From assembly GCA_002221725.1 (NCBI GenBank), contig NJFT01000125.1, forward strand, positions 51,238 to 115,237: 64,000 nt of DNA. The letters are read 5' to 3'. Of the stretch, positions 1-64,000 are shown one piece after another. The notes under the pieces were generated by a model. That model saw only the letters and a list, made by a program, of their open reading frames with translations, was not told the origin of the DNA and made no database searches. The DNA comes from Scedosporium boydii (lineage: Eukaryota; Ascomycota; Sordariomycetes; Microascales; Microascaceae). Each line of letters opens with the position of its first letter. Position 1 is the first letter of the stretch. The translations under genes and the position numbers were made by a program.

Positions 1-3000
1 TGGTGGATGACGTGAGGTGCAGTTCAGGGGTGGGCCGGATTAGAAGTCACTCGACAGGATGGGCGGGTTATCGTCGATGGTAGGGGGCTGGCAACCGGCT
101 GTAAACTGGGAGAGTGGACCGTCGTCGGGGATATCGGTTTATTCGTGGAATATATTGATGGGAGACTCGTTCGGCAGGATTGATTGAATGGATCGAACCG
201 GTCGAGATCGAACTGGAGAGACGTGCCAAGAACTAGACTCGGGTGTGGTACGAAGGGGGAAGGGAGAGGGCGAAAGGCGGGGGCGGGGTAAATCGAGTCC
301 AAGTCGAAGCCGAAGATGGAGTCGACACACGAGCCTGCTCGGTTCGGGTCTGGCCGTGAGCAATTGAGGAATCGAGGATTACGCAAGACGGGAGGGATTT
401 AAGACGGATCAATTGATCAATATTAAAATCAAATGCAGCCACGAAGGAGGTAAACAGCCATGCCGACGATATCTTTTTCGGAGTGGATTTGAGGAATCAA
501 ATATGCAAAATATGGACATGGCATGGAACAGAAACGCACTGCAAATTGGCATCAGATCAAATTGATAACCTCATCAAATATCAAAATGTCAATTCCATCT
601 TCAAGGTTGGCAGGACCCTCCAGGGTCGTTCCTGCGGTCTCCTGTGGTCTGGCTCATCCCTCCGTGTGAGGAAGGAAACTCTGTTTAGGGTGTCGAGCCA
701 ATCAACATCATAGAGCTCATAGAACAGCTGAGGAGCTCTCAACATCAAGATCATCATCAGTTCAACGACCAAGGGTCCTCAAGGGTCCTCGACATGGATT
801 TGGAACATCGTCTCCAGGAGCCAACAATTAATCTCCACTCGGTTACGTGTGTGTTCACAGCAGTCGGTGCCTCAATCGGCAAACGGACGGTGCTGGAGAG
901 CATCAAAATGGAGAGAGGATCCACAGAGACGAAAGAGTGGAGGAAACAATTGAAATCGAGGTTCGAGGTATGGGGACAATAAACCGCCAAAGATCTAAAC
1001 TTAATTGCATCTCCACACAGTGAAATGAGGACTCGTAACTTCGGGTCCATCCATGGGCAGTATGAATGCATGAATGCCGGGCGACATGGTGAGTTTAAGT
1101 AAATATTGACGAGACTTGATACTCACCAGACGACCTGTCACGATTGGTGACCCAAGGAGAGGCATAAAACAAACAGGCGCCAACTGCATCCGATGGCTTT
1201 AGTTCCGATTCCATCCTAGAATCCATTGATCCCAGTGAGCCATTTTCCCCCTTCCATCAGATAGTATCACGGCTGTACACGAAAAAGAGGCAACTCATCT
1301 CGAATCCATCTTCGACCAATGTTCTTTCCTCACCTCCAGACCGGGAAGGGTTCAACGCCATGACCAGTATGGTAATATTAGGACAATGGAGGACATGAAC
1401 TGGTATTAAGACCTTGTACAGTCTTCCCAGGAAGTAGCCTCTTCTGACCAGGGTTTATCTGTTGGGGGGTCCTTGGTCCTTGATAGACCAGACCGCTTGA
1501 TAGCGGCAATAATAACGCTGTCGACGAAGTCGATACTACGTATCCACAGAATCGATCCGTCGAATGGAGCACTTGTACGAAGTGGTTAATTCGATGGTAT
1601 CCAAGGTGCGTTTGAGACTCACCTGGACCTGAGCTATTGTCCATTAGCAATTATCAAGGGGTTTGTCACCGCTAGGGGCCCTGGTCCTTGCCTCCAATCC
1701 CCGATTCCCACCGTTTCACGATCCATCTCTCAAATCTCGCCTGGTCTCCTCGATGAGACGAAATAAGATGAGATGAGAGCCTGACTTTTCTTTCTGCTTC
1801 TCTGCGAGAACCAGAACTTTGAGAACAGTAGTCCACGATGGAAGTTCATGCAGTACCTACTATAAGCGCCCAGAATCGCCTAGCCCGATCGTGACATGGC
1901 AGCGCCACTGCAGGAACAGCTCAGAACAGAGCGCTAAATGCCAGGGCAGATCGTTGATGTGGCCAGGCTGTGCCCATCACCCATGCAGAGCTTTGTGCCT
2001 GAATGGGCACCATGGAGTCCAGAGGCGCCATCGGCATTAAGAATCAATTGACAACCAATGGTTCTGTCCGCAGAGCCGAGTCTACGAAGTACGAAGTCAC
2101 CCACGAGATTTCGCTCAAGGGCACACTGAGAGCCATTTATTGCGAACGGATGTGGGCGAATCGCCACGAGAGAGGCGGCGGGGAACTCATTCCATTCTGT
2201 CCCTTTTGGCTCTCTGGGATCAAACTTTGAACCCGACTCAAAAGTCTCCCATTCCTTTCCAACGGCTTGGACTGCGGGGCAAGAGCCTGGCCAATCGTTC
2301 ATCATTCACCCAGTTCTGATGAGGTCCGAAGTTGATTCATTGTTCCCTTCCGAGGAGATTCGATTCTTCACTCTCCCGCGACCAAGTTTCTCTCCGCTTC
2401 TATTTTTTTTTTTTTATGAATTTATTTATTTATTTTTCTCTTTACAAATAGAACATTGAGGTGGTGTGCGTAGCATCTGGGTAAATCCCATGGTCCAGAT
2501 GTGTCATTCGAGATAGCCTATCAACCTAGCAAGGGATCACCATCAGGTTCAATAGGCATGCGCTGGTGGATGAGTTGTCCATACATACACCATTACCATC
2601 AGCCCGGTCGTCTTGCCTTTTCAATGTGTCAAAGAAAAATTACCTCATCTACACTACGTATCTCCTGTCTACCTGACCAGGGAGTCTATAGAGTCTCGCA
2701 GACCCAGTCCGGTCTCACGATAACAATCAAGGACTTAGAAGAAAGGATTATCGACGGGCAGCATCGGAATAGCTCTATGGACTGCTTCCATGTGGTCAAT
2801 TGTACAAGTTTAAATCTTTGACATAAAGCTCACGCGGCTCAACTTTGTCTGATAAAGATTGACAGGGGCTCGAGAGCTTGTCCGTCGCCTCCTTTGTACT
2901 TAAGTACAGTAACCTCTCGAAGCTCGAGATAATTGCAAGGGAGCGAACTAGACACAGGCTATCATCTTCAACGCGGAAACACTGGCACTGGAGACGCCCC

Positions 3001-4518
3001 TTTCATATCCCAACCCTCGTAGCAGTAATACTACTTCGTAGCAGTAACAGTTGGCGCAGGGACCAACAAAGCAAGGGAATTGTCTTGGATTCACTCTAGT
3101 AGGGGAAAGCAGGGACAGCAATTGACACCCTAGGTGAATGGAGATTGTCTTAGATCCGTCTCCCTCGGACCACCATCGACGAGTATCTTGCGACTGGGGG
3201 CTCCGGGGCGTTTGGGAGAGTTCAGGGAGAAATTCGGGGAGAAGTTCGAATTGACAACCTGGAAGTCAAGTCATCAAGCTCTTTCTTGAGGGAATTATTC
3301 CCAAAGTCGAGAAAAAAACATGGACCTTGGAATCGGGGCGGTAAGCCACTGCCACGAATCTTCGCCAAGGATTTCTTCAGACACAAGAATCTAGCAATTC
3401 ATCGTTTCCATCGTGCAATGCACTATTTCAACTAGCGCCGGCTAGTTTCAACATGCTGTTTCCCAATCAGGTACAAGTGCCTGAGGATAAGGCGACAAGA
3501 GAAGAGTACTTTGACCATGTCACAACATTGTGGTATCTCGTACCCTCTCCACACTCTCATCCAAAAAATGTACTTCATTCCAGATGAGGTACTTCGTACA
3601 CCTAACGCCGAAGTACCAAGAACGCATGGAACAGCCAAGAAGGAGCGACCTGCACATTGACCCGACCAATCAGCGCCGTTTTCACAGCACCATGCAAGGG
3701 CCTCCCGTGTTCCTGGTGGCGATTGCGTCTCCCATTCCTCAATCCCATTTTGACGCATTCCCGTCAGTCCTGTCGGAATCCGCCAGCACACAAAAAGCGT
3801 GCATACACGAACGGCGGTTTGGATATAACCACGTATTCGAAATCTACGTTAGATGCAGGACACTATAGAATATACATCGGCACCACTACAAGGTCCCTCT
3901 CGGCTCAGTCTTGCTGTCAAATGAGAAAAAAACGCTAGGGAAAAGAGACTTACTTCGTAGTGTACGATATACTCCAAGCTGCTCCGTAGGCTCCACCGCA
4001 ATTGTGATAGGGATTCTTGGAAACAGTAAAGCTCCATTGTACAAAGTACCTGGTTGCAGGAATGCAGATAAAACCCTGCTGTGTACTGGTACATAGCCAC
4101 GATCCCCCCCAGTCATGGGCAAAACACGACGGACTCCACTGTTAATACAAAAGGAAATAGGCCCCAGAAACACTCCAGGGTTCTTATTTCCTTCCCCTCC
4201 CCTTTCTCCCCTTCTTCCTTTTAACCAATTCGACATCGCCAGATCGTCTGCCATTCCTTTAAAGCTTCAATTCCTCGCGTGTTGCTCGCTTTCTTTCTTT
4301 CAAGAAGACTTTTTTCTCGCTTCTCGACCATTCGTTTCCAACTTCAGCACTCGCTAGTCCTCAATCCGACCGCTCGTCGCATTTGTGCTTTGTTTATTCG
4401 AGACTTTCCGTCCGATCTTCCTGATCTCCTTTACCCGGATTTCCAAAACGAAACGGTCCTACCCAACCCGGTAACCTGCAACAAAGCCCTTTGAATCCTC
4501 AAAGAAAAAAAAATCAAA
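1..4518. other. Gene-poor region and promoter of the 4.5 kb gene
   Basis: I see no gene here. The open frames overlap on both strands, are short and lack coding codon bias. There is a T-run followed by ATTT repeats at about 2401-2440. Exact copies of the dispersed 9-mer TACGAAGTA lie at 2083, 3032, 3590 and 3951. The last 350 bases (about 4190-4518) are pyrimidine-rich and turn A-rich just before the ATG at 4519, as expected for a fungal promoter and leader. Confidence 0.5.
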
Positions 4519-4974
4519 ATGTACAAGCCCACCATCTTCACCGCCCTGGCCCTCTGCGCCTCCGTCGTCGCCGCCGGCGAGCCCGACACGACAACAACCC
4601 TCACCTCCACCTCCACCCTCACCAAGACCGTCACCCTCACCTCCTGCGGTCCCGAAGTCCCCGACTGCCCCATCAGGACGACCGCCACTCCTGAGCCCAC
4701 CTCGGAGCCCGAGCCCGAACCCACCACCTCTTCCGAAGAGCCCTCGTCCTCGTCCTCCATCGTCATCATTCCCTCCAACAACGCCACCATCAGCATCCGT
4801 CCCACCGGCTCCAGGCCCGGCGTCATCGTCACGCAAACGTCCTTCGTCGACTCCAACCCTACCGGCCCTGCTACCGTGCCTACTGAGCCCGCTGCCGCTG
4901 GTGCTGGCTCCGCTGTCGTTCAGGGCGCTCTGCTCTTCGGCGCTGCGCTTTTCGGTCTCGTTGCTTTGAACTAA
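4519..4974 (+). CDS. Small GPI-anchored Ser/Thr-rich cell-wall protein
   Basis: Intronless, 151 residues. Residues 1 to about 19 form a classical signal peptide (basic start, then a hydrophobic core ending in ASVVAAG). The mature part is Thr/Ser-rich, with a TLTSTSTLTKTVTL stretch followed by a Cys pair (SCGPEVPDC), then a Pro/Glu/Ser/Thr-rich stalk likely to be O-glycosylated and one N-glycosylation sequon (NNAT). The C-terminus has small residues (GAGSAV) followed by a hydrophobic tail ending in FGLVALN, which fits a GPI-attachment signal. The ATG sits in an ATCAAAATG context typical of ascomycetes. Small wall proteins of this build are common in filamentous fungi. I infer a structural surface role but no enzyme activity and no specific family name. 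No neighbouring gene suggests a more precise job. Confidence 0.85.
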   Translation: MYKPTIFTALALCASVVAAGEPDTTTTLTSTSTLTKTVTLTSCGPEVPDCPIRTTATPEPTSEPEPEPTTSSEEPSSSSSIVIIPSNNATISIRPTGSRPGVIVTQTSFVDSNPTGPATVPTEPAAAGAGSAVVQGALLFGAALFGLVALN

Positions 4975-6303
4975 GAGCGGGAGATTGTTGGGAAATAAAA
5001 TGGAGCATGGCTTGGTGTAGCAATTCTGCGGGATACCCTTTCGTCCCTTCGCCCGAGCGGAAGGGATGAATTGTGTTTTTTTCTTTTGTTTTATTGCGTT
5101 GGCGTGCTGGTGGGAAATTCCCCTTAGACGATTCTCTTTTATCACTCTTCAATTCTTACGCTCGCTCTGAAAAACTTTATGGCATTGGGAAGGATACCGA
5201 GGTGTCCTCCCGTCTATTTTTGTTGATACCTTGTTCACGTCGGCTGAGGTTGGAAAGAGGCAGCAGTCGGCGTCATGGCATTTACAAGTCCTTGAAGCTT
5301 GGATAACTTTCGGGAACATCTTGAGATGACCGGTTTTACCAAGGGGACGAGAAGAGGATTCAACTATCCTCATTCTTATTCATGTACATATATTCATTTT
5401 CGCTTCGCTTCTCATTCATATGGCAATGAACATATTCTCTTTCTCGAAGACAATACTCGATCCTTTGCTCGATTGACGTCGGCAGAGGTATCTCTCTCAT
5501 CTATGTATTGGTTCTCTCGACGGCAGTTCGCCCTTCACATACCCAAGAAGTTTGACAGGCCAGAACATATCAAGACTGTAACGTCCACTTTCGGATTCAT
5601 AAGTCCAAGTCACAGTTGAGCGAAGTTGGTCGTTGCTCGGCTTTGGTATTTATAAATATTTCCCCGTCATTAAACCTTCCCCACGAAAGTGTAAAACCAC
5701 CATTAAGATTATCCCATATTTTGATTTTCCATTTTCCCATCCAGTCCCATAAAATGCGCCACGAAAAGAACAACTCTCTTGACCAAGAATGTCTCAGAGC
5801 AAATCAATCCCTTCTTTTCCTCTCTCTCTCTTATATTTTTTCCCCCATAGCACCGCCGTTTTCTTAAAATGTATAAAAGTCCCTGAAATTTCGTCACGCA
5901 GCCACATTGTCTCACGAATGAGTGAGACAAGTCTTCCCTTCCATCGTCGAGGATATCTCGCGTCCCTCGCCTTCTCTTGCGATGTCCAGGTGACACATGT
6001 GTCTCAAAGTTATCAAAAAATGAACGAGAACCCAGCCACGCCGTCCGGGAAGTAATTACGTCAACGGTTCGAGCTCGTTACCACGGGTTCGCGTCTCGTT
6101 CCTCTAGTACCAAGATCGCCCAGGAAGTAGATGATATCTCCGTGCGTGGGTCTTGGCCCCCAAGTTTGTCTCTCTCTCTCTCTCTTTTCAGGGCGAGAAG
6201 GGTAACGCCTCTCCGTTCCGTGCTGTTGTAACCGGATGAAAGAACTTCCGTCGCTAGGCGGGAGAGACCACGCCGCACGGAGGAACGTCGGCTGAAGGAA
6301 CTT
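4975..6303. other. Intergenic, no gene seen
   Basis: This stretch holds the 3' region of the GPI protein gene and then sequence with only short, overlapping frames. A (TC)n microsatellite lies at 6169-6184. I see no tRNA or conserved protein. Confidence 0.5.
6169..6184. repeat. (TC)8 microsatellite
   Basis: Sixteen bases of uninterrupted TC dinucleotide in intergenic DNA, just downstream of the 44-codon Cys-rich gene. Confidence 0.9.
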
Positions 6304-6438
6304 TTAACACTGACCGGCAGCGCAGGCTCCGCAGAGTTTCTGGCCTGAGGGCACGGCGTTGGTGCAGTTATGTGTGGAGTAATGGTCACAGAATTTGTTG
6401 GCCATGGAGTTTGTCGGGGGGGTGTTAGGGGGATCCAT
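6304..6438 (-). CDS. Putative 44-residue Cys-rich small protein
   Basis: A 44-codon frame read on the minus strand from ATG at 6438 to TAA at 6306-6304. The protein starts MDPPNT and has five Cys: C17, C25, C36, C39 and C44, spaced C-x7-C-x10-C-x2-C-x4-C. His19 and His23 lie between the first two (motif FCDHYSTHNC), and the end reads LCGACAAGQC. The arrangement could bind zinc or form disulfides. There is no signal peptide, so a cytosolic or nuclear role is as likely as secretion. Support for a real gene: a perfect TATAAAA about 165 bases upstream, then a C/A-rich leader with CAAACA-type sequence. A second in-frame ATG (Met12) has a better context, with GCC following. Function unknown. It is so short that chance cannot be excluded. 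Confidence 0.5.
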   Translation of the reverse strand: MDPPNTPPTNSMANKFCDHYSTHNCTNAVPSGQKLCGACAAGQC

Positions 6439-9400
6439 TGCGGCGAGGCGTGTAAGTGTATTGTGGGGCTTGTTTGTTGGGCGTCTGTGTGAGAGCTCGG
6501 ATTTTGCAGATTGGTTTGTAAGAGTCGTGAAAAGTAGTATGGGTGTGATGGTGCCGTTTGGTTTATGGGTTGAGTTGGTGGAGAGGCGAGCAGAGGAGGT
6601 TGCTTTTATACCAATCTCTCACCTGTGGGAGATGGAGGGTTATCCCAATGATTCGGGTCTGGTGCTATAAGAGCCAAATGAATGGCGATTGTAAGGTTCA
6701 CAAAGGAAGAGGCTTCCCAAGTAGATTGAGTGTTGAAAGGCCCAGATAAAGCCCACTGGAGTGACTCGAACACAATGGGGCTTCGAGACTGACAATGGAA
6801 AGAGGGCAAGGCAGAGCATGTGAATGAGATATTCCAGCGACGTGGAATACAACTCAAAGGGCTTTGAGGGGAGAAGGAAGGAGAAGCCTTATGCACAGGT
6901 TGGTCAGGGGAGTTATATCAACTTGACAATGATCACTCTCTCGAGGTCGCAAACCTCGACCATCCCGCAATATGGGAGGGCCGGCTCTCATTTTAAAAAG
7001 GCAGACTAGACCTGCAACTCTACCTTAATATCCAGATCCTTCCTAACGGCAGTGGAAGGAAGTACGAAGTAGTATATTATTCCAACTAGCGCAAGGAGCC
7101 TTGCAATGATACAGCAGACCTCGTCGCCCCACCGAACGGGACGGGCCACGAGTCTCTCGGGGAGTGAAGAGCTAGGGACCAGGGTCGAGTGGGAAGAAAA
7201 AAACAGGAAGCAGAGCAAAGAAAAGATTGTACGGCATGTGTGTATGCAAAGTCTTCCTCCTCATGGGCATGCAGCCCAATTTTCTTCCTCGCATAAGACT
7301 TATAGCTAGTCTCCGGCACCATGTTCCGTTGCCTCTTGCTTGCATGGTTCAAGGGGCGTTAGCTTCCATGCCCCCCCTTTCCCCCGCGTATCTATATGTG
7401 TCAATGTGATAGTCATATCAAGGTGTGGGAGAGGAGGGCTCAGCTGTCAACTTTTTTTTTCGTTTTTCTTCTTCCCTCTGGGCTGATAACCGTTAAAACG
7501 GGTGGACGAGAGAATGGGGGTCGGGAAATGACGTGCCAAGAAGAGGAAGACAGGAACGGGGTATACTAGAGATCACTAAAGTTTGGTTGCGACATGACCA
7601 TCATTACGAAGTAAGTGGTGAGCAACTTGTAAAAGTTTTTTTTTCTATTTTTCCTTCTTCTTTTTCGTGCTTCTTTTCATCTCCGCTCCACCTTGGATGG
7701 AGCTGACGTCGCATCGGGTGGTCTCATCCGCGGGACCCGGGCATGCGTGTGTGGTCTATCTCCTTAATCCGGGTTCATCGAACGGGGGAGCCCGGGACCG
7801 CTAGCGGAAGGTGATGCGCGGGTCGCCCTAAAAATCCAAGGAAGCAGGTATTAATGCTGCACACTATAGAACACACTATGGAACATGAGATGAGAGTGGT
7901 CTATAAAATGCATCTGTTATATCAAGGATCCTCCCCCACGCTCCACAGGGAAAATTTTTTCCCTCTCCGCTTTGGAAATATCCCCGGGGGGTATTAAGAC
8001 AGCAGTTAAGAACGTTCGGGATCCAGACGCATTCCAAGTCCCCAAGCTCGGGAATGGGGGCTGAAAATTCGAGCCGGGTTTTGCCCGCAAGGCCCGGTGA
8101 GTAAGAATCGAGGAGCACGGTTGTGGTCTCACTCTCTTCAATATTGCTTGCCGAATCTCGAGTCCTTTCCTTGAAAGGTTAGTTCTGGTCATAACCAGAA
8201 ACTTGGTACGAGTTCTTTCGGCGACTCTCTTGCGAATGCAACGCGGACGGTGTTATAGGAACCTCGAGACATTCCTCGTGTGATATTTCCATCCCGTCTA
8301 CGAAGTAGCTCACGCCAGAAGAGTTCTAGCTTATTGCTTCGGAGATTCTCTATTACCATTATTCCTTTATCCAATCCCATTCTCGTACTCTGCATTTCTT
8401 CGCCCGCTTGAAAAATTAAGATCAACTCGCGGGCCCAGGCTTTGACGCGAGAATCTCGCTCCATCGCGCTTCGAGGCGCGTCTCCAATTAATTTGAATCA
8501 TTTCGAGAAGTCGCAGCGCTTGCTTGCGTGAGAGCGTCGAGACGGGCTACTGGTCAGTGACCACGCGGTGGCGTCGCCGGTGAAGTTTGGGATCGCGGTC
8601 TGGTCTTGGCTGTCTGGCCTTCACGCCCAAGCTTTCACACGTTGTGGGCAAGGATTAAAATCACGGACCGAAGGACGGGAAGAGGCTGTTATCGGATGAG
8701 GGCGCATCGATCAGGAGTCACCACTCTGGGGGCGCTAGATGGTGTGCGGAAAAGAACGGGATTGATCAATTGATGTCGTTCCCCGGTCGTGTTCAGGGGC
8801 GTGGGCTGGTCATCCCTTTTCATAGCCCAAGACCGAGACTGTTCGTCAGTACGAAGTGAAGAGCTTTTCTTACAAGGGATATGATAATATTAGGGGATCC
8901 CTGATATTATAGCACTTGCAGGAAGGAATAGACCAGGGCCAGGCCAGATGATGCAATGGATCCATGTTAGCGCTCCAGACTCCAGAGAGCTCGTCAACCT
9001 GTCGGCATCACTTCATTTCCAATCGTTCACCGAGTCATCATCCCTACTGCTTGCTTCATCGATGCGACAGTACATCGAACCAGCGCAAAGGAGGCAAACG
9101 TTGCATGCAGCTTTCAATCAACAGTCTTCCCCGAACCGGAGTTTGTGCGCGTTTGGGACGGGTACGAGAAAAAGGAACGAAAAGGCAAGGATACGAAATG
9201 ACCAAGAACAGGGCATCGGGTCAATAACACGGTTTGCTATACATATTCGAAAGGTCATGAGCGGAACGGATGAAGGGAGTGCAGCAAGCTATTGGCATGT
9301 CGGGAGGACTCGAAAATACTGGCAGAAACATCTCATGGCGGAAGATTGGGAACGGTTCGACGTAACCGCGACTGGGTCCGGCCATATATATATGACATGA

Positions 9401-11662
9401 AGATAATCTCGATGTACTTCGGAGTGACGATGAGTGTCAGATGAAAGTGCCCAAATTGCCAGGGCAGAGCAGGCTAACGCAGGAGGCGCAAGTGTGTCCT
9501 GCGAGGCCTGTCCCCTTCATTCCCTTCTTGAGCGATGAGAGAGCCACAACGATGTCTCATCCAGCATCCAGTGATACAAGTATGTGCGACATCGTATGGT
9601 CAAATTTCCGGCCCTAGGACGCAAGGGCTGATCGTAACGGAGGACGATTCGACCGCTGTTCGGGGAGGATTCCAGACCTTGCATCGTACATATCTCGTTC
9701 AGCCCATCAGCGTTGTACCCTCGATATGCAAATTGATGAAATGGGCAAGACCGGAGGAAGTAGGAAGCACGACGCAATGATGGCGACCGAGCCATGTTCT
9801 GATTCGCCTCTAACAGCGCACACCGATCCCACACTGCGTCTTTCTACTTCGCAAGGGAGGAGGGTACCGAAAGAAGATGAAGTCTTCTAGTAGTATCATT
9901 CGACAGCAGGAGTGGTGACGCAGAATTGGAAGTGGAAGTGGAATTGGAATTGGACACTTGATCACATCGAATTGATAACGTCAAAAGCCTAGGAAACCAA
10001 TTAGATCATTGATCAATCCGTTGATCAATCAAATGTCTGAGGAGAGTCGGATCAGGGCAACTAAACTGGATCAAGTCACTCTGCGAACTGCAATCAAATT
10101 GCGCAGTGCTCAAGTCCTGGGCGGAGTCGTGCACTTGCTGGCAATTGTAATTGTCTTGAGTTGATCCATTTGTGTGCTTCGTAAGCCGGTGCCAGTACAA
10201 GTGCAATCGTACAAATACTTTGATTCCATTTGAACTGATCAATGTCTCTTTGGCCTGGCCAATTTGTACTATTGTACCTGTGTACCTGTGTACCCCTCAC
10301 CATTACCACTTGCCTGGTCTCGCCAGCCAAGACCAGCAGTTGCCACTCTCACCGAAGTCATCGAATCCTGCGATGCTCCCTCTCCTCCCATTACATTTCC
10401 ATGGGCAGGCTTCTGTCCGCCTTCGGATTCACTCTTCTGCCTGCTTACTTGCCCAAAACAGCAACTCTATCAAAATGTAACTTCTTTCACACATCAACAT
10501 CGGCTGCCGGCATGTACAGCCACTATCACCCATTCCTTCGGTCGGTGCTTCTAGCGCCGTTATCTATTTTTGTAGCGCTGTGCGAGAGCCTGGCCTGCCC
10601 AGAGGCACCTCCGTCGCCAGGCGCTTCGAGGAATCCACGCATAGGGCTCTCCTGGTCGCTTGCAGCCTGCAGCCGATGTCCAGGCTCCGCTCCCAGAGCC
10701 TGCAATGGCAACGCAGCGGATGCGACCGTCTCCCTGAGGTGGCTCTGCTCCCTTGTTACAACCAATTACAGCGCCCGCAAGGCTCCCTCCTCATCGGACG
10801 GTCTGCCTCCTGTCGTCTGATAAGTCGAACAAGAGGACCCGAGCGAAGGTCTCCACAAATAGACTAATTTAGTCGTCGACCCTGAGTCTATCTAAGTGTA
10901 AACTACAATTGTGTTAGTGCTAACCCCAACAGTGGCGGAGCAGCACTCAGCCAGCAGCTACCCAGGAAAAGAAGCACTAACTCCACTAACATTGAGGCTT
11001 TGACCCTGACAGTCTTCCTTGCATCTTCCAGAGCCCGAAAAAGCCTCCAGCTGAAGGGAAACAAATGCTGGCATGTGTTGCGTGACCGACTCGGCAGGGG
11101 GTGGATCTGGTCTCGCTGCAAGCTAGACCTCTTGCAGCCCCCTGAGCAAACAAGGACGCAAGGAAATGTCGTAGCCTATCGTTGCAAGGCGTGACACAGG
11201 GCGGATTCTCCCCGCCGTAGCTAGCTTGAGAGTATGGCAAGGTTGAAATAGATGTCTTTCAGCATTCCTGGAGGGAGACTGGAGAGCTTGAGAATATCCC
11301 TACTTCCAGACCTTTTGCATTCTGACATCTGCCCAATTTGTATTTTTATTTATTTGTATTTTCTACCTTTCTCCCATCAATTTAGGACCAGAGATATACC
11401 CAAACGACCCGACTAACATCGAGAGTCGACTCGCCCACCACGCGATAGCTAGCCGGCGCTCTCGCCCTCGACACTTACTGATGATGATTTCAGAGGCTTA
11501 TACCTAACTTCGAGGGCCTTAAGAACAGGGGGATAAAAATACAGAGACCCTTCATTGCAAGGACACCGTCCGACGAATATCGAGATCGAGAGCATCGACA
11601 TCACAGGCCCGACCTAAAGACCCCGCTAAATCCTTGCTCAAATACTACCTTAGCCTACCACG
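6439..11662. other. Gene desert; promoters at both ends
   Basis: About 5.2 kb without a supportable gene. The left 300 bases serve the small Cys-rich gene. The right ~400 bases should be the promoter and leader of the RBR ligase gene. Between them are TACGAAGTA copies at 7063, 7605 and 8299, an imperfect inverted repeat at 8884-8910 centred on GGGGATCCC, and short tandem GGAAGT/GGAATT runs near 9927-9955. Several long open frames (for example 8948-9400 and 10242-10820) overlap others on both strands and have no recognisable domain. No transposon protein is readable. Confidence 0.45.
6604..6610 (-). promoter_or_regulatory. TATA box of the small Cys-rich gene
   Basis: TATAAAA on the minus strand, preceded by GATTGG (an inverted CCAAT) and followed by a C/A-rich stretch running to the ATG at 6438. 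Distance to the start codon is about 165 bases, compatible with a short 5' leader. Confidence 0.45.
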
Positions 11663-14483
11663 ATGATTACGATCGAGGCAGAGGCACCCATCCTTCCCTC
11701 TTCTTCAAACGGGGAGAGCTCTAAGACGCCGTCCAATAATTTACGCATTCTTCTCACAGAGCCTTCGGAATCCGAAGCTGGTCCTTCCGAACAACGCACC
11801 TCATATTACACACAACCCGACTTCGACGAATGGCCCCTCCCTCCACTACCTATGCCCCCCATGGGCGCTTTCGATGGGAAAAGAAAAGCACGGAACAAGC
11901 CACCTTCTCCCACCCGCACTCCGCCTCCGCCTCCGGTACCTGGGCCGTCTGGATCCGGCGAAGAAGAATCCAAAGAGGAGCCAAGTGAGAAAGAACCAGA
12001 TACCAAGGGTAAAGGGAAAGAGGTCGAGGAGCCACCCGAACCCGTCGAAGAAGAGGATGAAAATGCATGGATGCGCTATCCCCCTCCGAATTGTCTGTGG
12101 CAGGCCCCTCACGTCCTCTCCGAGACGATCCTCAATCTTGTAGGCACATCCATAGAGAACGTCCGCGCACGAGCTGCCGAGGCCGAGAGGGCAAGACAAG
12201 AAGAGGAAGGGGCGCAACAGAGACGGACAGAGGAAGAGGCTGCCGAAGCTGCGAAGCAGAAGCAAATGCAGAAGGAAAATTTAAACGGAAAGGATGGGGA
12301 GTACTACCTCCCAATCATCATCCCTCCGGAGGTCCCAATCCCGAAGCATTCCTTCGATGTCGAGAGGCTGCCCGGTGTGGACTCAGCTCGGTCGAGCTCC
12401 GAGATGAGCGGTTCGAGCCGCGATCCAGCACTTGGGCCGTCCAGTGGTCACAGAAGACACAAGCATAAATTAGCTCGCATCCTGAACCGGATGGGTGCTA
12501 GCGAGAGAGCGGAATCGAGCGCTATGGGCGCTGCCAAAATCTTCCATCGTCGGTCGGGGCAGCATGACGTCGAGACACAGAGCATCAAGAGCACCAAGGA
12601 CACGAGATTACGGCAACTCACTGCCATTGCGGCACTGCTTCAGAAGAAGCGGCCGCAGGGGAGTTTTATCGTGCATTCAGTCAGGGGTCCTGGCGCCGGT
12701 CCCCCTTCGCGCACTGTTTCGGGAAAGGGAAAGGGCAAAGAGAATGAAAGAGAAGCTCGAGATCCGACAGAGGAAGAAGCCGCCAGTGGAGAGGACGAGG
12801 ACGCTGAGAGTCCGACCACAATGTTTGTCAACCACCCCATTTATTCCCGCCATCGGCATCAGAGTCCGACCTAGACTAACATTCTTCCGTAGTGAATGTA
12901 TCTCCTGCTTCGACGACTGCCTCCCCAGCGAAATGATCAAAGGCCCCTGCCACAGCTACTGCCGCGACTGCTTCACCCGCCTCATCTCCACCGCCGTCCA
13001 AAACGAACAGCAATGGCCCCCCAAATGCTGCCTCAACGAAATCCCCTTCCAAACAATCTACCAATACATCCAATCCGACCTGCGCACCACCTTCGAGACC
13101 CGCGCCCTCGAGTGGCGAACCCCCATCGGCGACCGCATCTACTGCCACGACCCCGAATGCGCCGTTTGGATCCCGCCCGATCAGGTCGACGGGCGGACCT
13201 CCACCGCGCGCTGTCCCGCGGGCCACGAGACCTGTTCTTTCTGTCGCGGGGAGGCGCATGAAGGGACGGATTGTCCGCAAGATGCGGACCTGGCGAGGAC
13301 GAATGAGCTTGCGGAGGAGGAGGGGTGGAAGAGGTGTGCGCAGTGTCATGCGCTGGTGGAGCATAGGGAGGCGTGTCAGCATATGACGTGTCGGTGCGGA
13401 TACCAGTTCTGCTACGTTTGCGTGCGGGTGTGGAGGACGTGTAGCTGTACGGTGCAGCAGTTGAACGAGCTCAAGGCGCAGGCGGCGAGTAGAAGGGAGG
13501 AGAGGCTTGCGAGGGAGGCGGAGGAGCAGACGGAGTTGACGGAGGCGTTGAGGCGGATCGAGCAGTTGGAGCTCGAGGAGGCGCTGGAGGCCATTAAGCA
13601 GAGTATGGAGCGCGAGCGACAAGAGTCTGACAGGAGGAAGGTGGAGATCACGGCGCTTATCCACGAGGAAGACGTGAGGCAGCGGGAAGTGCGCGAGAAG
13701 TTTTCTAACCTGCGAGACGTCCTCTCCGATCTGCACGATAAGCAGCGCGATCTGCTCGCCTTCGAAGCAGACCGCGACCTCGAGGCCCTCGAGGCCGAAC
13801 GCACTTCTGTTCTCGAAAAGGCGCGCGAGGACAGCAAGGCTGAGATGGCGGACTTTGACGCCCTAGGACTGGCGCGTGTCGCCGATCTAGAGGTGGGGCT
13901 TACGAGGGAGTACGCGGCGCGGGTGGAGCTCGAACGAGCCGTCGAGGACGAATATCACGCGCGTCTCATGTCCTTCTACACCTCGTGGAAAGAAGCAGGC
14001 ATCTCCGCGGGCGACACGGAAGCCGAGGTCGAGAAATCGATGCGCGTGCTCCGCATGCGTCTCGACGCTCAACACGGAGCTTGGAAGAGCTGGCGCGACG
14101 AGGAGCTCGAGAGGGCGCGGTTCGCGGTCGAGGAGGAGCGGGCTATCAAGGAGGAGCTCCTCGGCACGCGACGCCGCCGGAAAGAAGAAGAGTATAGGAA
14201 GAAGGAGCGCGAGTTAAGGGACAGGGCGAAGGCGGGGCCGAAGTGGTTCGCGGCCGTGGCGGCTGAGAGGGTTAGATTGCTCGAGCAGATGGAGGGGGAT
14301 GAGGTTGAGGCTGGGGAGATGTTTGAGGGGTATGATGCGTTGGAGGTGGCCATGGTTAGGGAGGCGATTGAGTGGGGCGGGGAGGTTGGTTCTATTGAGC
14401 GAGAGGGTGATGGGGAGGGTGATGGGGCAGGTGAGGGGGAAGGGGAGGGAGATGATTCTTTTGTCGATGCGAGTGAGGGTTGA
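11663..14483 (+). CDS. RBR-type E3 ubiquitin ligase with long coiled-coil tail
   Basis: Two exons, 11663-12822 and 12893-14483. The 70-nt intron has a GTTTGT donor, a CTAAC branch site and a TAG acceptor. The product is 916 residues. Residues 1-386 are disordered, with Pro-rich and Lys/Glu-rich stretches. RING1 starts at C389 (ECISCFDDC), the in-between-RING domain is about 471-514, and RING2 is about 535-575. RING2 has C535-x2-C538, then Cys548 in EACQHMTC, which aligns with the catalytic thioester cysteine of Parkin/HOIP-type RBR ligases at the same 10-residue distance from the preceding zinc ligand, and CGYQFCYVC. Residues from about 590 to 880 are Glu/Arg-rich helix, predicted coiled coil, then an acidic Gly-rich tail. 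By family knowledge it takes ubiquitin from an E2 onto its own cysteine and then onto a substrate. The substrate is unknown. The splice makes a seamless RING1, so the model is strong. It converges with palC, 175 bases apart. Confidence 0.9.
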
Positions 14484-14658
14484 GATTCGGATATTTGGGC
14501 TATGTATCATTCGTCATGAGGGTTTATGGGATTCTCTTTTGTATTAAGAAAGGAATAGCGTTACGAAAGGGTTATAGGGACCAAGAAAGGCATGTCCCGG
14601 ATTTATATTTAACAAACATTGATATCTCTCGAATCTTCTTCCCCTTACACCTGATGCC

Positions 14659-16173
14659 TCAATAGTACCCAGTACTAGTGCTCGCACTCCTTCCAACATC
14701 GCCCGCGGAACCAGGATACGCGTCAACGAGCGTCTCATCATCCGAGCTGGGCATGTCGCCGCCAAAGTCATCCGTCTGCTCCGGCGGCGCGCGCATTGAG
14801 TCCAAGGCGTTTCTATCCAGCGTAGGAGGTTGAAAAGGCTGGGTGGAGTGGATCTCGCGACCGGTGGGCATCTTTGCGAGGAGGGGCCCTGTTGGGGGTA
14901 TAGCTTGTGTCAAGACCTGTATCTCATCGTCAGCAGACAGATGTCCTGCTGTGTATATGAAAACATTAGATCTCACCGTATCGTTCATCTTGTTCCACTT
15001 CTCCGAAAGCATATCAATCACCCTCGTCTCCTCCAACTTCCCCCCATCACCCCCCCAATCCTCCTCCCTCTCCACCCTCCGATCCTCCCTCTTCTCACTC
15101 CACTCCTTCCTCAACCTCCCCAGGCCAAACCCCTTCTTTCCTTCTTCCCTCCTCCCCTCAACACCCAGCTCCTGCAACCCCGCATTCAACCAAGCGATCG
15201 CCGTCCCCGTCTGTCCCCCCAACTCAGCATCGACCCCAAAAAACCGACACGCCCTCGCACGACTCGTCCGCCTCACATCTTCCACATACCTCACCAGCTC
15301 CCCGTCCACCTTCCCCGCCAACGTCGACGTAGCGGCAGCTTGGAGGAGCGCTGAGGCGCGCGCGGCGTGTTCGGCTGCGGCGAGGCACAGGCGGGCGAAC
15401 AGGTGGGCGCGGACCTTGGGGATGTCCGGGGCCTTATACATCCATTCCTTGTCGTTCTTATTGCGGTCTTGGGCTACGACGGCAGGGTAGGGGTCGTCTT
15501 TTAGCACGGCGAGGAGGGTTGCTTCGGCGTGGGAGAGGGCGGCGAGGGCGCGGAGTGTGGAGGGGGAGATGTCGACGCAGGGGACGGCTTTTTGTTGGTG
15601 GTTCCTGTTGTGGGTGTTTTCGGCGCGGGTGGCGGCGTATTCGTAGATAGAGGCTGCGTCGAGGAGGGATTTCGTGGCGGATTGGATGGCTGTCGTGCGT
15701 TCGGCGCTACCGACCGTTGCTGTCGATGTCGTGAGGTACAGAGGGTGCAGCGCCGTCCTGGCGAGGAGGACGTGCACGTTCGCCAGCGTCAAGAGCACGA
15801 AGGATATCTCGTGGTCGAGCGAGTGGATCTTCACGCGGGGTCCTTCGCGGCCGGGGACGACGGCGTCGGTTAGTGTTGGTCGCCATTCTATCGTCGGGGT
15901 GGAGGTTTCTTCTACGCGGAGGAGGGGCGAGTCGGTGCGTAGGCCGGTGGAGAGGGCGAGGAGGTAGGGGAGGTAGGATGTGAGGGTCGTGGCGACGGCG
16001 GGGAGGTTGGGGGATTGCGAGGTGGGAGGGAGGCGTTTGTGCTTTTTGAGGGTGTCGCGGACGAGGCCTCGAGGCGTGCTGGAGGATTGGGGGAGGGAGG
16101 GGTGGGTGGGGGAGGTGTAGGAGGAGGAGAAGGAGAAGGAGGATGTGGTGGGGAGGGTGAAGGGGAAGGGCAT
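14659..16173 (-). CDS. palC: pH-response regulator PalC (BRO1-domain protein)
   Basis: Read right to left: exon 1 is 16173-14977 and exon 2 is 14916-14659. The 60-nt intron has a GTGAGA donor, a CTGAC branch site and an ACAG acceptor. The spliced protein is about 484 residues. The N-terminus ([19 protein letters not shown]) and the phrase LKKHKRLPP match the conserved start of fungal PalC. The body is an Ala/Leu-rich helical BRO1-like domain. The tail carries the typical MPTGREIHS and DDFGGD motifs and ends GYY. In Aspergillus PalC is recruited by the ESCRT-III subunit Vps32 to plasma-membrane foci and links the PalH sensor to PacC processing under alkaline pH. The intron length is a multiple of three with no stop, so an unspliced message would encode 504 residues. 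The known family favours splicing. Confidence 0.9.
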
Positions 16174-17088
16174 CTTGAGAGATATGTGAGAGAGTTGAGA
16201 TTAGTTGAGTGTGTTTTATGGGGATGAGAGTGTGGAGAGCATGATTAGAGCCAGAGACTAAGTGAGGTGAGGTTGTGATGGAAGCTCTGTTGTTTCTGGA
16301 AGGTGACGATGGAGCTTGGCTTGGCATGGATTACCCCACTGTCGTCATTGATTATTCCAGAGCATATTCAGCGATGGTATTTTGCAGGACTCCCCAGGGC
16401 CTCCAGGTTCATCAATCGATTGGCCAGTGATGAAGTGTAGGACCGAGATGAGTATATAGCAGGTTCTTTTCTAAAATTTGATTAATGTTTTCTACACATA
16501 TGTCCTGTGACACGATAAGCGAGAGTCGACCTGTCTTCCAACAAAGCATCAATCAATTGATAATAGAACGAGAGCGGTCCATTTTCACCTGACCCACGTG
16601 ACCTCTCATTCCACCTCATTGAACCGGTTGGTCTGTTACCACCTGGGCTTAGTGTTTCCCAACCACAACCCAGCACCGCAAAGGATAGCTGTCTCTTCAG
16701 TTCCTATCTGCTTCACTGCTTGCGGTCTCACCTTCGTTGTGGTTTGCAGGAGACACTCTATCTGCCTATTCTGCTGAAGTATTCGTCATAGAAAGGCAGG
16801 CTACATCCACCCCCTCCCCCCCCAAAAAGCTCTTAAGGCCACGGCAGTAGTTGGCATGAGAAGACGACTTAGAACCGCTTAGACATAAGAGAAATCAAAC
16901 CTCGATAGACAGAGAATTCGAAAGTCCGAAACGCCCCGAATACGAATGTGCTGGAATTTGACTAACAAATACTATAAGGCGGACCGTAATCCCACACCCT
17001 TCCTGCTTCACACGATGAAAGAAGGGGGGAAGTGATGAAAGACAAAGAGACGTAGGAATGGGGAAAGCTTGGGAGACAAACAATGGTT
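16174..17088. other. palC promoter and 3' flank of the NLR gene
   Basis: No gene seen. The left part lies upstream of palC and should hold its promoter. A C-run lies near 16810-16823. The right part is the 3' flank of the NACHT-WD40 gene, which reads toward it. Confidence 0.5.
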
Positions 17089-20000
17089 TCAACCTGGCTG
17101 CGAAATGGGATTGTCTCCTGAGAATCTCAGGACTAGGACCCGTCCGGAAGAACAGCCGATCGCAATACAAGATCCAGAGGTAGCCGATGAGGTTACCTGA
17201 TACTCCGGGGGCAACCGTAATACAGTTTCGCCGTCATATGTAATCCACTCGAGGTCGTTGTTGAGGCCATATCCTACAGGTTGAAGTAAAGAACTCGAAT
17301 GGTCTGGATTGGTAACAGTTTCGGCCGTAGAAGATTCGGTAGGTTGTATGTGGAATGTGCCAAGGCTGGTGTACAAACAGCCAGCTTCGTCAAATCGTAA
17401 ATATGAGACATCTTGGTCAACACCAAGTGTCGAGAGGATCCGCGTCGCTCGGCCCGTCGCCGCATCCCAGAGCCGTACCGTTCCATCCCATGAAGCCGAT
17501 ACAAGGGTCCGACCGTCCCGTGAGAACGCTACAGTGTCAAGCCAGCGTCCATAGCCCTGGGCCTCCTGCGTCGGTTGGCCTGTCGCCACATCCCAGAGCT
17601 GTATCAGTCGATGTCGCCCAGCTGACGCAAGCATCCGGCCGTCCATTGAGAACGCCGCGATCTCACCCCGGGCCAGCAAGGATTTAAGTGGGCTTTGGGG
17701 CAAGAACGCCATGCTCTCAAGCTTGACCCACTGGCTATGGTCCTTGAGCGTCCGCGTCACTCGCCCCGTCTCCACATCCCAGAGCTGTATCATCCCATTC
17801 CATAAACCTGACGCAAGCGTCCGGCCATCTGGCGAGAACGCCACGGCAAAGACCCCTCTGTCAGAACTCCTAAGCGTCTGCATCGCTCGGCCTGTCGCCA
17901 AATCCCAGAGCCGTATCATTCCATCCCAGAAAGCGAGTGAAAACATCTGGCTGTCCGGTGAGAAAGCCATACCCCTAAACCCAGACGAGTTGCTATTGCT
18001 CTCGAGTGTCTGCATTTCGTGGCCTGTCACTGTATTCCAAAGTTGTGCTCTTCCATCAACTAAATTTGATGCAAGTATCCAGCTGTCTGGTGAGAATGCT
18101 ACACTTAACACACTTGTGAGCGCCTTTCTCCTAAGCCAGCTACTCTTAAGCGTCTGAGTTGCCTGGCTTGTTGCTAGATCCCAGAGCCGTACTCCTCTGT
18201 CAAACGAACCTGATGCAAGCATTCGGCCGTCTGGTGAAAATGCCACGCTGCTAACTTGGTGACTATGGCCTTTGAGGTTCTGTGTTGTTTGCGTCACTTG
18301 GCTCGCCCCCATATCCCAGAGCCGTACTCCATCAAATGAAGCTGATGCAAGCGTCTGGCCGTCTGGTGAGAACGCTATGCCGACTCTCGACCTATGGCCT
18401 AGTACCTGAATTACTTGGCATGTTGCCACATCCCAAAGCCATACTAGATCATCAGATGAAGTTGATGCAAGCATCTGGCCGTCTGGCGAGAAGGCCACGC
18501 TGCGGGCCGCGCCACTATGGCCTTCGAGGTTCTGTGTTACCTGGCCTGTTGCCACATCCCAGAGCTGTAGTGTTCCGCCCTCTGAAGCTGATGCAAGAGT
18601 CCGGCCGTCTGGTGAGAATGCGATGCTATTGACTGGGTCCCCAACTGTGAACCTTGTACTCTTAAACCAGTCCTTTGGTATATGGCTTGCTCGGCCTACT
18701 TCTATATCCCAGAGCTGTACTGTTCCATCCTGTGAAGCTGATGCAAGCGTCTGGCCATCCGGCGAGAAGGCCACGCTGTAGACCTGGCCACTATGGCCTT
18801 TGAGGTTCTTTAATGCCCGGCCTGTTTCCACATCCCAGAGCTGTACTGTCCAAAGTCTTGAAGCCAATGAAAGCATTCGGCTATCCGGTGAGAACGCTAC
18901 ACTGGTGGCGTAGCCCTCGAGGGTCTGCATTTCTTGGCCTGTTGCTACATCCCAGAGCTGTACTGTTCCATTGATTAAAACTGATGCAAGCGTCCGGCCA
19001 TTTGGCGCGAATGCTACGCTCTGACTTAAGAAGCTTTTATGGACCAGTTTCCGCTTCACTCGGCCGGTCACTGCATCCCAGAGGCATAATGTTTTATTAA
19101 GTGAAGAAGATGCAAGCGTCCGGCCGTCCGTCGAGAACGCCACGCCGTAGAGCATATCGCCATGGCTCATGAGGGTCTGTAGTAGACGTGAATCCCAACT
19201 CTCATCGATGCCTGCAACAGCCTCGACAAATGATGGCATTTCTTCTCGGTACCGGCTTTTCACCTTGCTGGTCGTTGGACAGAATAGTAGTGCGGCAGCG
19301 TACGTCTGTAAAGGTGCCTCCTCGATGATCGACCCGTATCTAAGTGCAAAGCGTACGGCGTCCTTCAAGAAGTCAACAAGCTCCGTAGTAAGAGGCCCCG
19401 TGTTGGATATGGTTGGCTACATTTAGTTAGCAGGTAGAGTAAGATTGCGTTGTGATTCGTCATACCTGAATCCTATACAGAAGCCCTCTGATTGACGCTA
19501 ATCCGTCTGAAAGTTCCCGCAAGAGACTCAAACTCTCAAGCCAATGGGTGAAAGTCGTCCTCAAAAACTCGTAGATCTCCATTTCCTCTGGACTAGAGAG
19601 CTTGTTCCAGTGATCAGGGTCCTGCGCGTCGAGTAGATGATCAACCCAGTAGACACAAGAGTACCGCACCGCATCTAATGGGTCTGGTTCCGGAGGCTGC
19701 ACCTCGCCGGCTAAGAATCCAGGATGACGAAGCCCGTATATATCCTTTTTCAGGGTCCTGGACAAAGCCCGTAGTGAACGGAAGAAAAGGTCTCGGTGGG
19801 CAGGTTGACGGCTAGAAGGAAAGATCTTGTCTGAGGCTTGAAGGTACTCCTTGGCGGATTGATGGATGAGATAAACCTTGGAGCTTCGAATCGTGATAAA
19901 CGAGCCACATAGATGTATAGTCGTTTCCAACTCGTTTATAGGATAGTCATCCTCCTTACCCGCCAAGATCTGTAGTTCATGGAGGTCGAGCGGACGATAG

Positions 20001-21049
20001 GCAAGAGTCACTGCAGAAAGAACGCGGCGACAGGTTTCGAATTCTCTGCGCTGCTCGACTTGAATCATCATTCGACCATAGAGCGGTGTCAAGCCAGGGG
20101 GGATCTCATCCAGCAGCAGAAGTACGTCCCGACGCAGAAAAACGTTCTGAAGCTCTTGGAAAACGAGCGCTACCCAGAGAAAGGTTCCCTCGGCTTTTTG
20201 TCGCATCTGTCTTCTGACTTGATCTTGTATAACTCTATCATGTTTTATTAGCTCGAGCTGGGAGACCTTGTGGTCGATGTAAAGCTCGATGGCGTGAGAT
20301 ACGTGCTGTGCATTAAGCTCAAGACTGAGCCTTATGCGAGAGTCATGGAGGGTAAAATGGCGTTCGATGTCGGGCCTATTTCGACTGGAAATGATCCATT
20401 TGATTGGCACGGATACCGTCGTTGTTTCTTTGATCATCTCCAGAAGTTGTGGCAGCTCATGCTCGCACTCGTCGAGAGCGTCGATAACAAAATACGCCGA
20501 TGTGAGCCCGGGATCTTGCAAGATGGTGTTAAAGATGTCGCGTAGCGCATAAAAGGAGTTTTGGTCTTCGAACAACCGCTTCCCTGCCTCATCATACTTT
20601 TTCTTCAGAGGCGACATGAGGCATGGGTGCTGGCTGACAAGCAGGTAGACGAGGCCGCGTACAACCGCCGTGGCATTGTTTAGTTGAGCATCGGTAGCTT
20701 GACAGAAGAAGTAGGCCAGTTGGCCGGTGTTGGCTGTGGACTCGAGCTCGTCGATGATGCCGCAGAGAAGCATGGTCTTACCCTTGCCAGCGTCGCCCTT
20801 GATCCAGAGCAAGCGGCTTTGTGGGTTGTCTCGCCATCGTCGGAAGTCAGCATTCTCAAGAATCCAGTGATACGAGTCTCGAAATAAGCCGCCCTTCGTC
20901 TGCTCGATGCGTTTCTTGTCGTCGCGGGGGTCGGTCAACCGCAGGTCGCGTAGGCATTGATTGATGGCCGACTCGCTATAGTTGTTGGTAATGTTTCCCA
21001 CTTGAACTCTGGCCTGACCACTGGCCGTCAGAGCGTCTACCGAGTTCAT
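17089..21049 (-). CDS. nwd2: NWD2-like NLR: prion motif r0 + NACHT + WD40 repeats
   Basis: Exon 1 is 21049-19466 and exon 2 is 19416-17089. The 49-nt intron (GTATGA to TGTAG) is phase 0, giving 1303 residues. Residues 2-19 (NSVDALTASGQARVQVGN) copy the prion pseudo-repeat of the HET-S-like protein encoded divergently next door. A NACHT domain follows: Walker A in WIKGDAGKGKT (about residue 84), then AYFVIDALDECE as the Walker B region. The C-terminal ~750 residues hold 13 recognisable WD40 units of the type SVAFSPDG..LASAS..G.VQLWD plus a degenerate final blade, consistent with two seven-bladed propellers. By family knowledge (NWD2 in Podospora), ligand binding to the WD40 region drives NACHT oligomerisation. 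The clustered r0 segments then nucleate amyloid that converts HET-S. The reading frame is intact throughout. The ligand is unknown. Function is inferred from architecture and partner. Confidence 0.92.
20993..21046 (-). other. Prion-forming motif r0 at the NLR N-terminus
   Basis: Codons 2-19 of the NLR. Alignment by eye with the two HET-S-like repeats keeps the invariant Asn-Ser start, the alternating hydrophobic positions (V4, L7, V15, V17), the Gly at the turn, and the closing Gly-Asn. Placing the motif at the very N-terminus, directly before NACHT, is the layout of known signal-emitting NLRs. Confidence 0.88.
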
Positions 21050-21800
21050 CGTTCATGCAGCGCGATGCCCTACGGCGGACCGGCACATAATCGGGAATTA
21101 AAAACTGTTTTCAAGCGGGATTGTTGAGGGGTTGGCAATAATATCGGGCTTGGGTCTTTACGGTGGCGCTGTCAGGCTTGCCGCCGAAGTGAGGGGTCAG
21201 GCTGTAGGCGCCGGACAACCAATGGCGATGGTGGCCAGGCTGCACCTGCGACAGGCACAGCTGAATGGAGTAGGCATTTCATGATGGTTCGCCAGTCACA
21301 GGTGTCCGACCGCTGCCATGATCCGAAACTGCGAAAAGTAGATACAACCTTGTACATTCCTAGCCTTGTCGACGTGAATTGCCAGGGGAGCGGTCGCGTG
21401 TTCCAGCATGGTTACTTGACTCGGGCTACTATAGATACAAACGTAAATCGAAAAGTACAATTAGATTGATGACGATTGATTATGCGTGGAAGACCATACC
21501 GAAGCCGCGATACGTATCGATGATACAAGACATCAACAGTACGCTGCGAAGATGCCTCTCTCTAGCCGCCTCTATTCAGCAAAGCCAACGCGGCCTAGAA
21601 CCTTAGATGCGGCTATGCCACGCGGGAACAATTGTGCGATTTGTCGAACATTCATTGGTGTTTGACTCTCTTACAGGCAGCCTGGTCGCACATACATACC
21701 CCCCGCTTGGAGTGCCAATCAGGCGGCTCGGGCACACTCAACCCCAGAGAGCATCACTTTTCATCTCCCCCTCTCCACGGTCATAGCCCGACAACAAGCC
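21050..21800. promoter_or_regulatory. Shared divergent promoter of nwd2 and het-S
   Basis: 751 bases separate the two start codons, which point away from each other. No other gene fits. The het-S side has a TATA-like CTATAGATAC near 21430, but at about 370 bases from the ATG it is a weak candidate. A head-to-head arrangement would allow co-regulation of receptor and executor. That is inference. Confidence 0.6.
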
Positions 21801-22664
21801 ATGGCGGAACCATTCGGGATCATTGCCAACGTGGCCGGCCTCTTCAAGAACTGCGTCGAGTGTTTCGAGTACATCCAGCTGGGCCGCCAGTTTGGGCGCG
21901 ACTACGAGAGATGCCAGCTCAGACTGGATATTGCAGAGGCGCGCCTTGGCCGATGGGGTGAGGCGGTCAAGATCAACGATGATCCGCGCTTCAACGGTAG
22001 CGGGCAGGCGGACATTTCGGTTCGACAGACGCAATCAATTCTCGAGGAAATCATGCTCCTCTTCGAGTCTGCTCGGAAAACCTCGAAGCGATACGAGCTC
22101 GTCGCAAATCAGAAGGATCTGGTGGTGTTTGAGGTCGACAAGGACATGAAGCCCGTCGGTCGGGCGCTGCATAGTAAGCTGAAGGACCTCACCCGCCGGA
22201 GGCAGAAACAAACGAGCCTGGTGAAGAAGACGGCTTGGGCGCTATACGACGGGAAACACCTCGAGAATATCATCAACCAGATCGCCGGCTTTGTCGATGA
22301 GCTGGAGAAGATCTTCCCTGTCGAGGCCGCCTGTCAAAGGTTGGCCGAGATCGAGACCAAAGATGTGGAGGACGAAGTGATCCTGACGTTGCTCAAGGAT
22401 GCGGCCGAGGGGATCGACGCGGCACTATCAGATGCGACTGCACGGAAGATCGACGCGATTGCGGGAAGGAACTCCGCCCAGGACATTAGGACGGAGGATC
22501 GTGCAAGAGTCCAACTTGGCAATGTATTCACCGAGGAAGCCTTACATCGTGGGGTCCTTTGTAGGGACCAGACCGCAAACTCGGTAGAGACACTGGTGGC
22601 GACGGGTGAATCTGGGATCCAGATCGGAAATACGTACGGAGGCAAGGGGCTTTGGGATCGTTAA
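21801..22664 (+). CDS. het-S: HET-S-like HeLo-domain protein with prion-forming domain
   Basis: Intronless, 287 residues (the Podospora protein is 289). Residues 1 to about 222 form a HeLo domain, starting MAEPFGIIANVAGLF and including GRDYERCQLRLDIA and RQKQTSLVKKTAWALYDGK. Residues 224-287 form the prion-forming domain, with two pseudo-repeats: r1 at 224-241 (NSAQDIRTEDRARVQLGN) and r2 at 260-277 (NSVETLVATGESGIQIGN), then a tail ending GKGLWDR. In Podospora the C-terminal domain folds into a beta-solenoid amyloid. In the HET-S form this refolds the HeLo domain into a membrane-damaging, cell-death-causing state. Start: GCC-ATG-GC is a strong context and matches the family N-terminus. The residue that separates HET-s from HET-S alleles (33 in Podospora) aligns with Gln30 here, so the allele class cannot be read. 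The divergent NLR bears the matching r0 motif, which supports an NLR/executor pair. Confidence 0.95.
   Translation: MAEPFGIIANVAGLFKNCVECFEYIQLGRQFGRDYERCQLRLDIAEARLGRWGEAVKINDDPRFNGSGQADISVRQTQSILEEIMLLFESARKTSKRYELVANQKDLVVFEVDKDMKPVGRALHSKLKDLTRRRQKQTSLVKKTAWALYDGKHLENIINQIAGFVDELEKIFPVEAACQRLAEIETKDVEDEVILTLLKDAAEGIDAALSDATARKIDAIAGRNSAQDIRTEDRARVQLGNVFTEEALHRGVLCRDQTANSVETLVATGESGIQIGNTYGGKGLWDR
22470..22631 (+). repeat. Prion pseudo-repeats r1 and r2 (coding)
   Basis: r1 is encoded at 22470-22523 and r2 at 22578-22631, joined by an 18-residue linker. They match position by position at the Asn ladder start, hydrophobic core positions and closing Gly-Asn, though they differ at most surface positions. 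Each stacks as one two-rung layer of the beta-solenoid in the Podospora structure. Confidence 0.9.
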
Positions 22665-23484
22665 TGGCTGGTAGATAGGCTCTGGCCGGCTGAAGATGAC
22701 CTTGTGTAGCGGCGGCTGGGGATACCATTTAGCTATCTGTCGGGCTCTTCGTCGTTCCTTTTCTTAACGTGGTCCTTGCGAGGGAGCTTCGTCACCTGTC
22801 TATGCTGCTGCTGTTTTGCTGCCCTCAGGCCGTGTCGATTTCTGCTTCCATGTCTTTGCGTTGGCACTGGTAGCCTTCTCTTTCGAGATGGCGAATTGTG
22901 CTTAGGTCATGGAACACATCAATGATCACTTTGCCTACATCGTACACCCCACACTGGCGCATTCTCATCGCACAAGAGCTAATGCTAGGTGTAAGGTCGA
23001 GGCAAGGAGCCTCGGTACTGCTATTTTTAGCAGCCCAACTCAGGTGAACGCTTGGCATAAGTAGATGCCTCCTTATATATTTTCTACTTCTTCATAAGTT
23101 CATTGTATTCCCCTAATTACTTCGTAAGTGCAATGATATAAAGCTCAATACCTTTGTACTCACAGTTCAATGCAATTGAAAGCAAGTGGTCACAGATGAG
23201 ATACCCCTGTAGTACCACGTGACCTTCCATTACCCCAGAGCCTGGCAAAGTAAACTACACTTCACTTCACGTCCCCTGATGACATAACCAGCCCAACATT
23301 GCAACGTTCGTTGTTCAATTGTTCAACCGCATCCCACAAGCAATGGGACGATAAGCTCCCAAACACCTCCCATCCAGCCCAATTCACTATCAAAAAGTGA
23401 AAGCGGAGGACATCCCAAGCCCCTGGAGCTCAACCCGGCAAATCCGAACTTCAGCTATCTCCTTTCCCTCACACGATCTCCACA
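22665..23484. other. 3' flank of het-S and promoter of alg6
   Basis: No gene seen. A TACGAAGTA copy lies at 23118. The last ~200 bases before 23485 are C/A-rich and read as the alg6 leader. Confidence 0.55.
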
Positions 23485-25325
23485 ATGGCTCGTCCTCCGC
23501 CCTCGCCGCACAAGCCGAGACGTCGACCCAAGCTCGACCAGGGCAAGCTCTCCAAGTCCGAGGCCCTCGTGCGCGCCCCGGCGTTTCCTCTCGCGTCGTT
23601 CCTGTGGCCGGCTAGGAGCTCGGTGTCGCAGTGGGAGGTTCTGCCGCTGATTCTCATGGTGGTTGGGTTGTTTCGATGGGCTGCTGGGCTTTGGGGATAC
23701 TCAGGTGAGCTTCCTTTTGATGCTAGAGCTTCCCTTTTCGAGGGCGGATTGAAAATTTTGGAAGAATTCCTCTTGCTAACTCTCGACCAGGCTTCCAGAA
23801 ACCCCCCATGTTCGGCGACTACGAAGCTCAACGACATTGGATGGAAATCACCACCCACCTCCCCATCTCGCAATGGTACTTCCACGACCTCGAATGGTGG
23901 GGCCTCGACTACCCTCCGCTCACGGCCTACCACAGTTGGCTCTGCGGCACGATCGGCTCCCTCATCGACCCCGCGTGGTTCGCCCTCTTCACGTCCCGGG
24001 GCTCCGACGACCCTTCTCTAAAAGTCTTCATGCGCGCCACCGTCATCGTGTCCGAGTACCTCATCTACATCCCCGCCGCCGTCATCTTCATCCGCCGCTA
24101 CAGCCGCCTCAATGGCGTGTCCACCTGGAGCATGGCCCTCGCTCTTACAGCCTTCCTCATGCAGCCTGCCACCATCCTCGTTGATCACGTTCATTTCCAG
24201 TATAACACTGTCATGCTCGGCTTTGTCCTCGCTAGTATGTCGAGCCTGCTCGCCGAGCGGTATCTCTGGGCGTCGGTGTTCTTCGTCGCGGCGCTCGGGT
24301 TCAAGCAGATGGCTCTTTATTATGCCTTCGCTATCTTCAGCTACCTTCTCGGCAGCTGCGTTACGCCACGCCTCAATTTGCAGAGGCTGATGGGTATCGC
24401 GGCTGTTACGCTCATCTCGTTCGCGCTGCTTGTTCTGCCTATTGTTGTGGGCACTCTTCACGACGCGAGCCAAGGAATCAAAGCTCGTCCGGACGGACCG
24501 CCGGAGCCGCTGCCACTCGCGCCGTGGCTCACGGACTACCTCGATACCGAATCGTTTTACTACCCCGTGCTGGAACAACTAGTCCAAATGGTGCACCGAG
24601 TCTTCCCATTCGCGAGAGGTCTCTTCGAGGACAAGGTCGCCAACTTCTGGTGCGCCCTCAACGTCCTCATCAAACTGCGCAAGTACCCCGCCGAACTGCT
24701 CCAAAAGGTCTCCCTCGCCGCGACGCTCCTCTCCATCATCCCCCCCAACATCATCCTCTTCCTCCGCCCGCAAAAGACCCTCCTCCCTCTCGGCTTCGCC
24801 GCCACAGCCTGGGGCTTCTTCCTCTTCAGCTACCAAGTCCACGAAAAGAGCGTCCTCCTTCCCCTCATGCCCATGACGCTCCTCTTGGCGGGTAAGCACG
24901 GCATGTCCAAGGACACCCGCGCGTGGGTGGGCTTCGCGAATCTCCTAGGTTGTTGGACGATGTATCCCCTCCTTGCGCGCGTCGACCTGCGCATCCCCTA
25001 CGCCATGCTCACGTTCCTTTGGGCCTATCTCCTTGGCCTGCCGCCCACGTCGTTCAATGTATACTTTTCCGATGCGCAGCACCTCCCCGCGTGGGTCAAG
25101 TGGGCTACAGGCATCGTGCACTTGGGGTTCTATATCGCCATGGGGGCTTGGCATGTTGCTGATGCTTATGTGGCGCCGCCCGTGGGGAAGCCAGACCTTT
25201 GGGTTGTTGTGAATGTTGGGATTGGGGCTGCAGGGTTCGTGATTTGCTATTTGTGGTGTTTGGGGAAGTTGGTTGTGGAGAGTGGACTGGTGGCGGCGAA
25301 GAAGGAGAAGACGAAGAAGCAGTGA
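23485..25325 (+). CDS. alg6: ALG6 alpha-1,3-glucosyltransferase (dolichol-P-Glc dependent)
   Basis: Two exons, 23485-23704 and 23791-25325. The 86-nt intron has a GTGAGC donor, a GCTAAC branch site and a CCAG acceptor. Product 584 residues. The splice joins WGYS to GFQKPPMFGDYEAQRHW, the conserved first luminal loop of ALG6. Its Asp (D83 in GDYEAQRHW) corresponds to the proposed catalytic base. Next comes WWGLDYPPLTAYHS, a family signature, then about a dozen hydrophobic segments. ALG6 adds the first glucose to lipid-linked Man9GlcNAc2 in the ER lumen, using dolichyl-phosphate glucose, before oligosaccharyl transfer. The motif set fits ALG6 better than the related ALG8. The N-terminal ~50 residues are basic and cytosolic, with a first TM at about 55-70. 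The C-terminus is Lys-rich (AAKKEKTKKQ), which may help ER retention. Confidence 0.95.
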
Positions 25326-26295
25326 GAGAGAGATGAGAGTGTGTTTAAAATAGATTTCTTTTTGTTCGTTCTTCTTGTAATTATTATGAGATACCACTTG
25401 CGCATTTTCATTTGAGGTCTCGGACTAGAACTAGACTTGCGAATCTCCTCCATATTGTGTATCCAGCAGGAGACTCAGATCCGTATCGCCCCTGCATTCA
25501 TCCCTCCGTTTGCTTGTGACTGGATCGCGGTTTTCTAGATACCCGTGGCCCGTTCTCCACCATCTCTTTATATCTCGGCACCTCCCTCGTCACAAATCTT
25601 TCGAGCTACGCAGTAGTTCGACCGTGCACACCTCCTACGAAGGGAGAAAAAGCTGGAGGTTGTAGAATGGTAGGGAGTGTTCACCTATCAGCAAGCCTCC
25701 ATACCCAATAGACCGAACCGGTCCGCAGCATGGCCCCAGCGCGGAGAACAATTGACTTGTTTACTTGAACGTCAACCAGAATCGCATCACGTGTATCTTT
25801 GTAAAACACTCAATGATCCCAAAAGACGCATCAAGAGATCCGAACAACCTCGTCAATGATGAAAGCCGATAGAAGGCCGGAGACTTTCTCGAGGAAGCCC
25901 TGATACCAAAAGCATCGCTACTCATATCAGACTCGACGATCAGCTACAGATACCCCCATTACGTCAGGACGATCTCGAAGCACTTCGCGGTTACGTTTCA
26001 TCTACTCTCCCCAAGTTTACCGGCGGCAGATATGATGATGTAGAACCGATACCATGCTCTCCGTACGAGTGGGCATGTCATCTCGAGGGATCATGCATAA
26101 ACGACGCCTTCCATGCCAAGGACCTCTGGAATTGTCGTCCGTAGGTGCCCGCCACCCACCTCTCCGACGATTTTCTTTTCCTTCTTTTATTGATCCGGCA
26201 AAGCTAACGAGCTACCCCGGGGTGTCACTCTTAGACCGTACCTAGGCTCACGATGGGAGAAAGCTCTCGTCTCGCCCTACAATCAATCAGGCCGA
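25326..26295. other. Intergenic, no gene seen
   Basis: This is the 3' flank of alg6 followed by sequence with only short overlapping frames. Nothing recognisable. Confidence 0.5.
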
Positions 26296-26520
26296 TCATG
26301 GCGCGTAGTTTCGATCCTTGAAGATCAAAGTAGGCTCGTCCGTGGGTGCATCCTCCACCACCGACAACCAGCACACTTCCCTGATATCGGCGATGGTGGT
26401 TCTGGGCTCCTGCTTGGGGAGCAGGAATGTGCCTTTGCCCTGCTTGGCCGGCAGAGAGCCACGGCGAATATTCCCGTAGAGGGCCGAGTACGGGTGTTCT
26501 GGAAGTTCACCATCGCTCAT
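26296..26520 (-). CDS. Hypothetical small protein or orphan exon
   Basis: A 74-codon frame whose third positions are mostly C or G, as in the real genes here and unlike the surrounding noise. The protein starts MSDGELPEHPYSALYG and ends FKDRNYAP. It has no signal peptide, no TM segment and no motif I recognise. It could be a short gene, the last exon of a longer one whose upstream exons I cannot define, or a relic. Function unknown. Confidence 0.3.
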   Translation of the reverse strand: MSDGELPEHPYSALYGNIRRGSLPAKQGKGTFLLPKQEPRTTIADIREVCWLSVVEDAPTDEPTLIFKDRNYAP

Positions 26521-29500
26521 GCGTTATCTAACGTTCTCTTAGGTCCGCATCACAAGCGTCACCGATACGGCTATCCGAGTCCTTGAAGCAACGCTCGACG
26601 AAATTACCGATCCTATTACGGTTTCCTGTAATATACTCACAACCACGTCTCTCGATGACATTAGAGACGACGAGTACGAGTGGCTTCATCTCGTGTACCT
26701 GACAATGCATAAGCAATTGACTTGGAAGAGTGATGGGAGAGAACAAGTGACTAAAGCACCGAGAGAGCGGTTAGGACCCAGAGTTGTTTCGGAAGATTTA
26801 GGGTTTTCGGGATCGAAACAGTCGGACGATTCGTACTCTTCGTCAGTCTCATCCTCACTTTAGGGCCTTAAAGGTTCAGCAAGGCCAAGAAGTGACAGAA
26901 GGCAGTGCCTTCCAGGCTTGGACACTTCAAATAATATTTAATACTGTACAACACTTGACTCGTGGAAAAAGCCCGAGTACCAGCTTTGTTATTTACCGTC
27001 ATTTAGTGCGGCGCTGTGGCTCGACTCCAGTTCGGCTGACCCCGTCAACCAACCGTAGTGGTCAGAACGGAGGTGACGACTTGATCAGAGGGCCGACCAC
27101 GAAGTGGCAGCAAAAAGCAGAGGCCGGGGCGCTAAGAACGAGGCGGGCGATAGAGACGGGATTAATAGCGTTTGGCAGGTCGTGAGATCAAGGCATTGGG
27201 GACAGGTCAAGGACGAGGAATATCAATCTAGGTTTCCTCTCGTATCGAGGCGTCTTAAGATTTAAGCCCGTCAGCACTAGCCAGCACAGCAGCGACAGAA
27301 CATGTCCCCACTCGCTCGTTGACAGTCTCGATGACAGCTCGAGTTGTTTAACTCAGAATCCGACCAGCGTTTCTTTGCTCTTTTGCCAGTGAACAATCCT
27401 TGGGGAAATTGACGGACTACCATGGGCTCCCTCGTAGCTGTAGAACATGTCAGGGTCTCCTCTGAGCTGAATTCGAAGGATGACCCATGCCTCCCTCGGA
27501 TGGACAGTCTCACGGTCCGTCATACTCATGAACTCCGGATTCCAGTTGCACTGCCCAATAAATGTAAGTAAATAAATTCAAGACAAAAATTAAAAATAAA
27601 TACATACAATAAAAAGCAGGTTCTTTCAAGTCCAGAACATTGTAGCAAAAAAAAAAAAAAGCCGGTTCCCCCTCAGCTCAATCGAAAGAAGATTGACGTG
27701 CTTCGGAATGTTAACATTAGGTTTTGTCCTTTCTTTTCAAGACTAACCGAAGACGGTATTGATCCCCGAGGAGCCGGGGATGGTCTGGGAGATTGACATG
27801 CTCCGCTGGGGCGGCTCGCTGCAGAAAGTTAGTTCGTGGGGGCTTTAGGGTCGTTGATGGTCAAATCGGAGTTTGACCAACTCTCAATGAGAGTTTAATA
27901 CCTGAGTACTACGAGGTGGCACTGAAACTATTGCCATGTGGCGCCGAATGTCGTGGCTGGCAGGCCTGTGCTGGCCTGGCCGCCCTCTGGTCTTGGTGTT
28001 TTCTTAGCGGGTCTTGGACTGGCCTGGGCTTTGGTAGGGCTGGAAACACTCCACTCAAACTCCGAAGGACACTAAATTACTTTACTGCCAGCACTAGACC
28101 CTCTTCGGATTAGATCAATTGATGGTTTGAACAGCAAACACATCTGGAATGGAATGCGAGTTCTGGGGAGATGTCCGACGCGAACTGAGCCATAGGGGAT
28201 GGACCCTTTCAGATGGGGAGACCAATGCGTTTCTAACTCTCGAGCGAAGACGTGAGAATCAGATTTGTTCTTTTGGAGTCAAGCGTATGTAAGAGCTCAA
28301 ACTGGACTGCCGAGCAAAGCTGACAAAGAGCGGCCGCTACTATCAGGAAATATCCCGATTCAATTGTATTTTCAATCGTCCTCTCTTCCATCTCGGCTAT
28401 ATTGAAGACGGGAGAGCATCAACATTGATAGTTGCACGGGATCTGGGTGATCTGGATCAAGGATACGTATCCGCCGATCCGGTAAATTCTCACCGTCGCT
28501 CAGTATTTTGAGCCTTTTAATAGGTTTCTTTGTGTAACCGGACACGAAGATTGCGCGGACGGGGACTGCAGGCTGAAGATCGTCATCATCTCAGTCCTGG
28601 TCTCGGTAACGCATGGGGAAATAAAACTCCCAGTGCTTGCATTTCCCTATTGTCTCATTGCCCCCCGCCACTCGATTGTATTTGGCCTCTGCAAGAAAAG
28701 CGTCGAGGCAAGAAAACGGCAACGAGAGCGAGTCTGCGCACTTCCCCCATGCTACTTCTTCCTTCGAGGTTCTCGAACAACGATTCAGCTTCGTGTCTGT
28801 TTTTTTTTCTCTGCCAGGAACAGTATGCGAGACAGGCCATCCTCCAGGGACATCTTGCCGCCTTTTTTTCTTAGCTTTGCGTCGGGGGAGTCCCTATTCG
28901 TGCAGCATCTTCAAGCTCTCTTAGATTTGAGGTAATAAGCCTGGATCAAGTCGATATTCTACCGACGGTTCAAAAGAGCTTGGCAACCCGAATAAATATA
29001 CCGTTTCCTAAACGTTTTATTTATTTATTTCTTTATTCTGATTTTTGGTTCGTCAGACCTTCTGTTCCCCTGCGCAGTTCACATCACGAACATTCAGCCC
29101 CCGTCAAGACACGAGCTGTTCCTTCGTAGCCTGGCCCCTTTCAAAGAGGCGTAGCGTATTACTGCACAGCCAGTCTCCGGACAATCCATCGATGAACCAT
29201 CAGAATCCCAGGAGCCTGTCCAATCCGAGAGGCGGCACGAATCCAGCCCATCCAGCCGAAGCCCCAAGCCCGCGGGTCGTCCAACCTCCGCGCCTCCCAG
29301 TCTTGCTCAATCCAAGATAAACTCGCCGCCGTCGAAAAGTTAAAAAAAAGTTTCCTGGTATGACAACAAAACTAAGGAAAAGCCATTTGATCAAATCACT
29401 AGTCTTTCGTCGATAAGTAGCCGCCCATTGAGCTTTTCCCTTTTCTTGCTAAATCCTTTCATGTATGTCGTCAGCGCCGATAGCAATTGAACCGCCTGGG

Positions 29501-31023
29501 CGGGCTTGGCTGGGCTAATAATAATACTTTGCGTATTGATGCACTCTAAAGTATTTGAGATTTGACTTCTCTGCGTCCAAGTAAATTGCGGTCTTGGATT
29601 CCGCACCAGCCCGTTCGTTTCTCTACAAAGTAAACTCGCTTCGCTTCGCCTCCGAGTGGCGCCGCCACGTCTGTGCCATCTCGTTTTTTTATTCCTTCCT
29701 GCGGACATGACCCGCGGACGTGGAAGAGGAGAAAGCGGGGGAGAAATTCAGTGTTCAATGCTTGTTGGTTCTTTGAATCCTTCGCCGTGGTTCGTTGCGT
29801 TCCGTTTCCCAGTGTCCGTCCAACAACCCAAACAGCCCGGCATCAATGTACCTCGCAGACAGGGCCGCTTGCGTATATCCACCCTTGTTGCCAGCGCATA
29901 CAACAATATGATTGTCGGTGCAATGAATGGGATCTGGGTTTTTCATCCACACACCGCAGCTGCGAGTTAAAGTCTCTCCATGTACCCCGTGGGATACTAT
30001 CTCCATCCCCTCGCCGTGCTCTCCATTCCCGGTAATGCTAAGGGGTCTGTCTGCCTCTTTCGAACTCTTTGGCTCTTGGTGTAGGTGTCGTGTCGTGTCG
30101 CAGCCACCCCCAACTTCTCTGATTATAATGCCACCTTCTTGTTCATCCTTTCTCCTTCTCTTCTTCTGTACGGAGTTCTCCTGGTACTTCGTACTCACGA
30201 AGGCTGCGCTTGGGCTGTGAGGTATCTGGACATCTCGACCTGTCTCTGGACCGATTCCTACTGGCTGGCCCATCTTACATTCTCACTGCACCTCATCTCA
30301 CCCCCCCCTCCCAAGCTTCCCAAATGCGGTATCACTGCATATTGACCGTAAGCAGCAAATATACTCTGACCAGATGGATATAGCTGATACCTGCCGCCGT
30401 ACTCTCCCGCTTTGTATCTTTTCATATAACCCCCTCCTCATTGTACATAAAGATCATTATGCAGGCTACTTGTGAGTTGCTAGCATTATTGCGTACTTCG
30501 TAGAGTCTCCTGCGGTAGAGAGGCGTTGCTGGCTCCGTCCAACAGCCCCCAAATAGACCCGCCGTTTACACGCAAAACCGTTCCTCCTCGTCTTTCTCCC
30601 ACGCCCACGCCCCCCCTCCCCCGTCTTCCCTCTTCCCAAAGAGGTCTCTTCTTTCTTTTTTTTTTTTTCTTCATCCCAATGTTGGGAAGGCTCGAAAATC
30701 CCGTGCCTTCTTTTCTCCTCTCCTCTGTTCCACACTTTGTAGTTTGAATTGGAAACGTCCTCTATTCATCGGTGGCGCGGATCAGAATCTTTTCAATTGT
30801 TCCCTCGCTCATCAATCAGTTACGGATCTCTCAACCTCACTTACACACTTAGACGCGCTCAATTTGTTCACACTCTCTCTTATTGCCAGCACCTACCCGA
30901 CCCAACAGGAGGGATCACCGCCAGGAAAATCCAAGCATAGGCCCTGCAAGAATCCGAGCTCAAAAAGATCCCTCTTTTCTTTTGTTCCTCTTTTTTTCGT
31001 TTGGTGTTTCCAACGGACCGGAG
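26521..31023. other. Gene desert and leader of the cupredoxin-fold gene
   Basis: About 4.5 kb without a supportable gene. An AT-rich patch lies at 27550-27660 and ends in an A-run. TTTA repeats are near 29012-29035. TACGAAGTA copies lie at 30185 and 30494, and there is a T-run at about 30655-30670. The stretch 30720-31023 is pyrimidine-rich and likely the promoter and 5' leader of the next gene. Open frames here lack coding bias and overlap each other. No transposase or reverse transcriptase is readable. Confidence 0.45.
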
Positions 31024-32506
31024 ATGTTACGCTACGTCGCCGCGACGCTCGGTCTCCTCGCCGCGGGAACGATAGCTCAATCGGCGACGGCCTCGAGCGC
31101 GCCTTCGTCGACGAGTGATGCGCCGCAGACACATACTGTTCTCGTTGGATGGGTACGTGGATGATGTTCCTCAGGCTCAAAACATCATTGATATCAGAAC
31201 ACAAGTGATGTCCTCTTGAAATACAATCTCCTAACCTGACGGCTACACAGGCGGGATTCAAATTCACGCCCAACGAGACCTACGCGAAACCCGGCGATAC
31301 AGTGGGTAAGTTTATGGAGTTGTTTGCTGCCATCTTTGACTTTAGGATACTCCAGCGGGAGAATTCATGTGAAGGGAGCAAAGCTGATTTCTTTTGTGAC
31401 TTACGCCCTGTAGAATTCAAGTTCTACCCTCCAGATCACTCCGTTATTCGAGCCGATTATGAGCACGGTTGCATTCCCTACGAATATGTCGGTGCGAATC
31501 GCGTCGGATTTTACAGCCAGCCTCAGATTGTGAGCGGCATATCAGAAGATGTAAGTGAGCTCAACTCTTAACAAGTCACAACAGTTGTATACACTTCTAC
31601 CTGTCGCTTTCAACTTGCTAACAGAGCGTGGCATCTGCAGAATCCAGTATTTAACGTCAAAGTTAACGACACCAATCCCATCTTCTTCTACTGCGGCGCC
31701 GTCGGTTCCTGTATGAGCCAACGCATGATCGGCGTCATCAACCCTGTAAGTTATCGTTATTTATTTATTTTTTTTCCTTGGACAATCTCAAATCCTTCTC
31801 CCATTCTGACGTCTAACCACCTGCCCAGAACGAAAACCAGACCCTCGCCGGCCACCTCAAATACGTCGAAGCCGCCGAATTCGAACTCATCCCCGGTCAA
31901 GACTGGCCCAGCGAAGGCGACAAACCCACCGCCTCCGGCCCCTCCCCCTCCCCCACCTCCACATCAGGCTCCTCCTCTTCTTCCTCCAACGACTCCAACC
32001 AGCAAAACTCCCACGGGCTCTCCTCCGGCGCCATAGCAGGCATAGCCATAGGTGGCGCAGCCGTCCTTCTCGGCGCCGCCGGCCTCATCTACTACTGCGG
32101 CCGCAACGGCGGCATGGAACGTGCCTACCGGAAGAGCATGTCCGTACAGAATAACGGATACACCGGCGCTTCGACGGTGCCGCCTTCTAGTCCGTTCTCG
32201 CCCGGCATGGAGCACAAGGCTCTCACGCCCATGAGCTTGGCTACCAGCAACGAGAGGTGGTCGCAGGTGCAGATGGGGAGCCCGCCCCAGGGACACGGGA
32301 GTCCGCCGCTGGCGCACGGCCAGATGGGAAGTCCTGGTTATGGCGGGTTCGTGGTGCCGAATGTTACGGGGACGACGCAGGTTAGTTATGAGGCGCCGTC
32401 GCAGGAGGCGCCGGTGGAGTTGCCGGCTACGACGGGGGAGGAGAATAGAGCGAATCGGTTTTCGTGGCAGCGGGGGAATGAGGGGGGGTTTCACGCGAGG
32501 CATTAG
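31024..32506 (+). CDS. Membrane-anchored extracellular cupredoxin-fold, Ser-rich protein
   Basis: Five exons: 31024-31152, 31251-31305, 31414-31550, 31641-31745 and 31829-32506. All four introns have GTAAGT- or GTACGT-type donors and CAG/TAG acceptors. Product 367 residues. A signal peptide covers residues 1 to about 19. A cupredoxin-like domain follows, with GFKFTPNETYAKPGDTVEF, PPDHSV, EHGCIPYE and IFFYCGAVGSCMSQRMIGVI. A Ser-rich stalk leads to one TM helix (AIAGIAIGGAAVLLGAAGLIYY) and a ~120-residue cytosolic tail rich in Pro, Ser and Gly. The copper-site Cys and a downstream Met are visible. The second His of a type 1 site is not obvious, so copper binding is uncertain. Proteins of this build are common on ascomycete cell surfaces. 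Role unknown, possibly wall or redox related. Confidence 0.85.
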
Positions 32507-34016
32507 TGATGAGGGAGACGGAGACGGAGACGGAGAGATAGACAAAGAGAGGAAGGGGAGTGAGTGACGATAACACCTGTTTTGCGGCCCCGATGGCTTT
32601 TGGGTTCCCCCTGCACACTAGACTTTTTTGGGAGGGAGTCGATGCTAGGCTATGAGAGATTCGGCATCGTTTGTTTTTGCTTAGCATACTTGGGATTTGG
32701 CGAATTCGGTTGTTTCTCGGGACGGTTTCTCGCCTTTACTTTATTTCCTTTCCTACTTTTCTAATGGAATATATGAGGATGTCCTAGGGACGGTCTCTGG
32801 GCATGTACTCTGAATCTCGTTAACCTTCTCAACTTCGTAGAGATAAGCCCCCTGACCCTGGGTTTATTTCATCTTCTTTCTTCAGAGAAAAGCGTCCTAC
32901 CGAGTCGAGTAGTTGCCGACACTGGTTTCAGTAGTGGTTGATGGTTCCGCGCACATTCTCTTCTGAACACACGAGATCCATCTAGGGGAAGGAACTCCGA
33001 GAGCTCCTTCCGTCTCGACACACCCAGCCCCGGCCTGTGCTTTATATACGAGGATCCGGCAAGAACTTCTAACCGAGCAGCTCAAGCAGTGGCGACACTC
33101 CGACCAGTGGCCAAGTGGTCATTGGAGCGCTCAGAAGGTTAGAAAATTGCAATTTTTGTAGCTCGCGGGAAGCAACCGGGATTCGATCCTGGGAGCAACC
33201 CGTGAGCGAGCTTTTTGTTTTTCATTTTTTTTTTTTCTTTCTCCCTCTTGTCTATTCTTCTCCTTCTGTTTCATCCAATTTTATTTACGCCCGTCACAAC
33301 GATCCATCATCTTCTGCGGACTTCTTTGATCGAGTTTCGGTCCTCGCTTGCTCAGCCTCGCCTAGGTTCAAGTCCCCGGCATGTGGCGGAGCTGTCTGCA
33401 GCTAAACTACTTCATGGGTTTGGATGTTCATAATTCCACTTCTCTTTCATCTTGGGTCCTCTTTCTTCCGAATTTTCTGCTTCATGCTGGCCTGTCATAA
33501 CTCAACTCTTTCCAAGAGAGGGCGCTTCGTCCTGGTAGTGTTGACCGGCCGGCCACCGCAACTTCAACGCCAGTCACACGACTCGGTCAGCTTTCGAGGA
33601 AACTGATGCATTGACCACCCCTAGCTCATCTCTCCTCAGCAATCAAGAGAATCCTACCACGTCTTTTAGCAACATTGACTGGGGATACGTGTGGTTCCCC
33701 AGGCTGGTACCAGGATGGATTTAGATTATGGGTGCGCCACTTCACAGCCTGATGCTGAAGTGCCTGAGCACTGCAGTGGGAGTTAGAACTCTGAAAATGC
33801 GTCTGTATCCGGAGCTTAGACTCCTTAACAGAGTTCATCATCTTTTGTTTCAATTATTTCTGTCTCCTGAGGTAACCATACTTGATCTCCAATCCCTGCA
33901 TGCGAAAGCAGAATTGGCATCGGCCCTCTTAGCCTTGTGCTCTTCGAAGAGCCATTGCATAGTCTGGACTGAAGTGGCTTGATATCCCGCAATAAAAGGG
34001 GGAAGCGGAAGAAAAA
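32507..34016. other. Intergenic; holds a Pol III-like unit
   Basis: No protein gene seen. A tRNA-like Pol III unit is proposed at 33101-33216. A second B-box-like GGTTCAAGTCC occurs near 33364 with no matching A box or stem. Confidence 0.5.
33101..33216 (+). ncRNA. Possible tRNA-like Pol III transcript or tRNA relic
   Basis: TGGCCAAGTGG at 33108-33118 matches the A-box consensus. ATTCGATCC at 33181-33189 resembles a B box. A T5 run follows at 33212-33217. Between them are a perfect palindrome (AAAATTGCAATTTT, 33143-33156) and a hairpin whose arms are AGCTCG (33160) and CGAGCT (33207), with an inner 6-bp stem CCGGGA/TCCTGG around the TTCGA loop. The outer 7-bp acceptor stem of a tRNA does not form and the D arm is irregular. 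So this is not a normal tRNA gene. It may be a decayed tRNA, a SINE head or an unrelated small RNA. Confidence 0.3.
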
Positions 34017-35378
34017 ATGAACACCACCTTAGACTGCGAGGCCTTCAAAGAGTTCTCGGCCATCAACGATGCAGCGAACCACACGCAGCTGTTCATGGAA
34101 TGCCCCGAACTCTGCACCGTCGCATTCGGCAAAGGAAACCCGGATCTTGAAGGAATCGGGGTGCGTTTGAGGAACATCTCTTCACCTTACTCCCTGCGCC
34201 GAACCAACGCTAACCATCCGTTAAGGCCATGACCGCATACTCCATACAGACAGCTCTCGCTCTCTTGGTAATCCCGGGGGATATTTCCGTCCTCTTCTTG
34301 TCAGAAGAAGGACTTCAATCCTTCAAGAAGGCGTCTCGATCCTATATAGCGGCTCAGTGGTTCTTCTGGATGGCTTTATCGGTTTCGTTACTAGTCATAC
34401 AAGATCACCGGGGAGCCCTCACGCAGTCCGAGGTGAATGTGATGCGAGAAATCTTTTTCTTTCAATTGTTTAATGTAGCGATAGCACTTTTCCAGCTGTT
34501 CCTCATCGTATTTCAGTACGACGGCCTCGAAGTACCCTCCTTACCTAAACGCAGACCGACACGCCCGCCGTTTACTTTACTCTTATTCTCCAATACTATT
34601 CTTTTCAGGGTCATGGCTTCTGTGGTCTACGGGCCAACCTACCTCCAAGCAGCCCAGCTGGTCTGCAAAGAGCCCTTTCTCCGCAATTCTCGCCTAAAGG
34701 ACGGTGTTCAGGAGATAGCAATAGGGCTTCTAATCGCAGGTGCAGTGGCCTTCATACTCCCCCTTTGTGGATACATATTTCTATGCTCGCTAAAGCCTCG
34801 ACCCGTATCCCTATTGTTTGTGTCAGCGAGGACTCTAGGATATCTTTTACGGAGACCTCAGCCTCGTATCCTGTGGGCAGCCCTCTCCACTCATTCGGTC
34901 TTAGTCGCGGGCCAGATTACTCTCCTGATACGTATATTCCGTGCGCGGCAGCTCACAAAGGAGGTCGCCGTTGACGGGTACGAGGACGACGAATGGGGCT
35001 TCGGACAGGCTTTGGCTGTCTTCGCTTGGGCGCCGACTCTGATCGAATGGACCCTCTGGCTCTTTAGGGTGACAATAAGACATAGGGAAGGTACGTACGC
35101 CAATAACACAAGGAATAATCGGATAGACAAATGGGAATTGACACGTGGATCAAGATTCCTGGAGGTCCTGGGACGAAGTGAAGGGGGCTTTACGAAAGTG
35201 GCAAATGGATGATCCGGATGGTCATGGCCACGATTCCCGGGCCCTTGGGAATGAGGGTGACACCGAACTCGAGGAGATCGGATCAGGAGGCTGTGCCGAT
35301 GTTACGAGCAGGCCGCACGATTTGGAGATAGGGATCAAATCCATCAACGCGAAGATCCGGAGAGTTGAGACATGGTGA
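34017..35378 (+). CDS. Seven-TM fungal membrane protein of unknown function
   Basis: Exon 1 is 34017-34160. A 65-nt intron with a GCTAAC branch site follows. Exon 2 starts at 34226. I propose a second intron at 35091-35154 (GTACGT donor, TCAAG acceptor) leading to exon 3 at 35155-35378, giving 410 residues. Without it the frame ends at 35212 (376 residues). The spliced tail (DSWRSWDEVKGALRKW, then acidic) looks more protein-like than the read-through. The short N-terminus carries Cys residues in ECPELC and the conserved-looking GNPDLEGIGA across the first splice. Seven hydrophobic helices follow. There is no signal peptide; helix 1 starts near residue 52. I recognise the general build from fungal orphan 7TM proteins but no function, ligand or G-protein contact motif. 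The AAG acceptor is unusual and is the weak point of the model. Confidence 0.7.
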
Positions 35379-37271
35379 AAATCAGGGAATCTGTTACTGA
35401 AGCTCGAGGCACCTCAAGCATGGTTCCTCCAGGTTTCGGGCACAGCATTTTGATTGATATGGATTTTTTCGTCTCCTCGTTTAGCATGAGAAGAGGATAT
35501 GGTTATAGACGTACATACATGGCACAATACGTGGCTGTAGGTGTTGCGGTATGGCTGGACGTACACGATATCTCGAGGAATGTATATAGATATTCGGGCC
35601 CTACCTATAACAGATACAAATCCTCCCAGAAGCATCACGAACCCTCTCGTTTGCGTCGCGCTAGCCTACGGTCCAAGATGTCGGATGATCTAGCTGCCAA
35701 ACTAAGGCTAGCCCTGCTGCGAGGGAAAGAAGCTTCGGACAAGGGCGTCCACGCTGCTTAGAGGTCTTGATACAAAATGTTCCTTCTCAAGGGACTCCAC
35801 GGCCGGAGATACCGGTCCCGGAGGACAGTCGGATTCGAGATTTTACCTCCTTCAGCCTCCCCCAGAAGAGCAGATGATCCGGGCCAAGGTACCGTTTGTT
35901 TATTTTTGATCAGGGTCCGGTTAGCTGTGGGCAACTCGGGAACTTTGCGTGTTTCAGTTCAGACGAGCGTGCTGCGGTCGTGCGCTAGAACGAGAGTGTC
36001 AGAGACCGTGCTGGCGCTCGTCTACCCTGTTGTATGGAGTCCCGAGTGGAACCCATCAAACAACAAACATGATGGAGGCTCAGTTGCTCGAGGCGTCAAG
36101 CCAAGTGGCTGTGGAAGTGTGGCTGTCCTGAGTTCAAGATGTTCATCGCCGCCCTGCCAGAAGGAATAATACTTCACAGGAAGTTGAGGAAGTCAAGTAC
36201 CAGAGTACAAGAAGCTCAGCCGGGTAACTGTCATTCGCCTGGAAAAGTCTGATGATGATCTTAATGATTAGCGGCAGGTCTCTACCGACGCCAGAGAGTA
36301 TCACTATATTCGAGACACTTGACTTCTCATGCTATTTTGTGTGGTGCAGAATGTAGTTTTGTTAACAATTACTCGATCGATCCCTTTGGACATCACGGGA
36401 CCTGGCTTGTGAAAGGACACATTGCTCAGTGCCAGACAGGTACACTCCAGTTGTACAAGCCCCAATACAGTCAGCAGTACTCGAGGTACCTTGGTACTTG
36501 TCTGTCCCTTACTACACATGTACCTTTTGGTGCAAATGTGGGCTCCTTCTGATCCTATTCCAACGCCGTCATTGGCCCGTTGCCCAAAGCTCACCAATTC
36601 AAACTTCCAGTCTGGCCTCAACTCGAAAGTCTTGAACCCTCGAAGAGACTGAAGCATCGACCAGGGAATGTACCCGTCGTTGCAGAAAATAAACCCCTGC
36701 ATCAGTCCAGCCATCCGCTCCGTCAAAACCTCTCCGCTAGCGTCGCCCATTCCAGCTGTGAGATTCAAAGGCAAAAGGCCCAGACCCTTCCCAACTTCTC
36801 ACGACGTCGCTGCTTCCTTCTTGCTTTTGCTCATCCATCTCGATCCTTAGCCTCATTTTCTCCCTTCTCACCCTCCTTATATTCTCCTTGATTGAACGAC
36901 TTCTTTTCCTTCTGTCCCTTTTTCCGTCTCTTTGCACCCATTGAGTCGGCGTTCCGTCGATTCGCCTCTCCCATCCTTGGATAGCTCCGGCAGGTCTTTT
37001 TAAACGTCTCGGCCCACCCCCTCTCACATCGAAAATAACACCTGTCCCAATATCGACCACACCCCCCTCCGTTCAACCTCACTCCACGCAGCTGGCCTGA
37101 AAGCTTTCTCTCCTTCCAGAACAAATTCCTCCGCAAACCCCAGTCGGGAATCAACTCTAGGCCCGAGTCGTCCGTAATCGACATTATTTTCTTCTTCTCG
37201 GTCTTTTTGACCTCTTGATTTTTGTATTTCTTTTCTTCTCCTTTATCGACGACAGACCTTCGCCTTTCACC
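35379..37271. other. Intergenic; erv29 promoter at right end
   Basis: No convincing gene. A 129-codon frame at 35372-35761 has mixed codon use and no domain. From about 36780 to 37271 the plus strand is C/T-rich with CTTTTT tracts, read as the promoter and leader of erv29. Confidence 0.45.
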
Positions 37272-38592
<1,321 letters not shown>

Positions 38593-40375
38593 AGAGACGC
38601 GGGAAAAGTGAGGCTCGAGGCGGAAGCAGGTGAGAGAATCACTTGCATAGTGATGTGGAGGATGATTAGTGGCTCGAGGCGAAAGATTGGCGTATCTTGA
38701 TTGGGTTTCGAAGGGTATGTTGAAGAGGCTCTTGGGTGGAGGGAAGCTATTATGTGTGAGGATGGATGAATGGATGGGAATACAACCAATATTTTTTTTT
38801 ACTATCTTTTTGGGAGTTCTTTTTTTATGTAAATCTATATATCATTGATGTGCCTCCCAGTGGCTACGAGACCTGGACGGCAAGCAAAAGTATACGATGA
38901 GGAATGGGAAGACCAACTATGCATGTTGATGCTTTTCCTCTTCTTTATTGTCTATCGTTTGGGTGTGTTTTCGGGTCCTGTTCGTGGGAAGGTTTAGCAG
39001 CGATTGTGTTTGGTATTGTTTTCCCTACGAGGGATGGAGCGATATCCATGTTTCTCTGGCACAGCTCTGCTTTGAGGAAAAGTTGAGGCGTCATCATGAA
39101 AACCCGTAGTACAGTACAGATTCCGAAATATCCTACCTAATACCATCCCTCACATCCACTCGCACAATCATAACCTGGCAAAAGGAAAACGAAAAGTTCA
39201 ACTCATGTTATTCAACACAGGAAGCAACGCGGGGCATTCATGCGAGAACAAGACGGGAGATCCTCCGCGGAGAAGGATGATTGGAGAGTCAAACCCGGAA
39301 GGTGAAGAAGGCAGGCAAGACATTGTTACACTGCAAGCAACCACACATACGACCCATACGGAGGGCGAGCTCAACGTGTTTGTGAGTTGTTGACCACAAG
39401 CTTGGTTTTCAAGTTTCTCTCAGATGCCAAGAACTCGCAAAGGTCGACAAGAGTGAACCACGTCTACGACAACCTACGGTCATACAGTACTCTCCAAGAG
39501 AGCGAAATGAGGAGGGTGCAATCTGTTGAATGGAGAGGAACACACAGAACAGCTTAAAACACACACGCAAAAAAACTAGCAATAACAGCACAAGCACACG
39601 ACCACAGCCCATCAGCAGGATCAATCTCGCAAGCGGAAATATGCCAATCTTCCCGAATCCCCCATACTCCCGTTGTTTCCTAATTGTCAACACAACCTCC
39701 TGTTCCCTTCCTCTCGAAAAACCCTTGATAACCCAGTTCATGAACAACTTTCGCCTTTCGTACAATATCCGTTGCTGTCTCGTTTTAGTGGCTGTAGAGA
39801 GAGAGAATAATAAGTTTTATGAGACTGCGGATAGAGAAATAATAGTAACAACAATAATCATGAGAAGAAAAAAAAAAAAAAGAGTAAGAACTAGGCCAAA
39901 TGAACAACAGGAAGAAGAGTTTGGAAAAAAAAAAAATGTTCGTCATCTCTGACGAGGATGACCTATCTGGAGGTCCCCAGGAAAAGATGTGCGACAGCAA
40001 CCCTATCCATCCAAGTCCAAAACCCCTCCTAACCCAAGGGTGGAGAGAGATGTCGATATCGTGCGACAACAACAAAGTTTCGCTAAGAGACCGAGAACGG
40101 GGTTTCGAAACAAAGGGTTAACAAGGCCCATCCATGATGTCTCATCACCATGGCGGTTTGCTGTCTCGTCATGCACAGGTCTGAAGCCCACCTCGTAGGC
40201 TGTCAGCGAAGCGCACGACGGGGCGACGTGCGTGCCCGCCGGTCACCGGCTTGTCCTTTCGAAGGATCGTCTTCGGATCCCTAGGACTCTTTTCGCTGGA
40301 ACGTGAAGAAGACGATGTAGACGGGGCTGCGGACGATTTATTGCCGCGGCGCCGGTCCGCAGACCCGTCTAATTG
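38593..40375. other. Intergenic between convergent erv29 and SF3B6 genes
   Basis: No gene seen. T- and A-runs at about 38790-38800, 39869-39882 and 39926-39936 and AT-rich 3' flanks of both genes. Nothing else recognised. Confidence 0.5.
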
Positions 40376-41361
40376 TCAATCGATACCGTGCTGCTTTTTG
40401 AGCTGAGCTAAAGATTCGCGGCGGGCCTCAATGTCTTCTCTTGACTTGAGCATCTTTTCGGGCTGATGGTATAATACTGTGGAAACGGTTAGTGGGATGA
40501 AGAAAAGGGAGAGACAGAAGAAGAAAAAAAATTGTAAAAAGAAGGTCAAGAAATGATCAGCGAAAGGCCGGTTGGAGTTCAAGAGCGTTCCGTGAGAATC
40601 ATTCATCGAAGACGCCAGAGTTGGCGGCGATGGCCCAGTTGAGAATGGGGGGAGGAATTGGCTTTGCGGGGGAGTGCCACGTCACATACCAACAAGGTAT
40701 CGGTTCTGGAAATTGAAGCCGTTTAGCTTGTCGCAGGCCTGCTTTGCATCCATTACGTCTTCATAGACAACGAAGGCAGTGCCCTTGGTGTTGTTGGCAA
40801 TGCCCTGTCGGACTTGCCTAGATAGCAGAAAAGACGGAGTCAGTCATAAGACCATCTTCGAAGGGTAAACGGCGGTTCAAAGCGCCAATCGAACGAGTAC
40901 AGGGCATTCATGCATACCGAATCGGGCCAAATTTGCCAAAGAGATCGAATAGCTCTTCGGGAGTTACGTTGTAGCTACATTGCAAAGCGTTAGATCGGAT
41001 TCAAGTCAAGGCAAGGGGGAGTTGTCGAAGATCGTGATCGGTGATCGAGTGCGAAGGCTTCGTTGGAGGGGAAGGGGGCAAGGCTACCTCAAGTTCTTCA
41101 CGAACAGAGCTCTATTAAAAAAAAAAAAATCATCCATAGTTAGTCCTCAACTCTACCAAGAAAACAAAGACAACGTCGTGATGACGAGGGCGGGCGATTC
41201 GCTTGGCATTGATGGAATCTGACGCTCGATCGTAGGAAGATTCGGCGGATCGGAACAGCGAGACCGCTGAAGAGGGTCCCTCAACACGCGCTGGATGACT
41301 GAAAGGGCCACGACACATACCGGTTCACTTCTGGGGCGAGTTTACCGCCGCGACTACTCAT
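40376..41361 (-). CDS. sf3b6: SF3B6/p14, branch-site RRM subunit of U2 snRNP SF3b
   Basis: Five exons on the minus strand: 41361-41321, 41111-41088, 40974-40918, 40817-40690 and 40476-40376. Product 116 residues. It begins [14 protein letters not shown], then RNP2 (ALFVKNLSYNV), [24 protein letters not shown]1 ([10 protein letters not shown]) and [20 protein letters not shown], and ends QLKKQHGID. This tracks human p14 almost residue for residue by memory of the family. It contacts the branch-site adenosine region and binds SF3B1 through its RRM. Introns are 209, 113, 100 and 213 nt. The second exon is only 24 nt. Each junction restores the conserved RRM, which makes the model reliable although no long ORF exists here. 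Confidence 0.95.
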
Positions 41362-43541
41362 CTCTCGACTGATGGGATATGTCGAAGTTGTTTTTCTAAA
41401 AACCGCAGACGATGGGGCGTTCGGCGCGCGGTGGGCGTTGGATTAGGATTGTGGGAGATTCGGAGATCCGGGATGGGTAAAGTGAAGGAAGAGGAATGAA
41501 AAGGTTCTAGCGGAGATAGAGACGGAGCGACAGGAAGGCAGAGGCAACGTGGGAGGGTGGAGAATATTACTACCAAGGCCGATTGATCCTGCCACTGCGA
41601 CTCCTGGACGCCTGGACAGTGGACACACAGTACGGGGAGCGCCACTGGGAAGATCTGGGAAGGAACTGGGCAGGCAGGCAAATGTGCAATTGCCAATTGT
41701 GATTGTGTTTGGTGTACGACAGTGGGGTGAGTGGACGAGGGACTTTCGGGGACAGGAACAGGGGCACGAGTTCATAACAGATTTTACCGGGGAATGTCCA
41801 TACAATTCTGTTAGCAAGCACCAGATAAGGACCTGATTGCGCTAGATGAAAGAAGTATTGTAAATCGTACCGTCGGCCTTTTGGTGTGACCCCAGGCAGG
41901 AAACTGCTTCCGAGCCCCGAGCATGGATTTACACTGTATGGGGTGATGACATCGGTCGGCTTTCATTGTTCTTTCCGTCGTGCAATTGTACTCCTTTGAC
42001 TCACGTCGTCACTACGTAGAAAGTACCAAGTACGAAGAGGATGAAGAGTACGAAGAGTACGGAGCGTGCGACGAGACTTGAACGCCGACCACTTTCCTTG
42101 ACCTTGGCCCCCATACCATGCCGATGAACCGCTCACCGGAGAAAGGAACAACCTTCTCCAGCCTATCAAGCCGGGCGACGAGCTGCCACCTGCCAATTCC
42201 CCTCCTGTCACCTGGTCCCCCCCAAAACCAATTTGAAAGCGAGTTTAGTGTTCTGGTGTTCCGCTTAAAATGGTTTAGCGTGGTACGATGAACACGTGAT
42301 ATATCCGCTTATAAGGTTCCCCCCAGCTTCTCGAACATGCTTCCCATTTCGGCATCACATAATAAAGGTCCAAATTACCCCCTATGTCGCTTGAGTTGTG
42401 TCGGATTGCAGCCATGATGGCGATTCTGTGACGGCCCTAGGTTTGGATGCCGAGTTTTCTGATTCATTTTGCGCGCAAGGTTGGCAGGTTATCGGCGGTT
42501 TTGTCTCTCTGCTCTCGCCCGACGAGTCCACCAACCTCCTCAAATCTCCCATCATCCTCACTCGTTAATTTCCCCTAAGATATCCCGATGGCGGCTCCCG
42601 CGAGGACACGCCACGCCTAACGCGAAAGCCCAAAAGACAACCTCTTGTTGCGTGGAAAAGGTCCCGTCTTGGATGCGGACCTGGGCGTAGAGCTTAAAGG
42701 CATTTATTTAAAAAAGGTATGTTGGTGGGCGATCTCTTCTGTCTTTTTTATTTTGTCCATACCCTCCTATGGAATGCGACCAAGTCGCGCTATTTTCGTG
42801 GCGCCAGCTTGGGCAAGGATGAATGCGAGATCGGCGACGGCGATACACAAGGCTTTGAATGCTCGAAGTATTCGGTCACGGGACGCGTGTCAAAATGAGA
42901 AGGAATGACGTTGAATGAGAGTCAGGAATGGAAGGCGCGGGTGGATCCATCGGGACAGTGAAGTTGTGGTGATCGGGGGAAATCTCCAAGGTCAAGGGTG
43001 ATGAGTGCTGGGGATGCTCCATCCACCAACACGGGGCAGGAGCGACTTGGAGCCTCTGTTGACGATATGATTCATGAGAGAAACGTTCCGGCAACCGCTT
43101 CCTCCAGTTCTCATCGCACCCTTGGCCATTTCCCAGTCTACACACTCACTGGCGCAAACACCTTAAACGCGTCCGTTTCATCAAGCTTTCTCATTTTGCC
43201 CACCCCTATCTATCAAAAGAAGGACTCTAATCCTGGCACTGCATATACTTCATCCTCATTGTTCTAACTTTATCAGAAACCCCCTAGATCTCACAAGCGA
43301 TGAGCCGCGTTGCGTTCTGTCAGTCAACTTTGCACCAGCACTGACACTACTGCGCCCGTCGCGTCACTACGTCCTGAGTTGGGTCACTTTCTAACTCGCC
43401 CGGGACTCTTTCTGAGTGAGACATCTCTGCACTTGGAACTCTTGGAACGTCGATTCCATCCCCTTGAACCTCAAGCCACCCTTTTCCTCTTTCTCTCTCC
43501 CTTTCCTCTTCTTTACTCTACATCCAACCCATCGGCACTAG
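41362..43541. other. Intergenic between divergent SF3B6 and glycosylase genes
   Basis: No gene seen. Upstream regions of both genes fall here. A degenerate tandem GAAGAGTAC run lies near 42020-42060. Short frames between 42469 and 43570 overlap on both strands and have no domain. The last 200 bases before 43542 are C/T-rich and read as a leader. Confidence 0.45.
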
Positions 43542-45350
43542 ATGGATCCTCCTCAAGGTCAAGCGTATGACCCCACGCGCCCCTGGGCAGTGACGGATGC
43601 TCTTCTTGGTATTCTTGCGCGGTCACTACTCAAGTCGACTCAACAAGGACGAGGTACTCCCGTAGCTGCAGCCAGCGGTCCCACTCGATCAACGCATCAC
43701 CAAGCTACCTGGCAGCAACCAGCGCCTAGGAAGGCGACAACAACCACGGCAACGGCGACAACAACAGCAGCCACACCAACATCACAATTCTGGGGTGGTA
43801 ACCCGGCGCATCCTACAAACGGAGTGCCAAATGGAATCACCCAAACCATGAGCACACCAATCCCAGTTTCTACCTCTATCCCCGCCCCTATAGTGACTTC
43901 GGCGGACTACTCTCATCAACATATCCTAGCGCGCGCCAGCCCTCCATTCCACGGAGCGCCGGACGCCGGAGTTTATCATAGCCATAACCAAAATAGGAGT
44001 AACCCCCCTACCCACAGGCCTAGCAATCCCACGAACAACAATACCGCCGCCAGCACCCACCACAGCGCTAATAGCGGGACTCATACGCCCGGCCTCGATC
44101 ACGATGACGTTTCGCCGATGATGATTGACCCGAACCTAACGGCGTGGCACGATGGGGACGAGGAGGATGAGCACGAGCAGGAGAGCTTTCTTCACCAGTA
44201 TTCTGAGATGGGCGGCGATTACACGGCGGTACCAGCGAATATGATTGACCCCAACCTCGCGTTACTCCACGACCACGATGCTTACCGCCACGACAGGCAG
44301 GATGACGACGATGAGGACGGCCAAATGGATGACGGGAATTTTGGGATTAATTTCCACCAAGGTAGGCTGAGGCAACAACCGTCTAGGAGCTCACGCTCAC
44401 CTTACTTCGTCGAGACGAATGCTAAACAACGTGCGCAATCATCACAGCCTTTGGCTCGACGGCCTCGGCGGGGCACAGTTTCGTGCATCCCATTTCCACC
44501 GCTGACAGCAACATCCTTTGGCCTTATTCAGGAACAGCTGGCTCGTGACCCATTTAGGCTCCTCATCGCCGTCACCTTCCTCGTCAAAACGAAGGGCACC
44601 GCCGCCATCCCCGCCTTTCACCGAGTCATGCAGCGGTTCCCGACACCGGAGATGCTCGCCGACGATGGTAACGTCGCTGAGCTGACGGACATGATTCGAC
44701 ATCTGGGTCTCGCATCGGTTCGTGTGGCTGCCATCCGACGGTACGCGCAAGGGTGGATTAGGCAGCCGCCGAGAGCTGGTGTGAGGTTTAGGGTGAGGAA
44801 TTATTCTGGTCAAAACGTCGACGCGGTGGAGGGGGTGGCAGGTGCAGGTGCGAATGACGTGTCGTTGCTAGCAAGCCCGGGCGCGGATTTGAGACAATGG
44901 ACGGGCAGAGAAGATCCGTCACCGGCGGCATCTGAGCTCAAGGGCGAACTAGCGACGGGAGGACCAGGGGCAGGGGCGGGGGCTTTGACTGGCGGCGGCG
45001 ATGATGGGGACGCGTGGGAGATTGGTCACTTGACACGGGGCCCGTACGCCATTGACAGCTGGCGCATCTTTTGTAGAGATGAACTGCTGGGCAAGGCCGA
45101 TGACTGGCAGGGGAAGGGGCGGGAGCCCGAGTTTCAACCTGAGTGGATGCGTGTTCTCCCCCAGGATAAGGAGCTAAGGGCATACCTGCGTTGGATGTGG
45201 ATGAGGGAGGGCTGGCAGTGGGACCCGCGCACGGGGGAGCTGGAGGTATTGAATCCGGAGATGCGTGTGGCGGTGATGGAAGGGAGAGTTGCTTATAACC
45301 CGGACGATGGGGAGTTGGAGATTGTAGGCCAAGCCTGGGGTGATGTCTGA
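43542..45350 (+). CDS. MBD4-like HhH-GPD DNA glycosylase
   Basis: Intronless, 602 residues. Residues 1 to about 310 are disordered (Thr/Ala/Asn/Pro-rich, then Asp/Glu-rich) and contain two copies of a MIDPNL..W/LHD motif about 40 residues apart. The catalytic half begins near residue 316: PFPPLTATSFGLIQEQL, DPFRLLIAVTFLVKT and IRHLGLASVRVAAIRRYA (helix-hairpin-helix part). A Gly/Ala-rich insert of about 70 residues follows, then GPYAIDSWRIFCRDELL with the presumed catalytic Asp at 505. The order and the YxxDSxRIFC motif match the glycosylase domain of MBD4 (thymine/uracil from G mismatches). No methyl-CpG-binding domain is visible, as in other fungal members. It likely acts in nuclear base-excision repair of deaminated cytosine or 5-methylcytosine. 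That is a family inference. Substrate range is not readable from sequence. Confidence 0.85.
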   Translation: MDPPQGQAYDPTRPWAVTDALLGILARSLLKSTQQGRGTPVAAASGPTRSTHHQATWQQPAPRKATTTTATATTTAATPTSQFWGGNPAHPTNGVPNGITQTMSTPIPVSTSIPAPIVTSADYSHQHILARASPPFHGAPDAGVYHSHNQNRSNPPTHRPSNPTNNNTAASTHHSANSGTHTPGLDHDDVSPMMIDPNLTAWHDGDEEDEHEQESFLHQYSEMGGDYTAVPANMIDPNLALLHDHDAYRHDRQDDDDEDGQMDDGNFGINFHQGRLRQQPSRSSRSPYFVETNAKQRAQSSQPLARRPRRGTVSCIPFPPLTATSFGLIQEQLARDPFRLLIAVTFLVKTKGTAAIPAFHRVMQRFPTPEMLADDGNVAELTDMIRHLGLASVRVAAIRRYAQGWIRQPPRAGVRFRVRNYSGQNVDAVEGVAGAGANDVSLLASPGADLRQWTGREDPSPAASELKGELATGGPGAGAGALTGGGDDGDAWEIGHLTRGPYAIDSWRIFCRDELLGKADDWQGKGREPEFQPEWMRVLPQDKELRAYLRWMWMREGWQWDPRTGELEVLNPEMRVAVMEGRVAYNPDDGELEIVGQAWGDV

Positions 45351-48300
45351 ATTGCACTGGACACGAGGAGGAGGGCAGCACAGAGAGAGGTTTTTTCTTG
45401 TGTCTTTTTTTTTATTTATTACCATTACTACATGGGGGGTAGGCGCGCATTAATGGAAAGATACCACGGGCGGTTACAATGGATTTGATGTTTTTCGCTT
45501 TCTGTTTTTCTCTCTCCTTTCTCTTTCCTACCCTTTCGTCTTTCTTTATGGGGGTTTCTTGTTTTGTTTCCTTGCATTGGATGAAAGCGATTGATGACAC
45601 ACACGAACTATTCTTTCTTTTTTTTTGACCTTCACGTTTAACTAGCACGTAGGGGGCGTGCGTGTTTTATGACTCTCGGCCTAATGATGATTGGAAGGTG
45701 GAGTTTGTTGATGCGAGGATAAGGCTATGCTTTGCCTTGATGGCTGCCATTCTCTGTATAATTTTAGTAGTTCTAAGTTCTATAGCTCCGACGAAGCCGA
45801 AGTTTGGCAGAGCAGGGCAGTACATGATAACATATTCTTTGTTCTTTTCTTGTTTTACGCGAATGAGTGGGAAGAGAGAGGACCTTGGCGTGAGGCGACG
45901 AGGCAATTCGCGTTTCAATGACCGCTGCGAGGTTTGATGGAATCGTGGGAGAGCGGGGATTTGTGCGGATGGGGAGTGAGACGAGGTGGGGTCTTTGGGG
46001 GATATTTGATTCCATCAATGGCGGAGGGTCTTTGAGCATTGTGGTTGCTTTGCATTTGACATTTTACATTGAGTGACTATTTCTAGATCTGGTGAGGGCC
46101 CTTTTGTGAGGTCTTCGCGCGGGGTGGTCGCGGAAATGGGCCCTTGTTGGAAGGCGTTGCTAGCTGCACGTCCATGGGATAAGAGTATCTAGGTAATGTA
46201 TGACGGCGAAGCCCGAGTGTACGTAAAGGAGAGTGATGGTTTTGGGAGTTTGGTAATGTCACAGACGGGAAAAAGAGGGCGGTTGATATCACAATATGGT
46301 TGGGTTTGATTAGGGATCGTCGAGGTTCGTTTACATGAGGATAGGACTCCCTTTGGGGCCTTGGGGGTCTGTTACGGTTTTGTTTTTTTATTGGATCACC
46401 GATGTGTTTTGGAGATCTTTGTGGAGAGAGGTGTTCCTTTTTGGTTCTCTACGGGGTTATCCTGGCTGCATGGCGATGGGGGCCAGATTGTACCGGCGCG
46501 AAGGGAAGGGGCTAAAGTGTGATGTGATGAGATATGGAGATGTGGAGATTATCGTGAGTCTAATGCTCGATGGTTACGTAGATGGCGCTTCGAGGAGGGA
46601 TGGGGCTCTTTGGCTCTTTGGGTTGAGAGGGAGAACCAGGGTTCTCAATGGATGGACAGATGGGAAGATGGGAAAGGGTGAGATCAAGTGTTCGTTTTCC
46701 TTGCCGCTGGTGCCTTGCATGGTTCAGGAACGGGAGGGAGACTCAGGTGGGCAAGGATATGAGTGATTACTTGTGATTGTAGACAATGTGGTCTCGAGGG
46801 GAACAGATATTTCTCGTTTTTTGGTAGTATCGGGCCATGCACTTCGATATCACGTCCCTGGGCGCTTCAACAGGGGCTTGGTTTACAAGGACCATGAACT
46901 GACGATATTTACCAGTTCGTCAGCGAGACCGGGGGCGGGGAGATCCAATACCGGGACAGCCATTTCGATGGGGCTCTCCCGTCTTCTCCTAGTGGTTCTC
47001 ACACCGGGGGGGCCTGGTCTGGTAGTGGGCGGTTGCGAGCCAATGTTTCCTTGGAGTGCATGAAGAATCGACGCAGAGAGCGGGACTATTGAGTCAAATA
47101 GTCGACGGGTCGAACGAGTTAAAAATGTACTAGTATTGGGAGACCGGGTAGTGTGGCCTTTACTTCGTTGCCTCCGAGGCTGTGTGGTGTCGCGTGGACA
47201 TCAAATGGCTCTGAGGAGGAGAAGACGACGACGATGACGATGAGGTTGTGGCGATGGAAGGTGATAGGGCCACAGACGGCGAGGCCAGGGTTTGGGGAGT
47301 GGTGGTAATTTCGAGGACGGAGCCAATGAGTTTTCGAGATGGGAATATTTCTTTGCCTGTGTATGGCTTGTATTTTCTTACTGAATATTCAAGGTGCTCC
47401 GACATTGAGAGTCGGCGGCTGCAAGGGAGTGAGAATGCGAAGTGGAAGGACGAAGTTGGAACAGAATTGACCAGTCACGATGCTGTGTTTGGCAGGTACA
47501 AAGGGTACAAAGCAGTTAAGCGCCGATGTTTTGTGGAGGCTATTTTTGGGTGCGCTGATTGGTTTGGGGGATGACGCTGCAGGTGCCAAGATGAGGGAAC
47601 ATTAGTCGAAGTGTGGACGGAAGTACCTCTTTGAGAGTCTGGCGGGTTCAGCGGGCTCTGGACAACGATGGATACATTGAATCTTGTCGAGAGTAATGTA
47701 CCCCGTCGATCCACCGATACCCTTTCCGTGTACCTCATTTGTTCGTCGCACGCGCCTGCCAGCCTCTGCCAGTCTGCTAGACAAGTCTAGACAACTGTCG
47801 TCACCAGTTGGAACACTCGACACGACCTCACCTTCCTCGTCTCTTCTCTCCACGACATCGTGGCTGTACTTCCAAGTTCCCCTCCAGCGCCAGGCTTCCA
47901 ACATGTCTTCCTCTCTTCCTCACCTCCAACCTCACATCCACATCTCTTCCTGCAGCCTACCCACCACTTCTAATTGGCCCTCGTCAGCCACCGGTGGGCC
48001 GAAGTGCATTGCGTCCTGCACTGTCTTTAAATGGGCGCATCAACGGATGACGGATGCGCAGGATGTGTGCCCGGATGAGGGCGACAACTGCTCTGGCCAG
48101 GCCAACCAACAGGGTCTGACAGAAAGACGTGCTCTAGCCATCTCGCCGTTCGGCAAACATCCAGCCTGGTTCGGGATGCTGACTTGCAGCCAATCGTCCC
48201 GCCGTCGCAGCGGCAGTGGGCACCAGACACCACAGACAGCCACGCAAGAGCCAAACAACGACTGGGCACACCCACTTCTTTCTGAAGAAGGCAACGCCAA

Positions 48301-49157
48301 GAGATCATGTCGCTGTCTTGTTCTATTCTGGGAAACACACTACGAAAACGCACAAAGTAGTAGTGGCGTTCCAATCTTTTCCCGTTTGGGACCGGGTCCC
48401 CTTGTCCCTGGTCTCTAGCCGACGACGAACACTCTCGCCGCGTCTAACTCACTCAATCACACGCACTCGTTTCCTCGATTCTGTCCCTCACACCCTCCTT
48501 CCCTCTTCCCACTCCTCCATTTCCTGCTGGCTGTCGCTATTCTCTCTCTCATCACCCTGCCGTCACCATGCACCATGCATCGTTCCGATGTTCCCGCCCC
48601 CAATGTACCTCTTCGAGCGCCTTTGCACGTCTTTCTACTGGTTCCTCACCTTGCTCGTGACAATCTCCCCCAACATAGTCTTGACCTATCTTTGTTCAGT
48701 TTTGTGGCGTTCTTGTCGTAGTTGTCGTACTATCTCGTGCCATCTCGTACTTTTAAGAGCCGTTCTCCTCCCCACCCACCCATCTCCGACTTGAGGCTGG
48801 CTTGTTATGTTAACCATGCTTGAAATCTAATCTAGTCTTTCCCTCTTCCTTTCTTTTAATCGTTTTCTTTTCTTTTCTTTTTCGTTTCTATTTGTGCCAC
48901 TTGAAATAGAGTAGACCGCCTTCGTTGACCGAGGCATCCTCTTATAGACACTCTTTCTTGATTCTATCCTTTTTTTTCCTTCTTCGCGCTGAGCGCACCA
49001 CCTCTTCCAGGGAAATAGAAACGAACTATACGAATACTTTTTAATCAACCTTCGAAAGGACTTCTTCTCAGGCAGTGCCTCACCCTTTTTTTTCAACGCC
49101 CTGGGCGGCGTTTCCGCTCACTTACACGACAAACGACAAACGACAACGAACTAAAAA
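45351..49157. other. Intergenic, long; leader of the methyltransferase gene
   Basis: About 3.8 kb without a supportable gene. Open frames at 46335-46766 and 47684-48418 have no domain and overlap frames on the other strand. From about 48400 to 49157 the plus strand is strongly C/T-rich and ends ACGACAAACGACAACGAACTAAAAAATGG, typical of a long fungal 5' leader. Confidence 0.45.
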
Positions 49158-52100
49158 ATGGCTGATCTGTTCATCTTACCATCGACGCGATACGAGCCCG
49201 CGCTGTCGTCGCAGGACCGACGTCGCGCTCAAAAGGGCCTTAATACCATAATTGAAGAGGAGTTGGACCCTAGGGAATCCAGAGGATCCCAGGATCATCA
49301 CATTCCCATTCAGATTCAGCAGCAGCAGACTCAAATTGCACACCAAACCAAACCCCAAACGACCCCCAAAGACCCCGCCGATGGCTTCCGGAACAGAAGA
49401 AACGACATGAGGATCCAGGCCTGGTTGTCTCCCATGAGCGATCAGTTCCCCACCCCGAGGGGATTCCCGACGCCGAGAGGCACTCACTTCCTCGAGGTTC
49501 CCATCTTCCCGTCTTCGCCTTCGTCCTCGGGCGCCGACCAGGAGGACTCGCAAGATGACGAGACCGGGTCCGAGAGCAGCTTTTCGAACTCGAACTCGAA
49601 TCCTTGGTACCAGCGGGACAGCGTCATGACTGATAGCACCGAGTTCGACGAGATGTACGATACCTCGGACGACGAGGCTAACCGCCGCCGCCACCACCAC
49701 CGCCGGAGCCGTAATGGTGGTGGGGGTGTTGGGGCTACCCTTCCCACCATTCCCTCGAGGACTTCCTCTCTGCAGAGACAGTCCGCCATCAGGATCAAGG
49801 CCATCGTGCCCCCCTCTCCCCGCCAACCCAGCACTCCCCGGGCTCTTCTTCCCAAGCTCGCCATTCCCACCACGGCTGCTTCCACCGCCGGCGGTCCTCG
49901 CCAGGACGAGATCGACATCAAGAAAATCACCTCGCCCATCGCGCCCACCCCGACCCTTTCCGCCACCATCCCGCCCAATGCCGTCATGTTCATGCAGTCC
50001 CAGCAGAACGCCGACATCCCCAGCGCCCCGCCTTCGCTGGACGGGAGCTTGACCTCGGAGCAGATGGCCCAGATGTCCGCGCCGCCTACTCCCGTCATGG
50101 GGAACGATGAGGACGAGCGCGTCGACGATGAGTGGACTGGTGTCCAGTTGCAGCCTGGCGCTCTTGCCACGCTTCACGCCCTTGCCGGTAGTGAGCGCAG
50201 CTTCCAAGAGGACGATGATTTGCATCATCACCACCAGCAGGAGAACCAGGTCATCGAGATTCCGGAGGAGCATCCCGCCCTCCCCGAGATGGAAATGCAA
50301 CAGCAGGGTCTCAGGCTCGTCACGAGCTTTTCCTCCCACCTTCGGCAGCGACTTGGCGGCGGCAGCGCTAGCGCCATTGCCGCTCCTGCTTCTCCAATGA
50401 CGGCGTCGCGCGCCTCCTTTGCCAGCCTCTCGAGACTCGACATCCCTTCTCCTGGTGGTTTCTTTGCCGATCTCTCGCCGCGTACTAGGCGGACTTGGGA
50501 TGCGCCTTTCGATGTGGCCCCGCCCACCTCGACTACCGCTGAGCAGTTCTACAAGGTCCCTTGGAACCGCGAGGAGGCGCCCGCTATGCCTCTTCCCCCT
50601 CCGCCTTCACGGGCGCAGAAGCAGCAGCAGCAGCAGGCTTCTATCATGGAGATTGTCGCCTCCACTTCTCCTCTCGTCGCTGCAAGCCCGAGGGTAGACG
50701 TCCCGGCCCCGTCTGCGTCTCCTTCGCTTTCATGCACCACCGGCAGTGATCTCGTCGAGCAGATTGTCGAGATCAAGGATGACATCGTCGATGAGGATGA
50801 CATGCCCACTGCTCGTCCCGTCGTGGCTCCCACCCCGAAGACGGCGACCTTTGAGTCTTCGGGCTCGACTGCTGCCGCCGCGCCGCAGACCGGCGAGGAT
50901 GACGTCGTCGCTAAGGAGATTGTTGGCGAATGCGATCCCGCTTACGCCCGCATGCAGCAGCAAGTTGCTCTTGCGAATCTTGATCGCACCGAGTTGTGGC
51001 TTGTGGCTCAGGATGCTTACCTCAAGCGCGTCATCTCTCCAGATGCTGTGGGTGTCTCCAAAGTTGAAGCCGGTCCCTCCGTGCCGCTCAAGGATGACCA
51101 CGATGATCTGTCGTGCGTGTCGCAGGCCAGTACCCCTCCCATGCCCAGCGCCGAGTGTAGCACCGCCGCCACGACCACCGCCACAACCACGGCTACCACC
51201 ACCCCTGAGAAGGCCAAGAAGAAGACGGTCCGCTTCTCCGAGACCATCGAGATGACCAACATCCCCTGCAAACTCCCCAGCCTCCTCACCAAGCACGAAT
51301 CCGCCTACTACCGCGCCTTCCAAGACTACATCATCCGCGCGCGCGCCCAAGACGTCTTCGTCGCCCGCACCACACGCTTCGAGGCCCTCCAAGCCCAACG
51401 CATCTCCCTCTCCTCCGCCCACCGCAACCAGCTCCTAGGCAAGTACCAGCTCAGCGTCGTCCCGCAGTCCGCTAAGAAGCGGCTCTCGACCAACGTGGCC
51501 CGGGGTGACGACGTCATTGTCGAGGACCCGGAGAAGCTGAGGCGGGAGAAGGAGGCGGAGGCGTTCTCGCAGATGGCTGTGAGCCTTTGGCATGTTGCGG
51601 CAATGAAGATGCTTAATGGGGGAAAGTTGATCATGGCGCCCGCGGGGAGGAAGTTGATGAGGCTTAGTATGAGGGCTGGTGTTGATCCGAAGAATAAGCC
51701 GCGCATCCTTGACCTTGGGGGTCAGGCTGTGTGCGATTGGGCGTGGCACGTTGCCTTGCAGTATCCCAATGCGAAGATCTACACCGTCACGACAAAGTCC
51801 ATTCGCCAGCTCTCGAACTGCAACGTTCGCGGCCCACCGAACCACCGCCAGGTCTCCGTGGACAAACTCACCCGCCTCCCCTTCGCAGACGCGCACTTCG
51901 ACCTCGTGTCCGCGCGCGAACTGCACTCCATCCTCAAATACACGGGCGAAAACGGCGAAGACGAATGGGAGACCTGTCTCCGCGAGTGCATGCGCGTCCT
52001 CAAGCCCGGCGGCTACCTCGACTTCTCCCTCCTCGACTCCGACATCATGAAGGCCGGGAAACTCGGCCTAGCCAAATCCGTCGAATTCGGCTTCACCCTC

Positions 52101-52580
52101 TCCCGTCTCGGCTACGACCCCTCCCCGACGAAACTCTTCCTCTCGCGCCTCTCCCGCGCGGGGTTCGTCTCCGTCCACCGCACCTGGACCTTCCTCCCCC
52201 TCGGGCCCCGTCCCGCCCCCGTACCCACCACCCGCTCCTCCGCCCTCTCGGACGTCCGCACCCACCGCCTCCAAGCCATCATCCCAACCCCCACGGGCTC
52301 CTCCGCCTCCATCGCCCCCGTAACGGGCCTCGTGGCCTCCTGGTCCTGGGAACGCTGGCTCTTGCGCTGCGAGATGGAAAAGGTCGCCGGGGAGCTAAGG
52401 CTCGCGGATACCGTTACCGAGGGCGAGGCGGTTTGCGAGGCCGGGAAGTGTTTGGGGGATGTGGCTGCCGTTGTGGAGGAAGGGAGGGGCTGTGGTGCCG
52501 GTTGGAGGATGTTGAGTGGGTTTGCTAGGAAGCCCGTGGAGGATGGGGATGATGGGGTTATTCGGATTGGGCTTGCTTAG
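49158..52580 (+). CDS. Large disordered protein with C-terminal SAM-methyltransferase domain
   Basis: Intronless, 1140 residues. Residues 1 to about 690 are low-complexity and probably disordered (Gln/His-rich and Pro/Ser/Ala-rich). A conserved-looking segment starts near 695 with KKKTVRFSETIEMTNIPCKL and a helical stretch around TKHESAYYRAFQDYIIRARA. The class I SAM-methyltransferase fold begins near 845: motif I ILDLGGQAVCDWAW, then NAKIYTVT, RLPFADAHFDLVSARELHSI, and CMRVLKPGGYLDFSLLD (post-motif III). This is a fungal-type domain. It shares the general fold with LaeA-like regulators, but I see no LaeA-specific motif and do not assign it. Substrate unknown; nuclear or cytosolic location is a guess from the absence of a signal peptide or TM helices. 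The ATG is in an AAAAAATGG context after a long leader. Confidence 0.8.
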   Translation: MADLFILPSTRYEPALSSQDRRRAQKGLNTIIEEELDPRESRGSQDHHIPIQIQQQQTQIAHQTKPQTTPKDPADGFRNRRNDMRIQAWLSPMSDQFPTPRGFPTPRGTHFLEVPIFPSSPSSSGADQEDSQDDETGSESSFSNSNSNPWYQRDSVMTDSTEFDEMYDTSDDEANRRRHHHRRSRNGGGGVGATLPTIPSRTSSLQRQSAIRIKAIVPPSPRQPSTPRALLPKLAIPTTAASTAGGPRQDEIDIKKITSPIAPTPTLSATIPPNAVMFMQSQQNADIPSAPPSLDGSLTSEQMAQMSAPPTPVMGNDEDERVDDEWTGVQLQPGALATLHALAGSERSFQEDDDLHHHHQQENQVIEIPEEHPALPEMEMQQQGLRLVTSFSSHLRQRLGGGSASAIAAPASPMTASRASFASLSRLDIPSPGGFFADLSPRTRRTWDAPFDVAPPTSTTAEQFYKVPWNREEAPAMPLPPPPSRAQKQQQQQASIMEIVASTSPLVAASPRVDVPAPSASPSLSCTTGSDLVEQIVEIKDDIVDEDDMPTARPVVAPTPKTATFESSGSTAAAAPQTGEDDVVAKEIVGECDPAYARMQQQVALANLDRTELWLVAQDAYLKRVISPDAVGVSKVEAGPSVPLKDDHDDLSCVSQASTPPMPSAECSTAATTTATTTATTTPEKAKKKTVRFSETIEMTNIPCKLPSLLTKHESAYYRAFQDYIIRARAQDVFVARTTRFEALQAQRISLSSAHRNQLLGKYQLSVVPQSAKKRLSTNVARGDDVIVEDPEKLRREKEAEAFSQMAVSLWHVAAMKMLNGGKLIMAPAGRKLMRLSMRAGVDPKNKPRILDLGGQAVCDWAWHVALQYPNAKIYTVTTKSIRQLSNCNVRGPPNHRQVSVDKLTRLPFADAHFDLVSARELHSILKYTGENGEDEWETCLRECMRVLKPGGYLDFSLLDSDIMKAGKLGLAKSVEFGFTLSRLGYDPSPTKLFLSRLSRAGFVSVHRTWTFLPLGPRPAPVPTTRSSALSDVRTHRLQAIIPTPTGSSASIAPVTGLVASWSWERWLLRCEMEKVAGELRLADTVTEGEAVCEAGKCLGDVAAVVEEGRGCGAGWRMLSGFARKPVEDGDDGVIRIGLA

Positions 52581-52679
52581 GGGGGGATTTTTCTATTTCT
52601 TGATTTTCCTTTTTTTTGGCTTTGAGGTTTTTGTTTGTGTGCAGTTTGATAATCTCTGCTCTTGTATGGTTTTGTGTTT

Positions 52680-52682
<3 letters not shown>

Positions 52683-52713
<31 letters not shown>
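52683..52713. repeat. (TC)n microsatellite
   Basis: Thirty-one bases of uninterrupted TC dinucleotide about 100 bases after the methyltransferase stop codon. Confidence 0.95.
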
Positions 52714-52715
<2 letters not shown>

Positions 52716-53960
52716 GTGTGTGTCTACCTCTCACTCTTGAGGTGGAGCTTTTCCTTTTCTTTTTCCTTTTCCACTCTCTTTTCTCATTTTCCTTTTCCCT
52801 TTTTTCTTACGAGTTACATACGAGGAGATGAGAGAATGTTGGCCTGAGTACATAGTTCACCGAGTTAGTCTCTTCTACTACAATCAAGATATTGATACCC
52901 CTTATCCCTTACCCATCTATATGAACGCTCCCCTGATGTCTCCCTTGCATGAATGCATGAATAGACATGGGCATTAGACAAAGTTAGCTACTTTGAACCC
53001 CTTCAGATCTCTTACCCAAGAAGATAGACGTCCACTCCAAGAAAGAAGAACATCGCCAAGTCCCCTCAGAAGAAGGAAACAACAATCACTCATACCAATC
53101 ATCATCATCATCATCATCTCGAACCTCAAAATCCATCCCCTTTCAAGTTCAGTCAAAAGGTAGAATATCAATTCTTCACTTCAATTCTTCAATTCTTCAT
53201 CTGAATCTGAAAAGCTACAAAAGAAGAGAATTCCTAGCTTATCCTTTAGCCAGAGAAAGAAGAGGAACAGGAAGAAGATGAAAAAAAAAGTTCCCCTAAA
53301 GCAAATTTCCCTTTTTCTTTGCTTTGGTATAAATCCCGGGTGTAAGTATACTGATACTGTATAAAAAAAAAAGAAGAGAAGAAGTGGAAGAAATAACCCA
53401 AAACATCTGTGATAAGACATGGTAGGTCAGGAAAAGGAGGAGAAGAGAAGGGCACAAAGGAGAAGACAAGGTGTCGTCGGGGATATATCGTGTAAAAATG
53501 AAAAGGGGAGAATGGTCCAGGATACAGAGATAGAAAAGACTCTTTCCCCTCAAAAGAAAGGGAGGACAAGAGAGAAGAAGATGAAATGTGTATATTTGGT
53601 AGCTGGCGCTTGATATCTCCAAGTTGTAGACCAGCCCCCTTCCCAGGTATAAAAAGGAGAAGAAGCAAGACAGAAAAAGGCAGGAGAAAATAGTAAACAA
53701 CTACCCTCCCAGAAAAGGAAAATAAAAAAAAAAAAAAGCAAAAGGGTATGTCCCCGCCAAAGAAGAAAAGAAAAATCCATCCTAGGATCTACCTGTAATG
53801 CACCAAAAAGGGGCCAAGAATCTGAATCGAAAACGGAAAAAGAAGTTCAAGTATAGAAAAGAAGAGATGATGAGAATCAAAATCAAAAAGGTTTGAGAAG
53901 ATGACCTAGAAAGAGGTGGCCCCCGAAATGAGATACCGGTCATGTCTCGTCACATCATGG

Positions 53961-53996
<36 letters not shown>
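53961..53996. repeat. A36 homopolymer
   Basis: Thirty-six A in a row on the plus strand, 18 bases beyond the stop codon of the zinc-finger gene (poly-T in that gene's 3' sequence). Length may be unreliable because of sequencing slippage. Confidence 0.9.
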
Positions 53997-53998
<2 letters not shown>

Positions 53999-54013
53999 AA
54001 AGAAAAATTTATA

Positions 54014-57000
54014 TCACTCCTCCATCCTGTCTCCTACCGACGGAGACATTTTCGTGATAAAGGATCCCTCGCGAGCCGGCGACTTCTTCTTCCCCGGCGA
54101 CGATGACGCCATCGGCGTCTTGGACCCTTCCGGTTCCCGGCTCGACTTGGATCCGCCAGGGACAATCTCGTTAAGCACGCAGTCGTCGAGATGCTCGTAG
54201 AACTCTTGCGCCGTCGTAAATGTGCTCTGACATATCGAGCACTTGGCCTCCGCCTTGCCGTCGCTCGGGCCCGCAATGACGACCCGCCGGCTGTTTGGGG
54301 GGGCTTGCTCCACGTTGTGCACAGACGTCAAGTGCCTCTTGAATACGTCCGCTCGGTTAAACGCCTTCTCCGCACTCGTCCCGGCCCCTGGACAGAAAGG
54401 ACATCCCATCGTGCCTCGATAGTGCGTCAGCGCGTGGCGATTCTTATCGTATTTTCTTGCGAAGCCCTTGGTGTGGTACTCGCATGTCTCGATCGGACAT
54501 TTCTCCGGCCGTTCTTCTTGATGTGTTAGCATGTGCGCCGCAAGATCTTTGAATACCCGTCCGCAATCCGGATGAGGACATCGGCTGCGATTTTCTGGCG
54601 TCTTTGCCGCCGCTGGGCTGCTGTGCGTCGACATCATCACATCCCCTGTGGTACTCGGAATAGGGTGGTGGCCGGCTGCCGGCGATGCGAGGTGCGTCGG
54701 TAGTACGGGTCCGGTACCGTGTACGGGGAGAGGTGCCAATACTGGTGCGAATCTCGTGGGTTCGGGGCCGGGCAGCGGTTGTGAGGGTGGTGGTAATGAT
54801 GGCGGAGGCGGCGGCGCCTGAAGCTGCTGCTGCTGCTGCTGCTGTTGTGGTTGTTGCTGCTGTTGGGGTTGTGAGAGTGACTGCGGAGGCGGCGGCGCCT
54901 GGTAATACTCGGCCGGTGGCGGTCCAGACTTGAATTCTCCCTCCTCACCACCGCTCGATGAATCATTATTATCATTAACGTCAACAGATTGTCGAACTTC
55001 CCTCATCCAATCCTTTAGCGCCGTCATCGGCGGCCAGTCGCCGCTGGCCTTGCCTCCCCGGTTGGGGTGGAAATGGGCTCTTCGAAGGTGAGCCGCCGCG
55101 TTGTAATACGCACCGTACCGCTTCTGCGTTACGCACGCCTTGCACTTTGACAACGGCACAACGGGTCGTGGAGACGACGGGCTCGGGGACTCGGGCTCGA
55201 TGCAGATCCATCTCTTCACCAGCGAAGCGTGCTTTGATTCGGTATGGCGCCGCAGCTCGTGCTCACCTCGGAATCCCTCGGGGTACTCGTTACACTTGTT
55301 GCAGAAGACTCGGCGCAGAGGCGGACGCTGATATGAAGGGCGTATTCGGCCTCCCGGTATTAACGGACCTATTCGGACGGAACTGCGCGAGTACCCAGGG
55401 CTTTCCCCAACAGTATGCCGCCTAGGCAACCCAGACTCCATCGCCTGCGGAGACGCCATGATGTGATCCGGAGCGTCTTTCATCGGATAGTCGCGAACAC
55501 CTCCTTCCAGCACTGGTGCCGAAGCCGGATGCCAATTGTCTAGCGTGCCTTCCCGAGCAGGATCGGACACGGGCTTTCGTATATCGTCGGTAATCTTGAG
55601 CAGCGGGGGGAGCATCTGCGGTCCGAGGCGGGCGGGGGCTCGAGGTCGGACGAATCCAAAATATTTCGGCCCTAGCTCTCCTTCGACGTCGCTCGCGCCC
55701 AGCCTCATAAGGAAGTCGTTCGTCGTGGCGATACCAAACTGGCCCCAATCGTCCCTCCTCACGACTACGTTAATCATCTGGATCACCTCCCTATCGGCCT
55801 CCGGCAGGTCTGTGGAAGGCTCATCCAACACCCGAGGACACGACCAAGTATATATGCTCACGAGAGCTTTGTACACGGCGCTGAGGGCGAGAGCACCAGA
55901 GCGGTCCCACGTTGACGATGGCGCATGTTGTTGCGATGGTCGAGCCGAAGACGCGATATCGACAAGGATCGATTTAGCCACGCTAAAGATACACATGGCA
56001 ATTAGAACTGCAAGAGAAGTTCGAGCATCAGGTGCTCCGCTGCGCAACACTGTGTGCTCGAAGGCATGTAAGAATTCGGTGAGAGCATCGTGTACGAGTC
56101 GGAACTGTCTTTCGTGATCGACGACCCCTTCGGGCGGTGGTGTCCGTTGGTGGCGTGGAGCGGAGGAGAGCGTAAGAACGGGCTCATTTTGTTGCAAGTC
56201 GTGGTAGAGAACCTCTCTTAGGAGGACCTTGGCCCGATGTAGAACAGGGACCGTGGCCTCCTCTGAATCCCTATGGAGGAACCCGAGCTTCCGGCCGCTA
56301 CATCCCAACAGATCGGTAAACAGCAGAGCCGTGTCCGTAGCGCTCCAACTCGCGACGAGAACGGCGATGACCACGGCACTGCCTGCCAGCAGATTCTGCG
56401 ACAAAGTAATCCTACCCACTACGTCTTCATCGGTCGACCAGAAGGAGTCATCGTAATCAAGCCAGTTACGGACGAAGGCGAGAAAGTTTGGGGGAAAGTT
56501 GTAGGTGTGCTCGAGGAACTGGTTTACTGAGCGACGTTGTTCGAGCGGTGGTGTTGTAACCGCATAAGACTGTCTCGGTGATAGAGGTGCTGCACAAACG
56601 CGAGTCAGTCCACACCTACGATTCTACGTTTTGATTGAGGGATAAGGGAGAAAAGAACTCCTACCCGGCAACATCAACGGTGCAAATTGCGTCAATGGAG
56701 GCCGTCTGCACCCTATGATATTCCAAAATTCAGTGTCGCCAAGCCCACTCTGGGCACGGCAGAAATGGCACACATCATTCGAATCGCACTATCCCACCAC
56801 CATTAGAAACACACACGCACACACAACGAGGCTTTATCTCGAGGTTTGGGAGGTTAATAGTTACCGCAAGATTCTTGACGGTACACCTAAGGCAAGGCCC
56901 ATTGGTGCTGGGCAGTTTTAGCTCCCCAATCGACTGCAGCCTCGACTGGCCCGCCCTGCTGAACCTTAACGGTGGTAATAACGGGTCTACATCCGCTTCG

Positions 57001-58279
57001 GTAAAACTCCTCTGGCGCGTAAGGCTGTCCGTCGGATAAGACATGCCGGGAAACGAGTCCTTCCGATCGCTGTCGCTGAGTTGGCTCGGTATGCTCAATG
57101 ATCGTAACGGAGCAGGCACGGGGGGCTTTGGCAGCTGGTACGTCGACGACCGTCTTGGCGTGTCTCCCCCTAACGATCTAGACGAAGCATTGTCGGGAAA
57201 GGTGAGAGAAGGCGTGTTGGCGATAGAAGGAATAGCAAGCCCACCATCCTTTCGCGAAGCCAAAGCATGTTCTCGGACATGGTAGTCACGGTCGTCTTGA
57301 CGATGGAAACCGTAGACGTAATGAATGCAGCTGTCGTCCAAGCACTTGTACGATGCGGTGGTCGGGCTTCGCGAGCTCGGGGAAAGTGAGTCTCGTATCT
57401 TGCTACGCCGGAAGACGGGGTCGTGATCGGCAATGTTCTTTTCCAACCACCAACTTCCATATGCCTCGGGGGTATCATCAGGAATCAGCCGTTTGAGGGA
57501 CTCGATTAGATAGGGATCCCATAGATTTAAGCCTATATCAGAGGAAGGAGAAAGTTACAGGCAGTTAGACAAATGGTGGCCTCCAGCAATATTCTAAAAA
57601 CGATGCAGGCCAAGGCGGCCGACCAGCCGGCAGACAAAGGAGGGAGGGGGAGAGCCGATGTGCGAAGTAATCGGCGAGTGCCTAAATGAAGGGGCGCGCG
57701 AGTATATATAAAGGAACCTACCATTTCTCACGATGGCAGCCTCAATACATTCGCATTGGTACTGAAGGAATCGAGCCTCTTCGGCCTCCGAGAGCGGAGG
57801 TGGGTTCGACGGAACGTCTATATAGATATCCAAGTCAGTGGAACCGGAAAAAGCAGGAAAGCTGAAGTAGCCAAGCACACATAGGGTCAACCGAGACAAT
57901 GGCAATTTCGGGACGCAAGGAACAACGTGAAAGGAGGGAGGAGCTTAGGGCTTTAGAGGGATTCAGATGGAGGGCGGGTTTCGGAAGAAGGTAGTTTGAT
58001 TGTCCCAGCCCTGTGTGCCACGAAAGGAAGGCAAAAAAAAAATAAGGTCGTACCATGGAGGGCGGCGTAGGCGCGCAAGGCATGGAGCTTGTGACGGAGC
58101 ATGAGCAGCTCAAGCTTGATGTTAGACCCATACTTGGCGGGAAGCAAGGCTGCGAGTTGGGCCTGTACTTCGGCCTGCTGATCAGCCAGCTGCGCCTGGC
58201 GGTTCAGCAACCGGTTGATGGCAGACTCAGTACCCACGTCGGGTTGGGACTGGGACTGAGACTGAGGCTCGGCCGCCAT
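54014..58279 (-). CDS. Multi-C2H2 zinc-finger protein with poly-Q
   Basis: Five exons, minus strand: 58279-58054, 57817-57722, 57532-56865, 56788-56665 and 56589-54014. Product 1229 residues. Exon joins are frame-consistent with GT..AG borders. The N-terminus is Gln-rich and helical (NRQAQLADQQAEVQAQL). A first C2H2 pattern lies at about 171-196 (C171/C176/H192/H196). A CHFC pair is in exon 4 near 337-340. Further fingers occur at about 801-825, 854-877, 1042-1061, 1069-1094 and 1101-1129, and a C2HC-type unit at 1155-1175. A poly-Q/Pro-rich region lies near 946-975. The middle (about 373-700) holds an unrecognised helical segment. Multiple fingers and low-complexity regions suggest a nuclear DNA-binding regulator. 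Similar N-terminal-domain-plus-fingers proteins are common in Pezizomycotina and mostly uncharacterised. The start ATG is the first in frame and gives an Ala/Glu/Gln-rich start. Target unknown. Confidence 0.82.
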
Positions 58280-61200
58280 GCCAAGTCAGGCGGTCACTGG
58301 CCGTGACCTCGTGTCGATGGCACACTCGCTCTTCGTGGAAACCAGGCGGCAAGATGGTTGTCGCTGTCATGACAATGCTCGCCAATGGCCGGCGACAAAG
58401 GGCTGGCGGGAACGGTGGCGCAGCGCGCAGCAGCGAAGGAATCGGTGACGATGACGATGATGGCGACGGCGGAGGCTCTGGCAGGTCGGCGGGGCCTCGA
58501 AATCGCAGTCGGCGCTCGCGCGCACAAACTCTCTGATCTATCCGGTGGCGGGTGTTCCGATAGTCTCTCATTCGGAGGCGATTGGTATCGGCGGGAGGTG
58601 CGAGGGGAGGGAGCGGAGGATGCAAAATTGTTTTCGGGGGAAGGGTTCCCTTGTTTCCTTCACTCTTCTCGTCCCACCCTCGATTGGGAGATGTTGCGTG
58701 AGAAAGAAGAAAAACAGAAAAAAGAAAATGTCGGAGAAAAAAAAAAAGACAACCCAAAAAAGGAAAATAAAAGAAACGAATGAAGGTGAAGAGCAAGCTC
58801 TCCCACACACACTCTCTCTTCTCCTCTGTCTCTATATGCGACTCTTATGCTGACTTGGGTATCTCATCGCCTCGAAGCTTCTATCTCGAATCACCAGCGA
58901 CCGTCGTTCCTAATAATATCGTCTGTTGTGGAGGAGGAGTTGATAGGCATCTGCAGAAATCCAACGGCGCATTAACTTTGTCCGAGTCTTCGGTTCCGGT
59001 GGTGGCACAGGTGGGCGACAGCTTCGAACGGCTTTGGGTGACAAGCTCGGGCTGGGGAAAATGCAATGGACGGCTCTTTCGTTGGCTCTCTTTGGCGGCT
59101 GCCCCTCTTGGCTGACCTGCTTGGGATAATTTTCCTTTCCTTTCCCTGACGTGAAGTCTAGGATACCCTCGACTTAGGCCCAGTTTTTTATTTTTTCTTC
59201 GCTATTTTTTCTTCCTTCTTCTCTTTGGGGCGGTACCTTCCTCCGGATTAGTCCTCAGCCGATCGTTCCTGCTCTTCGATTCCCCCCTGACTACGAAGTA
59301 CAGTTAGCGCAGTGTAGTGTACAACTACAACGACAAGGAAGAAAGTACGAGTAGGACTAAAAACTAGTCGGCAATTACCACGAAGCTTGCTGGGACTGGA
59401 AACTTGAAGGGGGAAGGAGGGGCCCTTGTCAGAACTTCAAAAGGTACGAAGTATTAGTATGAGCTACCCACATAGTGGTACACTACAGTATGAGTTGACA
59501 TATCGATTGACGAGAGTGGCAGCTCCGCGTAGTATTTAACTCGCGACCGGGTGAGGAGTGCAAATGAGCCATTGGACGCGAGGGCTGGGATCAAGGGAGG
59601 TGAAATTGGGCAGGTGGGGCCACGACCGATTGGAACAATGAAGTGATGGCAACGGGGGTGTGGCATGGGTGGAGTCGAGCACAAACTGTCATCAATGTAG
59701 TGTAGTGTACGAACGAAGTAGTGTACTGTAGTGCAGTGTCGTCTACACTGCAAAGTATGAAAGAGTACGGAGTAGTTAATGTCGTGTCGTCCATCTCAGG
59801 AGAGAAGAAGGTCCATCCAGGAGGATACAGTCTAGAATACCTTCGTGCACGAGTACCATAATATGTTGATCTATCAAATACACAATACTCATACAATTAC
59901 ATTAAAGATACACAATACGGGGCGGGCACCGGGAAATACGAAGCAAGCATTTGATAACATTGTCCACGACGGTTGGTTTCGAACCAGCACTAAACATTGA
60001 ATTCAATGCAGATGGAATACGGTTGCGGTTGTCCTTGTCGCATCTTCGCAGGAAGTAAAGGCTTATACTTCCACATTCTAAGCGCCCATAACGTTCCTAA
60101 CGTATTGTTCTCGACGCATGCGCTCCGGGTCAAGGTCGCGGGAGATACAGCCTGGCTGGCAAGCTGAGAGAGTCACAGTGTCCGAACGAGGTAGATTGTC
60201 AGAAGGGAGAGATGAGACTCCGGGCTCCGCTTTCCACTCTGATGCAACAGAAGCCATTTGCAGTATAAGTAGTCACGGTACACTCCATGTGGAAGATGTA
60301 CCGTGCCCAGAGCTGGACGAGTAGGGATCAACTTATTTTTGAGCAGACCCAATTTGAGAGCTTGCAGGTACGCCCTTCCATGTACAGCGCCTACGAAATA
60401 TACCGTGCAGTACAAAGTACCACACGCGCACACGTCAATTGATAACATCGTCCTGGAGGAGACGGGAAATGGGGTAGCGGAAAAGGCATTAACACTGGGG
60501 AGATATTTCCATGGTACAGCAATCTCAGCGGCCGAAGTAAGAACGAGATGAGCAAGCCAGCACAATGTAACTTCTCCCTAGAAAAGTACCTCATCGTCGA
60601 TTTGCCCCTAGCGCTTGCCTCGTTGTCATCGCGAGGCAAGCAAGGGTCCTGTCTAGTCTGGCTAGGGTGACACTGTGTCGCAATCAACGATTGATGACAA
60701 GACCGACCCAGCTCTCGGGCAGGGCTGGAGCATAACGAGGACTTTGCAGGGTGGGCCACGGAGTACACGTCCACGTACCAACCAAGTATGCGTAGTGTAC
60801 TTCGTACGCCACACCGTGTTATCCCTGGCAGGTTACTGTTCTAGGATAAGCTATGAGGAGCTGTCATGGACGAAGTAATGTACGAAGTACCTTATCCACT
60901 TCTCCGTACTTTGCTCACTACATAGAGAGAGAGAGAGTACACAGCAGTGTCCATCAGTCAGAGATCTTAGCGGTATTGTAGAGAGTCTCACCTTTGAGAC
61001 AAACACAATTAATCCAGAAAGAATCTATTCTTCTGGAACCCCACCTCCAGGCACTTTTGACGTTGGTTCTCCAAAATCCATGAGGTACCAAACTCGTGGT
61101 ATCGCAGGATTATTGTTTGGGACAGAGTTCGGCGTTAAATGGCGCCCCCAGCGATCCAGCTCGTCGGGCAGTCATCTCATGGAGGGGTCCTCCAAAGTCA

Positions 61201-64000
61201 AGAACGTTTGATTTTTCTTCTTCTCCATGGCAAACTCACTCCCCCATCTAAGCTTTTTATGGGCCCCTTCTTGTTGTGGAAAGCAAGAACGGCAGTTTTC
61301 CAGCTCCGCCTCACGGTCTATGCTACTTTGCAGCTCACGCCAAGCAAAAACGTTCTACAGCATTGAAGTATTGTACATTAGCTTTGAGTCCCAAGCGACT
61401 AGTGCCGTGAAGCACGAGGTGGTAGATGATATATGAGGGAATAGAGGTGACGCTACACACTACAGCACGGCAGCAGAGCTCGATGAACTTTCCCTGCCGT
61501 GAGCAATATGAATTTTATATGAAGTGTAAAGATCGCTTCCCAGCCAGGAGCAGCACCTGGGAGCCGCTTTTCAAATGCAAGTTGGTCCTCAATCAGTACA
61601 CCACTGTACGAAGTCCTCCTCCGACATTTGGGGTACTTCTGGGAGAAGAGCTCAGCCAATTATGATCTGCTCCACTGAGAGCAGCTTGCATTTTGGTCTG
61701 GACTGGGCTTTTCTGGGGGTGTTGGGGTGTAGCAGTACAATCGATTAATTGTATAAGCACGGCCCCGAGCTGCTGTAGCTGCCGAGCATTACAACATTGA
61801 AGGACGCAGTATTAATTCGACACGCCCAGGTACAACTGTACCGTACCGTATCGGGTAACTACCTCTATCAAAGCAACACAGAATAGGGAATCAGCTCAGA
61901 TCAATGATCCATTTTCTCCATCGAAGCATATTAATATCATTGATATTAAGAGGATTAGGCCCGTGGCGTATTATTCCATCCTGCTACGGCACGGCCTTCC
62001 AACGGGCTTCTTTTCCCACAAAAGTAATAACCAGCGCCCCTCTAAAAGCATGTGAGGTATCATTTCCAACTCGACAACGCAGGGGCGCACGCAATCTTAC
62101 GTAGCTGGCTGGCGGGTAGCCGTGCTGTCTGGTCGCCTTGGCCGCCTTTCTCCCTCTCCCATTCACACAACATGGAGTGGTGGCTTGGTGACCCCCCTCG
62201 GGCACTAGCGGGAAGAAATCAGCCGTGAGATGCAGCGCCGTTATCGCTCCAGCCATCTACGAAGTAAAACTCGGCCGTTGATACGGCAGCTCTGGCTTGT
62301 CACAGCATCTGCAACCCGGGGAAGGCGACGTCGGTTTTACCTTTCTTCTTTCTTCGTTTTCTTCTCGTTCTGTTTAGTGATGGAGCTACTGTAAGCACTA
62401 TACTTGAATATGGATAGCTCTCTTTTTCTCCCCTCGACGCAGCTTATCCCCCCGCCCCATCCCCTCTCATCCCAAGTCTGTGTGCGCCCAAGAAAAAGAA
62501 GAGGCCAGGCAGGTCCAAAAGTAACCGACCTGAATGGCAACCGCCAAGCTCGTGATTGCGAATCCGCTGGCGATTCGCTCCATGCTTCAATCTTCTCCCG
62601 CATCCAGTCTAGCGTGCCAGAGCTGGACAGGGAGACATATGTCGCTAAATGCTACCCTTCCCTCCCATCAAAATCCAAATGGGTGGAAGTCAAAAGCAGG
62701 GAAACCCAGCCGGGGGACTGTCTTGCAATGGCGTACTCTCCCGCCGACAGCGGTACAACTCGAAAAAGAAAAAGGCTGTATACAAGAGCCGTCAGCATAT
62801 AGGGCTGGCGACTTGATGTACCACTTCCTTTCTTTTTGCAGGTTGGTCGACCAGTCAAAGACCTTGTCAAACTGGGACATGAAGCAACTGCATCTGAGAA
62901 GGGACTGCTGAATGCAGCGTCGACGCAGTAGGGTGGGAGCGAAGGGCAAGCAAAAGGGTCCCGCAGGTCTTGTTATCACCAGTCACAGACGATGCCGAGA
63001 GACATTTGCCTGCGACCTTTTTGCGTCGTCACCTCATACCAGACGTATGCAGATGCATCCAGGTCGCTGCTAGCGCCTCTTCTTCCACTTGTGCAAGGAA
63101 ATCCGAATACTTGCAGACGACATCGCAGAGTAGACTCACTCACTCTAGTGCTACATCGTACAGACAGACATCCATGACCCATAGCCTACATGGTAAGCTC
63201 GAGCTTTTCCAAGTTTCCTTTCTTTCTCCTCAGCTCCCTAGCCTTCAGCTTGTTTTCGGGGATCATCCGGATACTTCGTCTGCTTCAACGGGCTCGATCA
63301 TTGGATGAACCGACATGAGAAAAACAACCAACTCGTGATGCAGATGCACCCTCCACCATCACCAACCAGGCTTTTCTCCTCCATCTTCAGCATCCCACAT
63401 TTGCCAAAGTCCATTCACCGTCTGGTCCTCTCTTTTACCCCACTCCCCACACGCGAGGCTTTCCTTCTTTTTTTCTTGCTTGTGATGCATGGTGCCCAAC
63501 CAAATATAGAGTTCCATACACTCCTCTCGCCCTCGGTCAACGCCGATACCATCGCAACTACGGAGTAGACATCAGTCCGCGTTACGGAGAAGGGACGTAC
63601 GCCCAAAAGTAAGACTGAGAGTCCAGTGTTCCCGAAACAGTTTAACGTCGTCCTCTGGCGTGGCGTCCTTGCCCTCCGACCGGTCACCGGGGTGCAACAT
63701 CCCCTAGCCATGCCATCGGTCCAACGCATGATACCTCGGAGTGCTCTGGAATCATTTGGTAGCGTCTATTAATCAGGGTCCCATTGAAAATCTACCAAGT
63801 ATGGAGTAATCGAACACCTTGAACTATCGGGGAGCCTTCCCCGAGGACGGGTAGCATTAATACACGGGTTCGTCTGTTATAGGGCTTGGATCCCCGATAA
63901 CACCCCTTCGAAAGAACATTAGACTCCGAAGCAAGACCGAGACGACCCAGTGTTGCAAGCGCAAAACCCAAGCGCCTCAACACTGGGTCGTCTCGGTCTT
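58280..64000. other. Promoter of the zinc-finger gene, then gene-free end region
   Basis: The first few hundred bases should be the promoter of the zinc-finger gene. Beyond that I find no supportable gene in about 5 kb. TACGAAGTA copies lie at 59292, 59445, 60798, 60881 and 62258. There is a cluster of GTAGTGTA-like words at about 59310-59750, a perfect 14-bp palindrome CATTGAATTCAATG near 59996, and a 19-base palindrome at 61931-61949. The region resembles decayed repeat or subtelomere-like DNA, but no transposon protein and no telomere repeat is visible. Confidence 0.45.
63933..64000. repeat. 23-bp perfect inverted repeat at window end
   Basis: Arms 63933-63955 and 63978-64000 are exact reverse complements, with a 22-base spacer that itself contains AAGCGC twice. 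The right arm runs to the last base, so the true repeat may be longer. Confidence 0.9.

What the first reader, a model, noticed from the sequence alone, without database searches (positions are those of the whole stretch)
17089..22664. Divergent HET-S/NWD2 amyloid-signalling pair
An NLR (r0 motif, NACHT, about 14 WD40 blades) and a HeLo/prion-domain executor sit head to head, 751 bases apart. The NLR's residues 2-19 match both prion pseudo-repeats of the executor. Both frames are intact. In Podospora this module turns ligand sensing into amyloid templating and cell death. Here it looks complete and probably functional.
Basis: partly seen in the sequence, partly recalled or inferred. Interest (0 to 1): 0.92.

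Follow-up and report, generated by a model that had tools for sequence, protein, structure and literature searches.

The report
A known fungal amyloid death-signalling pair
The window holds an intact, recognisable copy of a fungal immune pair in which a sensor protein is thought to switch on a neighbouring killer protein by amyloid folding; the system is well known, but here the killer's membrane-inserting start is unusually short and carries a charged residue.

Summary

'Probably functional' is half supported. Amyloid residues are mostly kept. But the executor's membrane segment is three residues shorter than usual and carries a Lys found only here and in two relatives (3 of 104). Crude hydropathy falls below non-killing Podospora HET-s, so killing strength is uncertain.

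The neighbouring ALG6 gene groups with Microascales, yet HET-S is nearly as close to Sordariales HET-S as those are to one another. Horizontal transfer or hidden paralogy is possible; tree tests did not settle it.

The parts
17089..19416 (-). NLR exon 2: WD40 sensor exon, stop codon at 17089-17091
   Evidence: open frame; Pfam WD40; splice model
17464..19206 (-). 13 canonical WD40 blades (NLR residues 599-1179), blade-end spacing 39-62; a non-canonical C-terminal stretch follows
19417..19465 (-). 49-base intron, GTATGA...TAG, phase 0 (predicted, no RNA evidence; two longer acceptors also keep the frame)
19466..21049 (-). NLR exon 1: r0 motif plus NACHT/NPHP3_N (528 aa)
20774..20797 (-). Walker A motif GDAGKGKT (NLR residues 85-92)
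20993..21046 (-). r0 amyloid motif, NLR residues 2-19
   Evidence: PF17108, sub-threshold; PF11558, sub-threshold; shuffles
21050..21800 (.). 751-base shared intergenic region of the divergent pair; no second copy found in the genome
21801..22664 (+). executor, HET-S homolog, 287 aa
21813..21866 (+). N-terminal membrane-inserting segment (residues 5-22): three residues shorter than in most aligned homologs, Lys at 16
   Evidence: role of the segment from PMC3531502
21816..22391 (+). HeLo domain (residues 6-197)
   Evidence: Pfam; fold
22446..22640 (+). HET-s prion-forming domain match (residues 216-280)
22470..22532 (+). pseudo-repeat r1 (residues 224-244)
22578..22640 (+). pseudo-repeat r2 (residues 260-280)

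Best explanation
This is an NWD2/HET-S pair of the HET-s (HRAM1-like) type in a sordariomycete. An unknown ligand binds the WD40 propellers of the NLR; the NACHT domain oligomerises; clustered r0 segments fold into a beta-solenoid; this templates the r1/r2 domain of the executor; the HeLo domain opens and its N-terminal segment inserts in the membrane, killing the cell. Shown here: gene structures, domains, motif match, HeLo fold, and recurrence of such pairs in other fungi. Inferred from Podospora work: every dynamic step. The last step (membrane insertion) may be weakened in this lineage.
Against: No expression, ligand or amyloid data. Membrane segment short and charged. K270 is Thr and F286 is Leu, positions where alanine hurt function, and R274 is Gly (R274A alone was tolerated, the R238A/R274A double was null) (PMC4055769). 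r0 and r2 are both acidic at position 4 and neutral at position 9, so the r0/r2 charge complementarity reported for Podospora is missing. The r0 profile hit is below Pfam's cut-off.
Confidence: 0.7

Rival explanations
1. The relay works but the executor no longer kills: it behaves like Podospora HET-s, forming amyloid without membrane insertion, and acts as a decoy, sink or prion.
For: Hydropathy of the N-terminal segment is below non-killing HET-s on two scales (best 19 residues, Kyte-Doolittle mean 1.13 vs 1.36, biological-scale sum 9.8 vs 7.5; HET-S 1.81 and 3.2). Of 104 aligned proteins two artefacts are lower (P0093, a mis-started model, and P0033, a tagged PDB construct); of the remaining 102 the window protein, P0001 and P0002 are the lowest three; Lys at position 16 in 3 of 104, the same three. 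PMC3531502 section 13 reports a near-perfect correlation of TM prediction with killing among Podospora variants.
Against: Hydropathy sums are cruder than the TMHMM scores of that paper, which itself has one exception (H33P). Other short-segment homologs keep their hydropathy, so shortening alone decides nothing. The NLR is intact here, whereas nwd2 is a pseudogene in wild-type het-s strains (PMC4344463, passage).
Confidence: 0.22
2. The pair is decaying: frames happen to be open but the module is no longer selected.
For: WD40 blades irregular (spacing 39-62; mean identity 0.50 over four 42-residue units) while P0122, P0175 and P0232 have units at 0.89, 0.73 and 0.76; two of the three inter-repeat salt bridges of HET-s cannot form.
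Against: 1303 + 287 codons open, RIP-type dinucleotide indices of both genes close to those of the whole window, executor 86-90% identical over its full length in two relatives that share the deletion. Two other r0-bearing NLRs have equally diverged units: P0173 (0.42) and P0167 (0.57).
Confidence: 0.06
3. The two proteins are neighbours by chance and the r0 match is convergent.
For: Short motif; PF17108 hit below cut-off, and the same profile rings below threshold in 4 of 14 control genomes.
Against: 0 of 2000 shuffles, motif hits only at these two places in 42.9 Mb, r0-bearing NLRs on contigs of equal length with HET-S in two other fungi.
Confidence: 0.02

Closest known systems
NWD2/HET-S of Podospora anserina
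   Same: Divergent adjacent genes (0.6 kb there, 0.75 kb here), HeLo plus two HET-s repeats, NLR with N-terminal r0, NACHT, WD40 (PMC3321046, PMC4344463)
   Different: Membrane segment three residues shorter with Lys in place of Asn; positions equivalent to K229, K270, R274 and F286 differ; no r0/r2 charge complementarity
HET-s prion allele of Podospora
   Same: Weak predicted membrane segment; acidic residue at the position of D23
   Different: The position of P33 is Gln here; nwd2 is a pseudogene in het-s strains, the NLR is intact here
HET-S and r0-bearing NLR of Cladorrhinum samala and Fusarium oxysporum
   Same: HET-S and r0-bearing NLR listed with equal contig lengths
   Different: NLR residues 1-530 are 66% and 48% identical; their 42-residue WD40 units are more alike (0.89 and 0.73 against 0.50)
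NLRs with an effector domain in cis (HET-D/HET-E type)
   Same: NACHT and WD40 parts
   Different: Many of the listed ones carry a HET (PF06985) or other N-terminal domain instead of r0

Membership tests
NWD2/HET-S amyloid-signalling pair | HeLo domain followed by a two-repeat HET-s prion domain | tested here: met
NWD2/HET-S amyloid-signalling pair | Adjacent STAND/NLR gene whose N-terminus carries one repeat (r0) of the same motif | tested here: met
   sub-threshold profile hit; shuffles
NWD2/HET-S amyloid-signalling pair | NACHT NTPase with Walker motifs and WD40 repeats | tested here: met
NWD2/HET-S amyloid-signalling pair | Conserved solenoid positions (Asn ladders, glycines, core hydrophobics, position-13 charge) | tested here: met
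   one departure in r1 (position 10 Asp, as in 23 of the 30 closest homologs) and one in r2 (position 13 Gly, as in 22 of 30)
NWD2/HET-S amyloid-signalling pair | N-terminal transmembrane-type segment in HeLo | tested here: inconclusive
   segment present but short, with Lys; hydropathy below HET-s
NWD2/HET-S amyloid-signalling pair | r0 templates the executor's amyloid fold | not testable with these tools
   needs a bench assay
NWD2/HET-S amyloid-signalling pair | Executor kills when templated | not testable with these tools
   needs a bench assay

The most novel reading that the evidence does not exclude
A lineage outside Sordariales holds a Sordariales-type NWD2/HET-S pair, perhaps acquired horizontally, and has kept the amyloid relay for some time with an executor whose membrane-inserting segment is shortened and charged. 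This would be a natural uncoupling of amyloid signalling from killing, or an altered way of entering membranes.
Probability: 0.15. Interest if true: 0.5.

Novelty: new member of a known kind. Interest (0 to 1): 0.28.

Why it matters
As a member of a well-studied family it mainly adds one more pair, in a host whose neighbouring gene groups with Microascales. The small novelty is a natural variant of the HeLo membrane segment that would let one ask, with natural proteins, whether predicted membrane-segment strength goes with killing, as proposed from Podospora alleles.

Tried and rejected
Chance r0 match: rejected. A start below r0: rejected, the next Met is 93, directly after Walker A. Hidden intron explaining the three-residue gap: rejected, the coding sequence is contiguous there and P0001 and P0002 share the gap. 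Repeated DNA at the locus: the 751-base intergenic region and both flanks match only themselves in the genome (that search skips simple and very common words).

Horizontal transfer: suggestive, not proven. For: HET-S/ALG6 distance ratios of the window clade against four Sordariales are 0.55-0.91 (12 pairs), in the range of the 6 pairs within Sordariales (0.67-1.47); the window clade against other orders gives 1.42-1.95, and the other between-order pairs without it start at 1.06. In ALG6 trees the window clade groups with Cephalotrichum and metagenome rows at 99, and window plus Sordariales is rejected (AU p 0.005). Against: on HET-S data the AU test rejects neither the 13 'Sordariales-type' rows as a clade without the window clade (p 0.236), nor with it (p 0.145), nor the window clade with a long-branched Dactylonectria pair (p 0.346); window clade plus three Hypocreales rows is only borderline (p 0.049). 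Those 13 rows include one Monosporascus protein (Xylariales) and two metagenome proteins. In one search Cladorrhinum, Phialemonium and Colletotrichum were matched across genes by genus only, and the ALG6 rows of the two unnamed relatives were assigned by database source only. One housekeeping gene placed the host. Order labels of named fungi are from memory. Trees used 54 of 121 and 34 of 121 HET-S rows, and 42 and 33 ALG6 rows, picked by name and spread.

Rows dropped: the homolog search listed 120 of 263 HET-S hits; one search kept 104 of 121 aligned rows (16 did not begin at the window's Met column, P0020 lacked the invariant Cys). The NLR search listed 120 of 4060 hits, 5 of those 120 score 35 or more for r0, and P0122, which scored 23, was recognised by eye.

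Literature: a search for Microascales with HET-S and NLR gave 0 papers. HET-S, HeLo, horizontal gene transfer and prion gave 10; of these I looked for 'horizontal' in two, PMC4344463 (only a reference title) and PMC9815663 (which says that clustering favours vertical and transposition-driven horizontal inheritance of such pathways), and besides in PMC12258605; I saw no passage on het-S transfer between orders. A search on the N-terminal helix gave 3 papers; only PMC9815663 was looked at for it. What I saw: PMC3321046 abstract, outline and sections 7 and 17; PMC3531502 passages and sections 13 and 22; PMC4344463 passages and section 8; PMC4518210, PMC4055769, PMC9815663 and PMC12258605 passages only.

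Failed runs: one search timed out and was redone. One search stopped with an error after its first part; redid the 42-residue comparison, and the 14-residue core comparison was dropped. Searches were unfinished tickets.

Full report
What is there. The window lies on contig C125 of an unnamed 42.9-Mb genome in 442 contigs; its neighbour gene ALG6 is of the sordariomycete kind. At 21801-22664 (+) is a 287-residue protein with a HeLo domain (residues 6-197) and a HET-s prion-forming domain (216-280). At 21049-17089 (-) is a two-exon NLR of 1303 residues: r0 motif at 2-19, Walker A at 85, a Walker B-like stretch at 188, WD40 repeats from about 599. The start codons are 751 bases apart and the genes divergent. 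In Podospora the same two genes are divergent and 0.6 kb apart (PMC4344463, passage). The intron is predicted from splice signals and frame; two longer acceptors also keep the frame.

Is it more than chance. The NLR's residues 2-22 score 52 against r2 (9 of 21 identical) and 41 against r1 (8 of 21), with 22 as the next best place; none of 2000 shuffles reaches 52. Profiles of the HET-s domain and of the r0-type motif match two places in the genome, and these are the two genes of the window, although 83 places match the NACHT exon. The r0 hits are below Pfam's cut-offs, and the 23-position profile also rings below threshold in 4 of 14 control genomes, so the weight rests on position, shuffles and adjacency.

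How it should work. By the Podospora model (PMC3321046 section 7; PMC4344463 passages): ligand, oligomerisation, r0 solenoid, templating of r1/r2, HeLo opening, membrane insertion. In this window only the anatomy is shown. The amyloid part looks competent: residues whose loss damaged HET-s prion function are mostly kept, with the positions of K270 (Thr here), F286 (Leu) and R274 (Gly) as exceptions (PMC4055769 passages). The salt bridges K229-E265 and E234-K270 cannot form and R236-E272 can; the HET-s mutant without all three stayed active in the basic assay but was impaired in finer ones. The r0/r2 charge complementarity proposed for Podospora is absent.

What is unusual. HET-S is reported to act by inserting an N-terminal segment of about 34 residues in membranes, and predicted TM strength tracked killing among Podospora variants with one exception (PMC3531502 passages and section 13). 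Here the distance from Met1 to the invariant Cys is 18 residues; among 104 aligned proteins it is 18 in 6, 15 in one, 20-21 in 95, and 25 and 50 in one artefact each. Position 16, Asn in 93 of 104, is Lys only in the window protein and its two nearest relatives. Best 19-residue Kyte-Doolittle means are 1.13 (window), 1.36 (HET-s) and 1.81 (HET-S); the biological-scale sums, where higher is worse, are 9.8, 7.5 and 3.2. So killing may be weak or lost. Because two relatives share both features and remain 86-90% identical over the full length, the variant is inherited and not a fresh defect. Other short-segment homologs (P0010, P0038, P0046, P0107) score higher (1.38-1.63), so shortening alone does not remove hydropathy.

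Where it came from. The open frame of the neighbouring ALG6 gene begins 1.1 kb downstream; in trees it groups with Cephalotrichum (Microascales) and metagenome rows at 99, and a place with Sordariales is rejected (p 0.005). The HET-S protein is instead nearly as close to Sordariales HET-S (69-74% identity for three species) as those are to one another (71-79%), and the distance ratios to ALG6 agree. Topology tests on HET-S alone are not decisive, and other HET-S rows also cross orders, so horizontal transfer and old paralogs with loss both remain open. No second copy of the flanks was found.

WD40 sensor. Blade ends are 39-62 residues apart and four 42-residue units are 0.50 identical on average, against 0.89 in P0122 (three units), 0.73 in P0175 (13) and 0.76 in P0232 (four); but P0173 (0.42) and P0167 (0.57), which also bear r0, are as diverged. 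The irregular sensor is therefore not special to this gene.

Verdict. A genuine, intact NWD2/HET-S pair and an ordinary new member of a known kind, with one lineage-specific oddity in the membrane segment of the executor worth a simple test.

Noticed in passing
L025:8451-9341 (-), contig C258 of the same genome: A second HeLo protein (E 7.9e-17, HeLo start missing from the open frame) ends in two short similar stretches with a hydrophobic-Q/H-Q-G-D pattern, reminiscent by eye of a different HRAM class. No NACHT match is listed on C258, but the contig ends about 0.6 kb away.
   Followed up: partly
P0004 (Monosporascus sp. mg162): A HET-S homolog is annotated fused at its C-terminus to an endonuclease/reverse-transcriptase domain (PF14529, E 9.4e-9), perhaps a mobile element next to the gene or a gene-model fusion.
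   Followed up: partly
23727-25325 +: ALG6-type alpha-1,3-glucosyltransferase, 97-98% identical to two unnamed proteins and 78% to Cephalotrichum; used to place the host.
   Followed up: yes
12486-14480 +: IBR-type (RING-like) protein with a long charged C-terminal part (PF01485).
   Followed up: no
14662-16200 -: BRO1-domain protein next to the NLR (PF03097, 36.1 bits against a cut-off of 35.1).
   Followed up: no
49155-52577 + and 54017-56623 -: Large open frames with a methyltransferase domain (PF08241) and with DUF7896.
   Followed up: no
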